64,000 nucleotides of DNA from NCBI RefSeq assembly GCF_020510705.1, contig NZ_CP075184.1, positions 3,038,001-3,102,000 of the forward strand, read 5' to 3'. The stretch is from Acidovorax radicis (GTDB lineage Bacteria; Pseudomonadota; Gammaproteobacteria; Burkholderiales; Burkholderiaceae_C). A program made the translations under genes and the position numbers. The notes under the pieces are model-generated. The model was not told the DNA's origin. It did no database searches and saw nothing but the letters and a program-made list of their open reading frames with translations. Positions within the stretch are counted from its first letter, which is position 1; each line of letters opens with the position of its first letter. This document shows, one piece after another, positions 1 to 64,000 of this stretch.

Positions 1-1056
1 GCGGGTCTCAAAACCGATCCGGCCGTGTGTTCCGCGCTGTCGGCCTATGCCGTGCAGATGGGCCACACCCCAGTGCAAGCGCAAGACACGCCTGGCTTCA
101 TTGTCAACCACGCGGGGCGCGGTTTTGGCACCGAGGCTTTGCGCATCGTGGGCGAAGGCGTGGCTGATTTCGCCACCATTGATCGCATCCTGCGCGACCA
201 GGTCGGCTTCAAACTCGGCCCTTTCGAGTTGATGGACCTCACTGCCCTGGATGTGTCGCACCCCGTGATGGAATCCATCTACCGCCAGTACTACGACGAG
301 CCACGTTTTCGGCCGAGCGTCATCACGGCCCAACGCCTGGCAGGCGGTATGGTGGGCAAAAAAGTCGGCGAAGGTTTTTACCGGTATGTGGACGGCGTTG
401 CGCAGGTCCCGGCAGAGCCAGCCCCCCCCGTCGTCGACAACATAGCACCCGTGTGGGTGTCACCGCGCGCCGCACGCCGTGCAGAGCTGTACCAGTTGCT
501 CAAGGACCTGGGTGCCACCATAGAAACCGGGCAATCGCCCTCCCCCCATGCCATCACGCTGGTGGCACCGCTGGGTTTTGACATCACCACCGTCGCCGTG
601 GTCGAAAGGCTCGATCCGGCGCGCACCATCGGCATCGACATGCTCATCGATGACGCGGCCACCAAGCGCCGCGTGCTTGCCACCAACCCGGCCACGCGGC
701 TGGACATTCGCAACGCAGCGCACGCGTTGTTTGCACGTGACGGCAAGGCAGTCAGCGTCATCCGCGACAGCGGTGGTTTTGTGACACAGCGCGTGGTGGC
801 CACGATTGTCAACATCGCTAGCGACATCTGCCAGCAGGGCATCTGCAGCCCGCGCGACCTGGAAACAGCGGTGACGTTGGGCCTGGGCTACCCCCTGGGG
901 CCGCTGGCCATGGGCGACCGCTGGGGCCCCACCAATATTCTGGAGGTGCTTTTCAACATGCAGACCGTGTACGGGGACACCCGCTACCGCCCCAGCCCGT
1001 GGCTGCGCCGCCGGGGTGCCATCGGGCTGAGTCTCACACACGTCGAAGACCACTGA
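1..1056 (+). CDS. 3-hydroxyacyl-CoA dehydrogenase, 5' part outside the window
   Basis: Beta-oxidation type enzyme that oxidises a 3-hydroxyacyl-CoA to the 3-oxoacyl-CoA with NAD+. The frame is open from base 1 and stops with TGA at 1054-1056, so 351 C-terminal residues are visible and the Rossmann NAD domain lies upstream of the window. The C-terminal helical domain of the family is present twice: DTPGFIVNHAGRG with GPFELMDLTALDVSH early, and a more degenerate DSGGFVTQRVV with GYPLGPLAMGDRWG near the end. This is the layout of long PaaH/PaaC-like dehydrogenases. An enoyl-CoA hydratase follows 30 bases later, so the two probably share one catabolic transcript. The acyl substrate cannot be told from sequence. 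Confidence 0.9.
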   Translation, partial: AGLKTDPAVCSALSAYAVQMGHTPVQAQDTPGFIVNHAGRGFGTEALRIVGEGVADFATIDRILRDQVGFKLGPFELMDLTALDVSHPVMESIYRQYYDEPRFRPSVITAQRLAGGMVGKKVGEGFYRYVDGVAQVPAEPAPPVVDNIAPVWVSPRAARRAELYQLLKDLGATIETGQSPSPHAITLVAPLGFDITTVAVVERLDPARTIGIDMLIDDAATKRRVLATNPATRLDIRNAAHALFARDGKAVSVIRDSGGFVTQRVVATIVNIASDICQQGICSPRDLETAVTLGLGYPLGPLAMGDRWGPTNILEVLFNMQTVYGDTRYRPSPWLRRRGAIGLSLTHVEDH

Positions 1057-1086
1057 GCCACCGAACCGGCGCAACCCAGCGACTCC

Positions 1087-1866
1087 ATGCCCGCAGAACT
1101 TCAGAGCACCAGCCAGGGCCAGACCCTGATCCTGACCCTTCGCAACCCCGAGCGGCGCAATGCCATCGAGCCTGCCATGTACGCTGCAGGCATCGAAGCC
1201 TTGGGCGTGGCAGAGAGCAGCCCTGACATCCGCAGTGTGGTGATCACCGGGGCGGATGGCATGTTCTGCTCGGGTGGCAATTTGCAACGCCTGCTGGCCA
1301 ACCGCGAACAGGCGCCACAAGTGCAGGCCCAAAGCATCGAAGGCCTGCACAACTGGATAGAAACCATCCGCACCTACCCCAAGCCGGTGATCGCCGCCGT
1401 GGAAGGCGCCGCAGCGGGCGCCGGGTTCTCGCTGGCGCTTGCATGTGACTTCATCGTGGCGGCACGCAATGCCGTGTTTGTCATGGCGTACAGCAACGTT
1501 GCCCTTTCACCCGACGGCGGCGCAAGCTGGAGTTTGGCACACGCCCTGCCCCGTCAGCTGGCCACGGAAATCCTCCTGTGTGGCGACCGTGTGGACGCGC
1601 CGCGCCTGCACACCTTGGGCGTGGTCAACCGACTCACAGAACCGGCCAATGCGCTGGGCGCGGCGCTGGCGCTCGCCGAGCAGCTCAACGCCCGCGCACT
1701 CAACGTCCTGGCCAGCATCAAGGAATTGCTGAACGAAGCGCCGCAGGCCAGCCTGACACAGCAACTGGGCATGGAACGCGATCATTTCGTGAAGAACCTG
1801 CACCACGCCAATGCGGGCGAGGGCATCAACGCATTTTTGGACAAGCGCGCGCCACGCTACGAATAG
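1087..1866 (+). CDS. enoyl-CoA hydratase/isomerase family protein
   Basis: Crotonase-fold enzyme of 259 residues, the usual family length. The two oxyanion-hole segments are visible as ADGMFCSGGNLQRL (about residue 60) and AAVEGAAAGAGFSLALACD (about residue 105). The acidic active-site region reads LSPDGG, with Asp where classical hydratases carry Glu. PaaG-type isomerases and related aromatic-catabolism crotonases also use Asp at this place, so isomerisation or ring-CoA hydrolysis is as likely as simple hydration. It follows the 3-hydroxyacyl-CoA dehydrogenase by 30 bases on the same strand and is followed by an intrinsic terminator, so it is probably the last gene of that operon. Family assignment is firm; the reaction is inferred. 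Confidence 0.88.
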   Translation: MPAELQSTSQGQTLILTLRNPERRNAIEPAMYAAGIEALGVAESSPDIRSVVITGADGMFCSGGNLQRLLANREQAPQVQAQSIEGLHNWIETIRTYPKPVIAAVEGAAAGAGFSLALACDFIVAARNAVFVMAYSNVALSPDGGASWSLAHALPRQLATEILLCGDRVDAPRLHTLGVVNRLTEPANALGAALALAEQLNARALNVLASIKELLNEAPQASLTQQLGMERDHFVKNLHHANAGEGINAFLDKRAPRYE

Positions 1867-1908
1867 CACGGCCCACCCGCTGTGGGCATCAACCCCTACG
1901 TACACCAC

Positions 1909-1948
1909 AGGCCCCGGGATGCTGCGCACAGCAACCCGGGGCCTTTTT
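1909..1948 (+). terminator. rho-independent terminator
   Basis: Arms GGCCCCGGG and CCCGGGGCC (1910-1918 and 1935-1943) enclose a 16-base loop and are followed by a run of T. It ends the acyl-CoA operon before the Crp/Fnr gene. Confidence 0.85.
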
Positions 1949-2083
1949 TGCGTGCGCAGCCGGGCCAGGTCCCTGCTGATCCAGGAATCTCTGTTCGAAA
2001 GACACGCAGGTGACAACCCTGCCCCTGCACCCTGGTCCCTGACGCGACAATGGGCCTGTTTCTAGTCACAAAAAAGACAGGCC

Positions 2084-2803
2084 ATGGACGACCCGATTCT
2101 TACCATCGAAGAACGTGAAGCGATCAACTCCGGTCGCTGGTTTTCATCCCTTTCACCTTCTCTACGCCACGACATCCTGCGATGTGCCTACGTCAAACGC
2201 TTCAAAGATGGCGGCCTTATCGCTGCACGCGGCGACCCGCCCGAGGAGTGGATTGCGTGCGCGCGCGGTGCAGTGCGGGTGAGTTCCACCTCCATCTCGG
2301 GCAAGCAGATCACGCTGACCTACGTGGAGCCGGGCATCTGGTTTGGCGATGTGGCGATCTTCGACGGAGACCGGCGCACGCACGATGCCTATGCGCATGG
2401 CGACACCACGATTCTGTGCGTGGCCAAGGCCGATTTCAAGAAGATCCTCGCAGCGCACACCGAGTTCTACGAAGCCATGCTGCGCCTGCATGCACGGCGC
2501 ATCCGTCAGCTGTATGGCCTGGTGGAAGACCTCAACACCCTGCCCCTGCGCGCGCGGTTGGCCAAGCAGCTGGTGCATCTGGTGCGCAGCTATGGCATTC
2601 CGAGCCTGTCGGACGGCAGCGAGATGCGCATCGGGCTGCAGCTGGCGCAGGAAGAGTTGGCACAGCTGCTGGGCGCATCGCGCCAGCGGGTGAACCAGGA
2701 GCTCAAGGCCATGGAGCGCGAGGATGCCATCCGCATCGAGCCGGGCGGCTTGGTGGTGCGCGACCGCGACGCCCTCATGCGCATAGCCGAAACCGACAAC
2801 TGA
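2084..2803 (+). CDS. Crp/Fnr family transcriptional regulator
   Basis: A 239-residue regulator with an N-terminal cyclic-nucleotide-binding-like beta-barrel (about residues 30-130), a long dimerisation helix and a C-terminal winged helix-turn-helix (LAQEELAQLLGASRQRVNQE, about 185-205). There is no N-terminal cysteine cluster, so it is not an oxygen-sensing FNR. The recognition helix carries SRQRVNQ rather than the ExxSR pattern of FNR/DNR proteins, so it should read a different operator from the denitrification regulator at 28.8 kb. It is followed after 16 bases by a phosphotransferase and an acyl-CoA dehydrogenase and may control them. The effector is unknown. Confidence 0.85.
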   Translation: MDDPILTIEEREAINSGRWFSSLSPSLRHDILRCAYVKRFKDGGLIAARGDPPEEWIACARGAVRVSSTSISGKQITLTYVEPGIWFGDVAIFDGDRRTHDAYAHGDTTILCVAKADFKKILAAHTEFYEAMLRLHARRIRQLYGLVEDLNTLPLRARLAKQLVHLVRSYGIPSLSDGSEMRIGLQLAQEELAQLLGASRQRVNQELKAMEREDAIRIEPGGLVVRDRDALMRIAETDN

Positions 2804-2819
2804 CCCTCTGCACCCACCC

Positions 2820-3905
2820 ATGAGCAACTTTGACCATTTCGTCGGCACCCGTCCTGTTTCCGAGCAGCACGCGTTTGATATCGAAAAACTGACCGCTTGG
2901 CTGACGCAGAACATGGCGGGTTTTGCAGGCCCGCTGACCGTAGAGATGTTCAAAGGCGGGCAGTCCAACCCCACCTACAAGCTCATCACCCCCGGCGCCA
3001 GCTATGTGATGCGCGCCAAGCCCGGCCCGGTGGCCAAGCTGCTGCCGTCAGCTCATGCCATCGAACGAGAGTTTGCCGTGATGAGCGGCCTCTATGGCAC
3101 CGGTGTGCCCGTCCCCAAAATGCACGTGCTGTGCGAAGACGAGTCGGTGATGGGCCGCGCGTTTTATGTGATGGAGTGCATGCAAGGCCGCGTGTTGTGG
3201 GACCAGTCGCTGCCGGGCATGACACCCACCGAACGCGCTGACATCTACAACGAAATGAACCGCGTGATTGCCGCGCTGCACACCGTGAAGTTTGCTGACC
3301 GGGGACTGGCTGGCTACGGCAAACCCGGCAACTACTTTGATCGCCAGATCGGCCGGTGGAGCAAACAATATGTGGCCTCCATCACCCAGCCCATCGAAGA
3401 GATGGACCGCCTCATGGAATGGCTGCCCGCGCACATGCCGGCCAGTGCACGGGACGAAGGCCATGTATCCATCGTGCATGGAGACTACCGGCTTGACAAC
3501 CTGATGTTCCACCCCACCGAACCACGCGTGATCGCTGTGCTCGACTGGGAGCTGTCCACACTGGGCCACCCGCTGGCAGATTTCAGCTACCACTGCATGA
3601 GCTGGCATATCCCGGCTGCGATGGGCCGTGGGATTGCGGGGCAAGACCTTGCCGCACTCGGCATCCCGGACGAGGAAAGCTATATCCGCCGCTATTGCGA
3701 GCGCACCGGCATCACCACGCCCGAGGCGCTGCGCGCGGACTGGAACTTCTACCTGGCCTACAACATGTTCCGGATCGCGGCCATCCTGCAAGGCATTGCC
3801 AAGCGGGTAGAAGCGGGCACGGCATCCAGCGCGCAAGCCAAGGCCTCGGGCGATACCGCACGGCCCATGGCCCAGCTGGCCTGGTCGTTCGCGCAACGCG
3901 GCTGA
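2820..3905 (+). CDS. phosphotransferase family protein (aminoglycoside-phosphotransferase fold)
   Basis: A 361-residue kinase-fold protein of the APH group that typically travels with acyl-CoA dehydrogenases (ACAD10/FadE36-like). Visible motifs are the catalytic loop VHGDYRLDNLMFH (HGDxxxxN, about residue 220) and the metal-binding segment AVLDWELSTLGHP. The N-terminal lobe carries a glycine-rich loop around FKGGQSNPTYKL. It starts 16 bases after the Crp/Fnr gene and an acyl-CoA dehydrogenase follows after 49 bases. By analogy with ACAD10/11 it could phosphorylate a hydroxyacyl-CoA so that the partner dehydrogenase or an elimination step can act. That role is inference. Confidence 0.88.
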   Translation: MSNFDHFVGTRPVSEQHAFDIEKLTAWLTQNMAGFAGPLTVEMFKGGQSNPTYKLITPGASYVMRAKPGPVAKLLPSAHAIEREFAVMSGLYGTGVPVPKMHVLCEDESVMGRAFYVMECMQGRVLWDQSLPGMTPTERADIYNEMNRVIAALHTVKFADRGLAGYGKPGNYFDRQIGRWSKQYVASITQPIEEMDRLMEWLPAHMPASARDEGHVSIVHGDYRLDNLMFHPTEPRVIAVLDWELSTLGHPLADFSYHCMSWHIPAAMGRGIAGQDLAALGIPDEESYIRRYCERTGITTPEALRADWNFYLAYNMFRIAAILQGIAKRVEAGTASSAQAKASGDTARPMAQLAWSFAQRG

Positions 3906-3954
3906 CCTGTTGTATGCATTCACCCACGCCCTGATTTTTTGACGGAGACCCCCC

Positions 3955-5229
3955 ATGGACTTTGATTACTCGCCCAAAACCAAACAATTGCAGGCCAAAC
4001 TCCTGCAGTTCATGGACGACCACATCTACCCCGCCGAGGCCGTCTACACGGCAGAACTGGCGGCCAACACGGCAGCAGGCAAACGCTGGAGCGCGTTGCA
4101 AACCGTTGAAGACCTCAAAACCAAGGCCCGGGCTGCAGGCCTATGGAACCTGTTTTTGCCCGTCGACAGCGCGGCTGCATCGGGCTATGACGGCGCTGGG
4201 CTCACCAACCAGGAATACGCGCCCCTAGCCGAAATAATGGGCCGCGTGCCATGGGCCAGCGAAGCCTTCAACTGCTCTGCGCCTGACACAGGCAACATGG
4301 AAACCATTGCACGCTACGGCGACGACGCCAACAAGGCCCGCTGGCTCAAGCCACTGCTCGAAGGCAAGATCCGTTCCGCCTTTGCGATGACCGAGCCCGA
4401 TGTGGCGTCAAGTGATGCCACCAACATCGCCACCCGCATCGAGCGCGATGGCGATGAATACGTCATCAACGGGCGCAAATGGTGGATCTCCGGTGCCGCT
4501 GATCCGCGTTGTGCGGTGTTCATCACCATGGGAAAAACCGACCCTGACGCACCCCGTCACTCGCAACAGAGCATGGTGCTGGTGCCCGCAGATGCCAAGG
4601 GGATCAATATCATTCGCCCCCTGAACGTTCTGGGCTATGACGATGCACCCCACGGCCATGTGGAGATGACGTTCGAGAACGTTCGCGTGCCGGTCTCCAA
4701 CATTCTGCTGGGCGAAGGCCGGGGCTTTGAGATCGCCCAAGGCCGCCTTGGCCCTGGGCGCATCCACCATTGCATGCGCCTCATTGGCCTGGCCGAGCGC
4801 GCGCTGGAGCTGATGTGCAAACGCGCCAGCTCGCGCATCGCCTTCGGCAAGAGTGTGGCCCAGCAGACCGTGACGCAAGAGCGCATTGCAGAAGCCCGCT
4901 GCAAGATCGACATGGCCCGCCTGCTGACCCTCAAGGCCGCCTGGCTGATGGACGTGGCGGGCAACAAGGTCGCCAAGACTGAAATCGCCATGATCAAGGT
5001 GGTGGCGCCCAGCATGGCCTGCCAGGTGATCGACTGGGCCATGCAAGCGCATGGCGGCGGCGGCATGTGCGATGACTTCCCCCTGGCCTATGCCTATGCC
5101 GGCGCGCGCACGCTGCGTTTTGCGGACGGCCCGGATGAAGTGCACCGCAACGCCATTGCCAAGTGGGAACTCGGCAAATATGGCGCCTATGGAAAAGACG
5201 CTGGCGTCCCCGTTACGCGCGGCGGTTGA
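3955..5229 (+). CDS. acyl-CoA dehydrogenase family protein
   Basis: FAD enzyme of 424 residues that introduces a 2,3-double bond into an acyl-CoA. The order of segments is typical: N-terminal helical domain, [15 protein letters not shown] (flavin and substrate contact, about residue 143), a middle beta domain with GRKWWISGA, and a C-terminal helical domain ending with the [15 protein letters not shown] motif and the [18 protein letters not shown] tail. The start ATG has the purine-rich GACGGAGACC as ribosome binding site. Together with the phosphotransferase upstream it forms the common ACAD-APH pair. An intrinsic terminator follows. Substrate chain length is not predictable. Confidence 0.92.
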
Positions 5230-5254
5230 GCGCCCCACCATCGGTGTCACAACA

Positions 5255-5278
5255 GGCGGCCTGCGGGCCGCCTTTTTT
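5255..5278 (+). terminator. rho-independent terminator
   Basis: GC-rich stem GGCGGCC / GGCCGCC with a short loop followed by TTTTTT; it closes the phosphotransferase-acyl-CoA dehydrogenase operon. Confidence 0.88.
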
Positions 5279-5472
5279 CACCCGCAGGTGCCCTAGGCGG
5301 CTCCTTCTGCATTAGAAAGAGCGGTGACTCGACGGCGCCTTCGGGCCTCCGCTGCACCCTCTCCCTCGCCCTGTCCTTTGTTAATCCGTTAAAACCAGCC
5401 TCTATACCTCCTGCATTCCGAGGTGGCGTTTCTCCCCCTTCCATTGGCATTGGTTATGCCTCTACTGGCTTC

Positions 5473-6189
5473 ATGAACCCCTTCATTGCCCCTGGCCCGG
5501 ATCTTCGTTTTAGACAGGCACGCCGGCTATGGATGCTGGGCGTGGCCCCTGCGGCCGTGGCATTGGTGCTCCTCAGCCCGTCAGCGCGGGCCGCAGGCGG
5601 CGCGCTCGCTGCCTCGACCACCATTTCGGCGGACACCTGCCCCACGTCTGAGGCCTCTGCGGCAGCGCAGCGCCTGGTGCGCTGGGTGGCAGCCACGGCA
5701 GACCACCAAGGCATGCCCTTTGCAGTCATCGACAAACCGCAGGCGCGCATTCATGTGTTCTCTGCGCGTGGCCAGTGGTTGGGAAGCTCACCCGTGCTGC
5801 TGGGTGTGGCCCGGGGCGACCGGTCTGCGCCAGACATCGGCACGCGGCCGTTGTCACTCATTCCACCCCAGGAACGCACCACCCCTGCGGGCCGCTTTGT
5901 GACCGAGCCTGGCCGCAACCTGCAGGGTGACGACATTGTGTGGATCGACTACGAGGCTGCGGTCTCGCTGCACCGGGTGCGCAGCGTGAAAGCCTCTGAA
6001 CGGCGAAGGCAGCGTCTGGCAAGCCCCAGCCTGCCAGACAAGCGCATCAGCTATGGGTGCATCAATGCGCCGGAGCCGTTTTACAACCAGCTCATCGCGC
6101 CACTGTTCGGGCAGGCCCGCGGCGTGGTGTATATCCTGCCGGATACCGAGCCATTTGCTACGTTTTTCGGAGCTGCTAGCGCTTATTAA
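5473..6189 (+). CDS. L,D-transpeptidase family (YkuD-domain) protein, secreted
   Basis: Periplasmic or surface enzyme of 238 residues that would form L,D cross-links or anchor proteins to peptidoglycan. It has an N-terminal signal or anchor segment (basic start, hydrophobic stretch VAPAAVALVLLS, then an Ala-rich cleavage region near residue 38). The C-terminal YkuD signature is seen as SLHRV followed by KRISYGCINAPEPF, with the catalytic Cys in YGCIN and the preceding His. The last eight residues and the stop codon are written by a copy of the genomic palindromic repeat (6171-6210), so the C-terminus looks recently altered. A weak promoter (TTGTTA near 5378, TATACC near 5403, 19-base spacer) precedes it. 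It stands alone, convergent with the cyclase gene. Confidence 0.82.
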   Translation: MNPFIAPGPDLRFRQARRLWMLGVAPAAVALVLLSPSARAAGGALAASTTISADTCPTSEASAAAQRLVRWVAATADHQGMPFAVIDKPQARIHVFSARGQWLGSSPVLLGVARGDRSAPDIGTRPLSLIPPQERTTPAGRFVTEPGRNLQGDDIVWIDYEAAVSLHRVRSVKASERRRQRLASPSLPDKRISYGCINAPEPFYNQLIAPLFGQARGVVYILPDTEPFATFFGAASAY

Positions 6190-6210
6190 TAAAGCGCCAG
6201 AGGCACTTTT
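6171..6210 (+). repeat. Comamonadaceae-type small palindromic repeat, copy A
   Basis: First of five related copies in this window. It begins AGCTGCTAGCGCTTAT and ends AAAGCGCCAGAGGC, with the two GCGCTT/AAGCGC arms forming a hairpin. It overlaps the 3' end of the L,D-transpeptidase gene and supplies its last codons and TAA stop. Confidence 0.75.
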
Positions 6211-6291
6211 CGTTTAAACATTCAAGGCGCGCAGCACAGGTAACCGCCGTTTGAATGCAGCCCCGAGCGCGGCCGCAACACGGGGCCAGCC

Positions 6292-7227
6292 CTACCCCAA
6301 ATGGACGTTGGTGCCCGCCACGTGGAACTGCATGACCGGCGCACTGGGTTCAGAGAACGACACGCCCAGCGCGATCTGACCGGTGCCGTGAAGAATGCAT
6401 GCGTCGCGGCGCAGCCGCACGGGGGAATCACTTCCATCAAACCGCACCCAGGTGCCAAAGCTGCTCATGTCGGTCAGCACGAAACCGCTATTGCGCCAGT
6501 CGATGCGCGCATGAAGGCGCGACACCCTCGGATCGTTGATGCACAACTGGGCATGCGTGGCGCGCCCGATATGCACCGGCGCATCCGACGATGTGAAGGA
6601 CATGTCCGCCCCATGCCACGAAAACTGGATCTGGCCCAGAATCGAGTCTGCCGGAGCAAAGCTGCTGACCAACGCGGCTTGCATCGTGAGCGAATCCGGC
6701 TCTTCGTTCTCGCGCCACTCCACCTGGTAGAGCATGAGCAACTCGGCCTTGCCACGGATCTCCATCATCCCCAGTTTGCGATACCAGACGTCGGGTGCAG
6801 CGCCTGCCAGCAGCACCGCCGTTTCGGTGGCCCAAATTTCAGACGGGCCGGCACGCTCACACAGACGCGAAGCGACGTTGACGGCATCTCCATAACAATC
6901 GCCACCTACATCCACCACTTCGCCACTGGCCACGCCCACACGGATGTCCATGCGCAGTGGCAAGGGCCAGCGGTGCAGCCGGTCCTGGTGGTGCCGCAGC
7001 ATGGAAGAGATCGCCGACACAGCCCCCGAGGCATCTCCAAAGATGGCCAGAACGCCGTCCCCGAGCTTTTTGACCACCCTGCCGCCATGCGTTTCTATGG
7101 TTTCTCCAATCCACTGAGTAACTTGTGTCACAGCCTCCGTGGCGCGCTCGTTACCAAGCGTCTCATACAACGAGGTACTGCCAGAGATGTCCGCAAAGAC
7201 CACCGTGGACAACACACTCATGAACAC
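6292..7227 (-). CDS. class III adenylate/guanylate cyclase fused to an FHA domain
   Basis: A 311-residue cytoplasmic signalling protein. Residues 1-175 form a class III nucleotide cyclase domain with FADISGSTSLYE (first metal Asp), KKLGDGVLAIFGD (second metal Asp) and YGDAVNVASRLCERA (transition-state Asn-x-x-x-Arg region). Residues 210-300 form a forkhead-associated domain with IGRATHAQLCIND, VSRLHARI and SSFGTWV, which would bind a phosphothreonine partner. The cyclase could therefore be recruited or activated by a Ser/Thr kinase. An ATG two codons downstream (7221) is an equally possible start. No membrane segment is visible. The substrate (ATP or GTP) and the partner are not known; the nearest visible Ser/Thr kinase gene is at 33.6 kb. 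Confidence 0.85.
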   Translation of the reverse strand: MFMSVLSTVVFADISGSTSLYETLGNERATEAVTQVTQWIGETIETHGGRVVKKLGDGVLAIFGDASGAVSAISSMLRHHQDRLHRWPLPLRMDIRVGVASGEVVDVGGDCYGDAVNVASRLCERAGPSEIWATETAVLLAGAAPDVWYRKLGMMEIRGKAELLMLYQVEWRENEEPDSLTMQAALVSSFAPADSILGQIQFSWHGADMSFTSSDAPVHIGRATHAQLCINDPRVSRLHARIDWRNSGFVLTDMSSFGTWVRFDGSDSPVRLRRDACILHGTGQIALGVSFSEPSAPVMQFHVAGTNVHLG

Positions 7228-7554
7228 GAACCCATTAGCAACATCATGTGATTCAGTTTAGTGCAAGCGCCATGAAGACGCACGCAACAAAGCGTCAACA
7301 ATCCTGTGCGACCCCGTGGCACAAGAGCCGCAGCGCTGATGCACCCCTTAACCCTGGCATGGCAGCACGGCCCACAGCACGTTCCACATCGAGACCAAAA
7401 AATCCGAAGCAACCCGCTCAAATGCGCAATAAATCGCAACAACCAGGCCCTGCGTGTTGTCTTTATGCAAAAACAGGAGCAGCACCCTTGCGCCCCTCCT
7501 TTCCCCGGCTTACTTTAAGCAACCCCGCCACTCGCACCGTATTGCACTCTTTTC
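7228..7554. other. intergenic region, no gene seen
   Basis: This 327-base gap separates the divergent cyclase gene from a small hypothetical gene. It should carry both promoters, but I see no clear -35/-10 pair, operator or structured RNA. Confidence 0.4.
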
Positions 7555-7914
7555 ATGCGCTGGAACAAGCCCAACATTCGCAACGACCTGCACGACCTGC
7601 TCGGTCGCGACAAGCCGTCATCGACGGCGTGGGTGCGCGATCAGGGGCTTGAAGTGGTGCGACGGGCCATGCTTCAAAACCTGATGGGTCTGACGGGGTG
7701 TGAAGTGGCTCGCATGAGCATGCGGCTGCGTTATGCGGGTGACATTGAGGCACTCTGGTATTTGCGCACCGATCTGTTCAATACCTTGTTGCCCTATCGC
7801 GGGCAGGCCGTTACGCAAGAACTTCTGGACCAGGTCACACCCTTGTTCCAGGGGCTGTTTCCGATGTCGGTGCGTGCTCCGTTGCCCGGCCATCCGCTGC
7901 CCACCAATCACTGA
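7555..7914 (+). CDS. hypothetical protein
   Basis: A 119-residue cytoplasmic protein with no signal peptide or membrane segment. The centre (VARMSMRLRYAGDIEALWYL) looks helical and amphipathic. The C-terminus is proline-rich (PLPGHPLPTNH). I do not recognise the family. The reading frame is supported by its position between two well-formed genes and by the absence of a competing frame on the other strand. It is convergent with the LD-carboxypeptidase gene. Confidence 0.55.
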   Translation: MRWNKPNIRNDLHDLLGRDKPSSTAWVRDQGLEVVRRAMLQNLMGLTGCEVARMSMRLRYAGDIEALWYLRTDLFNTLLPYRGQAVTQELLDQVTPLFQGLFPMSVRAPLPGHPLPTNH

Positions 7915-7976
7915 GATTGCAGGGCAGGCAGCGCCACACGGCGCAGGCGCGCAAACACCGCTTTGCAGACCGTCTT

Positions 7977-7994
7977 AGAACGTGTTCACGTTCT
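7977..7994. repeat. 8+2+8 perfect inverted repeat at the end of the LD-carboxypeptidase gene
   Basis: Arms AGAACGTG and CACGTTCT flank a two-base TT centre. The tiny centre is more like a protein-binding palindrome than a terminator hairpin, and no T run follows on either strand. Confidence 0.4.
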
Positions 7995-8974
7995 CAGTGC
8001 TGATGGCCCCAGTAGATCAGCGCGTCGCGCTCTTCCACCGACAGCGATACAGTGCCGCCCACTGGCAAAAGCACCTTGGTCGCCACATGCCCGTAAGGCA
8101 GATTGGTGAGCACTGGCGCCTTGATCTGGGTGCGCAGCCAGTCGATCACCGACTGCAACTTGTAGCCTTTGTCGTGAGGTGCCAGCTTGTAATTGGTGAA
8201 CTGCCCCAGTACCACGGCCTTCTGCTTGGCCAGAACCCCTGCATGGAGCAACTGGCTGAGCATGCGCTCGATGCGATACGGGTGCTCGTGCAGGTCCTCC
8301 ACGAACAACACACCACCCGGCACATCCGGAAAATACGGCGTGCCGACCAGCGATGCCAACACCGCAAGGTTGCCCCCCCACAGCGTGGCGCTCTTGACGT
8401 ACACACCGGGTACGGCAGGCTTGCCGGTCACGGCATGGGGCTTTTCGCGGTGCATGCGCCAGCCAGTGCCTTCGCCGTGGCCCGTGAGCAGGTCGTCGAA
8501 ACAGGCCTCCATGATGTCGTCGGGCTCACCCTCTGCGCCAAAGTCGGCACCCAGCGACGGGCCCGCCCAGGTGGTTGCACCGGTTTTGGCCAGCATGGCG
8601 AGCTGAAACGCGGTGAAATCGCTCACACCCACAAAGTGCGTGCCCTTGGCAATGGCCTTGGCCACCGTCTTGTAGCGAATACCCGGCAAGATGCGCGACA
8701 GGCCATAGCCGCCCCGCGAGATCAGCGCCACATCTGCACCACTGGCTGCAGCGCGGTGGATGGCCGCCAGGCGCGTGGCATCGTCCCCGGCAAAACGCGT
8801 GTGCACGGCCAGCGCGTCAACGTCCACTTCGACCTCGTGGCCCCGGGCCTTCATGCGCGCAATGCCGCGCTTGAAGGCGGCCTTGTCGCGCACAGCACCG
8901 GAGGGCGAATAGATGTAGATGTGCTTGGAACCGTGGTCGTGGTCACACTGGGAATGGTCGTGATGGTCGTGCAA
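7994..8974 (-). CDS. LD-carboxypeptidase (peptidase family S66)
   Basis: Cell-wall recycling enzyme that removes the terminal D-Ala from L-Ala-Glu-Dap-D-Ala tetrapeptides. Segments typical of the family are IYSPSGAVRDK at the start, SRGGYGLSRILPGI with the nucleophile region, and FVEDLHEHPYRIERML with the C-terminal Glu/His part of the Ser-Glu-His triad. The open frame runs back to 9163 but then overlaps the upstream gene by about 110 bases and reads as noise there. I place the start at the TTG at 8974, behind AAGGG. This start gives an unusual His/Asp-rich leader (HDHHDHSQCDHDHG) before the conserved fold, which might bind metal. Length from this start is 326 residues, close to the family norm. 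Confidence 0.82.
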   Translation of the reverse strand: MHDHHDHSQCDHDHGSKHIYIYSPSGAVRDKAAFKRGIARMKARGHEVEVDVDALAVHTRFAGDDATRLAAIHRAAASGADVALISRGGYGLSRILPGIRYKTVAKAIAKGTHFVGVSDFTAFQLAMLAKTGATTWAGPSLGADFGAEGEPDDIMEACFDDLLTGHGEGTGWRMHREKPHAVTGKPAVPGVYVKSATLWGGNLAVLASLVGTPYFPDVPGGVLFVEDLHEHPYRIERMLSQLLHAGVLAKQKAVVLGQFTNYKLAPHDKGYKLQSVIDWLRTQIKAPVLTNLPYGHVATKVLLPVGGTVSLSVEERDALIYWGHQH

Positions 8975-9053
8975 AGCGCTCAGGCCCTTGGCAGGCCTGC
9001 TCCGTAAACAGGGGCTAACCCGGCACGTGCTGCAATCAGCACACGACCGGGGC

Positions 9054-10508
<1,455 letters not shown>

Positions 10509-10510
<2 letters not shown>

Positions 10511-10757
10511 ACTGTTTTTGCTCATCCTCAGGCATAGGCCGTGCCTGTTGCATCAGGCCTTCCATCTGCTGCTTGACCTGTTGTTGCATCTGCTGGCTTT
10601 GCTCGCGCACCGTGGCGGCAGGCGCCGGTGCCACCGGACCGGGCACACTTTGAAACGCGGGCACGGGCGCGCGCGTGGCTGCCAGCTGTTTTTTGACCAG
10701 CACACCCACCAGGGCCAGCGCCACCACCAGCCCTACCAAACCGAACGCTGCACGCAT
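10509..10757 (-). CDS. small single-pass membrane protein with Gln-rich tail
   Basis: An 82-residue protein with one N-terminal membrane segment (AFGLVGLVVALALVGVLV), then a Pro/Ala-rich linker and a Gln/Met-rich tail (REQSQQMQQQVKQQ) likely to be helical or coiled coil. The frame is open further upstream, but residues before the ATG at 10757 look non-coding, and starting there puts the hydrophobic segment at the N-terminus. It lies immediately upstream of the tadA fusion on the same strand, separated only by repeat copy B. Function unknown. Confidence 0.6.
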
Positions 10758-10852
10758 GTCATGGCTCCTTGCCGGGCAACGCCGGCACGATTGATATCGG
10801 CCAGACTGTAAAGGATGCCCGGCAACCCCAGATCGATCCGGCACCCGGATGC

Positions 10853-10876
10853 AAAAACGGCCGCACAGGGCGGCCG
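10853..10876 (-). terminator. rho-independent terminator of the ABC substrate-binding protein gene
   Basis: On the minus strand the stem CGGCCGC / GCGGCCG with a short loop is followed by TTTTTG. It sits about 27 bases after the stop of the substrate-binding protein gene. Confidence 0.85.
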
Positions 10877-10902
10877 CTCAACGTCTGCGTCAGACCGCTG
10901 CG

Positions 10903-12060
10903 TCAGTTCAGTGCCACGCGGTGGCCATCCTTGTAGGTGTAGAGGGTCACGGCGGGTGTCGTCAGCTCGCCCTTGGCGGTGAAGGCGATGTTGGCTGTCA
11001 CGCCCTTGTATTCCGTTTTAGCAAGGAACGGGGTGAACACCTTGGGATCCACCGAATTGGCGCGCTTCATGGCGTCGGCCAGCACCATGGCGGCGTCATA
11101 GGCATAGGGGCTGTAGATCTGAAACTGGCCCGGGAACTTGGCGTCATAGCGCTTCTTCCAGTCGCTGCCGCCCTGCATCTTGTCGACCGACGCACCGCCG
11201 GTGGCGCAGGTCACGTTCTTGAGCCCCGGGGTTTTGCCAGACAGCTCGGGCAGCTTTTCGGTGCACAGCGCGTCACCGCCAAAGTACTTCACATGGCCCA
11301 GCCCGAGTTGCTCCATCTGGCGCAGCATGGGGCCGGCTTGTGCGTCCAGGCCACCATAAAAAATCGCATCCGGCTTCTTGCTCTTGATGGCCGTGAGGAT
11401 GGCCATGAAGTCGGTCGCCTTGTCGTTGGTGAACTCTTCGCCCACCACCTTCAGGCCCTTTTGCAGCGCCGTGGCCTTGAACACAGACGCCACGCCCTGC
11501 CCGTAGGCGGTGCGGTCGTCGATGATGGCTACCGACTTGAGCTTCAGGTGGTCAGCGCCAAACAACGCCAGCGCAGCGCCCAGGGCGTTGTCATTGGCAA
11601 TGAGGCGAAACGTGGTCTTGTTGCCGGGCTTGGTCAGATCGGGGTTGGAGGCCGATGCCGTGATGTGTGGCAGGCCACACTTGTCATACACCGACGAGGC
11701 CGGGATGGACGTACCCGACTGCAAGTGGCCCACCACGCCCGCCACGTTCTGGTCACACAGCTTTTGGGCCACGGCGGTGGCTTGGCGGGGGTCGCCCGCA
11801 TCGTCTTCGGCCGCGATCTCGAACTTGATCTTTTTGCCGCCAATCACCAAGCCCTGTGCGTTGAGGTCGTCAATCGCCATGCGCACGCCGTTTTCTGTGT
11901 CCTTGCCGATGTGGGCAATGCCGCCGGAAACTGGCCCCGCGTGGGCGATCTTGACAGTCTGCGTGTCTTGGGCAAACACACTGGCAGAGGCCAGCGAACA
12001 AGCCGCCAGTGCAGCCGCAGCAGTCAACGAGAAACGGGGCGAAGAAGAAAAACGCAGCAC
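10903..12060 (-). CDS. branched-chain amino acid ABC transporter substrate-binding protein
   Basis: Periplasmic receptor of the LivJ/LivK type, 385 residues. It has a Sec signal peptide (FSLTAAAALAACSLASASVFAQ) and then the ligand-binding fold starting VKIAHAGPVSGGIAHIGKD, a standard opening for this family. Further family signatures are DDAGDPRQATAVAQKL and YSPYAYDAAMVLADAM. The frame is open to 12162, but the GTG at 12060 has GGAG at proper spacing and gives a clean signal peptide. Its permease and ATPase genes are not beside it, so it is an orphan receptor or works with a transporter encoded elsewhere. Ligand unknown; leucine, isoleucine and valine are usual for the family. Confidence 0.9.
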   Translation of the reverse strand: MLRFSSSPRFSLTAAAALAACSLASASVFAQDTQTVKIAHAGPVSGGIAHIGKDTENGVRMAIDDLNAQGLVIGGKKIKFEIAAEDDAGDPRQATAVAQKLCDQNVAGVVGHLQSGTSIPASSVYDKCGLPHITASASNPDLTKPGNKTTFRLIANDNALGAALALFGADHLKLKSVAIIDDRTAYGQGVASVFKATALQKGLKVVGEEFTNDKATDFMAILTAIKSKKPDAIFYGGLDAQAGPMLRQMEQLGLGHVKYFGGDALCTEKLPELSGKTPGLKNVTCATGGASVDKMQGGSDWKKRYDAKFPGQFQIYSPYAYDAAMVLADAMKRANSVDPKVFTPFLAKTEYKGVTANIAFTAKGELTTPAVTLYTYKDGHRVALN

Positions 12061-12436
12061 AGTGAAAATCTCCAGAATCGGTACAAAAAGCAGCCCGCCG
12101 CACCACATCAGGGCATCGGCACGCCCCACATCGTAGCCATTTGCACCACCATGGGAAGGCATTTAATGTGTATGCATAGCAATATTCAGTGCCATTACCT
12201 TGGCTAATGAAGTTGTACACAAGCGCCTTGGAACTCATAGTGCGACCCGCAAGCGTCAGAAGATCGGCCTCGGCGAGCCCGCCTACTGCCGGGGCGCAAG
12301 CACACAGGCCAATCCCCCGAATGCGCGGCCACTCCCGGGCCTCGCCTGAGCTGGGCTGGACCGGGCTGGCAACCGTCCGCCAGTTCCCGGCCACACACGG
12401 ATGCGCTAGCGCTGTAGAGGCTTGCGGGCCATCGGG
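12061..12436. other. intergenic region, no gene seen
   Basis: This stretch holds the promoter and leader of the substrate-binding protein gene and the 3' flank of nirE. I see no convincing ORF, terminator or operator. A short GCTAGCGCTGTAGAGG motif near 12405 faintly resembles the palindromic repeat but lacks the second arm. Confidence 0.4.
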
Positions 12437-15189
<2,753 letters not shown>

Positions 15190-15210
15190 TTTCTTAGACA
15201 GGAGCAAACC

Positions 15211-15537
15211 ATGACGAACCAATCCATTGCATGGCATATGGCCTTGGCCATTGCGCTCGGGCTTGCCAGCGGAGCCGCAAGCGCTGCCGGCCCCGAAGAG
15301 GCCATGAACAAGGCTGGCTGCATGGCATGCCACTCCAAGGACAAGAAGCTGGTGGGCCCGGCGTTCAAGGAGATTGGCGCCAAGTACAAGGGCAAAGACG
15401 TCACTGCGCAGCTGATGGACAAAGTGCGCAAAGGCGGCTCAGGCAGCTTTGGCCCCATTCCGATGTCCCCCAACACACCGGACAAGATCAGCGACGCTGA
15501 TCTGAAGGCCGCTGTGGAGTTCATTCTCAAATCCTGA
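15211..15537 (+). CDS. nirM: cytochrome c-551-type electron donor to NirS
   Basis: A 108-residue periplasmic monoheme cytochrome. It has a signal peptide ending SAASAA|G, heme motif CMACH (about residue 37) and the axial Met in GPIPMSPN near residue 85, as in class I c551 cytochromes. Its place directly after nirS and before nirC matches nirM of the Pseudomonas nirSMCFDLGHJEN order. It probably carries electrons from the bc1 complex to NirS. AGGAGC precedes the ATG. Confidence 0.9.
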   Translation: MTNQSIAWHMALAIALGLASGAASAAGPEEAMNKAGCMACHSKDKKLVGPAFKEIGAKYKGKDVTAQLMDKVRKGGSGSFGPIPMSPNTPDKISDADLKAAVEFILKS

Positions 15538-15558
15538 GCGCCCTGCGCAACAACTGCC

Positions 15559-15903
15559 ATGTGGACCCGCACCGCTGTGTTGTTGCCGTTGATCCTGGCC
15601 TGTGCCGGGGTGGCGGCGCAGCCGTCCCAGTCACCGGCCCGCCAGCAAGAGCTGGTGCGCATGGTGCGCCAGGACTGCGGGTCTTGCCACGGCATGCACC
15701 TCACGGGCGGGCTGGGCCCGCCCCTTACTTCAGCAGCCTTGGTGAACCAATCCGTTCAGTCCATGGCTGCCACCATTTTTCACGGCCGCCCCGGCACGCC
15801 CATGCCGCCGTGGCGCGACTTTCTGACCGAGGCAGAGGCTCAGTGGATCGCTGAACAACTGTCCGTCGGATTTCCTCCCTTACCTTCCAGGCCCCTGCCA
15901 TGA
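15559..15903 (+). CDS. nirC: c-type cytochrome NirC (cytochrome c55X)
   Basis: A 114-residue periplasmic monoheme cytochrome with a signal peptide (ending GVAAQ) and heme motif CGSCH (about residue 40), followed by MHLTGGLGPPL and the Met-containing TPMPPWRDFL. In other denitrifiers NirC supports NirS maturation or reduction and late heme d1 steps. The stop overlaps the nirF start (ATGA at 15900), which indicates translational coupling. This NirC is unrelated to the nitrite channel of the same name; a channel of that family is at 35489. Confidence 0.88.
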   Translation: MWTRTAVLLPLILACAGVAAQPSQSPARQQELVRMVRQDCGSCHGMHLTGGLGPPLTSAALVNQSVQSMAATIFHGRPGTPMPPWRDFLTEAEAQWIAEQLSVGFPPLPSRPLP

Positions 15904-17087
15904 AACGACGCCCGCTGCTTTCTTGCCTGGCCGCCCTGCCGCTGCTGGCCAGCGGATGCGCCACCCTCGCGCCCGAGGCGTTGATGGGCACAGGAGACCT
16001 GGGGGTGGTGATCGAGCGCGCAACAGGCTCCGTCCTGCTCGTCAACACCAGCCACCATACCGTTCTGGCACGGGTATCAGGGCTGGGCGATCTCTCGCAC
16101 GCGTCCGTGGTGTTCTCCCGCGATGGCCGCAACGCCTACGTCTTTGGGCGCGATGGCGCCGTGACCCGCATCGACCTCATCACCCGCCGGATCACCGCAC
16201 GCGAGCAGCAGGCAGGCAACTCGATCGGGGGCGCCATCAGCGCCGACGGAACGCTGATTGCCGCGCAAAATTACACACCCGGTGGCGTCAAGGTGTTCGA
16301 CGCCACCACCATGCAGTTGTTGGCGGATATTCCGGCACTCACGCGCGAAGGCCAAAGATCGCGCGTAGTGGGGCTGGCCGACTTGCCTGGCCGCCGCTTC
16401 ATCTACAGCCTCTTTGATGCCGATGCCATCTGCATTGCCGACTGCAGTAATCCCACCCAGCCCCAAATAACCCGCATCGACAACATTGGCCACCAGCCCT
16501 ATGACGCCCTCGTCACGCCCGACGGTCGGCACTACATCGCGGGTCTATTTGGCGAGGACGGTCTCGCACTGGTAGACACATGGGCAGAGCAACCATCGGC
16601 ACGCCGGATTCTGAGCGGCTATGGCCGTGGCCAGCAGCCCTTGCCCGTCTTCAAGATGCCCCATTTGCGCGGCTGGGCCGTGGCGGGGCGGCACGCTTAT
16701 TTGCCAGCCATCGGGCGCCATGAGGTGCTGATCGTGGACACCACGTCCTGGACCGAAGTCGGTCGTATCCCCGTGGCTGGGCAACCGGTGTTTGTCATGG
16801 CAAGGCCTGACGGGCGGCAAGTCTGGGTGAACTTCGCCGTGCCTGACTACCATCGCGTGCAGGTTATCGACACCATGGATCAACGCGTCGTGGCCACCTT
16901 GCAGCCAGGCAAAGCGGTGATGCATATGGAGTTCACGCCACGCGGCGAATCGGTGTGGATCAGTTGCCGCGACGACGACCGGGTGCAAGTGGTAAACACG
17001 GCGACTCTGGCCACGCAGGCGTCCCTGCCTGCGCAGGCGCCCAGTGGCATTTTCTTCTCGGCACGCGCACAACGCATGGGCTTTTGA
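15900..17087 (+). CDS. nirF: heme d1 biosynthesis protein NirF, lipoprotein
   Basis: A 395-residue periplasmic protein with the d1-type beta-propeller fold, needed for a late step of heme d1 formation. The N-terminus has a lipoprotein signal with lipobox LLASGC, so it should be membrane-anchored in the periplasm. Propeller repeats such as VVFSRDGRNAYVFGRDG resemble NirS and NirN but there is no c-heme motif, which separates NirF from NirN. It overlaps nirC by four bases and is followed one base later by the nirDL start. Confidence 0.92.
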   Translation: MKRRPLLSCLAALPLLASGCATLAPEALMGTGDLGVVIERATGSVLLVNTSHHTVLARVSGLGDLSHASVVFSRDGRNAYVFGRDGAVTRIDLITRRITAREQQAGNSIGGAISADGTLIAAQNYTPGGVKVFDATTMQLLADIPALTREGQRSRVVGLADLPGRRFIYSLFDADAICIADCSNPTQPQITRIDNIGHQPYDALVTPDGRHYIAGLFGEDGLALVDTWAEQPSARRILSGYGRGQQPLPVFKMPHLRGWAVAGRHAYLPAIGRHEVLIVDTTSWTEVGRIPVAGQPVFVMARPDGRQVWVNFAVPDYHRVQVIDTMDQRVVATLQPGKAVMHMEFTPRGESVWISCRDDDRVQVVNTATLATQASLPAQAPSGIFFSARAQRMGF

Positions 17088-17088
17088 C

Positions 17089-18084
17089 ATGCATGCCCTC
17101 GCCAAGGACTTACCGCTGCTCAACGCGTGGCAACGCGATTTCCCGCTGTGCACCCATCCGTTTGCCGTGCTCGGATGTGCGCTGGACAGGCCGGTCGACG
17201 ACATCCTCGCCACCTGCCGGCACCTTCTGCACACAGGCACCTTGAGTCGCATTGGGGGCGTCTTCGCGCCGGGCGCAGGCGGCGCCGGCATGCTGGCAGC
17301 CATGGCCGTGCCCACGGAAAGGCTGGACGAGGTGGCCGCCTTCGTCTCGGCTCACCCAGGGGTAAACCACAACTACGAGCGCGACAACCCGCTCAATCTA
17401 TGGTTCGTCATCACCGCAGCGGACCCCACTGCCATGGAGCGCATCCTGGCGGGTATCGAGCGCCACACAGGCCTCACTGTGGAGCGACTCCCGATGGTGC
17501 GCCCCTATCGCATCGACCTGGGGTTTGATCTGGGCCGCAGCACCGCTGCGGCCGGTGGCATCACATTGGCCGCAATAACCCCCGTGCCAGAACCTGAGGC
17601 AGGCCTTGCGGCCCTCGCCGAACAGGGCCTGCCGGTCGTGGCGCAGCCTTTTGAAGCCTGGGCGCAGCAGCTGGGATGGACAGAACCCGAGGTCTTGTCA
17701 GTCCTCGCCCGCTGGCTGGCCCAGGGCACCCTGAGCCGTTTTGGCATGGTGGTTCGCCACCACGAAATGGGCTTCACGGCCAACGCCATGACCGTCTTCG
17801 ATGTGTCGGACGAGCAGGTCGATGCCTGCGGAGAAATGCTGGCGCGGCAACCAGGCATCACGCTCGCCTACCGCCGCGCCCGCTCGAAAAACTGGCCCTA
17901 CAACCTGTACTGCATGGTGCACGGCCGCGAACGCGGCGAGGTGCTGGCGCTCGTAGAGCAGGCGGCACAAGAAGCCAGCATCGGGCATCTGCCGCACCAG
18001 GTGCTTTTTTCGCTGCGCCGCTTCACACAGCGCGGCCCACGCCGTTTTGCCGCGGCAACGCCCACCAAAGCCCGCCATGCTTAG
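17089..18084 (+). CDS. nirDL: siroheme decarboxylase, NirD-NirL fusion
   Basis: A 331-residue protein made of two AsnC/Lrp-like halves, each a helix-turn-helix-like part followed by a RAM-like ferredoxin fold. First half: PVDDILATCRHLLHTGTLSR and HNYERDNPLNLWFVI. Second half: VLSVLARWLAQGTLSRFG and SKNWPYNLYCMVHG. In Pseudomonas these are separate genes nirD and nirL; fused forms are known elsewhere. With NirG and NirH it removes acetate side chains of siroheme to give didecarboxysiroheme in heme d1 synthesis. The halves are joined by a Pro/Glu-rich linker (TPVPEPEAG). It is not a DNA regulator despite the fold. Confidence 0.9.
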   Translation: MHALAKDLPLLNAWQRDFPLCTHPFAVLGCALDRPVDDILATCRHLLHTGTLSRIGGVFAPGAGGAGMLAAMAVPTERLDEVAAFVSAHPGVNHNYERDNPLNLWFVITAADPTAMERILAGIERHTGLTVERLPMVRPYRIDLGFDLGRSTAAAGGITLAAITPVPEPEAGLAALAEQGLPVVAQPFEAWAQQLGWTEPEVLSVLARWLAQGTLSRFGMVVRHHEMGFTANAMTVFDVSDEQVDACGEMLARQPGITLAYRRARSKNWPYNLYCMVHGRERGEVLALVEQAAQEASIGHLPHQVLFSLRRFTQRGPRRFAAATPTKARHA

Positions 18085-18565
18085 CACAGACCAACTGCGT
18101 CTCATGGACTACCTGCACGGCGGCTTTCCGGTGGTGGACCGCCCGTTTGCAGCGGTGGGCGAAGCCTTGGGCTGGACCGAAGACCATGTGATCGAATCCC
18201 TTCGCCAACTGCTTTCCAACGGCGTGCTCACCCGTTTCGGCCCCCTGTTTCAGATCGAGCGGGCCGGTGGTCAGTTCATGCTGGCGGCGCTCATGGTCCC
18301 CGAAGAGCGCTTTGACGAAGTTACCGCGCTGGTGAACGCCCTGCCAGAGGTAGCGCACAACTATCGCCGTGAACACCCCACCTTGAACATGTGGTTTGTA
18401 CTGGCCGCGGAGTCGGCCGACGGCGTGGCACGGGCGGCAAAGCGCATCGAGCAATCCACAGGGCTGGCCGTGTTTCTTTTCCCCAAAGAGCGTGAATACC
18501 ACGTCGAACTGCGCTTGCCGCTTTGCGCAGACCAAGGAGTCTCCCATGGCACTTGGCGCATTTGA
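18077..18565 (+). CDS. nirG: siroheme decarboxylase subunit NirG
   Basis: A 162-residue AsnC/Lrp-like protein of the NirDLGH set (residues include FPVVDRPFAAVGEALGW and HNYRREHPTLNMWFVLA). It overlaps nirDL by eight bases and nirH by twenty, so all three are translated together. I call it NirG from order (after DL, before H) and from closer likeness to the first half of NirDL in the HNYxREHPxNxWFV motif. Confidence 0.85.
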   Translation: MLSTDQLRLMDYLHGGFPVVDRPFAAVGEALGWTEDHVIESLRQLLSNGVLTRFGPLFQIERAGGQFMLAALMVPEERFDEVTALVNALPEVAHNYRREHPTLNMWFVLAAESADGVARAAKRIEQSTGLAVFLFPKEREYHVELRLPLCADQGVSHGTWRI

Positions 18566-19028
18566 TCGTGCACTGATCGCTGCGGTGCAAGGTGGCTTGC
18601 CGCTGGTGGCGCGCCCCTACGAAGCCGTGGGTGCCATGCTCGGCGTGGACGGCGAACAGGTGCGCGCGCGGCTGCAGTCGATGCTGCAAGAGGGCCTGGT
18701 GCGTCGCATTGGTGCGGTGCCCAACCACTACCGGCTGGGCTTCACCGCCAACGGAATGAGTGTGTGGGATGTGGACGATGCGCAGGTAGACACGCTCGCC
18801 GGTCAAATTTTGCAACTCAAGGGCATCAGCCATTGCTATCGGCGCACCCGCCATCTGCCCGATTGGCCCTACAACCTGTTTGCGATGCTGCACGGGCGCT
18901 CGCGCGCAGAAGTCGAGAGCCAGGCCGACGTGGTGGCCTCGGTGCTTGGCCCGGCCTGCCGTGCGCACGACATTCTTTACTCCACCGCCATTCTCAAAAA
19001 GACAGGCCTGCGCCTGAAGGACCACTGA
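18546..19028 (+). CDS. nirH: siroheme decarboxylase subunit NirH
   Basis: A 160-residue AsnC/Lrp-like protein, last of the siroheme decarboxylase genes. Diagnostic segments are LVRRIGAVPNHYRLGFTANG and PDWPYNLFAMLHGRS, which match the second half of NirDL. The ATG at 18546 lies inside the end of nirG with a full AAGGAG ribosome binding site eight bases before it. The nirJ start follows one base after its stop. Confidence 0.87.
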   Translation: MALGAFDRALIAAVQGGLPLVARPYEAVGAMLGVDGEQVRARLQSMLQEGLVRRIGAVPNHYRLGFTANGMSVWDVDDAQVDTLAGQILQLKGISHCYRRTRHLPDWPYNLFAMLHGRSRAEVESQADVVASVLGPACRAHDILYSTAILKKTGLRLKDH

Positions 19029-19029
19029 G

Positions 19030-20268
19030 ATGTTTCGCATCAGCCAATACATGCGCGAGCTCGCCCGCGCACAAGCCGACGGTGTGTACCCAGCTGCGCA
19101 TGACCGCAAGGCCAAAGGGCCCGTGGTGATATGGAATCTGATCCGGCGTTGTAACCTCACCTGCAAACACTGCTACGCCCTGTCGGCAGATCACGACTAT
19201 TCAGGCGAGCTGTCACGCGCTGAAGTGTTCGATGTGATGCAGGATCTGCGGGCCTACGGCGTCCCGGTGCTCATTCTTTCGGGCGGAGAGCCTCTGATGC
19301 GCCCCGACCTCTTCGAGATCGCCCAGCGCGCACGCGAGATGGGTTTCTACACGGGCCTGTCTACCAACGGCACGCTCATCGACGAGCCCATGGCTGACCG
19401 TATCGCGGCAATGGAATTCGACTATGTGGGCATCAGCCTGGACGGCCTGCGTGACACGCATGACCGCTTTCGCCGCCTGCAAGGCGCCTTTGAATTAAGC
19501 CTGAACGCGTTGCACCTGCTGCGGGCCCGCGGCGTCAAGGTGGGCATGCGTTTCACGATGACCTCCATGAACGCCCACGATCTGCCCGCTCTGCTGGCGC
19601 TGATGCGTGAGCACAAGGTGGATAAATTCTATTTTTCCCATCTCAACTATGCCGGGCGCGGCAACATCCATCGCGGCAAGGACGCGCAGTTCCAGGCCAC
19701 GCGCGAAGCGCTGGAGATGCTGTTCGAACGGGCCTGGCAAGCCGCACAGGACGGACTGCCCGAGGAATATGTCACCGGCAACAACGACGCGGACGGCCCC
19801 TTCCTTTTGCAATGGGTGCGCTCGCACCTGCCGCAATGGGGCGCCCACATCGAGCAGCGGCTGCGCGCCTGGGGCGGCAACGCGAGCGGCCTGAATGTGG
19901 CCAACATCGACAACCTCGGCCTTGTGCACCCCGACACCATGTGGTGGCACCACACGCTTGGCGACGTGCGCCAGCGTCCGTTTTCGGACATCTGGAACGA
20001 CATGTCCGACCCGCTGATGGCTGGACTCAAGCAGCAACCACGCCCGGTGCAGGGCCGGTGCGCGCAGTGCCGCTATTTGTCGATGTGTGGTGGCAACACG
20101 CGCGTGCGCGCTCAGCAGCTCACCGGCAACGCCTGGGCCGAAGATCCTGGCTGCTACCTGGAGGACGCAGAGATCGGCCTGCCCCCCAAAGAAACAGGTA
20201 CCACAGAAGCGGCCCCGCACAGCCGCCAGCGCGTCACCATCCCCATCCGGGAGCAGCTCCATGTATAG
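19030..20268 (+). CDS. nirJ: heme d1 biosynthesis radical SAM protein NirJ
   Basis: Radical SAM enzyme of 412 residues that converts didecarboxysiroheme side chains to the keto groups of heme d1. The SAM-binding [4Fe-4S] motif is CNLTCKHCY (about residue 43), followed by LSGGEPLMRPDL. A C-terminal Cys cluster, CAQCRYLSMCGGNTR with a later DPGCY, indicates an auxiliary cluster domain of SPASM/twitch type. Its position after nirH and before nirN is standard. It overlaps nirN by eight bases. Confidence 0.95.
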   Translation: MFRISQYMRELARAQADGVYPAAHDRKAKGPVVIWNLIRRCNLTCKHCYALSADHDYSGELSRAEVFDVMQDLRAYGVPVLILSGGEPLMRPDLFEIAQRAREMGFYTGLSTNGTLIDEPMADRIAAMEFDYVGISLDGLRDTHDRFRRLQGAFELSLNALHLLRARGVKVGMRFTMTSMNAHDLPALLALMREHKVDKFYFSHLNYAGRGNIHRGKDAQFQATREALEMLFERAWQAAQDGLPEEYVTGNNDADGPFLLQWVRSHLPQWGAHIEQRLRAWGGNASGLNVANIDNLGLVHPDTMWWHHTLGDVRQRPFSDIWNDMSDPLMAGLKQQPRPVQGRCAQCRYLSMCGGNTRVRAQQLTGNAWAEDPGCYLEDAEIGLPPKETGTTEAAPHSRQRVTIPIREQLHV

Positions 20269-21886
20269 CCCATCCGAAAACACCCGCATTGACTGGCATA
20301 CCCGCCTGGGAGACCTGGCGCGCGCAGCCCTTGTCGCGGGATTGATCTGGATGGGCAACGACCTTGCCATGGCACAAGCCGCCATCGACAGCGCCGCGCT
20401 CTACAACACCCACTGCGTTGTTTGCCATGGGGCCCAAAGGACCGGTGGCATGGGCCCTGCCCTGCTGCCCGAGAGCCTGAGCCGTCTGCGGCCGGACGAG
20501 ACCTTGCGGGTGATCAACCAGGGGCGGGTCGCCACCCAGATGCCAGCGTTCGACAACACCCTGTCGGCTGCGGAGATAAAAGCCCTGGCGGCCTTCATCC
20601 GCACACCGGTAGTGCCAGCCCCACGCTGGGCCGATGAGGACATTCGGGCGTCGCGCGAGTTTCACCCGGCACCTGCCGGGGAAGCGGCCAGACCGATATG
20701 GAGCGCAGACCCCATGAACCTCTTCGTGGTGGTAGAAGCTGGCGACCACCATGTGAGCCTGGTCGATGGCGACCGCCTGGAGGTCATCACCCGTTTTGCG
20801 AGCCGCTTCGCGCTGCATGGCGGTCCCAAATTCTCGCTAGACGGCAGGTATGTGTATTTCGGTTCGCGTGATGGCTGGATCACCAAATACGATTTGTGGC
20901 GCCAGCGCGTGGTCGCAGAGGTGCGCGCCGGTCTGAACATGCGCAACGTGGCGGTCAGCGAAGACGGCAAGTGGGTCATCGCCGCCAACTACCTGCCCCA
21001 CACGCTGGCACTGTTCGACAGTGACCTGAACCTGCAGCGCAGCTATGAAGCCCGCACGCTCGATGGGAAAACCAGCTCGCGGGTATCCGCGGTGTACGAC
21101 GCTGCGCCGCGCAAGAGCTTCGTGGTGGCTCTCAAGGACATTCCTGAACTCTGGGAAATATCCTACGACCCGCAGGCCTCGCCTATCTACGACGGTCTGG
21201 TGCACGACTACAAAATGAGTGAGGCGCTCGGCAAGCCCGGCTATCTGGGCGTGCGGCGCACGCCGCTGGACGAACCACTCGACGATTTCTTCTTCGACCA
21301 GAGCTACCGCAACGTATTGGGGGCCACCCGGCCCAAGGATGGGGGCAGCGGCCAGGCCACAGCCCAGGTGGTGAACCTGGATGCACGACGCAAGATCGCC
21401 GACCTGCCGATCGCGGGCATGCCTCACCTGGGGTCGGGAATCACGTTTGCATGGAACGGAACCACCGTCTTGGCCTCACCCAACCTCAAGGATGGCAGCG
21501 TCGATGTCATCGATATGCAGACCTGGAAGCCCGTCGCCAGTATCCCCACGCCCGGGCCCGGCTTCTTCATGCGGAGCCACGAAAAGACGCCTTATGCCTG
21601 GGCCGACTCGATGATGAGTGCCACGGCCAAAGATACCCTCACCATCATCGACAAAGCCACGCTCAAACCGGTGGCCAGTGTGCGCGAGCCCGGCAAAACG
21701 CTGGCCCATATCGAGTTCACCCGCGACGGACGCTATGCACTGGCCAGCCTGTGGGAGACCGACGGCGCCATCATTGTTTACGACGCCGCCACCTTCAAGG
21801 AAGTCAAGCGCCTGCCCATGAGCAAGCCCGTAGGCAAATACAACGTATGGAACAAGATAACGCGCTCGGAAGGAACCTCCCATTGA
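20261..21886 (+). CDS. nirN: dihydro-heme d1 dehydrogenase NirN, c-type cytochrome
   Basis: A NirS paralogue of 541 residues in the periplasm. It has a membrane or signal segment (AALVAGLIWMGNDLAMAQA), a c-heme domain with CVVCH, and a C-terminal d1-binding propeller (for example FSLDGRYVYFGSRDGWI). In Pseudomonas NirN completes heme d1 by introducing the acrylate double bond and passes the cofactor to NirS. The open frame begins at 20087 inside nirJ. I choose the ATG at 20261 because it has GGGAG before it and begins the signal region. Confidence 0.93.
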   Translation: MYSPSENTRIDWHTRLGDLARAALVAGLIWMGNDLAMAQAAIDSAALYNTHCVVCHGAQRTGGMGPALLPESLSRLRPDETLRVINQGRVATQMPAFDNTLSAAEIKALAAFIRTPVVPAPRWADEDIRASREFHPAPAGEAARPIWSADPMNLFVVVEAGDHHVSLVDGDRLEVITRFASRFALHGGPKFSLDGRYVYFGSRDGWITKYDLWRQRVVAEVRAGLNMRNVAVSEDGKWVIAANYLPHTLALFDSDLNLQRSYEARTLDGKTSSRVSAVYDAAPRKSFVVALKDIPELWEISYDPQASPIYDGLVHDYKMSEALGKPGYLGVRRTPLDEPLDDFFFDQSYRNVLGATRPKDGGSGQATAQVVNLDARRKIADLPIAGMPHLGSGITFAWNGTTVLASPNLKDGSVDVIDMQTWKPVASIPTPGPGFFMRSHEKTPYAWADSMMSATAKDTLTIIDKATLKPVASVREPGKTLAHIEFTRDGRYALASLWETDGAIIVYDAATFKEVKRLPMSKPVGKYNVWNKITRSEGTSH

Positions 21887-22479
21887 CGTCAGCGACGGCA
21901 CGTCTTTCGCCTGTCGAACCACCATCACCGCGCTTGGTGGGTGACCTGGTGATCTGGCTGCTGGTGCTGGCGGAGCTGCTCACTTTCGGCATGCTGTTTA
22001 TCGCCTTTGCGTTTGCCCGCATCCGCGAGAGGGCGGTTTTTTCCGCCGGGCAAGCGACGCTTGATCTGTCGCGAGGCGCAATCAACACGGTGTTGCTGGT
22101 GTCGGCCAGCTGGTGCATTGCCAGCTCCGTGCGGGCCGTGCGAGTGAACGACTCCAAGAAAGGCGCCCGGTGGTTGCTGGGTGCGCTGGCTTGTGGCTGC
22201 GGCTTTCTGGTGCTCAAGAGCGTGGAGTACCTGCACAAGTGGCAAGAGGGCATCGACATTGCCAACAACAGCTTTTACCTGCTCTACGTGATGCTCACCG
22301 GTTTCCACTTTCTGCATGCCACGGTGGGCTGCATCATCTTTGCGGTGTTATGGGCGCCCACGCGGCGCGGCGCCTACGGGGCAGACACATGCCATGCGCT
22401 GGAGACCGGTGCGGTGTTCTGGCACATGGTGGATCTGTTGTGGATGGTGCTGTTTCCTCTGGTCTACGTATTGCGCTGA
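21883..22479 (+). CDS. norE: cytochrome c oxidase subunit III-like protein NorE
   Basis: An integral membrane protein of 198 residues with five predicted helices, beginning LVGDLVIWLLVLAELLTFG and including SFYLLYVMLTGFHFLHATVG and HMVDLLWMVLFPLVYVL. This is the COX3 family variant found in nor clusters as NorE, an accessory factor that raises NO reductase activity without being a catalytic subunit. I use the TTG at 21883 because GGAAGGA precedes it by eight bases and it overlaps the nirN stop. The ATG at 21847 is in frame and possible but lacks a ribosome binding site. Confidence 0.83.
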   Translation: MTSATARLSPVEPPSPRLVGDLVIWLLVLAELLTFGMLFIAFAFARIRERAVFSAGQATLDLSRGAINTVLLVSASWCIASSVRAVRVNDSKKGARWLLGALACGCGFLVLKSVEYLHKWQEGIDIANNSFYLLYVMLTGFHFLHATVGCIIFAVLWAPTRRGAYGADTCHALETGAVFWHMVDLLWMVLFPLVYVLR

Positions 22480-22488
22480 ATACTGACA

Positions 22489-22761
22489 ATGAAAAAAAAC
22501 TACCTCCATCGCCTCGACGCCATCTGGCTGGTGCTGCTGGCCGCCACCACACTCACCTGGTGGTTGGGTGAACACCCCGATGCCGCCATGGGCGCCGCGC
22601 TCGCCAGTGTGGTGCTCGCTTTGGCCGGGCTCAAAGGCTGCCTGATCATTCTTGATTACATGGAACTGCGCCACGCTCCAGCACTCTGGCGCCGCCTGCT
22701 GCTGGGTTGGCTGGCCTTCACCTTGGCACTGGTGCTGGCGGCCACGCTCTGGCACGGCTAG
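22489..22761 (+). CDS. norF: cytochrome c oxidase subunit IV-like protein NorF
   Basis: A 90-residue membrane protein with three hydrophobic helices (AIWLVLLAATTLTWWLG, ALASVVLALAGLKGCLIIL, LLLGWLAFTLALVLAATLW). Size, helix pattern and place directly after norE fit NorF, the small accessory partner of NorE in NO reductase clusters. It ends the nir-norEF transcript; a 142-base gap with an operator palindrome follows before norC. Confidence 0.78.
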   Translation: MKKNYLHRLDAIWLVLLAATTLTWWLGEHPDAAMGAALASVVLALAGLKGCLIILDYMELRHAPALWRRLLLGWLAFTLALVLAATLWHG

Positions 22762-22823
22762 AAAACCAGCTCAGCGGGCCATCCTGCTGACGGCTTCCCC
22801 CATTGCGAAAAGTCAGCAACGCG

Positions 22824-22851
22824 TTTTTCCTTAAACGGGTTTAAGGAAAAA
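22824..22851. promoter_or_regulatory. palindromic operator upstream of norC
   Basis: Perfect arms TTTTTCCTTAAA and TTTAAGGAAAAA around CGGG. Its core TCCTTAAA-N4-TTTAAGGA matches the nirE/nirS palindrome (TCCTTGAA-N4-TTCAAGGA) except for one base per arm. Its centre is about 66 bases before the norC start, consistent with activation at a promoter starting near 22879. It could also fold as a hairpin, but no T run follows outside the arm. Confidence 0.7.
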
Positions 22852-22903
22852 AGTTGAGCAAATTGGGAGGATACAGCCCTCAAACTCGAAGGAGGGCTTA
22901 CGA

Positions 22904-24801
<1,898 letters not shown>

Positions 24802-24815
24802 GCCCAGAGGCCCGA

Positions 24816-24867
24816 AGAGCCTGTTCAAAACCTTTTCGGCATCGCCGATAAACCTTGAGCAGGCTCT
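24816..24867. repeat. long inverted repeat between norB and norQ
   Basis: Arms AGAGCCTGTTCAA (24816-24828) and TTGAGCAGGCTCT (24855-24867) pair over 13 positions with one G-U wobble. The loop holds a smaller CGGC/GCCG hairpin. There is no T run, so it is not an intrinsic terminator. It could be a 3' stabiliser of the norCB message or a dispersed repeat. Confidence 0.65.
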
Positions 24868-24909
24868 AACGTCCACACCGACACGATACGAACAAAGGCC
24901 GAGGCTGAC

Positions 24910-25719
24910 ATGGACCACAGTGAACTCAACCACATCACCTCTGCGGCCCTGCCCTTTTATGCCGAGCAAGGCAGCGAGGCATCGCTGTTCGAGCATGCCT
25001 GGCGCCAGCGCCTGCCGCTGCTGATCAAGGGGCCCACAGGTTGCGGAAAAACCCGCTTTGTGGAGCACATGGCAGCGCGGTTGCAACGCCCACTCATCAC
25101 CGTGAGTTGCCACGATGACCTGTCGGCAGCCGACCTGGTCGGTCGTCACCTGTTGGGCTCTGGCAGCACGATCTGGGCAGATGGCCCCTTGGCACGCGCT
25201 GTCCGACAAGGGGCCATCTGTTATCTCGACGAGGTGGTGGAGGCACGCAAGGACACCACGGTGGTGCTGCACCCCCTGGCGGACGACCGGCGTGTGCTGC
25301 CCATAGAACGCACAGGCGAAATGCTCGTTGCACCGCCAGAGTTCATGCTGGTGATCTCCTACAACCCAGGCTACCAGAGCCTGCTCAAAAGCCTCAAGCC
25401 CAGCACCCGCCAGCGGTTCGTGGCCTTGAATCTGGGTTACCCGGAGCCTGCGGTGGAACAAGCCGTGCTGCAAGCCGAAGCGGGTGCCAGCGCAAATCTG
25501 GCCGCCACGTTGGTGCAATTGGGCACGGCTTTGCGCCGACTGACCGATCACGACCTGGAAGAAGTAGCCAGCACACGACTGCTTGTCATGGCAGCGCGCC
25601 TGACCGTCTCGGGTGTGCCGCTCGCGCAAGCCTGCCGTGCAGCCATCGTCGACGCACTCACCGACGACGCGGGCACCGCTGCGGCACTGGACGAGGTCAT
25701 CCACGCACTGCTGGGGTAG
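24910..25719 (+). CDS. norQ: AAA+ ATPase NorQ (CbbQ/NirQ/NorQ family)
   Basis: Cytoplasmic MoxR-group AAA+ ATPase of 269 residues that works with NorD to activate NO reductase, probably in insertion of the non-heme iron. Walker A is GPTGCGKT (about residue 41), Walker B is ICYLDEVVEA, and sensor-1 type ISYNPGYQSLLKSL follows. GAGG precedes the ATG. It is separated from norB by the hairpin at 24816 and from norD by a polyferredoxin gene. Confidence 0.93.
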   Translation: MDHSELNHITSAALPFYAEQGSEASLFEHAWRQRLPLLIKGPTGCGKTRFVEHMAARLQRPLITVSCHDDLSAADLVGRHLLGSGSTIWADGPLARAVRQGAICYLDEVVEARKDTTVVLHPLADDRRVLPIERTGEMLVAPPEFMLVISYNPGYQSLLKSLKPSTRQRFVALNLGYPEPAVEQAVLQAEAGASANLAATLVQLGTALRRLTDHDLEEVASTRLLVMAARLTVSGVPLAQACRAAIVDALTDDAGTAAALDEVIHALLG

Positions 25720-25784
25720 CGGCAGGTCTTCGGCACCCGTCGCGCCCGTTGCGGCTCATCGTGCCTCCGGGACACCTTCCATTC

Positions 25785-26822
25785 ATGCAACGCCATCGAC
25801 GCACCTTCCAGATCGGCTTTTTTGCGCTGTTCCTGTGCGCACCTGCACTCAACCTGCTGCGGTTTGATGTCACAGAGGTGCAGCTGTGGGTGCTGGGTCA
25901 ACGCTGGAGCCTGGGCCTCGACGCCTTTCAGCAAGGATTCATCAGCCCGGGCGAAATGGCCTGGCGCCTGGTGATGCGCGTCTTGCTGCCTGCGGTGCTG
26001 ATCGTGAGCGGCTTTCTGGCCGTGGCCTGGCGCTATGGGCGCCTCTACTGTGGCTGGCTCTGCCCCCATTTTTCGCTGGTGGAGTTGCTCAACCACATGC
26101 TGCAAAAAGCCTGTGGCCGCCTCTCTTTGTGGAACCGCAAACCCACGCCCCGCCACGGACTCAAGCCGGACTGGCGTTGGTGGCCCGTGTTTGTGCTGCT
26201 GTGCCTGACCATGGGCTTCGCATGGGCCATCACGCTGCTCACTTACCTGTTGCCTCCGGCCGATGTGTGGGGCCGTCTGGTGCATGGCGACCTCACGCCC
26301 AATCAACTGCGGTTTCTCATTATCGGCACCACGGTGTTTACCGCAGAGTTCCTGTTCGCACGCCATCTTTTTTGCCGCTTCGGCTGCGCGGTGGGTTTGT
26401 TCCAAAGCCTGGTGTGGATGGCCAACCCGCGCGGGCGCGTGGTGGTCTTTGCACGCAAAGAACAAGGCCCAGGCCTGGTTCGCCACGCCAGCAGCAAAAA
26501 TGCGCTGCAGCCAGCCACCCCTTCACACTGCCGCAGCTGCGACGAGCCCTATGGCAACGCCTGCGACCGCGCCTGCCCCATGCAGCTGCCTGCGCGCAAC
26601 TTCAAGCGCCGCAAGTTCTCTTGTGTGCAATGTGGACTGTGTGTGCAGGCCTGCGAGCACTCGCAGGCAGCGCAGCAGCGCGAGCCTTTGCTGCAGTGGA
26701 CCATCGGCGCCGATGCGTTGCGCGAATCCCTGCGCGCGCCGCCGCTGACCGCAGGGCCGCTGCCCAGTCGGTCCGTTGCGTTGGCAACACCCGCCCAGAC
26801 CACCACCGCCCAAGGAGGATGA
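25785..26822 (+). CDS. membrane polyferredoxin (NapH/NosR/CcoG-like 4Fe-4S protein) in the nor operon
   Basis: A 345-residue protein with about four or five membrane helices (for example LVMRVLLPAVLIVSGFLAV and PVFVLLCLTMGFAWAI). It carries paired Cys motifs at the membrane face, YCGWLCPH and FCRFGCAVG, as in NosR/NapH/CcoG. A C-terminal cytoplasmic ferredoxin part has CRSCDEPYGNACDRACPM and CVQCGLCVQACEHS, enough for two [4Fe-4S] clusters. The gene sits between norQ and norD and almost touches norD, so it is part of the NO reductase operon. It could feed electrons from the quinol or cytoplasmic side into Nor assembly or metal loading; that is inference. ATG 25785 is preferred over upstream TTG and GTG codons because it precedes the first coherent helix. 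Confidence 0.8.
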   Translation: MQRHRRTFQIGFFALFLCAPALNLLRFDVTEVQLWVLGQRWSLGLDAFQQGFISPGEMAWRLVMRVLLPAVLIVSGFLAVAWRYGRLYCGWLCPHFSLVELLNHMLQKACGRLSLWNRKPTPRHGLKPDWRWWPVFVLLCLTMGFAWAITLLTYLLPPADVWGRLVHGDLTPNQLRFLIIGTTVFTAEFLFARHLFCRFGCAVGLFQSLVWMANPRGRVVVFARKEQGPGLVRHASSKNALQPATPSHCRSCDEPYGNACDRACPMQLPARNFKRRKFSCVQCGLCVQACEHSQAAQQREPLLQWTIGADALRESLRAPPLTAGPLPSRSVALATPAQTTTAQGG

Positions 26823-26823
26823 C

Positions 26824-28710
26824 ATGGAAGAATGGATCGGCCAGCAATGGCACCGCATCGTCACCCAATGGACCACCCATGGGTACCCCGATGCGCAGGT
26901 CACGCTGGAAGAAGTGCGCCGCCCGCTGGGCATGCTTTTCAGGTGCGGCGACGGACCTTCTGCGATGCGCATAGCCCCAGCCGCCGACCGCGCCATTGGA
27001 GGGCCGCGCGACTGGTTGCAGCGCTTGGCGGGCGCGGGCAACCGGGCCGCCCTGCCCGAATTTCAAACCGATGTGCTGGCCCTGCCCGCTGCATTGGCTG
27101 TCTTCAGCGACCGCGCCCTCAATCGCGATCTCTATCTGTGGCTCGCAGCGATGGGTTCGCGATGGCCGGCGGTACATCCCCACGCACAGGGCTGGCTGGC
27201 CCACAACCTGGCAGCCACGCGCGCTGCGCGGGCAGCCTTCCCAGGCCTGGTAGCGGCCCACCAAAGACTCTGCCAGGCACAGCTGGCCCTGCGCCCGCCG
27301 CTTGCGCGTCTGCGGGGCACCGCAGCCGACGCCGAAGGGTGGGTGCAGCGCGCCTTGCGCGGCGAGCTGGATGATCTGCCGCCGGACGCTGACCTGCCGC
27401 CATGGCCGCCCACGTCCGTTGCCCCGGTCTGGCTGTGGCTTGACGGTGGCCAAGCCACGGGCTCTTCGATACAACGAGCGCCCGGCACGGCAGACACCGA
27501 CAACAATGTGGACACCGCGACCAGCCCCCAGGACGACGCAACACGCCACCGCGCCGAGCGCGTGTGCGACGACCGTAACAACGCGCCCTTGATGTTCTTC
27601 TTTCGCGCCGAATCCATTCTGTCGTGGGGCGAATTCACCAAGGTGCAGCGCGCTGATGACGACAGCGATGACGGTCAGGCACTCGATGCCGCGCGTGACA
27701 TGGATGTGCTGGCCATTGCGCAAGACCCCGGCAATGCGCGCAGGCTCGCCTCGCGTGTGCGGTTCGACCTGGACCTGCCCAGCGCTTCGGCCGATGACAT
27801 TGCTCTGGGCCCAGGCCAAAAACAACCCGAGTGGGACTGGAAGGCTGGCGTATTGCGCCCCGCACACTGCGCGGTGCAGCGCATGGTGGCCCGCGAGGCG
27901 CCGCCCTTTGCGCCGGACGCCAGGCTGCGCATCACCGCCCGGCAAGTGCGCCGACGTCTCGAAATGTTGCGCGCGGCCCCCGCGCGTGCACACTCACAGC
28001 CCGATGGCGACGAGCTGGACATTGACGCCTGGGTGCGCCACGCCACCGATGGCGCCGCTCTGCGCAGCGAATCACCTGCCGTGTGGCAGCGGCGCGTACG
28101 GTCCGAGCGCAGTCTGGCCACACTGCTGCTGGCTGACCTGTCGCTCTCCACCGACGCCCATGTGGGGGGTGCGGGCCGGCCGATGCGTGTCATCGACGTG
28201 ATCCGCGACGCGCTCTACGTCTTTGGCGAGGCATTGGCGGCGGGCGGCGACACCTTCGAGATGCTGGGGTTCAGCTCGGTGCGGCGCCAGAACGTGCGCA
28301 TCCAGCACCTCAAAGGCTTCGACGACGCGTGGAAAGCCCCGGCGCAGGCGCGTGTCGCAGCCATCAAACCGGGTTACTACACGCGCATGGGCGCCGCGAT
28401 CCGCCACGCCACTGATTGCTTGGCGGTGCGCCCAGAGCGCCAGCGCCTGCTGCTGCTGCTGACCGACGGCAAGCCCAATGACCTGGACATCTATGAAGGC
28501 CGCTATGGCCTGGAAGACACACGCCACGCGGTGCAAGAGGCCCGCGCCCGCGGACTCACCCCATTTGCCGTCACCATCGATGACAAGGGCCATGACTACC
28601 TCCCCTACCTCTTTGGCCAGCAAGGCTATGCGCTGGTGCGCCGCCCACGCGACCTGGCACAGCGCCTGGCGGCGGTTTATAGCCAGCTCACGAGCAGTCA
28701 GCGGGTCTGA
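26824..28710 (+). CDS. norD: nitric oxide reductase activation protein NorD (VWA domain)
   Basis: A 628-residue cytoplasmic protein with a long variable N-terminal half and a C-terminal von Willebrand factor A domain (about residues 420-610). The metal-ion adhesion site appears as LLADLSLSTDAHV (Asp-x-Ser-x-Ser), followed by LLLLTDGKPNDLD. NorD pairs with NorQ in an AAA+/VWA chaperone needed for active NorCB. AAGGAGG precedes the ATG. There is no clear intrinsic terminator after it; the regulator gene 130 bases on has its own promoter. Confidence 0.93.
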   Translation: MEEWIGQQWHRIVTQWTTHGYPDAQVTLEEVRRPLGMLFRCGDGPSAMRIAPAADRAIGGPRDWLQRLAGAGNRAALPEFQTDVLALPAALAVFSDRALNRDLYLWLAAMGSRWPAVHPHAQGWLAHNLAATRAARAAFPGLVAAHQRLCQAQLALRPPLARLRGTAADAEGWVQRALRGELDDLPPDADLPPWPPTSVAPVWLWLDGGQATGSSIQRAPGTADTDNNVDTATSPQDDATRHRAERVCDDRNNAPLMFFFRAESILSWGEFTKVQRADDDSDDGQALDAARDMDVLAIAQDPGNARRLASRVRFDLDLPSASADDIALGPGQKQPEWDWKAGVLRPAHCAVQRMVAREAPPFAPDARLRITARQVRRRLEMLRAAPARAHSQPDGDELDIDAWVRHATDGAALRSESPAVWQRRVRSERSLATLLLADLSLSTDAHVGGAGRPMRVIDVIRDALYVFGEALAAGGDTFEMLGFSSVRRQNVRIQHLKGFDDAWKAPAQARVAAIKPGYYTRMGAAIRHATDCLAVRPERQRLLLLLTDGKPNDLDIYEGRYGLEDTRHAVQEARARGLTPFAVTIDDKGHDYLPYLFGQQGYALVRRPRDLAQRLAAVYSQLTSSQRV

Positions 28711-28762
28711 ATCGGCACCGTGACCGGAACGCCACCATTTTTGATGCGTTGCACCAATTTCT

Positions 28763-28811
28763 TTGACTTCCATCATGAAGATTCACGCAACATCTCTGTT
28801 TAATAAGGGAA
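28763..28811 (+). promoter_or_regulatory. FNR-box class II promoter of the Dnr-type regulator gene
   Basis: TTGAC-TTCC-ATCAT at 28763-28776 matches the FNR box TTGAT-N4-ATCAA at 8 of 10 positions. A TTTAAT hexamer (5 of 6 to TATAAT) lies at 28799-28804, exactly where the -10 falls if the box is centred at -41.5 of a start near 28811. The geometry is that of an oxygen-limitation-activated promoter. Confidence 0.65.
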
Positions 28812-28839
28812 CTAATTCACGCACCCATGTGGCCCCCAA

Positions 28840-29583
28840 ATGGACATCCGGCAATTTGACATTCCACGCTACCTGTCGGCCCAGCCGCTGTTTCAGGAAT
28901 CGACGCCCGAAGAGTTGATCCGCCTGTCCCAGGGCTGCCGACTGCGTCGGTTCTCACGGGGTGAAGACATTTTTCGCGTGGGTGAACCGTGCGAAGAGTT
29001 TCATGTCACGGTGCTGGGCCAGGTCAAGCTGTTTGCGCTGTCCCCGTCGGGCCAGGAGAAAGTGATCGAACTGGTGGGGCCCGGTTGCAGCTTCGCCGAA
29101 GCCCTGATGTTCACAGGCAAGCCGTACATCATCAACGCCCAGGCGCTGAGCGAAACACTTCTGCTCAGCGTGGAAAAGACCACCGTAGAGCGCGAAATTC
29201 AAGCCGATCCGCGTTTTGCCATGCGCATGCTCGCCGGCATCTCACGGCGGCTGCACGGGCTGGTGCACGACGTGCAGACCTATACCCTGCACAGCGGCAT
29301 GCAACGTGTCATCAGCTACCTGCTGCACGAACTGCCCGAGGATTCACCCAATGCAACACGCGTGGCGCTGGCCGGCGCAGGCTGCGGCGCGGCCCTGGAG
29401 CCCGGCAACCTTCGGATCACCCTGCCAGTGAGCAAGGCCACGCTTGCGTCGCGCTTGTCGCTCACGCCCGAATACTTCTCGCGGGTGCTGCATGAGCTGG
29501 AGGATGCCGGCTTGATCCAAATGGACAAGCGCGACATCCACATCCCCAACACCACCCGGCTTGCGGAACACACGGCCGGTTGA
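28840..29583 (+). CDS. dnr: Dnr-type Crp/Fnr regulator of denitrification
   Basis: A 247-residue regulator with a cNMP-binding-like sensor domain (about 20-130), dimer helix and winged helix (VSKATLASRLSLTPEYFSRV). The recognition helix has the ExxSR pattern (E-Y-F-S-R) of FNR/DNR proteins. It lacks an N-terminal cysteine set, so it does not bind an FNR-type cluster. This is the profile of DNR/NnrR proteins, which sense NO through heme. Its location right after norD and the presence of a matched operator before both nirS and norC make it the likely activator of this cluster. NO or heme sensing is inferred from family and context. Confidence 0.85.
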   Translation: MDIRQFDIPRYLSAQPLFQESTPEELIRLSQGCRLRRFSRGEDIFRVGEPCEEFHVTVLGQVKLFALSPSGQEKVIELVGPGCSFAEALMFTGKPYIINAQALSETLLLSVEKTTVEREIQADPRFAMRMLAGISRRLHGLVHDVQTYTLHSGMQRVISYLLHELPEDSPNATRVALAGAGCGAALEPGNLRITLPVSKATLASRLSLTPEYFSRVLHELEDAGLIQMDKRDIHIPNTTRLAEHTAG

Positions 29584-29730
29584 ACCGCAGCAGCACGGCG
29601 CGCGCCTGTTCGTAGCGTGGCGGCATAAGCTCATCACCAACAATTGGATGCGCCCACAGGCGCTCCCGTGCAAGAATGCCCGCCGCGGCGTCGTGCCGCG
29701 CCCCACCCCATTCAGGAGGATGCGAGCCCC

Positions 29731-31014
29731 ATGAAAATCGAGACCCTTGCCGTCCACGCCGGCTACAAGCCAGAGCCCACCACCAAGTCTGCTGCCGTTC
29801 CGCTGTACCAGACCACCGCCTATGCGTTCGACAGTGCACAGCACGGCGCGGACCTGTTTGACCTGAAGGTGCCGGGCAACATCTACACGCGCATCATGAA
29901 CCCGACCACCGATGTGCTGGAACAGCGCGTTGCCGCGCTGGAAGGCGGCGTGGCGGCACTGGCCCTGGCGTCAGGCATGGCAGCCATCACAGCGGCGATC
30001 CAGACCATTGCCGAGGCGGGCGACAACATTGTCTCGACCAGCACCCTGTACGGTGGCACCTACAACCTGTTTGCCCACACCTTTCCGCAGCAGGGCATCG
30101 AAGTACGCTTTGCCGATGCGAGCAACCCAGCCAGTTTTGCAGCGCTGATCGACGCGCGCACCAAGGCGGTGTTTTGCGAATCCATCGGCAACCCACTGGG
30201 CAACGTCACCGACATCGCCGCACTGGCCAAGGTGGCGCACGACCATGGCGTGCCGCTGATCGTGGACAACACCGTGCCCAGCCCCTACCTGTGCCGCCCT
30301 ATCGAGCATGGCGCCGACATCGTGGTGCACGCGCTGACCAAGTACATGAACGGCCACGGCAACAGCATCGGCGGCATCATTGTGGACAGCGGCAAATTCC
30401 CTTGGGCCCAGCACAAGGCACGGTTCAAGCGCCTGAACGAGCCCGACGTGAGCTACCACGGCGTGGTCTACACAGAAGCCCTGGGCGCCGCTGCCTACAT
30501 TGGCCGTGCACGCGTGGTGCCACTGCGCAACATGGGCGCGGCGCTGTCGCCGTTCAATGCGTGGCTGACGCTGCAAGGCATTGAAACCCTGCCGCTGCGC
30601 ATGGACCGCACCTGCGACAACACGCTGGCCCTGGCGAAGTTTCTGCAAAGCCACGCCAAGGTCGAATGGGTGCGCTACGCCGGTCTGCCCGACCACCCTG
30701 ACCACGCATTGGTGCAGCGCCAGATGGGCGGCAAGGCGTCGGGCATTTTGTCGTTTGGCCTCAAGACCCGCGATGCCGATCCGCGTGCCGCCGGCGCACG
30801 CTTCCTTGATGCGCTGGGCCTGTTCACCCGGCTGGTGAACATCGGCGATGCCAAGTCGCTCGCCACGCACCCTGCATCGACCACCCACCGCCAGCTCAAC
30901 CCGCAAGAGCTGGCCAAAGCGGGCGTGAGCGAAAACATGGTGCGCCTGTCGGTGGGCATTGAGCACATCGACGATTTGCAGGCGGATCTGGCCCAGGCAC
31001 TCGACAAGGTATGA
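29731..31014 (+). CDS. metY: O-acetylhomoserine aminocarboxypropyltransferase
   Basis: PLP enzyme of 427 residues that makes homocysteine from O-acetylhomoserine and sulfide. Family signatures are YTRIMNPTTDVLEQRVAALE, GGTYNLFAHTF, and the PLP lysine in VHALTKYMNGHGNSIGG (the Lys of LTKY). The C-terminal LVNIGDAKSLATHPASTTH motif binds the substrate carboxylate. The frame is open to 29644, but the ATG at 29731 with AGGAGG upstream begins the conserved MKIETLAVHAGY. Length and motifs separate MetY from the shorter MetB/MetZ. Repeat copy C lies downstream. Confidence 0.92.
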   Translation: MKIETLAVHAGYKPEPTTKSAAVPLYQTTAYAFDSAQHGADLFDLKVPGNIYTRIMNPTTDVLEQRVAALEGGVAALALASGMAAITAAIQTIAEAGDNIVSTSTLYGGTYNLFAHTFPQQGIEVRFADASNPASFAALIDARTKAVFCESIGNPLGNVTDIAALAKVAHDHGVPLIVDNTVPSPYLCRPIEHGADIVVHALTKYMNGHGNSIGGIIVDSGKFPWAQHKARFKRLNEPDVSYHGVVYTEALGAAAYIGRARVVPLRNMGAALSPFNAWLTLQGIETLPLRMDRTCDNTLALAKFLQSHAKVEWVRYAGLPDHPDHALVQRQMGGKASGILSFGLKTRDADPRAAGARFLDALGLFTRLVNIGDAKSLATHPASTTHRQLNPQELAKAGVSENMVRLSVGIEHIDDLQADLAQALDKV

Positions 31015-31073
31015 CATCCCACCCCGCCCAGCACGGCCTTTGGCTGGAGCCTGGCGGGGATGGATTTTAGGTG

Positions 31074-31115
31074 TTTTTGGCCTCTAGCGCTTTATCAATA
31101 AGCGCTAGCAGCTAT
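31074..31115 (-). repeat. small palindromic repeat, copy C
   Basis: Inverse orientation on the plus strand, TTTTTGGCCTCTAGCGC then AAGCGCTAGCAGCTAT. It lies between the convergent metY and egtB genes, where it could fold on either transcript. Confidence 0.75.
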
Positions 31116-31170
31116 GTTTTTGATAGTAAATATTCAACACTATCTCTGGCACCTGCACGGCCTGGTGCAC

Positions 31171-32484
31171 TCAATCCGGGTCGCGCGCAAGCCTTATTCC
31201 GGCAAACTGCCACCGCGCCGTGGCAGGAAAGAAGTTGCGATAGGTCACCCGCTCATGCCCTGGCGGCGTGGCACAAGAGCCGCCCCGCAGCACGTACTGA
31301 TTGACCATGAACTTGCCGTTGTACTCACCCACGGCGCCCTCGGCCACCCGAAACCCAGGGTACGGCGCGTAGCTCGACTGCGTCCACTGCCAAGCCACAC
31401 CAAAAAATGCTGACAACGCGTGGGTGGTTGCCGGTTGCGGCGGGGCCACCCCCATGCCATCTGCGGCCAGGCATGGGCTTTCTCTTTCTGCCTGTTCCAG
31501 CGCGTGCGCGGCAGCGTGCTCCCACTCGGCCTCGGTCGGCAAACGTGCGCCAGCCCAACGGGCGTAGGCGTCTGCCTCGTAGTACGACAGGTGCACCACA
31601 GGCAACGCAGCGTGCAATGGCTGCAGCCCCCGCAAGGTGAACTCAGACCAGCCACCGTCTACACGCGGCCAATACAGGGGCTGCGTCAAACCCAGACTGG
31701 CACGCCAGTCCCAGCCTTCCGCCAGCCAGAGTGAAGGATCGAGATACCCACCGCCCTCCACAAAATCCACATACTCGCCGTTGCTCACCAGGCGCGACGC
31801 AAGAGCAAAGGGCTGAACGAACACCCGGTGGCGCGGGCCCTCGTTGTCAAAGGCAAACCCGTCCCCTGCGTGGCCCATGTCGATGAGTCCCCCGTCAAAG
31901 GCGTGCCACACCAAGGCAGCCGCAGTATCCGCGGCGCCAGACACACCGCAAGAACCCGGTACCCCAGGCACAGCGGATACGTCTGCCCCCTCGGTGCCTG
32001 TGTGATACGCGGGGCGCAGCGGGTTGCAAAACAGCAGGTGCTTGATGTCGGTGAGGATCAGCTCCTGGTGCTGCTGCTCATGCTGCAGGCCCAACTCCAC
32101 GAGTGTGCAGATGGCCGCATCCTGTGCCACGGCCGGTAGCAGGCGCGCCATGCGCTGGTCCACCGACGCCCGGTAAGCCAGCACATCGGCCAGGGACGGG
32201 CGCGTCAGCAAGCCGCGCTGCGCACGTGGATGCCGGTCGCCCACACCGTTGTAATACGAATTGAAAAGGACCCTGAACGCCGGGTCGAATGGCGCAAACC
32301 CTGGTTCATGGGCTTGCAGCACAAAGGTTTCAAAAAACCAGGTGGTGTGTGCGAGATGCCATTTGGTGGGGCTGGCATCGGGCATGGATTGCGCACCACA
32401 GTCTTCGGCCGACAACGGCGCGGCCAAGGCCAGCGAGCGGGCGCGAACGGCTGCATAGCGCACAAGCAATGGTGATGTTGTCAT
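31171..32484 (-). CDS. egtB: ergothioneine biosynthesis protein EgtB (sulfoxide synthase)
   Basis: Non-heme iron enzyme of 437 residues that joins hercynine to a sulfur donor (cysteine or gamma-glutamylcysteine) with O2. The N-terminal DinB-like domain supplies the iron triad: a His in TKWHLAHTTWF and the two in HEQQHQELILTD. The C-terminal formylglycine-enzyme/sulfatase-modifying domain ends NQYVLRGGSCATPPGHERVT. The frame is open to 32661 within egtD, but MTTSPLLVRY at 32484 is the sensible start. It lies 13 bases after egtD on the same strand, making an egtDB operon. Confidence 0.92.
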   Translation of the reverse strand: MTTSPLLVRYAAVRARSLALAAPLSAEDCGAQSMPDASPTKWHLAHTTWFFETFVLQAHEPGFAPFDPAFRVLFNSYYNGVGDRHPRAQRGLLTRPSLADVLAYRASVDQRMARLLPAVAQDAAICTLVELGLQHEQQHQELILTDIKHLLFCNPLRPAYHTGTEGADVSAVPGVPGSCGVSGAADTAAALVWHAFDGGLIDMGHAGDGFAFDNEGPRHRVFVQPFALASRLVSNGEYVDFVEGGGYLDPSLWLAEGWDWRASLGLTQPLYWPRVDGGWSEFTLRGLQPLHAALPVVHLSYYEADAYARWAGARLPTEAEWEHAAAHALEQAERESPCLAADGMGVAPPQPATTHALSAFFGVAWQWTQSSYAPYPGFRVAEGAVGEYNGKFMVNQYVLRGGSCATPPGHERVTYRNFFPATARWQFAGIRLARDPD

Positions 32485-32497
32485 GTGGGGCCTTGCA

Positions 32498-33430
32498 TCA
32501 AGGACGGGCATGCACCACGGCAAACCAGCCGCGTTCGTCGGTCCATGCCTGGGCATGCCCAAACCCCGCGCGCGCCAACATGTCGGTAAACACGGACAGC
32601 GGGTATTTGTAGCTGTTTTCGGTATGAATACGTTCGCCTGGTGCAAACATGCGCGCCCCACCGGGCCAGCGCACCTGCACGGCCTGTATCGATTCCAGGT
32701 GCATTTCTATGCGGGACTCTTGCGCGTTGAAAAATGCGCGGTGCTGCCAATGGTCGATATCGAAGTCGCTGCCAATTAAACGGTTCACATGCGTGAGCAC
32801 ATTGCGGTTGAAGGCGGCCGTGACGCCAGCCGCATCGTCATAAGCGGCCTCTAGCACGGCCACGTCCTTGGGCAAATCAATACCGATGAGAAGGCCGCCG
32901 TCTTCATCGACCAGCGCACGCATATATGCGAGCAACTGCAGTGCGTGGGGTGGGTCAAAGTTACCGATGGACGAACCGGGGTAGAACACCAACCGGCCCG
33001 AGCGCGGTATGTCGTCTGGCAAATCGATGCCCTGCGTAAGGTCGCCGCCCACGGCGCGCGCATCCAGGCCCGGAAATTCGTCCCGCAGGCCTTGCACGGC
33101 CGACTGCAAAAAATCTGCCGAGATGTCCACCCCCACAAAACAGGCGGGCTGCACCAGGCGACACATGCTGCGGGCCTTCTGGCAATTGCCGGCACCCAGC
33201 TCGATGAGCGTGCGCCCGGGGCCGATGACCCGCGCAATGTCCTCGGCATGCCACTGCATCAACGCCGTTTCGGTGCGGGTGGGGTAATACTCTGGCAGCC
33301 GCGTGATGGCTTCAAACAGCTCTGAGCCACGCTGGTCATAAAAGTACTTGGGGGAAATGCGAGCCGGTGTGAGGCGCAGGCCGTCGGTGATATCGGTGTG
33401 GTGGGGCAAGGGCATGAATCGATGCGTCAT
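32498..33430 (-). CDS. egtD: L-histidine N(alpha)-methyltransferase EgtD
   Basis: SAM-dependent trimethylation of histidine to hercynine, first step of ergothioneine synthesis; 310 residues. Signatures are SPKYFYDQRGSELFEAITRL, YYPTRTETAL, the SAM loop LIELGAGNCQKAR and FYPGSSIGNFDP. The histidine-binding region NRNVLTHVNRLIGSDFD is intact. The open frame extends to 33583, but the conserved part and a plausible ATG begin at 33430; another ATG at 33415 is possible. Stop and egtB start are 13 bases apart. Confidence 0.92.
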   Translation of the reverse strand: MTHRFMPLPHHTDITDGLRLTPARISPKYFYDQRGSELFEAITRLPEYYPTRTETALMQWHAEDIARVIGPGRTLIELGAGNCQKARSMCRLVQPACFVGVDISADFLQSAVQGLRDEFPGLDARAVGGDLTQGIDLPDDIPRSGRLVFYPGSSIGNFDPPHALQLLAYMRALVDEDGGLLIGIDLPKDVAVLEAAYDDAAGVTAAFNRNVLTHVNRLIGSDFDIDHWQHRAFFNAQESRIEMHLESIQAVQVRWPGGARMFAPGERIHTENSYKYPLSVFTDMLARAGFGHAQAWTDERGWFAVVHARP

Positions 33431-33638
33431 ATCGCGCGGACAGGCCGCAGGTTCATCCAACGGAAAGCGCCTGACGCCAGTGCACCTGGGCACCCCGCCC
33501 CAACCACCCCCGAGGCCAGGCAATAAACGCCATGACCATGGCGCCATTGTGCGGCGAGCTTGTGGCGCCTGTATGTAGGTCAATTCCCCATGCGCCCCGT
33601 CAACGGCGCAGGCGTTTCAGGCGACCTCCCCCAATGAC

Positions 33639-35387
33639 TCAGCGCCCGTAAACGCGCAGCCCCAAGAGCACCAGCACCGCGACCAGCAGTATGACGGTAG
33701 CCGCCTTCCAGAAGACCACCGGGTTGCGCTCCACGAGCGGAACGCGCCGGCTGCGGTGAAACTGGGGACCCGGTGAATACAGGTCGTGCAGAAACTCGGA
33801 CATCGCCTCCTGGCGCTTGGCCGGATCCGGGCTCAGGGCTTTGTGCAGCACGCCATCCAGCCAGTGCGGCAGTTCAGGGCGCAAGTGCCGCACAGGGATA
33901 TACCGCAGCTTGTTGACATCCGCAGACGTCCGCACCCGCACGACCTGCAACCCATAAGGCAGTTGTGTCGTCAGCATCTGGTAGGCCAGCACCGCCAGTG
34001 AAAACAACTCAGACCGGGCCGATCCTTCCAGGCCCACGAAATATTCTGGCGCGGTGTATTGCAGGGAGCCCCTGATCGGGTCGCCCCTGTCACCCGTGTG
34101 AGGCAACAGCCCTTCGGCCAGGCCCGCAACCCGGGTGGAACCGAAGTCGATAAGGCGCACGGTGCCGCTGCGGTCAATCATCACGTTCTCAGGTCGCAGG
34201 TCCTGGTGCAGCATCTCTTTGCTATGAAAGGCCTGCAACCCCTTGGCGATCTGCGCCACAAGATCACGGACGGTATCAAGATCGGGGCGGTGGTGGTCGA
34301 TCATCCATTGCGCCAATGTCTGCCCTTCGACAAACTCCATCGCCACGTAGACATGCTGGCGGGGCCGGTTGCTTGCATGCGGCCGCAATACATAGGGGCT
34401 ATGGATACGCCGCGCCACCCACTCCTCCAGCAAAAGCCCGTCAAGGTAATCTGCATCACCCCCCAGGTCCGTGGACGGCGTTTTCAGCACCACCTGCTGC
34501 CCCGTCAGATCGTCCATCGCCAGGAACACGTGGCTGCGTGCACTGGCATGCAATTCGCGCACAACGGTGTAGCCCTCAAAACACACCCGTGGCGACAGCG
34601 GGGGCGGCAGTGCCAGCCCCTCGCGCAGCGCATACAGCCTGTAAGGCTGGGCCTCGGGCAGTGCCTCTATCCGCACCAGCTGCACGGTCATGTCGTCCTG
34701 CGCACCGCGCGCCAGCGCTGCGCCCACAAGCGACTGGGCGGCGCGGTCAAAGTCGTCGGGAAACTGCTGCAGGGCCGCCCACACGGCTGCGGCATCAAAG
34801 TGGGCATGCGCGCCATCGGTCGCCAATACGTAAATGGCGCCGACTTCTGCGGGCACGCAGGCGTAGTCAATCTCTATGTGGGCGCTGGCGCCCAGGGCCC
34901 GCGCCAGATACGACTCCACCGATGACAGGTGTACGCGGTGGTCTTCGGTCAACGGCTCCAGCGACTGCGCATGCAGGCGGTAGATTCGCGCGTCACCCAC
35001 ATGCAGCACATGCACCTCGCGCCCTTTGAAAATAAGCGCACTAAACGTGCAGACGTAGCCCCTGTCCTTGTCAAAGCGGGCATGGCTGCGCATGGTCTGT
35101 GCATGCAACCACGCATTGGTGGCACCCAGCACCCGCTGCGCAGAGCGCCGCACCGACCAGGCGTCTGAGGTCGCGTAATAGTCTTCCAGAAAGCTGTGCA
35201 CCGCGGCAGCGCTGGCCTCCTGGCTGACCGGGCTGGAGCCGATGCCGTCGGCCAGCGCCACCACAATGCCTTTGGCGCTCAGAAGCGGCTCGCCGGGCAG
35301 CATCGCGCCATGAAAGTCCTGGTTCACGCCCTTGACGCCCGCACGCGAGTGCTGGCCGAGCGTGACGCGCAGTTTTTCAGTCGTCAT
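33639..35387 (-). CDS. PP2C-type phosphatase fused to a Ser/Thr protein kinase, membrane-anchored
   Basis: A 582-residue protein. Residues 1-240 are a PP2C phosphatase with GVNQDFHG, VALADGIGSS, LHVGDARIYRLH and AQDDMTV metal-site motifs. Residues 270-540 are a Hanks-type kinase with Lys in QQVVLKTP, catalytic loop MLHQDLRPENVMID and RLIDFGSTRV (DFG), plus GSLQYTAPEYF. A single C-terminal membrane helix (AATVILLVAVLVLLGLRVYG) follows. The kinase and phosphatase can thus oppose each other in one chain. A similar Ser/Thr kinase gene accompanies nirBD in the Pseudomonas aeruginosa nitrate-assimilation cluster (PA1782), so a role in nitrite/nitrate assimilation is likely. Its target is unknown. 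Confidence 0.88.
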   Translation of the reverse strand: MTTEKLRVTLGQHSRAGVKGVNQDFHGAMLPGEPLLSAKGIVVALADGIGSSPVSQEASAAAVHSFLEDYYATSDAWSVRRSAQRVLGATNAWLHAQTMRSHARFDKDRGYVCTFSALIFKGREVHVLHVGDARIYRLHAQSLEPLTEDHRVHLSSVESYLARALGASAHIEIDYACVPAEVGAIYVLATDGAHAHFDAAAVWAALQQFPDDFDRAAQSLVGAALARGAQDDMTVQLVRIEALPEAQPYRLYALREGLALPPPLSPRVCFEGYTVVRELHASARSHVFLAMDDLTGQQVVLKTPSTDLGGDADYLDGLLLEEWVARRIHSPYVLRPHASNRPRQHVYVAMEFVEGQTLAQWMIDHHRPDLDTVRDLVAQIAKGLQAFHSKEMLHQDLRPENVMIDRSGTVRLIDFGSTRVAGLAEGLLPHTGDRGDPIRGSLQYTAPEYFVGLEGSARSELFSLAVLAYQMLTTQLPYGLQVVRVRTSADVNKLRYIPVRHLRPELPHWLDGVLHKALSPDPAKRQEAMSEFLHDLYSPGPQFHRSRRVPLVERNPVVFWKAATVILLVAVLVLLGLRVYGR

Positions 35388-35488
35388 GCATCAAGCGCCA
35401 CGAAGGTTGCGGGCATGGCAGGCAATTGTTGGGGTGTGAGCGGATACACCCCATACGCCAGGGCCAAGGCCATTGCCCCCGCCCATTC

Positions 35489-36301
35489 TCATGCCACCTT
35501 GCGCTTGGGTGCCGTTTTGTAGTGGGTGGAATACAGCGTAGCCCCCACAAAGGTCAGCCCACCCACCACGTTACCCAACACGGTAGGCAACTCATTCCAG
35601 ATCAGGTAGTCCAGCAGCGTGAATTTGCCGCCCAGCATCAGGCCTGTGGGGAACAAAAACATGTTGACGATCGAGTGCTCAAAGCCCATATAGAAGAAGA
35701 CCATCACGGGCATCCACATGCCAATGGCTTTGCCCGACACGGTGGTGGACATCATTGCGGCGACCACGCCAGTGGACACCATCCAGTTGCACATCACGGC
35801 GCGAATGAACAGTGTGAGCATGCCAGCTGCACCGTGTGCTGCGTAGCCCAGGGTGCGACCTTCGCCGATGTGCCCCAGCTTCTCGCCCACCGCGCTGGGG
35901 GCCTCGGTGAAACCGAAGGTGAAGATGATGGACATGAACAAGGCCACCGTGAGCGCACCGGCAAAATTGCCGCAGAAGACCAAGCCCCAGTTGCGCATCA
36001 CGCCAGCCCAGGTAGCCCCCGGGCGTTTGTCAAACACCGCCAAGGGGGCGAGCGTGAAAACCCCCGTCAACAGATCAAACCCCAACAGATAGAGCAAGAT
36101 GAAACCCACCGGGAACAGGATTGCACCCGCCAGCGCATTGCCGGTATTGACAGTCACGCTGACCGCAAACGCGGCAGACAGCGCGAGGATGGCACCAGCC
36201 ATGTAGGAGCGGATCAGCGTGTCGCGGGTAGACATCAGCAGCTTGGATTCACCGGAATCGACCATCTTGGTCACGAACTCGGCAGGGGCGAGATAGGCCA
36301 T
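35489..36301 (-). CDS. formate/nitrite transporter (FNT) family channel, probable nitrite uptake
   Basis: A 270-residue inner-membrane protein with six helices in the FNT pattern. It begins MAYLAPAEFVTKMVDSGESK and has the family loops LLGFDLLTGVFTLAPLA, CGNFAGALT and MGFEHSIVNMFLFPTG (the second FNT signature with the central His). The frame is open to 36520, but the ATG at 36301 with AAGGAAAT before it starts the conserved protein. It lies between the NasR gene and the kinase/phosphatase gene next to nirBD, so nitrite rather than formate is the likely cargo. It corresponds to NirC-type channels of enterobacteria, not to the cytochrome NirC at 15559. Confidence 0.9.
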   Translation of the reverse strand: MAYLAPAEFVTKMVDSGESKLLMSTRDTLIRSYMAGAILALSAAFAVSVTVNTGNALAGAILFPVGFILLYLLGFDLLTGVFTLAPLAVFDKRPGATWAGVMRNWGLVFCGNFAGALTVALFMSIIFTFGFTEAPSAVGEKLGHIGEGRTLGYAAHGAAGMLTLFIRAVMCNWMVSTGVVAAMMSTTVSGKAIGMWMPVMVFFYMGFEHSIVNMFLFPTGLMLGGKFTLLDYLIWNELPTVLGNVVGGLTFVGATLYSTHYKTAPKRKVA

Positions 36302-36666
36302 TTGATTTCCTTGGGGACGGAGACGGGGGGCCTCCTGCTGCCGTGCGGCAAAGGAGGCACAAGAGATTTCAATCGCATATGCAGCGCCCAGCCGTATGAA
36401 GGCCCAAAGCGATAGGGACGCCGTTATCCCCGGTTGCACGATTGCGCGATCGCGTGACATGCGGAAACCCGCAAAAAACCCAAAGCCGCCGTTAGCCCGA
36501 GCCGCATCACCTACCAGCAAGTTCCATTCCGTGTTTGCGCCCTATGCCTCGCACTCAAAAAACAAGCGGATGCACAGCTGTTGGGCATGCCCTACCAGAC
36601 GGAACACATCCAGTGCAAGCAGGCACCAAAGTGGTGGTTGGGGATGCGAAGGAGAGCCGCAGTGCC
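36302..36666 (-). promoter_or_regulatory. 365-base leader before the FNT channel gene, with tandem hexaloop hairpins
   Basis: No gene is evident on either strand. On the minus strand two adjacent hairpins are drawn by eye. CGCGAU/AUCGUG with loop CGCGCA is at 36454-36437, and GGGAU/GUCCC with loop AACGGC is at 36430-36415, with a six-base linker. The second loop fits the A1-xx-G4 rule of ANTAR targets, the first has C at position 1. A strong GCCTCCT/AGGAGGC hairpin lies at 36331-36357 just before the ribosome binding site. This may be a second NasR-controlled leader. Confidence 0.4.
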
Positions 36667-37971
36667 TCAGGGCCGGTTGGCTGATGGCAACGCGAACGTC
36701 AGATCAGGCAGGGACAGCGTGGCCTCTGCCACCTCCACAAGACGCCGATTTTGGTCCATGGAGGTTTTTTGCAGCACCCGAAACGCGACCTCTTCATTCA
36801 TGCCAAGCCGGGCCATCAGCACACCTTTGGCCCGCTCGATCACCTTGCGTTCGTTGAGGGTGCGGCGAGCGGCTTCGAGTTCGGCCTCCATGCTCGCCAT
36901 GCGGCTGGACTGGGCCCTCAAGAGCTCCACCAGCGAGGCGGTGTCAACCCCTGTGCCGGCCCTGCCCAAGGGCTCAGGCAAAGCCCCAGGTGCGGCAGAC
37001 GTACTAAAAAATCGGTCCACCGATTGCGTGCGTGGCGGCGGATTGTTGCGCAGGCCGTGCAGCATGCCACGCGAGTCAAGCAGGTCTTGCTGGGCTTGCG
37101 CGATGCGCACCGCGCAGTCTTCGCGAAGACGTTTGACCAATTCAAACTGAATTTGCCACAGTGCATCGATGCGGCCAGAGCACACGTCAAACCAGGCATC
37201 GATAAGGTCACTGTCCAGTGGCGCGCCTGGTTTGGCCACACACAGCGTGCGCCGCAGACGCTCAAGCTGCGCCACACCGGCGGACAGTTGCGCCTGCTCC
37301 CAACGGGCGCGCAGCACGGGTTCTGCAAACTCGCCGAACACACGCAGGCTGCGCTCCTGGGCGTCGATAAGGTGCAACACCCGCTGTTGGTGCTCTTCGC
37401 TCATGCTGCCCGTCGCATACAGCAGCGCGCCCACCGCACGCTCCTGTGCCGCCTCTTCCTGGGCCTGCACCAGGTGGAGCAAGGCCACCAACAGGCGCGA
37501 CACGCTGGGCAGGTCTGCCGCGTCGGCCACATGAAACACCAGCTCGACCAGGCCGGCAATCAGATGGCTGTAGGCAGCCACCGAATCATGGGGACTCATG
37601 GCCTGGCGCTCGATCTGGCCGCGCAGCGCAGGGAGCGATTCGATACCGAGCAGCGCCCACGCCATCAGAGACAGCGTCTTGGCCGTGGCCCCTTGCGCGG
37701 GCTCGGAATGCTCGGCAAAAACATCGCGCAGCCGTGCCTCCAGGGGGGCCACCTCGTCCACAATTTTGCGGCGCATGTCCACAAACCGTTGCGCGTTGGA
37801 TGCCAGATAAATGCCCGAGGCCCCGCGCTCGCGCTGCAGCCCCTGAATGAGTTGACCAATCACATCCACCAGCTCCGCACGGCGGGCTAGGCGGCCAACA
37901 GCATCAATCTCCAACTGCCTGGAGCGCAGCACCAGCTGGGACACAGACAAGGGCAACACCGTTTCGTACAT
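36667..37971 (-). CDS. nasR: NasR-type nitrate/nitrite-sensing ANTAR antiterminator
   Basis: A 434-residue cytoplasmic regulator. Residues about 40-300 are an all-helical nitrate- and nitrite-sensing (NIT) domain, seen as LIQGLQRERGASGIYLAS and LFHxxLR-like helices. The C-terminal ANTAR domain (about 365-425) contains LNERKVIERAKGVLMARLG and EEVAFRVLQKTSMDQNRRL, the RNA-binding three-helix bundle. In Klebsiella NasR binds leader RNA of the nas operon when nitrate or nitrite is present and prevents termination. The gene lies downstream of nirB-nirD on the same strand, so it may be autoregulated. ATG 37971 has CCAGGAATC upstream; the longer frame to 38097 is rejected. Confidence 0.9.
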   Translation of the reverse strand: MYETVLPLSVSQLVLRSRQLEIDAVGRLARRAELVDVIGQLIQGLQRERGASGIYLASNAQRFVDMRRKIVDEVAPLEARLRDVFAEHSEPAQGATAKTLSLMAWALLGIESLPALRGQIERQAMSPHDSVAAYSHLIAGLVELVFHVADAADLPSVSRLLVALLHLVQAQEEAAQERAVGALLYATGSMSEEHQQRVLHLIDAQERSLRVFGEFAEPVLRARWEQAQLSAGVAQLERLRRTLCVAKPGAPLDSDLIDAWFDVCSGRIDALWQIQFELVKRLREDCAVRIAQAQQDLLDSRGMLHGLRNNPPPRTQSVDRFFSTSAAPGALPEPLGRAGTGVDTASLVELLRAQSSRMASMEAELEAARRTLNERKVIERAKGVLMARLGMNEEVAFRVLQKTSMDQNRRLVEVAEATLSLPDLTFALPSANRP

Positions 37972-38015
37972 GCAAGATTCCTGGACAGGGCTATGAGAGC
38001 AGGCGATTGAACCGG

Positions 38016-38354
38016 TCAAGCAACCGCCACACTGACGCGGCCACCGTCCACACGCACACCATGGGTACGAACCGATTGCCCGGGCACCTCCAGGCACTCG
38101 CCAGTGTGCAGGTCAAAATGGTTCTTGTACATCGGCGAGGCCACCACCACACGGTCTCCGAGCGTGCCGAGCAACCCACGGGCCAGCACGCTGGCCCCGG
38201 ACTTCGGGTCTACGTTGTCGATGGCAAAAAAACGACCGTCGCCAGTGCGAAAAACGGCGACGTGTTGACGGGCCACCAGTGCACACACGCCGGTGTCAGG
38301 GCAGATGTCATCCACCGCGCAAACGTCCGTCCAGGTCAGGGAATGATTTTTCAT
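38016..38354 (-). CDS. nirD: nitrite reductase (NADH) small subunit
   Basis: A 112-residue Rieske-like protein that partners NirB in assimilatory reduction of nitrite to ammonium. The fold is indicated by AVFRTGDGRFFAIDNVDPKS and ASPMYKNHFDLHTGECLE. As in other small NirD proteins the Rieske Cys/His ligands are only partly kept. The ATG at 38354 has CGGAG before it and lies 20 bases after the nirB stop; residues upstream of that ATG overlap nirB. This NirD is unrelated to the heme d1 protein NirD at 17089. Confidence 0.9.
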   Translation of the reverse strand: MKNHSLTWTDVCAVDDICPDTGVCALVARQHVAVFRTGDGRFFAIDNVDPKSGASVLARGLLGTLGDRVVVASPMYKNHFDLHTGECLEVPGQSVRTHGVRVDGGRVSVAVA

Positions 38355-38374
38355 GGCGTATCTCCGGGTCAGGA

Positions 38375-40924
38375 TCAAGACAAGGCCAGGCTGAGCTTGT
38401 CGGGCGCTGGGGCTGCAGGTAGCGTGCGTTCGTCTGCACGGGCTGGACGAATCTGGCCGCGCTCTTGCACGAAAACCACATGCTCATCGGTTTGGTTGCT
38501 GTTGACGAAGGAGCGAAAGCGTTTGCGGGTTTCGGGGTCATTGACCGCCGTTTTCCATTCGCACTGGTAAGTGTTGACGATATGCTGCATTTGCGCCTCC
38601 AGCTCGTCGCACAGACCCAGACTGTCATGGACCAAAACGTCCGTCAGATATTCAAGGCCCCCTTCAAGGTTCTCGCGCCAGGTGCTGGTGCGCTGCAAAC
38701 GGTCTGCGGTGCGCACATAAAACATGAGCACGCGGTCTATCATGCGCACCAGATTTTCTTTGTTCAGGTCTGACGCAAACAGCTCAGCGTGGCGCGGCTT
38801 CATGCCCCCGTTGCCGCAGATATACAGGTTCCAGCCCTTGTCGGTGGCGATGATGCCGATGTCCTTACCCTGTGCCTCGGCACACTCGCGTGTGCAGCCC
38901 GACACGCCGAATTTGATCTTGTGCGGTGACCGCAGGCCCTTGTAACGATGCTCCAGCTCCACAGCCAAGCCCACGCTGTCGCCGACGCCGTAGCGGCACC
39001 AGGTGGAACCGACGCAGCTTTTGACAGTACGCAGCGATTTGCCATAGGCATGGCCAGACTCGAATCCCGCAGCGATCAGCTCCTCCCAGATCACCGGCAG
39101 TTGTTCGACGCGTGCGCCAAACAGGTCCACACGCTGGCCGCCAGTGACCTTGGTGTACAGGCCATATTTTTTGGCCACCTGCCCCACAGCAATAAGACCA
39201 TCTGGAGTCACCTCGCCACCGGGCATGCGCGGCACCACCGAATAGGTGCCATCTTTTTGAATGTTGCCCAGGTAGTAGTCGTTGCTGTCCTGAAGACTGG
39301 CGAGGTCCTTCTTCAGCACGAATTCGTTCCAACAGGATGCAAAAACACTGGCAGCCACGGGTTTGCAGACGTCGCAGCCCAAGCCCTTGCCATGCTGGGC
39401 CAGCAGTTGTTCAAAACTGCGGATGTTGCCCACGCGCACCAGGTGGTAAATCTCCTGGCGCGAATGCGCAAAATGCTCGCACACATGGTTATTGACCGCC
39501 ATGCCGAGGCGGGCCATTTCCATCTTCATGACCTGGGTGACCAACGGTACACAGCCGCCGCAGGTGGCGCCGGCCTTGTTGCAGGCTTTGATGCCCGCCA
39601 TGGTGGTAACACCGTCGCCCACAGCGGCACAAATCGCGCCTTTGGTCACGTTGTTGCAAGAACATATCTGCGCCGTGTCAGGCAAAACGTCCACCCCCAA
39701 GCCGGGCCTGGCGTTGCCATCACTCGAAGGCAGTATCAGGAACTCAGGCTCAGCAGGCAACGTAATGCCGTGGATCACCATCTGCAGCAGCGTGCCGTAT
39801 TCAGCCGCATCGCCAATCAACACAGCGCCCAGAAGTTTTTTACCGTCCTCACTAACGACGATCTTCTTGTAGACCTGGCGCCGCTCATCCACATACTGAC
39901 AAGCACGGCTGTGCGGCGTGCGGCCATGGGCGTCGCCGATGCTGGCAACGTCCACCCCCATCAGCTTCAGTTTGGTGCTCAGATCAGCACCCGCAAAAGA
40001 CGCCTCGACATCCCCCGCGATATGGCGGGCCGCCACGCGAGCCATGTCGTAACCGGGAGCAACCAGACCAAAGGTTTGCTCGCTCCAGGATGCGCACTCG
40101 CCAATGGCATACACATGGTGATCGCTGGTGCGGCATGTGTTGTCAATCGCAACGCCGCCGCGTGGACCGATAGCCAGCACACACTGGCGTGCCAGTTCAT
40201 CGCGAGGACGTATTCCCGCTGAAAAAACAATCATGTCGGTTTCGAGGTAAGAGTCGTCCGCAAACTTCATGCGGTGGCGTGCCCGAGCGCCGTCCGTGAT
40301 CTCTTGGGTGTTGCGGCCCGTATGCACCTGCACCCCTAGCGCCTCGATCTTGGAGCACAGCATGCGCCCGCCCCCTTCATCCACCTGCACCGCCATCAAC
40401 CGCGGAGCAAACTCGACCACATGGGTTTCAAGGCCCATGTCCCGCAAGGCTTTTGCGCACTCAAGCCCGAGCAGGCCGCCACCGACCACCACACCCGACG
40501 CCGACTTTGCGCCGCTCGCCTTCATGGCCTCCAGATCCTCGATCGTTCGGTACACAAAACAATGCGGCCGGTCGCGGCCGGGCACCTGTGGAACGAATGG
40601 GCTGGACCCTGTCGCCAATACCAGTTTGTCGTAAGCAAAGACCTCGCCGGTGACCGTCGTCACGGTGCGGATGCGCCTGTCTATGGAGGCAGCGCGTGTT
40701 GCCAGACGAAGAGAAAACCCCGTACGCTCAAAAAAACCCTCCTCCACCAGAGAGAGATCCTCAGCAGTGGTCCCACTGAAAAACGCCGACAGATGAACCC
40801 GGTCATAAGCGGGCCTGGGCTCTTCACACAATACCGTCACGTCCAGATCGGACAACCCGGTTTCCGCCAGGCTTTCCAGAAATTTGTGACCGACCATTCC
40901 ATGGCCAATAAGAACGATCTTCAT
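38375..40924 (-). CDS. nirB: nitrite reductase (NAD(P)H) large subunit
   Basis: Cytoplasmic siroheme enzyme of 849 residues that reduces nitrite to ammonium with NADH. Order of domains: FAD/NAD(P)H oxidoreductase (about 1-420) starting MKIVLIGHGMVGHKFLE; BFD-like [2Fe-2S] domain with ICSCNNVTKGAI and ATCGGCVP; then siroheme/[4Fe-4S] sulfite/nitrite reductase domains with CVGSTWCRYGVGDS and KFGVSGCTRECAEAQGKD, followed by ICGNGGMKPRHAELF. AGGAAGAG precedes ATG 40924. A 227-base leader with sigma-54 promoter and ANTAR-type hairpins lies upstream. Confidence 0.96.
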   Translation of the reverse strand: MKIVLIGHGMVGHKFLESLAETGLSDLDVTVLCEEPRPAYDRVHLSAFFSGTTAEDLSLVEEGFFERTGFSLRLATRAASIDRRIRTVTTVTGEVFAYDKLVLATGSSPFVPQVPGRDRPHCFVYRTIEDLEAMKASGAKSASGVVVGGGLLGLECAKALRDMGLETHVVEFAPRLMAVQVDEGGGRMLCSKIEALGVQVHTGRNTQEITDGARARHRMKFADDSYLETDMIVFSAGIRPRDELARQCVLAIGPRGGVAIDNTCRTSDHHVYAIGECASWSEQTFGLVAPGYDMARVAARHIAGDVEASFAGADLSTKLKLMGVDVASIGDAHGRTPHSRACQYVDERRQVYKKIVVSEDGKKLLGAVLIGDAAEYGTLLQMVIHGITLPAEPEFLILPSSDGNARPGLGVDVLPDTAQICSCNNVTKGAICAAVGDGVTTMAGIKACNKAGATCGGCVPLVTQVMKMEMARLGMAVNNHVCEHFAHSRQEIYHLVRVGNIRSFEQLLAQHGKGLGCDVCKPVAASVFASCWNEFVLKKDLASLQDSNDYYLGNIQKDGTYSVVPRMPGGEVTPDGLIAVGQVAKKYGLYTKVTGGQRVDLFGARVEQLPVIWEELIAAGFESGHAYGKSLRTVKSCVGSTWCRYGVGDSVGLAVELEHRYKGLRSPHKIKFGVSGCTRECAEAQGKDIGIIATDKGWNLYICGNGGMKPRHAELFASDLNKENLVRMIDRVLMFYVRTADRLQRTSTWRENLEGGLEYLTDVLVHDSLGLCDELEAQMQHIVNTYQCEWKTAVNDPETRKRFRSFVNSNQTDEHVVFVQERGQIRPARADERTLPAAPAPDKLSLALS

Positions 40925-41047
40925 GTTTTCTCTTCCTGCGATGGTCCGTGCGCCGCAAAATGCCGAGGCGGGATGCTTGCGTGGCCTGCCACCCAGGGCG
41001 ACCTGTCGCAACACATCTCACCGCAGCGCATAGCGCCTGCCGAGAAT

Positions 41048-41131
41048 GGAACAACCCAACGGCAAGCTCAAAGCTCCACCGTTCGTTTGGGGTTCCGCCA
41101 TCGTTAGCGGAGAATTTCAACCGGTCTGAAA
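41048..41131 (-). ncRNA. putative NasR (ANTAR) antitermination leader of nirBD
   Basis: Read on the minus strand. Hairpin P1 (41131-41115) has stem UUUCA/UGAAA and loop ACCGGU with one bulged G. After a three-base linker, hairpin P2 (41111-41094) has stem UCCGCU/GGCGGA and hexaloop AACGAU. Both loops have A at position 1 and G at position 4, the rule for ANTAR targets. A long imperfect hairpin (41096-41048; GGAAC/GUUCC, CCCAA/UUGGG, CGG/CCG) shares GGA with P2, so the two exclude each other. The T run after it is weak, so termination strength is uncertain. Structures were drawn by eye. Confidence 0.6.
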
Positions 41132-41161
41132 GCAGCTTCACTGACAGACTTCACCATGTTC

Positions 41162-41177
41162 AGCAAAATCTGTGCCG
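41162..41177 (-). promoter_or_regulatory. sigma-54 (-24/-12) promoter of nirBD
   Basis: On the minus strand the element reads CGGCACAGATTTTGCT, against consensus TGGCACGNNNNTTGCW. The essential GG and GC pairs are present with exact 10-base spacing. The predicted start is an A near 41151. This implies NtrC-type nitrogen control in addition to nitrate induction. Confidence 0.75.
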
Positions 41178-41299
41178 ATATGCCGACCCATGCAGATGCA
41201 TGGACGCGTACTGGTCGCGTTGACCTGCGCCATGGGCAGATACGGACACGCGAGCATCTGCGTCACGGATGATGTGCATCAATGCAGTGCGACCGCCGT

Positions 41300-41508
41300 C
41301 ACCAAATTGGGGAATTGCGCGCCGCTGGCCGGGTAGCGCGGGCCAGGCACCGTCGTTCTGCGTTGCCCCGCAAATTGGATGGCCGTCGGAAAGGCTGGGC
41401 AACGAGCGCGACATACCGCCTGCGGCGGCACGGCCTGGAGCGCACAACGCTACAACGTGCCACCGGCAATAGGCGCAGATCATTCCCGCGACGGGAATGA
41501 TCTTTTTT
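41300..41508 (+). ncRNA. candidate small RNA or attenuated leader, plus strand
   Basis: No ORF explains this stretch, yet it ends in a very strong intrinsic terminator (41478-41508). Upstream are a CTGGCC/GGCCAG hairpin (about 41325-41346) and a possible long-range pairing of CCAAATTGGGG (about 41303) with CCCCGCAAATTGG (about 41367). It may be an independent small RNA or the leader of the small gene at 41646. No clear -10 promoter element was found, so the 5' end is a guess. Confidence 0.4.
41478..41508 (+). terminator. strong rho-independent terminator without an upstream gene
   Basis: Perfect 11-base arms GATCATTCCCG and CGGGAATGATC with a three-base loop, then TTTTTT. It works only on the plus strand, where no coding gene lies within the preceding several kilobases. 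Confidence 0.9.
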
Positions 41509-41645
41509 GGTTTGCAATCACGCCCGAGTCGGGCAGACTGGGTGTACTGCAGTCGGCGCTTTGCCACGGTTCGGGCAATGGGGCAGGCCGCGCCTTAAAG
41601 ACAAGGCCCTACGACACACCAACTTTTAAATACGGATGGATCACC

Positions 41646-41852
41646 ATGAGCACCGAACGCAGGGAATCGGCCGACCGCCGCAGCGGCAAAGACCGCCGAG
41701 AGACAGAAGATGGCCCCCCAACCAGCTTTGAGCGGCGGCGCACCGTGGAAGCCCGGCAGCCCGAGTTGACGGAGTTGCACCTCAGCGAGGACGAACTCAA
41801 GGCGTTGGGTTTTGTGGAGGCACACAAACCAGACCCCGCAAAACCTGCTTGA
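41646..41852 (+). CDS. small Arg-rich hypothetical protein
   Basis: A 68-residue protein with a repeated basic/acidic N-terminal pattern (RRESADRRSGKDRRE, then FERRRT) and a C-terminal ELTELHLSEDELKALGF segment likely to be helical. I do not recognise a named family. The frame is supported by a coherent sequence and a bidirectional terminator 45 bases after the stop. It begins 137 bases after the strong terminator at 41478, so it might be subject to attenuation from that leader. Confidence 0.6.
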   Translation: MSTERRESADRRSGKDRRETEDGPPTSFERRRTVEARQPELTELHLSEDELKALGFVEAHKPDPAKPA

Positions 41853-41897
41853 CAGCAGTTGGCCAATGCCTTGCTCCAAGGTGTCGGCCCCATGGAC

Positions 41898-41930
41898 AAA
41901 AAAAAGGGCTGGCGCAAACGCCAACCCCTT
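41898..41930. terminator. bidirectional terminator between the small gene and ompW
   Basis: Stem AAGGGCTGGCG / CGCCAACCCCTT with a CAAA loop. On the minus strand it is followed by eight T, so it mainly serves ompW. Confidence 0.82.
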
Positions 41931-41988
41931 TTCCCCTTGAATAACTCGCTCTACCAATCACGCAGGGGCCTGGTGGGCCCCTGCCCGA

Positions 41989-42579
41989 TCAGAAGCGCCA
42001 GCCCAGACCCACGCCCACCAGAACAGGGTCCACCTTGAAAGTGCCCAACTGCACACCGCCAGCCGACACATCGGTTTTGATGAAGACCTTCTTCACGTCG
42101 AAATTCAGATACAGATTTTTGGCCAGCGGAATATCCACACCAACCTGCAGCGCAGCACCCACGCTGTTGCGATCAATGTCAACACCTGCGGGCAGGTTCA
42201 CGCTTGAGAAACGCGTGTAGTTCAAACCTGCGCCCACGTAGGGCTTAAAACCAGCGGTGTCAAAGTGGTATTGCACCAGCAGCGAAGGCGGCAAATGCTT
42301 GAGGGTGCCGATCGCCGTGCCACCTGCGCTCAGCGTGTGCTTTTGTGGCACCGTGAGAACCAATTCGGCTGCGATGTTCTTGTTGAAAAAATACGTGACG
42401 TCCACTTCGGGGATCGTCTTGTTGTTGATCGACAGCCCCAGTGATGTGCTGTCCTTGTTGGCACTGTCCAGGTGCACCGCGCGTGCGCGGACCATCCAGG
42501 GGCCCTCAGCTTGTTGCGCCAGCACTGCACCCGAGGAACACACACACAAAATTGCTACCGCCAGGAGATTCTTTTTCAT
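41989..42579 (-). CDS. ompW: outer membrane protein OmpW family
   Basis: An eight-stranded outer-membrane barrel of 196 residues. It has a signal peptide (MKKNLLAVAILCVCSSGAVLA) and family segments GPWMVRARAVHLD, IPEVDVTYFFNKNIAAELVL, KHLPPSLLVQYHF and FKPYVGAGLNYT, ending with the aromatic WRF needed for barrel insertion. OmpW proteins pass small hydrophobic molecules. The frame runs to 42624, but the ATG at 42579 begins the signal peptide. A partial FNR box lies about 80 bases upstream (42652-42665), consistent with oxygen-linked expression known for ompW in other bacteria. Confidence 0.92.
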   Translation of the reverse strand: MKKNLLAVAILCVCSSGAVLAQQAEGPWMVRARAVHLDSANKDSTSLGLSINNKTIPEVDVTYFFNKNIAAELVLTVPQKHTLSAGGTAIGTLKHLPPSLLVQYHFDTAGFKPYVGAGLNYTRFSSVNLPAGVDIDRNSVGAALQVGVDIPLAKNLYLNFDVKKVFIKTDVSAGGVQLGTFKVDPVLVGVGLGWRF

Positions 42580-42651
42580 ATTGATTTCGCATCGGTTGGA
42601 CGGGGACGACCCCCGTGCATGCATTGAACCGCTGCGCCCTCCCGGGGGCCT

Positions 42652-42665
42652 TGCCTTAAGTCAAA
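42652..42665 (-). promoter_or_regulatory. FNR/DNR-like site upstream of ompW
   Basis: On the minus strand TTGAC-TTAA-GGCAA matches 7 of 10 positions of TTGAT-N4-ATCAA. A TTCAAT hexamer (4 of 6 to TATAAT) lies 33 bases downstream centre to centre, near the class II spacing of 32. Confidence 0.45.
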
Positions 42666-42702
42666 CCTCCGTACTTACCCTTGGCTCCGGGTATGACATA
42701 TA

Positions 42703-43701
42703 TCAAGGTGCCAACGACTTGCCACGGATGCGCTGCACCAGCTTGACACCCACCAGCACCAAGCCACCAGCAACGATACCCACCACGGCGTTCAGGAGAT
42801 TTGGCACAAGCACGCTCACCAGCGATGCCCAAAACCCGGAAACCACCTGCGCAGCAGCGGCACCAGCGCCCTCCACCAGATGGTGAAGGGCCGGTATGCC
42901 ATGCACCAAAATTCCGCCCCCAACGAGGAACATCGCGGCCGTGCCAGCAATCGACAAGGCCTTCATCAGCCAAGGGGCTGCCCGCAGGATGCCTTCCCCC
43001 ACCGTGCGGGCTGCACGGCTGCTTTTGTTGATGAGCCACAAGCCCAGGTCGTCGAGCTTGACGATGCCGGCTACCAGGCCATACACACCCAAGGTCATGA
43101 TGATCGCGATACCCGACAGCACCGCCACTTGCTCGGCAAAGGATGCATCGGCCACCGTGCCCAAGGTGATGGCAATGATTTCTGCCGACAGGATGAAGTC
43201 GGTGCGCACCGCGCCCTTGACCTTGTCTTTCTCGAAGGCCACCAAATCCACCGCCGGGTTGGCATTGGCCTTGGCATGGCTTTCGTGCTCGGCGGCGACT
43301 TCATGCTCTGCATGCAGCAGTTTGTGCGCCACTTTTTCAAAGCCTTCAAAACACAGAAAGGCACCACCGATCATCAGCAAAGGCGTCACGCCCCAGGGCG
43401 CAAAGGCACTGATCAACAGCGCGGCGGGGACCAGAATGGCTTTGTTGAGGAGCGACCCCTTTGCCACCGCCCACACCACGGGTATTTCGCGTTCAGCGCG
43501 TACGCCCGTCACTTGCTGGGCATTGAGTGCGAGGTCGTCACCCAGAACCCCGGCTGTTTTCTGGGCGGCCACCTTGGTCATCACCGAGACATCATCAGCC
43601 ATGGCGACACTCTTTTTGGCGGCCACCTTGGTCATCAAAGCCACATCGTCCAAGATGGTTGCGATATCGTCCAACAGGGCAAGCAAGCTGCCAGCAGCCA
43701 T
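42703..43701 (-). CDS. DUF808 (YedI-like) membrane protein
   Basis: A 332-residue inner-membrane protein. The N-terminus [20 protein letters not shown] with two more VAAKK/VAAQK repeats is the hallmark of DUF808 proteins such as E. coli YedI. Several membrane helices follow ([69 protein letters not shown]). Function unknown. AGGAACC precedes the ATG. It is upstream of ompW on the same strand with a 123-base gap. Confidence 0.88.
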
Positions 43702-43879
43702 GGGCGGGTTCCTTTTTAGAAGAGGGAGAAAGTGGGGCAGACGATGGCGGCGAGAGCGCCTTTGAGCGCTGGACTATAGCAACGCCTGCAACCTCGACAG
43801 CGTAGGTCAAAACCTCTGCTGTTTATAGGCCCCGGATCTTGCGCGTTGCCGTCACCCGCCACACAGGGGGCGAAGGGCG

Positions 43880-44665
43880 GTGCGCAACACGAAGACCAGG
43901 GGGCGCATACTTGCGCCCTCACCCACTATCGCGCAGACCTTTGAGAGTTCGCTCTTGCAGGGACTTGACGCCCAGGCCATGCCCGGCTATCTGACCAAGC
44001 AAGAAGACATCTCCATCGTTGGCGCCGCCGACCTGATCATCCGCTCTCTGCTAGACAAGCAGCAGTTCTCTGACCCCCAAGGGATCGCCGAAGCGCTGGG
44101 CATTTCGTCTGCCGCCTGGCCGCTGTTCGGGCTGCTGTGGCCGTCCGGAGCCCAGCTGGCCACCCGCATGGCAACCCGTCCGTTGCAGGCAGGTGAGCGG
44201 GTTCTGGAGATTGGCTGCGGGTTGGGGCTGGCGAGCTTGGTATGCCATCGCCGCGGAATGGACATCACCGCCAGCGACTGCCACCCGCTGGCCCCGGATT
44301 TTCTGCTGGAAAACCTGCGCCTGAATGGCTTGCCGCCCCTCAAATACCGCACCGGCCAATGGGGGGCAGACGCAGCACTGCCAGCAGGTGCGGTGCAAGG
44401 CGAATTCGATCTCATCATGGGCAGCGACGTGCTGTATGAACGCGATGCCCGTGCGTCACTGGCCACCTTTCTGGACCGCCATGCCGGTAGCGGCGCTCAG
44501 ATATGGATCGTGGACCCCAACCGGGGCAACCGCTCCACCTTTCACAAACAGATGGCGGTACACCGGTTCGAGGTGATCGAAGAACGCCTGGACCACCCTG
44601 CACTCGACAACAGGCCCGCCTACAAGGGCCGCCTGCTGGTGTACCAGCGCCCGGTGCTCAATTGA
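43880..44665 (+). CDS. class I SAM-dependent methyltransferase
   Basis: A 261-residue soluble methyltransferase. The SAM-binding loop is VLEIGCGLGLASLV (motif I, about residue 108), with DITASDCHP as motif II and FDLIMGSDVLYE as the catalytic-strand motif. The latter two are typical of the METTL21/nicotinamide N-methyltransferase-like group that methylates protein Lys or small amines. An N-terminal helical part precedes it. The substrate is unknown. Divergent from the DUF808 gene and convergent with purL. Confidence 0.82.
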   Translation: MRNTKTRGRILAPSPTIAQTFESSLLQGLDAQAMPGYLTKQEDISIVGAADLIIRSLLDKQQFSDPQGIAEALGISSAAWPLFGLLWPSGAQLATRMATRPLQAGERVLEIGCGLGLASLVCHRRGMDITASDCHPLAPDFLLENLRLNGLPPLKYRTGQWGADAALPAGAVQGEFDLIMGSDVLYERDARASLATFLDRHAGSGAQIWIVDPNRGNRSTFHKQMAVHRFEVIEERLDHPALDNRPAYKGRLLVYQRPVLN

Positions 44666-44698
44666 GTACCTCAAAAGGTCCGACGCGCTCCAAAAGCA

Positions 44699-44729
44699 AA
44701 AAAGCCAGGCCACAACGGCCCAGCTTTTT
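44699..44729. terminator. bidirectional terminator between the methyltransferase gene and purL
   Basis: AAAAAGC / GCTTTTT outer stem with GGCC / GGCC inner pairing and a five-base loop; poly-A on the left and poly-T on the right let it stop both converging transcripts. Confidence 0.8.
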
Positions 44730-44771
44730 CAAAGTGCGCTGACCACCCGCGGGCGGTGGGTCAGGCGCCGA

Positions 44772-47700
44772 TCAACCCACCCACTTGCGGGCGTTGCGCC
44801 AGATGCGCATCCAGGCGCTGTACTCGGCCTTGTCCTCGCTGGTCCAGCTCATCTGCACGTTGCGGAACACGCGCTCGGGGTGCGGCATCATGGCCGTGAA
44901 GCGGCCGTCGGCCGTGGTCACCGCCGTGAGGCCGCCCGCGCTGCCGTTGGGGTTGAACGGATACTGCTCGGTAGCGCGGCCGTGGTTGTCCACGTAGCGC
45001 ATGGCGGCAATCGCCTTATCGGCATTGCCCCGGTACTTGAAGTTCGTGTAGCCCTCGCCGTGCGCCACGGCAATCGGCAGGCGGCTGCCCGCCATGCCTT
45101 GCAGGAACAGGCTGGGGGATTCGAGCACTTCCACCAACGACAGGCGGGCCTCGAAGCGCTCGCTCTGGTTGGTGGTGAAGCGCGGCCAGTCTTGCGCGCC
45201 GGGGATGATGTCGGCCAGCTCGGCAAACATCTGGCAGCCATTGCAAACGCCCAGACCGAACGTGTCCGCGCGGCCAAAGAAGCCCTGGAACTGTGCGGCC
45301 AGCACGGGGTTGAAGGTGATGGAGCGTGCCCAGCCGATGCCTGCGCCCAGCGTGTCGCCATAGCTGAAGCCACCGCAGGCGACCACGCCCTTGAAGTCTT
45401 CGAGCTTGACGCGGCCGGTCTGCAGGTCGGTCATGTGCACGTCATACGCCTCGAAGCCCGCTTCGGTGAAGGCGTAGGCCATTTCGATGTGCGAGTTCAC
45501 ACCCTGCTCGCGCAGGATGGCGACCTTGGGTTTGGCAAGGTTCAAGAACGGCGCGGCCACGTTGTCCTTGGCATCGAAGGTGAGGTGCACATGCATGCCG
45601 GGGTCCGTCGGCTCGCCCGCTGCGGCATGTTCGGCATCGGCATTGGCAGGGTTGTCGCGCTGCTGACAGATCTTCCAGCTCACCGCGTCCCACACCTGGT
45701 GCAGGTCGGCCAACGGGGCGCTGAACACGGCCTTGGCATCGCGCCAGACCTGCAGCTCGCCCTTGCCAGCATCGATCGTGGATGACACAGGGCGCGTCTT
45801 GCCCACGAAGTGACTGAACCGGGACAGGCCGTGCTCGCGCAGCACCTGCATCACATCGTTGCGCTCTGCCGTGCGCACCTGCAGCACCACGCCCAGTTCT
45901 TCGTTAAACAGGGCCTTGAGGGTGAGTTCTTCGCGGCGGGCGCTGACCTGTTGCGCCCAATTCTTGGCGTCACCGGTTTCCATACGGCTGTCACTGATGC
46001 CATCGCCTTCGGTGACCAGCATGTCCACATTCAGCGCCACGCCCACATGGCCCGCAAAGGCCATCTCTGCAGCCGCCGCCAACAGGCCGCCATCGCTGCG
46101 GTCGTGGTACGCCAGGATCTGGCCCTTGGCGCGCAGTGCGTTCACGGCGTTCACGAGGTTGACCAAATCCTTTGGATCATCCACATCGGGCACCACATCG
46201 CCGCTTTGCTCCAGCGTCTGGCCCAGGATGCTGCCGCCCATGCGGTTCTTTCCATGCCCCAAGTCGATCAGCACCAGCGTGGTGTCGGCCTCGGTAGCGT
46301 CGAGCTGGGGCGTGAGCGTGCCGCGCACGTCGGCAAGCGATGCAAACGCGCTCACGATCAGGCTGACGGGCGAGGTGACCTTCTTCTTGTCAGCGCCTTC
46401 GCTCCACTGCGTGCGCATGGACAGCGAATCCTTGCCCACCGGAATGCTGATGCCCAGGGCAGGACACAGCTCCATGCCCACGGCCTTCACGGTTTCATAC
46501 AACGCAGCGTCTTCGCCAGGCTCGCCACAGGCGGCCATCCAGTTGGCCGACAGCTTCACACGCGGCAGTTCGATGGGCGCAGCCAGCAGGTTGGTGATGG
46601 CCTCGGCCACCGCCATGCGGCCCGAGGCTGGCGCGTTGATGGCGGCCAGCGGCGTGCGTTCGCCCATGCTCATGGCTTCACCCGCAAAGCCCTTGTAGTC
46701 GGCCAGCGTCACGGCGCAATCGGCCACGGGCACTTGCCAGGGGCCGACCATCTGGTCGCGGTGGCTCAAGCCGCCCACCGTGCGGTCGCCAATGGTGATG
46801 AGGAAGCGCTTGGACGCCACCGTGGGGTGGGCCAGCACGTCGATGACAGCCTTTTGCAGCGGCACGCCCGTCAAGTCCATCGGTGCGAATTCTCGCGCCA
46901 CAGTCTTCACGTCGCGGTGCATCTTGGGCGGCTTGCCCAAGAGCACGTTCATGGGCATGTCCACGGGCAGCTTCTGGTCTTCGGCCGTGGCGGCGGGGTC
47001 GTGCAGCACCAGTTGGCGCTCTTCGGTGGCGGTGCCGATCACGGCAAACGGGCAGCGCTCGCGTTCGCAGAAGGCTTTGAACTGCTCCAGCGATTCAGGG
47101 GCAATGGCCAGCACGTAACGCTCTTGCGATTCGTTGGACCAGATTTCCTTGGGCGCCATGCCCGATTCTTCGAGCTGCACCGCGCGCAGGTCAAAGCGTG
47201 CGCCACGACCTGCGTCGTTGGTCAGCTCGGGGAAGGCGTTGGACAAACCGCCTGCGCCCACGTCGTGGATGGCCAGGATGGGGTTGGCCGCGCCCTGCGC
47301 CCAGCAGTGGTTGATGACCTCTTGCGCACGGCGCTCGATCTCGGGGTTGCCACGCTGCACCGAGTCAAAGTCCAGCTCGGCCGCATTGGTGCCAGTGGCC
47401 ATGGAGCTGGCGGCGCTGCCGCCCATGCCGATGCGCATGCCGGGGCCACCCAGCTGGATGAGCAACGAGCCTGCGGGGAATTCGATCTTCTTCGTCAGCT
47501 CGGCATCGATCACGCCCACGCCGCCCGCAATCATGATGGGCTTGTGGTAGCCGCGCTGCACGCCGCCGACGCTCTGTTCGTATTCGCGGAAGTAGCCGTT
47601 CAGATTAGGCCGGCCGAATTCGTTGTTGAACGCCGCGCCGCCCAGGGGGCCTTCGACCATGATCTGCAGCGGGCTGGCAATGTGCTCGGGCTTGCCCACG

Positions 47701-48791
47701 GTGCTGCCCCAGAGCTTGGACACCGTGAAGCCCGTCAGGCCCGCCTTGGGCTTGGAGCCCCGGCCGGTGGCGCCTTCGTCGCGGATCTCGCCACCGGCGC
47801 CGGTGGACGCACCGGGGAACGGCGAGATGGCTGTGGGGTGGTTGTGGGTTTCCACCTTCATCAGCACATGCTGGGTGACGCTACTTTTTTGATAGCTACT
47901 AGCGCTTAATGGATAAGCACTAGAGGCCATTTTGGCCACGAAACGCTCGACCTGATGGCCTTCCATCACGGAGGCGTTGTCCGAATACGCAATCACCGTG
48001 TGCTGGGGCGCCAGCTGGTGCGTGTTGCGGATCATGCCGAACAGGCTCTTGTCCTGCGCCACGCCGTCGATGGTGAACTCGGCGTTAAAGATTTTGTGGC
48101 GGCAGTGCTCGCTGTTGGCCTGCGCGAACATCATCAGCTCCACATCGGTGGGGTTGCGCGCAAGGCCCGCGAAGGCGGTCACGAGGTAATCGATTTCGTC
48201 GTCGGCCAGTGCCAAACCGAAGCGGGTGTTGGCGGCTTCGAGCGCCCTCCTGCCTTGTTCGGGGCCACCAGCCAGCACATCTACATGCTCCATGGGCGCG
48301 GGCTGCAGTTCGGTGAACAGGCCGGCGGCGGCACTGCGGTCGGCCACCACGGATTCGGTCATGCGGTCGTGCAACAAGGCCGCCACCTGGGCCCATTGCT
48401 CGGCGGTCAGCTCGGGGGTCTTGCCCAGCAGGCCCGATTTGAGGCTGATGCGGTATTCGGTAATGCGCTCCACCCGGCGAATCGCAATGCCGCAGTTGCG
48501 GGCGATGTCGGTGGCCTTGGAGGCCCAGGGCGAGAGCGTGCCCAGGCGCGGCGTGACGATGAGCACGGCACCCTCTTCGGGACCCGCATAGGGGTCGCCG
48601 TAGGTCAGCAGCGCCGCCAGGCGTTCTTGTTCCGCCGCAGTGGGGGACGCGTCGGTCGCCACCAGATGCACAAAGCGCGCTGCAATGCCACTGATCTTGG
48701 GGTGAATGGCCTCCAGGGCGGGTTGAAGTTGCTGGGCGCGGAAGGTGCTGAGGGCGTTGCCGCCCGCCAGCGTGGTCATGTGCAAGGTCAC
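44772..48791 (-). CDS. purL: phosphoribosylformylglycinamidine synthase
   Basis: Single-chain PurL of 1339 residues that converts FGAR to FGAM with ATP and glutamine in purine synthesis. Domains in order: N-terminal domain and linker, two AIRS-like halves with [18 protein letters not shown] and RGSKPKAGL, and a C-terminal glutaminase with the Cys nucleophile in [10 protein letters not shown] and His/Glu in MMPHPERVF. The frame is open to 48899. I choose the GTG at 48791, giving [15 protein letters not shown] like related proteins; the ATG at 48779 is the alternative. Residues near 287-300 ([14 protein letters not shown]) are encoded by an in-frame copy of the genomic palindromic repeat. Confidence 0.96.
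47892..47933 (+). repeat. small palindromic repeat, copy D, inside purL
   Basis: Begins ATAGCTACTAGCGCTTAAT and ends AGCACTAGAGGCCATTTT; 42 bases, exactly 14 codons. It is read in frame on the minus strand by purL, just before the conserved KVETHNHP segment. Confidence 0.8.
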
Positions 48792-48940
48792 GGTAGCGGC
48801 CTGTTGGGGGTGTGAGGGGAACGTTGGTGGTGCCGACCCGAGGTCCAGGCCGGTGGGCCTGAGCGGGTGGGCAGCCCGGCATTTTACCGGGCAGATCATG
48901 GCGGCCTGCAGCCTGCGGGATGCGATGGGATAATTGGCGC

Positions 48941-49756
48941 ATGAGCATCACCATCAAAAGCGCTGAGGACATTGCCGGCATGCGCATCGCGTGCCGACTG
49001 GCATCTGAAGTGCTGGATTACATCGCACCCCACATCAAACCGGGGATCACCACCAAAGAAATAGACCGCCTGGGCGCCGAATGCATGGCCCAGCAGGGCA
49101 CTATCTCGGCCACCGTGGGCTACCAGCCACCCGGCTACCCGCCCTACCCGGCCTCGCTGTGCACATCGGTCAACCATGTCGTGTGCCACGGCATCCCCAA
49201 TGACAAGCCCCTGAAAAAAGGCGACATCGTCAACGTGGACGTGACCGTGATCACCAAGGACGGCTGGTACGGCGACAACAGCCGCATGTACCTGATCGGG
49301 GAATGCTCCATTGCGGCCAAGCGCCTGTCGGCCCTGACGTTTGAGGCGATGTGGCACGGCATCATGCAGGTCAAGCCAGGCGCCCACTTTGGGGACATTG
49401 GCCACGCGATCCAGAAGTTTGCCGAAGGCCAGGGGTTTTCCATCGTGCGCGAGTTCTGCGGCCATGGCATTGGCCAGAAATTTCACGAAGAGCCCCAGGT
49501 GTTGCACTACGGGCGCCCCGGCACGCTCGAAGAGCTGCGGCCCGGCATGGTCTTCACCATTGAACCCATGATCAACGCGGGCCGCCGCGAGGTCAAGGAG
49601 TTCGGCAACGACGGCTGGACCATCGTGACCAAGGACCACAACCTGTCGGCTCAGTGGGAACACACCGTGCTGGTGACTGAAACCGGTTATGACGTCATGA
49701 CGCTATCGGCAGGTTCGCCGCCATTGCCCGCCTTTGTGACGGCCACGAGCACGTGA
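48941..49756 (+). CDS. map: methionine aminopeptidase type I
   Basis: Removes the initiator methionine from new proteins; 271 residues. The five metal ligands are visible in [19 protein letters not shown] (two Asp), [15 protein letters not shown] (His) and FTIEPMI / EHTVLVTE (two Glu). The start [17 protein letters not shown] is standard. A GATAAT hexamer sits only eight bases before the ATG at 48941, so the transcript may be leaderless or start further upstream. It is divergent from purL across a 149-base gap, and glnD follows 121 bases later. Confidence 0.95.
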
Positions 49757-49877
49757 TCGCCTGACCTCTGCGCGCAAAGTGACATCCGCGACGTCGGCCC
49801 GATAAACCAATCACCACCGGCTCGCACGACTTTTGCATGGCATTTTTCATGGCCCATAACCAAAGCGCACCACGACC

Positions 49878-52469
49878 ATGACCGAAACCCATGCCCTGCG
49901 GGATGCCTACCGCAGCGACAAAGCCGCCCTGCTGGCCGCCATGAACGCAACGGGTGCATCCACGCGCGGCATTCGGACCCTGCTGCACAAGCTGTCATCC
50001 CTGGCCGGCCACCTGCTGCAAACCCTGTGGCAGCGTGCCCAGCTGCCCGGCGACCTGGCGCTGGTCGCCGTGGGTGGGTTTGGCCGAGACCAGCTGTTTC
50101 CCTATTCAGACGTCGACGTGCTGCTGCTTTTGCCCGATGGCGCAGCGCCCGAATCTGGCAGCACTCTGCGCGCGCAGCTGGAGGGGTTTATCGGCAGTTG
50201 CTGGGATGCGGGGCTGGAGATCGGATCGAGCGTGCGCACCGTTGCCGAGTGCCTCGCGGAAAGCGCGCGCGATGTGACCGTGCAGACGTCGCTGCTTGAA
50301 TCACGCCTGGTATGCGGCAACGCCGCGCTGTTTGCGGATTTCCAGCGGCAATACCGTGCGCAGATGGACCCTGCGGCGTTTCTGGTGGCCAAGACGCTGG
50401 AGACGCGGCAACGCCACAACAAATACGAGAACACCCCTTACGCACTGGAACCCAATTGCAAGGAATCCCCGGGCGGCCTGCGGGATCTGCAAATGATCCT
50501 CTGGGTGGCCCAGGCGGCAGGGCTGGGCAACAGCTGGAAGGAGCTTGCAGCGAGCGGCATGGCAACAGCGTTCGAGACGAGCCAGATTGAGCGCAACGAG
50601 GCGGTGCTGTGCCTCATTCGTGCGCGCCTGCATGCGGCAGCAGGCCGGCATGAGGACCGGCTGGTATTTGACCTGCAGACAGCGGTGGCCGAGTCGTTCG
50701 GGTACCGATCCCAGGCGCCCGATGGCTCGCGGTTGCCCATGCGCGCCAGCGAGACGCTCATGCGGCGCTACTACTGGGCCGCCAAGGCGGTATCGCAGCT
50801 CAGCCAGATTCTTCTGCTCAACATCGAAGACCGGCTGAACCCCACCAGCCATGAGCCACGTGCCATCAATGCTCGCTTTTTTGACAAGGGCGGTCTGGTG
50901 GAAGTGGCCAGCGACGACCTGTACACCCGCGAGCCACATGCCATCCTGGAAACGTTTCTACTGTACGAAACGACCCCGGGCCTCAAGGATCTGTCGGCAC
51001 GCACGTTGCGCGCCCTCTACAACGCACGCGGGGTGATGGACAGCCAATTTCGCCGCGACCCGGTCAACCGCGACACGTTCATGCGCATCCTGCAGCAGCC
51101 CTTGGGCATCACGCATGCCATGCGGCTCATGAACCAGACCTCGGTGCTGGGGCGTTACCTCTGGCCCTTTCGCCGCATCGTGGGCCAGATGCAGCACGAC
51201 CTGTTCCATGTGTACACGGTGGATCAGCACATCCTGATGGTGCTGCGCAATGTGCGCCGCTTCTTCATGGCCGAGCATACGCACGAATACCCGTTTTGCT
51301 CTCAGCTCGCGAGTGGCTGGGACAAGCCCTGGACGCTGTACCTGGCCGCGCTGTTCCATGACATTGGCAAAGGCCGAGGCGGTGATCACTCGCAGATTGG
51401 TGCCGCAGAAGTACGGCGCTTTTGCCGCCAGCACGGCGTGGACCGCGAGGACGCGCGGCTGGTCGAGTTTCTGGTGCGCGAACACCTCACCATGAGCACC
51501 GTGGCGCAAAAGCAGGATCTGAGCGACCCGGACGTAATTGCCGCGTTTGCGCGCCGTGTCGGCAACGAACGCAACCTCACCGCCATGTACCTGCTGACGG
51601 TGGCCGATATACGAGGCACAAGCCCCAAGGTCTGGAATGCCTGGAAAGGCAAGCTGCTGGAAGACCTTTACCGCGCCACACTGCGCACGCTGGGCGGACG
51701 GGCGCCGGATGCGGCCGCAGAGATCGAGGCGCGCAAACGCGAGTCACTGGTGCTGCTTGCCCTGAATGCTCTCCCGTTCGAAGCGCACAAAAAACTGTGG
51801 GCGACGCTCGACGTGAGCTACTTCATGCGCCACGATGCGGCAGACATCGCGTGGCACACGCGCCATCTGTCGCGCCATGTGGGCACCACGCGGCCGGTCG
51901 TGCGTGCGCGGCAATCCCTGGCCGGTGAAGGACTCCAGGTGCTGGTGTATGCAGCCGACCAGGCCGATCTCTTTGCGCGCATTTGTGGCTATTTCGACCG
52001 GGCAGGCTTCAGCATCCTGGATGCCCGTGTGCACACCGCCAACAACGGGTATGCACTTGACACCTTTCAGGTGGTGGCATCTTCACAGCCGGGCCACTAC
52101 CGCGAACTCACACACATGGTGGAGAGCGACCTCCTGCGGGTACTTGAAGCAGGTGGGCCGCTGCCCGAACCCGCCCGCAAGCGCGTGTCGCGCCGCGTCA
52201 AGAGTTTTCCTTTCGCTCCGCGGGTGACGCTGAGACCCGACGAAAAGGCGCAGCGCTGGCTGCTCGCCATCTCTGCCAGCGACCGGGCAGGCCTGCTTTA
52301 TCTGGTGGCCCGCATCCTGGCCCAACACCACCTGAGCGTGCAGTTGGCCAAGGTCAGTACGCTGGGCGAGCGTGTGGAAGACACCTTCCTGATCCAGGGC
52401 CCGGAACTGCAAAACAACGCCCGCCAGATCGAGATCGAAACCGAACTGCTGCGCGAGCTCTCGTCCTGA
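49878..52469 (+). CDS. glnD: [protein-PII] uridylyltransferase/uridylyl-removing enzyme
   Basis: Nitrogen-status sensor of 863 residues that uridylylates PII proteins when glutamine is low and removes UMP when it is high. Domains in order: nucleotidyltransferase with [19 protein letters not shown], helical UTase domain, HD domain with [16 protein letters not shown], and two C-terminal ACT domains ([17 protein letters not shown] and [19 protein letters not shown]) that bind glutamine. This is the upstream end of the NtrB/NtrC cascade that would feed the sigma-54 promoter found before nirBD at 41.2 kb. Confidence 0.96.
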
Positions 52470-52517
52470 ACGGTCGCGCTGGCGAAAACAACCGCCACCG
52501 CACTAGGCACAGCGGCC

Positions 52518-53057
52518 TCAATCGTCTTCGGCAGCACCGATGTCGGGGAATAGAACATCGGTGAAACCGAACTGCGTGAAGTCCCGCACCCGCATGGGAT
52601 AGAGCTTGCCGATGAGGTGATCGCACTCGTGCTGCACCACGCGGGCATGAAAACCATCCACGGTGCGATCAATCGGATCGCCATAGAGATCAAACCCCGT
52701 ATAACGAATGCGCGACCAGCGCGGCACCATGCCACGCAGCCCCGGCACCGATAGACAGCCTTCCCAGTCATGCTCCTCGTCAGGGCCCAAAGCCGTAATC
52801 ACCGGGTTAAGCAACACGGTAGGCGGAACCACCGGCCGATCGGGATACCGGGGATTGCGCTCATTCGAGCCAAAAATCACAAGCTGCAGATCCACACCGA
52901 TCTGCGGTGCGGCAAGGCCGGCACCATTGACCGCACGCATGGTGTCGAACATGTCACGCACCAGGGTGTGCAGTTCATCGGTGTCAAAAACGGTCACGGG
53001 CTGGGCCATACGCAGCAAGCGCGGGTCGCCCATCTTGAGGATGGAGTGGATCGTCAT
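52518..53057 (-). CDS. def: peptide deformylase
   Basis: Metalloenzyme of 179 residues that removes the formyl group from nascent proteins. The three motifs are [23 protein letters not shown] (metal Cys) and [15 protein letters not shown] (HExxH). The frame is open to 53141, but [16 protein letters not shown] at 53057 is the family start. It is divergent from the YbaN-like gene and convergent with glnD. Residues up to 53141 would overlap the divergent promoter region and look non-coding. Confidence 0.95.
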
Positions 53058-53155
53058 GGGGTTGAATGGTCTGCCGGACACAAACGCCGCCAGCAACGGC
53101 AGCATAACGCGCGAACACCCTCGGCCCGCCAACAAGTCCATTCACAATACAGTCC

Positions 53156-53578
53156 ATGGACTCCCAGCCACCCGACGAGCTCACCACGGCCCCGCCCGCA
53201 CTGCGGCCCCTGCCGTGGCCTGTGCGCTGGTTGCTGCAGGCGTTTGCGGTGCTGTGCCTGGTAATGGGTGCTATCGGCGTGATTGTTCCGGGTCTGCCCA
53301 CTACCGTTTTCATTCTGATGGCGGCCTGGGCGGCTGCACGCAGTTCACCGCGTCTGTACCTTTGGCTATGGAACCATCGCCTGTTTGGCCCCTTGTTGCG
53401 CAACTGGGCCCAAGGTGGTCGTGTGAGCCGGCGCGCCAAATGGAGCGCGGCTTTCATGATGGCGCTGAGCACCATCGTGTTGCTGCTGACGGTGTCACGC
53501 CCGTGGCTGGTTGCATTGGCCATTGGCTGCATGGTCTGCGTCTTGGCATGGTTGTGGCGAAGGCCTGAGCCACCTTGA
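53156..53578 (+). CDS. DUF454 (YbaN-like) membrane protein
   Basis: A 140-residue inner-membrane protein with two or three helices. The motif LVMGAIGVIVPGLPTTVFIL followed by AARSSPRLYLWLWNHRLFGP is the DUF454 signature seen in E. coli YbaN. The N-terminus is Pro-rich and cytoplasmic. Function unknown. It ends 123 bases before the first tRNA-Asn. Confidence 0.85.
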   Translation: MDSQPPDELTTAPPALRPLPWPVRWLLQAFAVLCLVMGAIGVIVPGLPTTVFILMAAWAAARSSPRLYLWLWNHRLFGPLLRNWAQGGRVSRRAKWSAAFMMALSTIVLLLTVSRPWLVALAIGCMVCVLAWLWRRPEPP

Positions 53579-53660
53579 TGACTTGATGACTGCAACCTCC
53601 CCAGGCTAACCGACTCGTCACGGAAACACGCGCTCCTGAATCGTCAAGCGCGCTGGCGAG

Positions 53661-53690
53661 TGTCAAACACCCACTTTTTGTGTATATAAT
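53661..53690 (+). promoter_or_regulatory. promoter of the tRNA-Asn genes
   Basis: Perfect -10 TATAAT at 53685-53690, 11 bases before the tRNA. The -35 region (TGTCAA at 53661, 18-base spacer) is a poor match. Confidence 0.6.
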
Positions 53691-53701
53691 CTGAGGCTTG
53701 T

Positions 53702-53777
53702 TCCTCGATAGCTCAGTTGGTAGAGCGCCGGACTGTTAATCCGTAGGTCCCTGGTTCGAGCCCAGGTCGAGGAGCCA
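53702..53777 (+). tRNA. tRNA-Asn (anticodon GTT)
   Basis: A 76-base cloverleaf with acceptor stem TCCTCGA / TCGAGGA, D arm GCTCAGTTGGTAGAGC, anticodon loop CTGTTAA (GTT), T arm CCTGGTTCGAGCCCAGG, discriminator G and encoded CCA. Confidence 0.97.
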
Positions 53778-53839
53778 AGAATTTATGGGCACTGCATGTG
53801 TACGCGGGGCTTTTTAGTTAAGCATCAGGTACCGATCAT

Positions 53840-53915
53840 TCCTCGATAGCTCAGTCGGTAGAGCGCCGGACTGTTAATCCGTAGGTCCCTGGTTCGAGCC
53901 CAGGTCGAGGAGCCA
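53840..53915 (+). tRNA. tRNA-Asn (anticodon GTT), second copy and likely integration site
   Basis: Identical to the first copy except C for T at position 17 in the D loop. Its 3' half is overlapped on the minus strand by the end of a serine recombinase remnant. Confidence 0.97.
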
Positions 53916-54599
53916 TTTTTCGGCACTGTGAATCTTTGCACGGTGGTTATGCCTCACAAGGCATTCTGGGTGGTAATCCACCATCACTTCGTCAGCCGTC
54001 ACAGTGATCTCCCGAACGAACGACCCCACAAACTCGCGCAGTTTCTTGGGGTCTTCGCAATTCAAAACGATCTCCCGTAACACTTCGGCCGCTTCGACCG
54101 GGTCGACTTCGGGCTGCTCGTTCACACTCATCCGCTCGTTCTCAAGATCCACCAGCCCCGCCTCCAGGCTGCGGATGCGGTCGTTCCATTCGCGCAGACG
54201 CTTGGTTATGTCTCCCAAATTCGGCGCATCTTGCCCATGCAGCTCCAGCACAGAAAACAAGTTGGATCGCGCCTTTTCTGCCACACGCAGCTCGGCCACG
54301 ATGGTTTTTCGTCGATCTGACCGATCTTTTGCCCACGTCTCGCGCGTCTGGTAGGCCTGGGCCACCACGTCGGCCATCCGATCGGGCGTCATCACCTGGT
54401 CCAGCAGCTCGGCCAGCATCCATTCATCGAACAGTTCGGCGCGCACCTTCCCGAAGCCGCAGCGGTGCTTTCCCACAAGGCTATTGCGGCAACCGTAGTA
54501 GTGATAGACCTTGCTGCGCCCCGTGCCGCTGCAGGTCTGCAAGCTGGCATCACATAGCCCGCACTTCAACAACCCCGTGAAGGCGAAATTGCTGCGCGG
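53874..54599 (-). pseudogene. large serine recombinase, C-terminal remnant at tRNA-Asn
   Basis: The N-terminal catalytic resolvase domain is missing. What remains begins PRSNFAFTGLLKCGLC at 54599, a recombinase zinc beta-ribbon domain with CGLC, YYGCRN and HRC, followed by a long coiled-coil region (about LRVAEKARSNLFSVL to LVDLENERMSV). The last 13 residues, WLLDLGSNQGPTD, are encoded by the reverse strand of the tRNA-Asn gene, so the stop lies inside the tRNA. It is separated from the upstream phage-like frame only by a TAG codon in the same frame, which marks a deletion junction. It cannot be an active integrase. Confidence 0.8.
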
Positions 54600-54968
54600 C
54601 TACCCGCCCGCCTTGGCCGGAAAGTAAGTGGCAGTGCGCGCCGTGGCGCCGTGCTTCATCGCATTGAAGCGCGTGCGCAGGGCCTCATGCGGTGTGGGGT
54701 GCCCCTCCAGATTGGCCGATACAGCCGCAACGCCCTGGGGCGTTTTGGGCCCCGTCGAATGCTGGTGCGCCTTGAGCAAAGCCCGCTCCCAGCCCGCTTG
54801 CGGCTGGTGCTGCTCGCCACAGTGCGGGCAATGGGCAAAGTACCTGTAGGGGTGGTGCTCCTGCTCCGGATCGTCCTCGATCAGATCAGGCACGCCCTCG
54901 AACGCCTTGCGGCACGCGCCGCAGCGAAAGTTGACGTGAGAAATTTGCTCAGACCAGTCCTTGGGCAT
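54600..54968 (-). pseudogene. phage-like protein with zinc-binding Cys pairs, probably truncated
   Basis: A 122-residue frame starting MPKDWSEQISHVNFRCGACR with two Cys pairs (CGACRKAF and CPHCGEQH) and the segments ALLKAHQHSTGPKTPQG and ALRTRFNAMKHGATART. Proteins of this pattern occur in prophages and islands of Burkholderiales. Family members I recall continue beyond TYFPAKPGG with further Cys residues, but here the frame ends at a TAG right after AKAGG, where recombinase sequence begins. It is therefore probably the N-terminal part left by an internal deletion. Function unknown. Confidence 0.6.
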
Positions 54969-55049
54969 AGTGGCATGTTGCCGCCCAAGGTAGGTGCAAG
55001 AAAAGGGGGTAAACCGGCGCGCGTATTGCCACCCCAGCTATACAAATTG

Positions 55050-55568
55050 CTACCGAATGCGCGCTTTGAGAGCCTCTAAATCAGACCGTTCAATGCCTTC
55101 GCATGAAACCCACCAGTCATCGCGAAACTTGTCGCTGCCATCATCCAAATCCACATGGGAGAACATCACGATAAAACGAGTGAAGCCTGTATATCCACCC
55201 ATCGAGTTTTTTGCGTTCACCTCCCCGCAAAAATAAAGATCAAGGCTGGTTTTGAGGTTTCTGAACCGTGCTGATTCTGGATCTTTCAAGGCGTTGAGAA
55301 CGGCCCTCTTTCCTTCTGCGGCAACCTTGCGCGCGTCGGCAGGGTTTGACTTGAAAGGACTCCGTTTTGTAGGCGGCAGCGGTGGTGGAGCGGGTTTAGC
55401 GGGTTCTGCAGCATCGAGCAAACACTGCATAAGCAAGGCCTGTCTTTCCGAAGGTGCTAGCGCCCCAATTTCCGTTTCGCAGTCCTCGACAGACTTTCCT
55501 GCGACGGCAGGCTGCAACGGGGACAACATGGCGACTGCGAAAACCACACCAACGACTCTATTCAACAT
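55050..55568 (-). CDS. secreted hypothetical protein of the mobile-element remnant
   Basis: A 172-residue exported protein with a signal peptide (VVGVVFAVAMLSPLQPAVAG), a short N-terminal Cys-containing helix, a Pro/Ala-rich linker (EPAKPAPPPLPPTKRS) and a C-terminal domain with LKDPESARFRNLKTSLDLYF, CGEVNAKNSMGGYTGF and the final WWVSCEG. The domain with conserved DPxSARFRN and CGEVNAKN recurs in phage- and island-borne proteins of proteobacteria. Function is unknown. It lies inside the region between the tRNA-Asn and aat that otherwise contains only remnants, so it is probably cargo. Confidence 0.7.
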   Translation of the reverse strand: MLNRVVGVVFAVAMLSPLQPAVAGKSVEDCETEIGALAPSERQALLMQCLLDAAEPAKPAPPPLPPTKRSPFKSNPADARKVAAEGKRAVLNALKDPESARFRNLKTSLDLYFCGEVNAKNSMGGYTGFTRFIVMFSHVDLDDGSDKFRDDWWVSCEGIERSDLEALKARIR

Positions 55569-55635
55569 GTGCCCCTTACCCGGTCTGAACTTCCCGGCGC
55601 TGCGACTTTACCGCAAAGAACGCAGCGAACCACAC

Positions 55636-55666
55636 AAAAAAAGGGCCGACTTTTTTGGGTCGGCCC
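55636..55666 (-). terminator. rho-independent terminator, minus strand
   Basis: On the minus strand stem GGGCCGAC / GTCGGCCC with an eight-base loop is followed by TTTTTTT. No minus-strand gene precedes it closely. Confidence 0.85.
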
Positions 55667-55831
55667 GAAGGGGATAAATCCCAGGAGTTCCCCGATTGCA
55701 GGGGCGTGGTGACCTTCTCACGTCACGCCGCCATGGTCAACAGAACATCTTGTTTTGCCACTGTGAACCGCGCGGGCCGAACAATCGTGAGCCTTACGGT
55801 TCGTAGTGAGCCCAATACGGGGAGCCACTTG
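55667..55831. other. ORF-free segment between two outward-facing terminators
   Basis: About 165 bases without a gene, bounded by a minus-strand terminator on the left and a plus-strand terminator on the right. It contains GGGGATAAATCCC and GGCGT/CGCC-type hairpins. Near its right end GAGCCCAATACGGGGAGCCA (55808-55827) resembles the 3' end of tRNA-Asn at 16 of 20 positions. It may be a decayed attachment site or an unannotated RNA. Confidence 0.4.
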
Positions 55832-55866
55832 AAAAGCCCTACACCCCTCCGGTGCAGGGCTTTTTT
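55832..55866 (+). terminator. rho-independent terminator, plus strand
   Basis: Stem AAAAGCCCT / AGGGCTTTT with inner CACC / GGTG pairing, then TTTTTT. It ends whatever plus-strand transcript crosses the preceding ORF-free segment. Confidence 0.82.
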
Positions 55867-55941
55867 GTTGTTGGCCAGCGCTCTCCTGTGTGCTGGTGGC
55901 ACATGCCAGACAATAGCGTTTTTGCCCATCCAACATACCCC

Positions 55942-56697
55942 ATGCCCCCGCAATTGCCCTGGCTGGAGCCTGACGATTCACTCCCCGCCCCTTCAAGCGC
56001 CTGGACCTCCAAAGACCCGGCACCAGGCCTGCTGGCAGCAGGGGGAGCACTCGGAGTTCAGCAGCTGCGTGCTGCGTACAGCCAAGGCACGTTCCCTTGG
56101 TTTAGCGTCGGTCAACCCATCTTGTGGTGGGCACCCGACCCACGCATGGTTTTGCCAGTGTCCGAGTTTCGACTACACCGGTCCCTGCGCAAAAGATTGC
56201 AGTCATTTCGCAATCACGCCAATTGCGAGATCCGGGTGGACTTCGCATTCAGAGAAGTCATCACCGCATGCGCAAGCCAGGAGCGCGAAGGCCAGGCAGG
56301 CACCTGGATCGTGCCCGACATGGTTGAGGCATACACGCGTCTGCACGCTGCTGGCGATGCCCACAGCATCGAGACCTGGATCGATGGCCGCCTGGTGGGC
56401 GGGTTGTATTGCGTGGCATTGGGCCACGCCGTATTTGGCGAATCGATGTTTGCCCGTGCCACCGACGCCTCCAAAATAGCGCTCTCGGCACTGGTAGCGC
56501 TGTGCCGCCACCATCGCATCGACATGATTGATTGCCAGCAAAACACACGCCATCTCGCATTGCTGGGTGGACGGGAAATACCGCGAGCCGAGTTTCTTGA
56601 ACATGTCGAAAAAGCACGACACCAGCAAGCGACTCCCTGGGTATTTGACCCCGTATACTGGAACGAACTGCTATCGCTCCCCGGCACCAAGGCATGA
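55942..56697 (+). CDS. aat: leucyl/phenylalanyl-tRNA--protein transferase
   Basis: N-degron pathway enzyme of 251 residues that adds Leu or Phe to proteins with N-terminal Arg or Lys so that ClpAP degrades them. Family landmarks are [39 protein letters not shown], the [16 protein letters not shown] segment and [16 protein letters not shown]. The frame opens at 55852; [13 protein letters not shown] at 55942 matches the usual start, and an ATG at 55903 is an alternative. The last four bases overlap the next gene (ATGA). Confidence 0.94.
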
Positions 56698-57452
56698 CGC
56701 AACTCAATGACCTTCCACTGCAGACCCTGCAGTTTTATGCGACCGCCCCGTATCCCTGCAGTTACCTGCCGGACAGGCAGGCACGTTCGCAGGTCGCCAC
56801 TCCCAGCCACCTGATTCAGAATGATCTGTACTCGGACCTCGTGGCGAAAGGATTTCGCCGCAGCGGCATGTTTACCTATCGACCGTATTGCGATGGCTGC
56901 CAAGCATGTACGCCACTGAGAATTCTGGTCAACGAGTTCCAACCTGATCGGAGCCAAAAGCGCGCAGCAAGCCGACACCGCTCATTGCATGCGCGGGTTC
57001 TGCGCCTGTGCTTTATGCCCGAGCACTACCAGCTATACCTGCGCTATCAGAATGAACGCCATGCAGGCGGCGGCATGGACCACGACAGCATCGATCAATA
57101 CACCCAGTTCTTGCTGCAGAGTCGCGTCAATTCGCGGCTGGTGGAGTTCCGCGAACTCGATGAATCCGGGCAAGCAGGCGCGCTCAAGATGGTGTCCATT
57201 TTGGATGTGCTTGATGACGGGCTGTCTGCTGTCTATACCTTCTACGAACCCGAACCCCACTGCAGCTATGGCACGTACAACGTCATGTGGCAAATTGCCC
57301 AAGCCCGCTCGCTGGGCCTACCCCACGTGTATCTGGGCTACTGGATCGCGGCGAGCCCCAAGATGAGCTACAAGGTACGCTTTCACCCCCATGAAGTTCT
57401 CACTGATGGCAAGTGGCACCGTGCAACCTCAGCGGTGCGCGAGATATCCTGA
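56694..57452 (+). CDS. bpt: aspartate/glutamate leucyltransferase
   Basis: A 252-residue tRNA-protein transferase that adds Leu to proteins with N-terminal Asp or Glu, the second arm of the bacterial N-degron pathway. Landmarks are the N-terminal Cys cluster [32 protein letters not shown], and the C-terminal [20 protein letters not shown]. It overlaps aat by four bases, so both transferases are made together. The older name is ate. Confidence 0.94.
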
Positions 57453-57508
57453 AGACACCGCCACATTTCACAAGGTAAAATGTAGCGGCCCTCGCTCCCA
57501 CGGTGCCC

Positions 57509-58339
57509 ATGAAAAAGATCGACCCCAGTATTCCTGTCAAACCCAGTGTTCAGGTTCTTGAACGCATGTTTACGCTGATCGACGTGCTGGCATCCCGCGA
57601 GGAGGCAATTTCACTCAAGGAAATCAGCGAAAAAACGGGCTTGCACCCATCCACGACCCACCGCATTCTGAATGACCTGACCATTGGCCGTTTTGTGGAC
57701 CGCCCCGAATCAGGCAGCTATCGACTGGGCATGCGGTTGCTGGAGCTGGGAAACCTTGTCAAGGCGCGCCTGAGCGTGCGTGATGCGGCGTTGACGCCGA
57801 TGCGCAATCTGCACAAGCTGATTCAGCAGCCCGTCAATCTCAGTATGCGCCAGGGAGACGAAATTGTGTATGTCGAGCGCGCCTACAGCGAACGCTCTGG
57901 CATGCAAGTGGTGCGCGCCATCGGGGGGCGTGCGCCATTGCATCTCACATCCACGGGCAAACTTTTCTTGGCGCTGGATGACCCTCAAAGGGTTCGCAGC
58001 TATGCCACACGCACCGGGCTGGCTGGTCACACGCGCAACAGCATCACCCAACTACCCATTCTGGAGCGTGAACTCGCCAAAGCGCGCCAATACGGCATCG
58101 CCCGCGACAACGAAGAACTGGAGCTTGGGGTGCGCTGCATGGCGGCTGGCGTGTATGACGACCAAGGCAAGCTGGTTGCCGGCCTGTCCATTTCAGCACC
58201 TGCGGATCGATTGGACGAAGGCTGGCTGCCCAAGCTGCAGACCACGGCCAACGAGATCTCCGTTGCGTTGGGCTACATCGCCAGCACAGACATCAACCAT
58301 GAGGCAGCGGTAAACCACCGCGCCCATCAGTCACACTAA
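57509..58339 (+). CDS. IclR family transcriptional regulator
   Basis: A 276-residue regulator. The N-terminal winged helix contains VQVLERMFTLIDVLASREEAI and EISEKTGLHPSTTHRILNDL (recognition helix). The C-terminal effector domain has RGDE-like RQGDEIVYVERAY, APLHLTSTGKLFLA and the closing GVYDDQGKLVAGLSISAPADR. The preferred ATG is 57509; a GTG two codons earlier (57503) is possible. A TAAAAT -10 element lies at 57476. It is followed by a bidirectional terminator and is convergent with pbpG. The inducer and target are not indicated by neighbours. Confidence 0.9.
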   Translation: MKKIDPSIPVKPSVQVLERMFTLIDVLASREEAISLKEISEKTGLHPSTTHRILNDLTIGRFVDRPESGSYRLGMRLLELGNLVKARLSVRDAALTPMRNLHKLIQQPVNLSMRQGDEIVYVERAYSERSGMQVVRAIGGRAPLHLTSTGKLFLALDDPQRVRSYATRTGLAGHTRNSITQLPILERELAKARQYGIARDNEELELGVRCMAAGVYDDQGKLVAGLSISAPADRLDEGWLPKLQTTANEISVALGYIASTDINHEAAVNHRAHQSH

Positions 58340-58417
58340 ACATCGAAGGCCACACTGCTTTGCGCGTGGCCTGTCTGAGCCTGTCTGAACTCCATGAAAA
58401 ATGGAATCCTCAGATCC

Positions 58418-58446
58418 AAAAAAAAGCGCCTTTCAGGCGCTTTTTT
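58418..58446. terminator. bidirectional terminator between the IclR gene and pbpG
   Basis: AAAAAAGCGCC / GGCGCTTTTTT stem with a TTTCA loop; it serves both converging genes. Confidence 0.9.
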
Positions 58447-58447
58447 A

Positions 58448-59527
58448 TTAGCCGTTCGAGGCGGCCCTGACTGCATGCAACGGCCCTGCCAATGAAGGCG
58501 TGGACTCCACCCAATGTCGAACACGCTGCGCGTCGCCCAAACGACTGAACTTGCCCGCTGAGTCCAGAAACACCATGATCAGCTTGCGCCCCGCGATCTG
58601 CGCCTGCATCACCAGGCAACGCCCTGCCTCAGAGATATAACCGGTCTTTTGCAAACCGATGTCCCAGTCCGGGCTCTTTACAAGGCTATTGGTGTTGTTG
58701 TACTGCAGGGTTCTATGCCCTACCGCCACTTCGTAACTGGGCGACGTGGACAACTCACGCAACAGCGGGTCGCCATGGGCAATGTTCACCAGAGTGGCAA
58801 GATCCCGCGCACTGGATTGGTTCAGGCTGGACAACCCTGTGGGCTCGACGTACCGGGTGTCAGTCATGCCCAGCAAACGCGCCTTGGCATTCATTTGCGC
58901 AACAAACACCGCCAGCCCCCCTGGATAGGAACGGCCCAGTGCATGTGCAGCCCGGTTCTCGCTCGACATCAGCGCCAGGTGCAACATTTCCCCACGCGTG
59001 AGTGTTGTCCCGACAGACAGACGCGAGCTGCTGCCTTTTTCGGTATCCACATCATCTTGGGTAATCGTCACAGGCTCTTCCATGGGCAATTTTGCCTGGG
59101 AGATAAGCATGCCCGTCATCAGCTTGGTCAAAGACGCAATAGGAAGCACCGCATGGTCGTTTTTGCTGAGCAAAATCTCATGGGTATCCTGGTCCATCAC
59201 CAACGCCACACTCGACTTGAGGTCCAGTGGGTCATTGACTGCATGAAGGCCTGCCGCCTGGCCGAATGACGGCTTGGCGGGGATAAAGGCAACCCGGGTG
59301 GGGGTTTTCACGGACCTGGCGGTGATCCGCGTTGCCCGGGGACTCGCAGCGACCTTGCGCGGAGCCACCACGCGCTTGGCACTGGTGGAACTCACGCTGT
59401 GCTTTTTGACAGCCGCTTTTTTCTGCGGCCCAGCGTGTGCGGAAGGCGAAATCAGGGCCGCGCTGACGACGGCAAAGCCCAATATCTGGAAAAAACGGGT
59501 CATTGCGGTGAAGCGGCGATGGTGCAT
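58448..59527 (-). CDS. pbpG: D-alanyl-D-alanine endopeptidase (penicillin-binding protein 7)
   Basis: Periplasmic serine peptidase of 359 residues (family S11) that cuts D-Ala-Dap cross-links. Motifs are the SxxK serine in PIASLTKLMTGML, SxN in LMSSENRAAHAL and KTG in GLQKTGYISEAG. The N-terminus carries a signal peptide (ILGFAVVSAALISPSAHA) and then a long Lys/Arg/Ser-rich stretch to about residue 85 that is basic and probably flexible. The ATG at 59527 has GGAG eight bases before it; the inner ATG at 59503 is an alternative. Confidence 0.92.
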   Translation of the reverse strand: MHHRRFTAMTRFFQILGFAVVSAALISPSAHAGPQKKAAVKKHSVSSTSAKRVVAPRKVAASPRATRITARSVKTPTRVAFIPAKPSFGQAAGLHAVNDPLDLKSSVALVMDQDTHEILLSKNDHAVLPIASLTKLMTGMLISQAKLPMEEPVTITQDDVDTEKGSSSRLSVGTTLTRGEMLHLALMSSENRAAHALGRSYPGGLAVFVAQMNAKARLLGMTDTRYVEPTGLSSLNQSSARDLATLVNIAHGDPLLRELSTSPSYEVAVGHRTLQYNNTNSLVKSPDWDIGLQKTGYISEAGRCLVMQAQIAGRKLIMVFLDSAGKFSRLGDAQRVRHWVESTPSLAGPLHAVRAASNG

Positions 59528-59572
59528 CAGAGTGCTCCAAACGGTAAAAGGTGTTGAGCAGTGTACAGAATC

Positions 59573-59610
59573 AAAAAAAGTCGCGCAAGATCAATACCTT
59601 GCGCGACTTT
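59573..59610 (-). terminator. rho-independent terminator of leuA
   Basis: Perfect 13-base arms AAAGTCGCGCAAG and CTTGCGCGACTTT; on the minus strand a run of seven T overlaps and follows the stem. Confidence 0.9.
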
Positions 59611-59642
59611 CCAAGAAAGTGATTCAATTATAAATTGATCGA

Positions 59643-61181
59643 TCAACCTTGTGCGGACACCCGATCGGCTTTACTTTGTAACTTGTTCAGCGCGCTGAGG
59701 TAGGCCTTGGCCGATGCAACCACGATATCGGGGTCTGCACCCACGCCATTGACGACGCGCCCACTGTTTTGCAAGCGTACGGTGACTTCTCCCTGGCTTT
59801 CGGTTGAGCCACTGATGGCGTTCACCGAATAGAGCACCATCTCGGCACCGCTGTTGACGTGGGACTCGATCGCCTTGAGCGAAGCATCCACCGGACCATT
59901 GCCTTCGGACTCGCCGTGCACCTCTTGTCCGTCCACCGTGAACACGATGCGCGCGCGCGGTTGCTCCCCGGTTTCGCTCTGCTGGAACAGCGAAACAAAG
60001 CCGTATTGCTCCTTTTCACTCGTCACGCTTTCATCACTGACAAGCGCAAGAATGTCTTCATCAAAAATTTCGCTCTTGCGGTCGGCCAACTCCTTGAACC
60101 GCGCGAAGGCCGTGTTGATTTCGGTTTCGCTGTCCAGGCTCACACCCAATTCCTGCAGTCGCTGCTTGAAGGCGTTGCGGCCACTGAGCTTGCCCAACAC
60201 GATCTTGTTGGCACTCCAACCCACATCCTCGGCACGCATGATCTCGTAGGTATCGCGCGCCTTGAGCACGCCATCCTGATGAATGCCGGAGGCATGCGCA
60301 AACGCGTTGGCGCCCACCACAGCCTTGTTCGGCTGCACCACAAAGCCGGTGGTCTGGCTCACCATGCGGCTGGCCGCCACGATGTGCTTGGTATCGATGT
60401 TGAGGTCCAGGTCAAAATAGTCTCGGCGCGTCTTGAGAGCCATGACCACCTCTTCGAGCGAGCAATTCCCTGCGCGCTCACCCAGCCCGTTGATCGTGCA
60501 CTCCACCTGGCGCGCACCGCCGATCTTCACACCCGCCAGCGAATTGGCCACGGCCATTCCCAGGTCATTGTGGCAGTGCACGGACCAGATGGCTTTATCG
60601 CTGTTGGGGATACGTTCGCGCAGTGTCTTGATGAAATTGCCGTACAACTCTGGAATGGCGTACCCTACGGTATCAGGCACATTGATGGTGGTGGCACCTT
60701 CAGCAATCACCGCTTCGATCACGCGGCACAGGAAATCCGGGTCGCTGCGATAGCCGTCTTCAGGGCTGAACTCAATGTCGCCCACCAGATTGCGTGCAAA
60801 ACGCACCGACTGCTTGGCCTGCTCCAGCACCTGGTCTGGCGTCATGCGCAGCTTCTTTTCCATGTGCAGCGCCGAGGTGGCAATGAAGGTGTGGATCCGA
60901 GCGCTGGCAGCACCCTGGAGCGCCTCGGCTGCGCGCGAAATATCGCGGTCATTGGCACGCGAGAGCGAGCAGATGGTGGCGTCCTTGATGGTGTTGGCAA
61001 TGGCCTGCACTGCCTCGAAATCACCATTGGAGCTGGCGGCAAAACCGGCCTCGATCACATCCACCTTCAGGCGCTCGAGCTGGCGCGCAATACGCAGCTT
61101 TTCGTCTTTGGTCATGGAGGCGCCAGGAGACTGCTCTCCGTCGCGCAAGGTGGTGTCGAAAATGATCAGTTTGTCAGCCAT
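59643..61181 (-). CDS. leuA: 2-isopropylmalate synthase
   Basis: First committed enzyme of leucine synthesis, condensing acetyl-CoA with 2-ketoisovalerate; 512 residues. The catalytic TIM barrel starts [17 protein letters not shown] and has [16 protein letters not shown] (metal His pair) and [14 protein letters not shown]. The C-terminal regulatory domain (about 400-510) for leucine feedback is complete. AGGAG precedes the ATG. It follows pssA, ilvC and ilvH on the same strand, but an attenuator with a Leu-rich leader peptide separates it from pssA. Confidence 0.96.
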
Positions 61182-61234
61182 GTCGTTCTCCTGGTATCGG
61201 TGGGTGAGGGTCCCGCAAGGTCAAAATCTGGCGC

Positions 61235-61273
61235 CCAAAACAAAAGGCCCGTTGCGGGTGCATACGGGCCTTT
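61235..61273 (-). terminator. attenuator terminator upstream of leuA
   Basis: On the minus strand perfect 10-base stem AAAGGCCCGT / ACGGGCCTTT, then TGTTTT. It lies 54 bases before the leuA start and 24 bases after the leader-peptide stop, the layout of a transcription attenuator. Confidence 0.85.
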
Positions 61274-61296
61274 GTGGATAAAGTGTGCGCGTGCGC

Positions 61297-61350
61297 CTAC
61301 CGTCTCCGCCCGCGGGGAGGTAGCAGTAGGGCTAATGCAAACATCTTCAT
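61297..61350 (-). CDS. leuL: leucine leader peptide
   Basis: A 17-codon frame encoding MKMFALALLLPPRGRRR. Leu codons are TTA, CTA, CTG and CTA within five positions; TTA and CTA are expected to be rare in so GC-rich a genome, so stalling under leucine shortage would be effective. A CTACC/GGTAG hairpin spans the Leu codons and the stop, and GCGGGC in codons 11-13 could pair with GCCCGU of the terminator stem as an antiterminator. The inner ATG at 61344 is an alternative start. Too short for gene finders; support comes from codon content and context. Confidence 0.72.
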   Translation of the reverse strand: MKMFALALLLPPRGRRR

Positions 61351-61389
61351 GCCGTCCAATGTAGCACATGTCTGAAGGCGCAAAAGCGG

Positions 61390-62223
61390 TCACTTGTGAA
61401 GACCACGTTCATCGGGTTCGTCGGTTGAAGTGCTGATCACGCTGCTGTACTGGCCTTGGGCTCTGCGCCACGCGTACACGCCGTATCCGCTCAGGCCATA
61501 AATCACAAACACGCCGAAAAGTACGATGGGCGGGTGGATATTGATGATGGCAATGCCCAGCGCGATCAGCACGATCGCGGCAAAAGGCACGCTCTTTTTC
61601 ATTTGGATGTCCTTGAAACTATAGAAAGGCACATTGGTCACCATGGTCAGGCCCGCATACAGCGTAAAGCCAAACATGAGCCAGGTGATCTGGTTCCAGC
61701 TCAGCCACAGGCTCTCGCCCGGATGCACGCCCAATTCAGTCATCAGCCAGATAAAACCGGCCACCAGGGCTGCCGCAGCCGGCGACGGCAACCCCTGAAA
61801 ATACCGCTTGTCCACGACGCTCGTGTTCACGTTGAAACGCGCGAGCCGAAGCGCCGCGCAAGCGCAATAAACAAACGCGGCAATCCAACCCCAGCGCCCC
61901 AATCCTTGCAGCGACCATTCATACGCGATCAAGGCGGGCGCCGCTCCAAAGGACACCATGTCCGACAGCGAATCCATCTGCTCTCCGAACGCACTTTGTG
62001 TGTTCGTCATGCGCGCCACGCGGCCATCCAGGCTATCGAGCACCATGGCGCAGAAGACCCCGATAGCCGCCATATCGAAGCGGCCGTTCATGGCCATAAC
62101 GATGGAATAGAAACCACCAAACAGCGCCGCCAGCGTGAAGAGGTTGGGCAAGATGTAGATGCCCTTGCGGCGCTTGCGCACCATCACACCCGGAGGATTG
62201 GTGGATTCATTGCCGTCATGCAT
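61390..62223 (-). CDS. pssA: CDP-diacylglycerol--serine O-phosphatidyltransferase
   Basis: Membrane enzyme of 277 residues making phosphatidylserine. The CDP-alcohol phosphotransferase signature is spread over MVLDSLDGRVARMT and FGEQMDSLSDMVSFG (Asp residues of DGxxAR...G...D...D). It has about eight helices. The frame is open to 62295, but the ATG at 62223 has a strong GGAGG seven bases upstream. That ribosome binding site is part of repeat copy E. Position between ilvC and leuA is conserved in Burkholderiales. Confidence 0.93.
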   Translation of the reverse strand: MHDGNESTNPPGVMVRKRRKGIYILPNLFTLAALFGGFYSIVMAMNGRFDMAAIGVFCAMVLDSLDGRVARMTNTQSAFGEQMDSLSDMVSFGAAPALIAYEWSLQGLGRWGWIAAFVYCACAALRLARFNVNTSVVDKRYFQGLPSPAAAALVAGFIWLMTELGVHPGESLWLSWNQITWLMFGFTLYAGLTMVTNVPFYSFKDIQMKKSVPFAAIVLIALGIAIINIHPPIVLFGVFVIYGLSGYGVYAWRRAQGQYSSVISTSTDEPDERGLHK

Positions 62224-62224
62224 C

Positions 62225-62265
62225 AAATGGCCTCCAGCGCCTGTGCAACAAGCGCAAGCAGCTAT
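62225..62265 (-). repeat. small palindromic repeat, copy E
   Basis: On the plus strand AAATGGCCTCCAGCGC then AAGCGCAAGCAGCTAT. Read on the minus strand its GGAGGCC end forms the ribosome binding site of pssA. Confidence 0.72.
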
Positions 62266-62365
62266 TAAATTTATAGTGAAAATTATCTGCGGCACAGATC
62301 AACCACTGCGCGCGCAAAAAGTGAAGGCCGCAGTGTAGCGCTTTGATACACGACGGCCGGCCCAC

Positions 62366-62390
62366 AAAAAAGGCCACCGAAGTGGCCTTT
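62366..62390 (-). terminator. rho-independent terminator after ilvC
   Basis: On the minus strand perfect AAAGGCCAC / GTGGCCTTT stem with a stable TTCG tetraloop, then TTTTTT. It sits 23 bases after the ilvC stop and separates ilvHC from pssA. Confidence 0.92.
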
Positions 62391-62412
62391 GATGTTTTGC
62401 CCAGAGCAATGA

Positions 62413-63973
<1,561 letters not shown>

Positions 63974-64000
63974 GATGAAGAGATTCCTCATTTCGCTGCC

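Follow-up and report, generated by a model that had tools for sequence, protein, structure and literature searches.

The nirBD leader of Acidovorax radicis controls the nirB-nirD-nasR-nitrite transporter cluster, in our estimate with high probability, by a proposed switch that joins a sigma-54 promoter to an ANTAR-responsive RNA. As judged from sequence and comparison, the leader carries a sigma-54 promoter, two tandem ANTAR hairpins (P1 and P2) and a long hairpin (P3) incompatible with P2, followed by nirB and a gene for a NIT-ANTAR protein. Under nitrogen limitation, NtrC and sigma-54 would begin transcription; when nitrate is missing, P3 would form and expression would halt, and in the presence of nitrate or nitrite NasR would bind P1 and P2, so that P3 is blocked and nirBD is expressed. 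Control of a nirBD leader by sigma-54/NtrC together with ANTAR binding is of a known kind, found in Pseudomonas (PMC12830290). The leader departs from that kind in three respects, namely the lack of a U-run at P3, the U.G-closed loops and a glutamine in the linked NasR subfamily. Of these, the change of closing pair and residue that is tied to the regulator is, in our judgement, the part most worth testing.

The nirBD leader and its gene cluster

The window, i.e. the whole stretch of 64,000 nucleotides analysed, comes from a genome consisting of a single contig of 4,995,154 bases, and the rows closest to its nirB in a nirB tree are from Acidovorax. On the minus strand the gene order is nirB (40924-38375), nirD, nasR, a formate/nitrite transporter and a fused PP2C-kinase gene (Table 1). 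The start codon of the transporter is our choice, the open frame extending to 36520, as is the ATG of nasR. Counted from that ATG (37971), nasR begins 44 bases after the nirD stop (38016), and not 77 bases past nirB-nirD as stated in the first-pass annotation of this DNA, which had correctly named it as a NasR gene with NIT and ANTAR domains; both domains are found by Pfam match. The fused PP2C phosphatase and protein kinase (33639-35387), 3' of the transporter, has a relative in 28 of the 36 NasR loci described below. Elsewhere in the window, neighbouring genes at 31171-33583 carry DinB/FGE-sulfatase and histidine-specific methyltransferase domains and resemble what we take to be ergothioneine synthesis genes, and two tRNA genes with equal scores lie at 53702-53912, their starts 138 bases apart.

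Table 1. Positions of the nirBD leader elements and cluster genes, numbered from the first base of the window
Feature	Positions	Strand	Evidence or remark
NtrC-like enhancer site CGCACTGCATTGATGCA	41275..41291	-	first base at -140, centre at about -132 from the predicted start
Sigma-54 promoter CGGCACAGATTTTGCT (-24/-12)	41162..41177	-	GGCA-N7-TGC core invariant in 32/32 aligned leaders (window counted)
ANTAR hairpin P1 GTCTGTCAGT[GAAGCT]GCTTTCAGAC	41124..41149	-	U.G-closed loop, G1 and G4; covariation
ANTAR hairpin P2 TCCGCT[AACGAT]GGCGGA	41094..41111	-	U.G-closed loop, A1 and G4
Long hairpin P3 (GGAAC...GUUCC)	41048..41096	-	terminator position, no U-run; exclusive with P2
Strand B, degenerate copy GCGGTGAGAT	41015..41024	-	Acidovorax relatives have GCGGAGGGT, complementary to the P2 5' arm
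nirB Shine-Dalgarno AGGAAGAG	40930..40937	-	sequence; largely single-stranded in the window by prediction
nirB, nitrite reductase large subunit	38375..40924	-	TIGR02374, 1095.7 bits
nirD, nitrite reductase small subunit	38016..38354	-	TIGR02378, 116.8 bits
nasR (subfamily here called NasR1), NIT sensor fused to ANTAR domain	36667..37971	-	PF08376, 149.1 bits; PF03861, 75.2 bits
Formate/nitrite family transporter, same cluster	35489..36301	-	PF01226, 206.3 bits

The sigma-54 site has GG at -24 and GC at -12 with N10 between them, the exact spacing reported in the first-pass annotation, and transcription is predicted to start at about 41151. The NtrC-like site is the top scorer of the region with 8 of 10 half-site bases, a score that 19% of shuffles equal when the window is taken alone. 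Counting the window, 11 of the 22 closer leaders carry the exact word YGCACYGCATTGATGCR, which resembles the NtrC consensus, at -124 to -140, and looser forms occur in others. NtrC itself is encoded in the genome (619.1 bits, or 670.9 with an in-frame neighbour; cut-off 558.6), and the site upstream of the promoter is a likely, though weaker, candidate enhancer.

A search with the NasR protein yielded 36 loci, and in the DNA fetched for 32 of them a nirB match starts from the first residues of NirB. P2 was found by motif in 31 of these 32, the exception being L064 with a nirB-like gene just 37% alike; the leader alignment consists of those 31 loci and the window (32 rows), L064 having been excluded beforehand. 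Across P1 and P2, 87.4% of cells are paired, and 23 cells show double changes against 7.8 in shuffles, giving a covariation score of 0.150 against 0.079 that none of 500 shuffles reached; the result is similar in the 22 closer leaders. The inner five pairs of P2 form in all 32 leaders and the outermost in 31, and this near invariance means that P2 itself supplies no covariation evidence. The shape of P1 is well kept, yet the pair at columns 72-85 is broken in 17 of 32 rows. Loop position 4 is G in both hairpins of every leader, while position 1 is A in 18 and G in 14 leaders for P1, and A in 25 and G in 7 for P2. The A1 of the published A1/G4 rule is therefore not present in both loops of the window, where P1 has G1 and P2 has A1. 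The leader thus holds two tandem hexaloop hairpins, as ANTAR targets do, and its 12-base linker lies inside the range of 2-25 used in PMC8164766.

As a single sequence, the leader folds with an energy that is ordinary against shuffles (z of -0.61, -1.73 and -0.92), so the case rests on conservation and not on energy; the predicted probability of P2 in the free window RNA is 0.06. A search with 4227 Rfam models gave no family match to the leader on this strand, ANTAR included, and one weak M23 match on the opposite strand. That annotation had described two adjacent hairpins with A1/G4 loops. The second is P2 and is conserved in relatives, as is the long hairpin. The first, with loop ACCGGU, was abandoned: over 22 sequences it reaches 33.3% paired cells, where shuffles average 34.7%, and as written its loop has five or seven bases and makes no clean hexaloop. 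It overlaps the conserved P1 (41149-41124), so the two are mutually exclusive. In addition, four Variovorax-type leaders (L061, L063, L056 and L058) have a P1-P2 linker of 25-34 bases, apparently with an extra small hairpin; in parts of the published EutV work, a 20-base extension of the linker abolished antitermination. L058, from a metagenome assembly, keeps P1 and P2 and has seemingly lost P3, with nirB starting some 48 bases past the beginning of P2.

A covariance model of P1-P2 was built from 26 of the 32 leaders, leaving out L066 and L052, in which P1 is misaligned, and four long-linker loci. It gives one clear match in the window's genome (62.1 bits; the next is 20.8) and matches in 24 of 299 family genomes, and 22 of the 23 fetched loci other than the window's precede nirB. 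NasR (E<=1e-20) occurs in 75 of the 299 genomes, and in 21 of the 24 that are RNA-positive; the RNA-positive genomes lacking it at this threshold are G286, G362 and G377, and the match in G362 does not precede nirB. We use NasR1 for NasR proteins at least 48% identical to that of the window and adjoining nirB, with the exception of G266, in which nirB leader and NasR1 lie on different contigs. Leader and nasR share one contig within about 5 kb in 17 of 18 other sampled genomes having NasR1 and a nirB leader. In G457, of the window's own genus, neither an RNA match nor NasR nor nirB was found at the thresholds used. Moreover, nirB (E<=1e-100) is rare where NasR is absent, being found in 3 of 80 and 4 of 80 genomes, which together cover 160 of the 224 NasR-less genomes of the sample. 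A class-wide search with the RNA model matched 3 of 369 genomes, the window's own among them; at the other two loci, no nirB, nirD, nasR, transporter, kinase or nasT was found. Collectively, the promoter, NtrC, the dual hairpin, a NasR in the cluster and the tracking of the RNA with NasR are consistent with the earlier proposal that nitrogen starvation may control initiation and nitrate elongation, in which the position and loop of the first hairpin, and with them the A1 in both loops, had to be replaced.

Loop-closing pairs and the ANTAR domain of NasR

The C:G closing pair selected by K. oxytoca NasR in SELEX and present in eut leaders is absent from both P1 and P2 of the window. Among nirB leaders linked to NasR1, both loops are U.G-closed in 48 of 50, some of these rows being near-copies, and P1 is C:G-closed in two. 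P1 was chosen in each leader by an automatic score; for L090 and L108 another register is preferred by eye, with the same closing pair.

In a first set of six nirB leaders without NasR1, P1 is C:G-closed in five, and both loops are so in two; in the sixth, L100, P1 is unreadable. A further set came from 40 genomes whose leaders the RNA model had not picked, namely G457 and 39 in which the only NasR is another one, and nirB was present in 9. Here three leaders (L158, L160 and L163) have C:G in both loops, although a second, lower-scoring P1 register of L163 would give U.G closure; L161 has U.G in P2 and an unreadable P1, and L164 is, as read by eye, an nrtA-type C:G leader with a U-run. No such hairpins were seen before nirB in L159 and L162, and no leader in L165 and L166, in which the DNA upstream of nirB resembles a transporter gene. 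Two (G286 and G377) of the seven nirB-bearing genomes among the 160 without NasR are already counted; the other five contain candidate hexaloops, not established as P1 or P2, with C:G closure in four, some beside differently closed ones, and in L172 a U:A-closed candidate beside a C:G-closed one. Among the genomes examined, some with an unreadable P1, no nirB leader without NasR1 was found to have U.G in both loops. The P1 closing pair is associated with NasR1 with Fisher p values of 2e-8 for all rows, 6e-8 without duplicates and 2e-5 for the family sample, the rows not being independent; the 8 C:G rows of the test are drawn from both leader sets. On the nirB tree, the C:G leaders, two NasR1 rows among them, are scattered, requiring 7 changes of which at least 3 are forced by starred branches, and the U.G leaders of Variovorax have a C:G group as their sister, with support 94/94.

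Besides NasR, the window's genome encodes two further ANTAR proteins, each with a receiver domain, which in the NasT-like protein matches at 20.9 bits, under the Pfam cut-off of 30.2. The NasT-like gene lies near a gene for an NMT1-type binding protein (PF13379). We call this gene nrtA on the strength of the ATPase encoded two genes on, which matches TIGR01184, the model for the nitrate ABC transporter (341.5 bits, cut-off 291.8). The nrtA leader of this genome (L070:9245-9440, about 3565244-3565439) has a sigma-54 site followed by the hairpins GGGACC[AATGAC]GGTTCC and GACCC[AATGAC]GGGTT and a third, GGAC[AAAGGC]GTCC; it also holds GGACGCCTTTTTTG and a terminator-like GGACGCC-T6 stretch, and all three hexaloops are C:G-closed. 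A relative of nrtA exists in 27 of 28 chosen genomes. Of 26 nrtA leaders, 21 contain at least one hairpin pair with both loops C:G-closed, and the scan found no pair in 5. Chains of three hairpins occur in 8 of the 26. A second NasR subfamily, about 35-43% identical, adjoins nrtA in L144, L145, L147 and L149-L151, and both subfamilies occur together in some genomes (G266, G406 and G363). In L003/L071, a third ANTAR protein, with receiver and ANTAR domains, follows a histidine-kinase-like frame.

The window's NasR matches 4akk, a nitrate regulatory protein, at 1.4e-36. Compared by eye with K. oxytoca NasR, it keeps R340, K341 and K347 and has Arg for K345, Phe for W362 and Gln for R366; the change of K345 to Arg in the K. 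oxytoca protein behaved like wild type. The residue aligned with R366 is Gln in all 35 distinct NasR1 ANTAR domains. This set includes L064 as well as L106 and L107, two loci whose fetched DNA gave no nirB match. Arg occupies the position in all 11 NasR of the other subfamily, all 5 NasT-like domains and 5 more NasT-like rows outside any group. Gln is also found at this place in 1s8n, which we take to be Rv1626 of Mycobacterium. At the W362 position, 33 of the 35 NasR1 domains have Phe. According to the parts of PMC7496416 used here, R366A abolished RNA binding by K. oxytoca NasR, W362F binds RNA partly without nitrate, and NIT-ANTAR proteins never carry Phe at the W362 position. Arg168 of EutV, at the same place as R366, is well positioned for contact with an RNA ribose, and stem contacts in the EutV structure go to the backbone, as described in portions of PMC8934654.

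We propose tentatively, and at rather less than even confidence, that two side-by-side ANTAR antiterminators are kept apart by one base pair: the Gln-bearing, nirBD-linked NasR would read U.G hexaloops and NasT or the nrtA-linked NasR would read C:G, with leaders being C:G where NasR1 is absent and the nirBD attenuator needing no U-run. The U.G closing pairs would then be a recognition mark of NasR1 separating its target from the C:G-closed nrtA leader, and the closing pair would act as a code insulating two ANTAR regulators in one cell. The residue part of this code is contradicted by one of two more distant NasR proteins (G098, L013; nirBD-linked and 32% identical), which has Gln at the key place and a leader whose hairpins are closed by G:C and C:G and none by U.G; our estimate was lowered slightly because of it.

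There is close to an even chance that the U.G pair is instead a matter of phylogenetic inertia or a structural nicety, and that the nirB leader is served just as well by NasT or by a second ANTAR protein. NasR1 is a single subfamily with related rows, U.G occurs in P2 without NasR1 in five leaders (L085, L092, L093, L100 and L161), and this reading accommodates the two NasR1-bearing leaders with C:G in P1, the distant Gln-bearing NasR and the backbone contacts of EutV. It is opposed by the recurrence of the C:G state in several places of the nirB tree, including the group sister to Variovorax, and by the C:G closure of the nrtA leader in the same genome. In addition, closing-pair mutants that kept pairing lost normal eutP induction, as reported in part of PMC3369931.

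U.G closing pairs are not mentioned in the accessible portions of PMC3369931, PMC8934654, PMC7496416 and PMC8164766, and in the last of these the words 'closing' and 'wobble' occur 0 times. No paper on them was found among the ANTAR-literature matches listed, which is weak evidence of novelty since subscription literature is not covered. An insulating code would matter because ANTAR proteins, found in many bacteria, recognise small hairpins that are much alike, which raises the question of how a cell with several of them avoids cross-talk. Here, the closing pair shifts with which regulator is present, as does one ANTAR residue in NasR1, making the question of specificity testable.

The long hairpin P3 and the off state

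P3 folds at -19.3 kcal/mol and, in agreement with the first-pass annotation, shares GGA with P2. Its arms covary: they pair better with their own than with a swapped partner both in 22 sequences (-16.15 vs -13.24 kcal/mol) and in 29 (-16.19 vs -12.23 kcal/mol), with 0 of 2000 permutations in either case, kinship not being removed from these comparisons. The U-run expected of an intrinsic terminator does not follow P3 in the window, and a terminator scan of the minus strand from 40800 to 41700 found nothing, so that P3 is a putative stop. These results bear out the first-pass view that the competing hairpin lacks a good U-run and that the off-switch may differ from a classic intrinsic terminator, as hardly any relative has a U-run either. 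A T5 run lies between P2 and nirB in 4 of 49 distinct nirB leaders, that of L068 being inside P3, against 24 of 26 nrtA leaders (200 bases before nrtA). Most likely, P3 would be an attenuator independent of a U-run, working with the help of Rho or NusG or as an intrinsic stop of an unusual sort, and this is the least certain step of the mechanism. The nirBD leaders would also point to attenuation under nitrate control that dispenses with the classic terminator these bacteria use at nrtA.

It is improbable, but worth weighing, that the switch is mainly translational. The 5' arm of P2 (A) would then pair with a downstream GCGGAGG (B), a present or former ribosome site, or the leader would hide the nirB Shine-Dalgarno, with NasR freeing it. 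The complementarity of strand B (GCGGAGGGU) to the P2 5' arm beats chance in 25 of 47 distinct leaders (p<0.05). In 22 sequences, own A-B arms have a slight pairing advantage over swapped ones (12/2000) and the stretch preceding the Shine-Dalgarno favours its own partner (5/2000), the 29-sequence version of both tests being unusable owing to one row with empty segments. In L061 (Variovorax dokdonensis), strand B is the Shine-Dalgarno of nirB itself, beginning 14 bases before the ATG, and its predicted accessibility climbs from 0.02 to 0.43 once P2 is forced; in L067 the predicted rise is from 0.26 to 0.56, and over 54 leaders Shine-Dalgarno accessibility goes from 0.30 to 0.35 (p=0.006 by Wilcoxon test, with rows that are not independent). 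The missing U-run at nirB leaders also fits such a switch. In the window, however, strand B is degenerate, its complementarity being no better than chance (p=0.856), and the Shine-Dalgarno is already mostly free, with a predicted accessibility of 0.61 that reaches 0.66 when P2 is forced. Moreover, strand B lies 79-113 bases before nirB in most relatives bearing it, and the reading frame from B has no conserved start, stop or sequence. Because strand B is degenerate and the Shine-Dalgarno changes little in the window, attenuation at P3 without a U-run is considered more likely than translational control, which stays as a rival.

Three candidates were rejected in the course of this comparison. 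Strand B holds in Acidovorax relatives and fails in the window, and was dropped as a general feature; sequestration of the Shine-Dalgarno is weak in the window; and a short uORF near strand B, coupled to nirB, has a frame ending at the nirB start in 16 of 29 leaders, but an unconserved start, stop and peptide. The use of strand B as a Shine-Dalgarno in L061, unlike its position far upstream elsewhere, is a separate observation, and an intermediate or alternative translational switch may exist there.

An ordinary intrinsic attenuator at P3 with merely a poor U-run, as in classic nasF-type leaders, is likewise unlikely. A strong, covarying P3 overlapping the 3' arm of P2 is the layout of known ANTAR attenuators, but the scarcity of T5 runs at nirB against their abundance at nrtA indicates that these bacteria use U-runs elsewhere. 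Finally, chance hairpins beside an ordinary promoter, with which the unremarkable single-sequence folding would agree, are scarcely credible in view of the conservation and covariation, the one clear match in the genome and the co-occurrence with NasR.

Comparison with known systems

Passages of Ramesh 2012 place ANTAR targets before nitrite reductase genes, with Burkholderia among the matches. A close parallel is the Pseudomonas nirBD leader (NalA, known here by description), for which sections of the review PMC12830290 describe the same operon, initiation by sigma-54/NtrC and an ANTAR-controlled leader under NasT. The regulator differs: in Pseudomonas, the ANTAR protein NasT is held by NasS, whereas here a one-component NasR comes from the same cluster.

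The nasF/NasR system of Klebsiella oxytoca is similar in its NIT-ANTAR sensor (4akk) and in a dual hairpin before a nitrate-assimilation operon. However, the loops preferred by K. oxytoca NasR in SELEX have C:G closure with A1 and G4, whereas the loops here are U.G-closed with G1 in P1; nasF has an intrinsic terminator, whereas the nirBD leader lacks a U-run; and two key residues differ, R366 being replaced by Gln and W362 by Phe. In the same genome, the nrtA leader near nasT likewise has a sigma-54 site followed by tandem hexaloop hairpins, and differs from the nirBD leader, with its U.G loops and no U-run, in its C:G loops, its third hexaloop and its terminator-like stretch. EutV/eutP of Enterococcus, as far as covered in parts of PMC3369931 and PMC8934654, also has a dual hairpin in which the second is exclusive with a downstream hairpin and G4 is present in both loops, but it uses a two-component ANTAR protein, conserved closing pairs with C:G on top and a U-run terminator.
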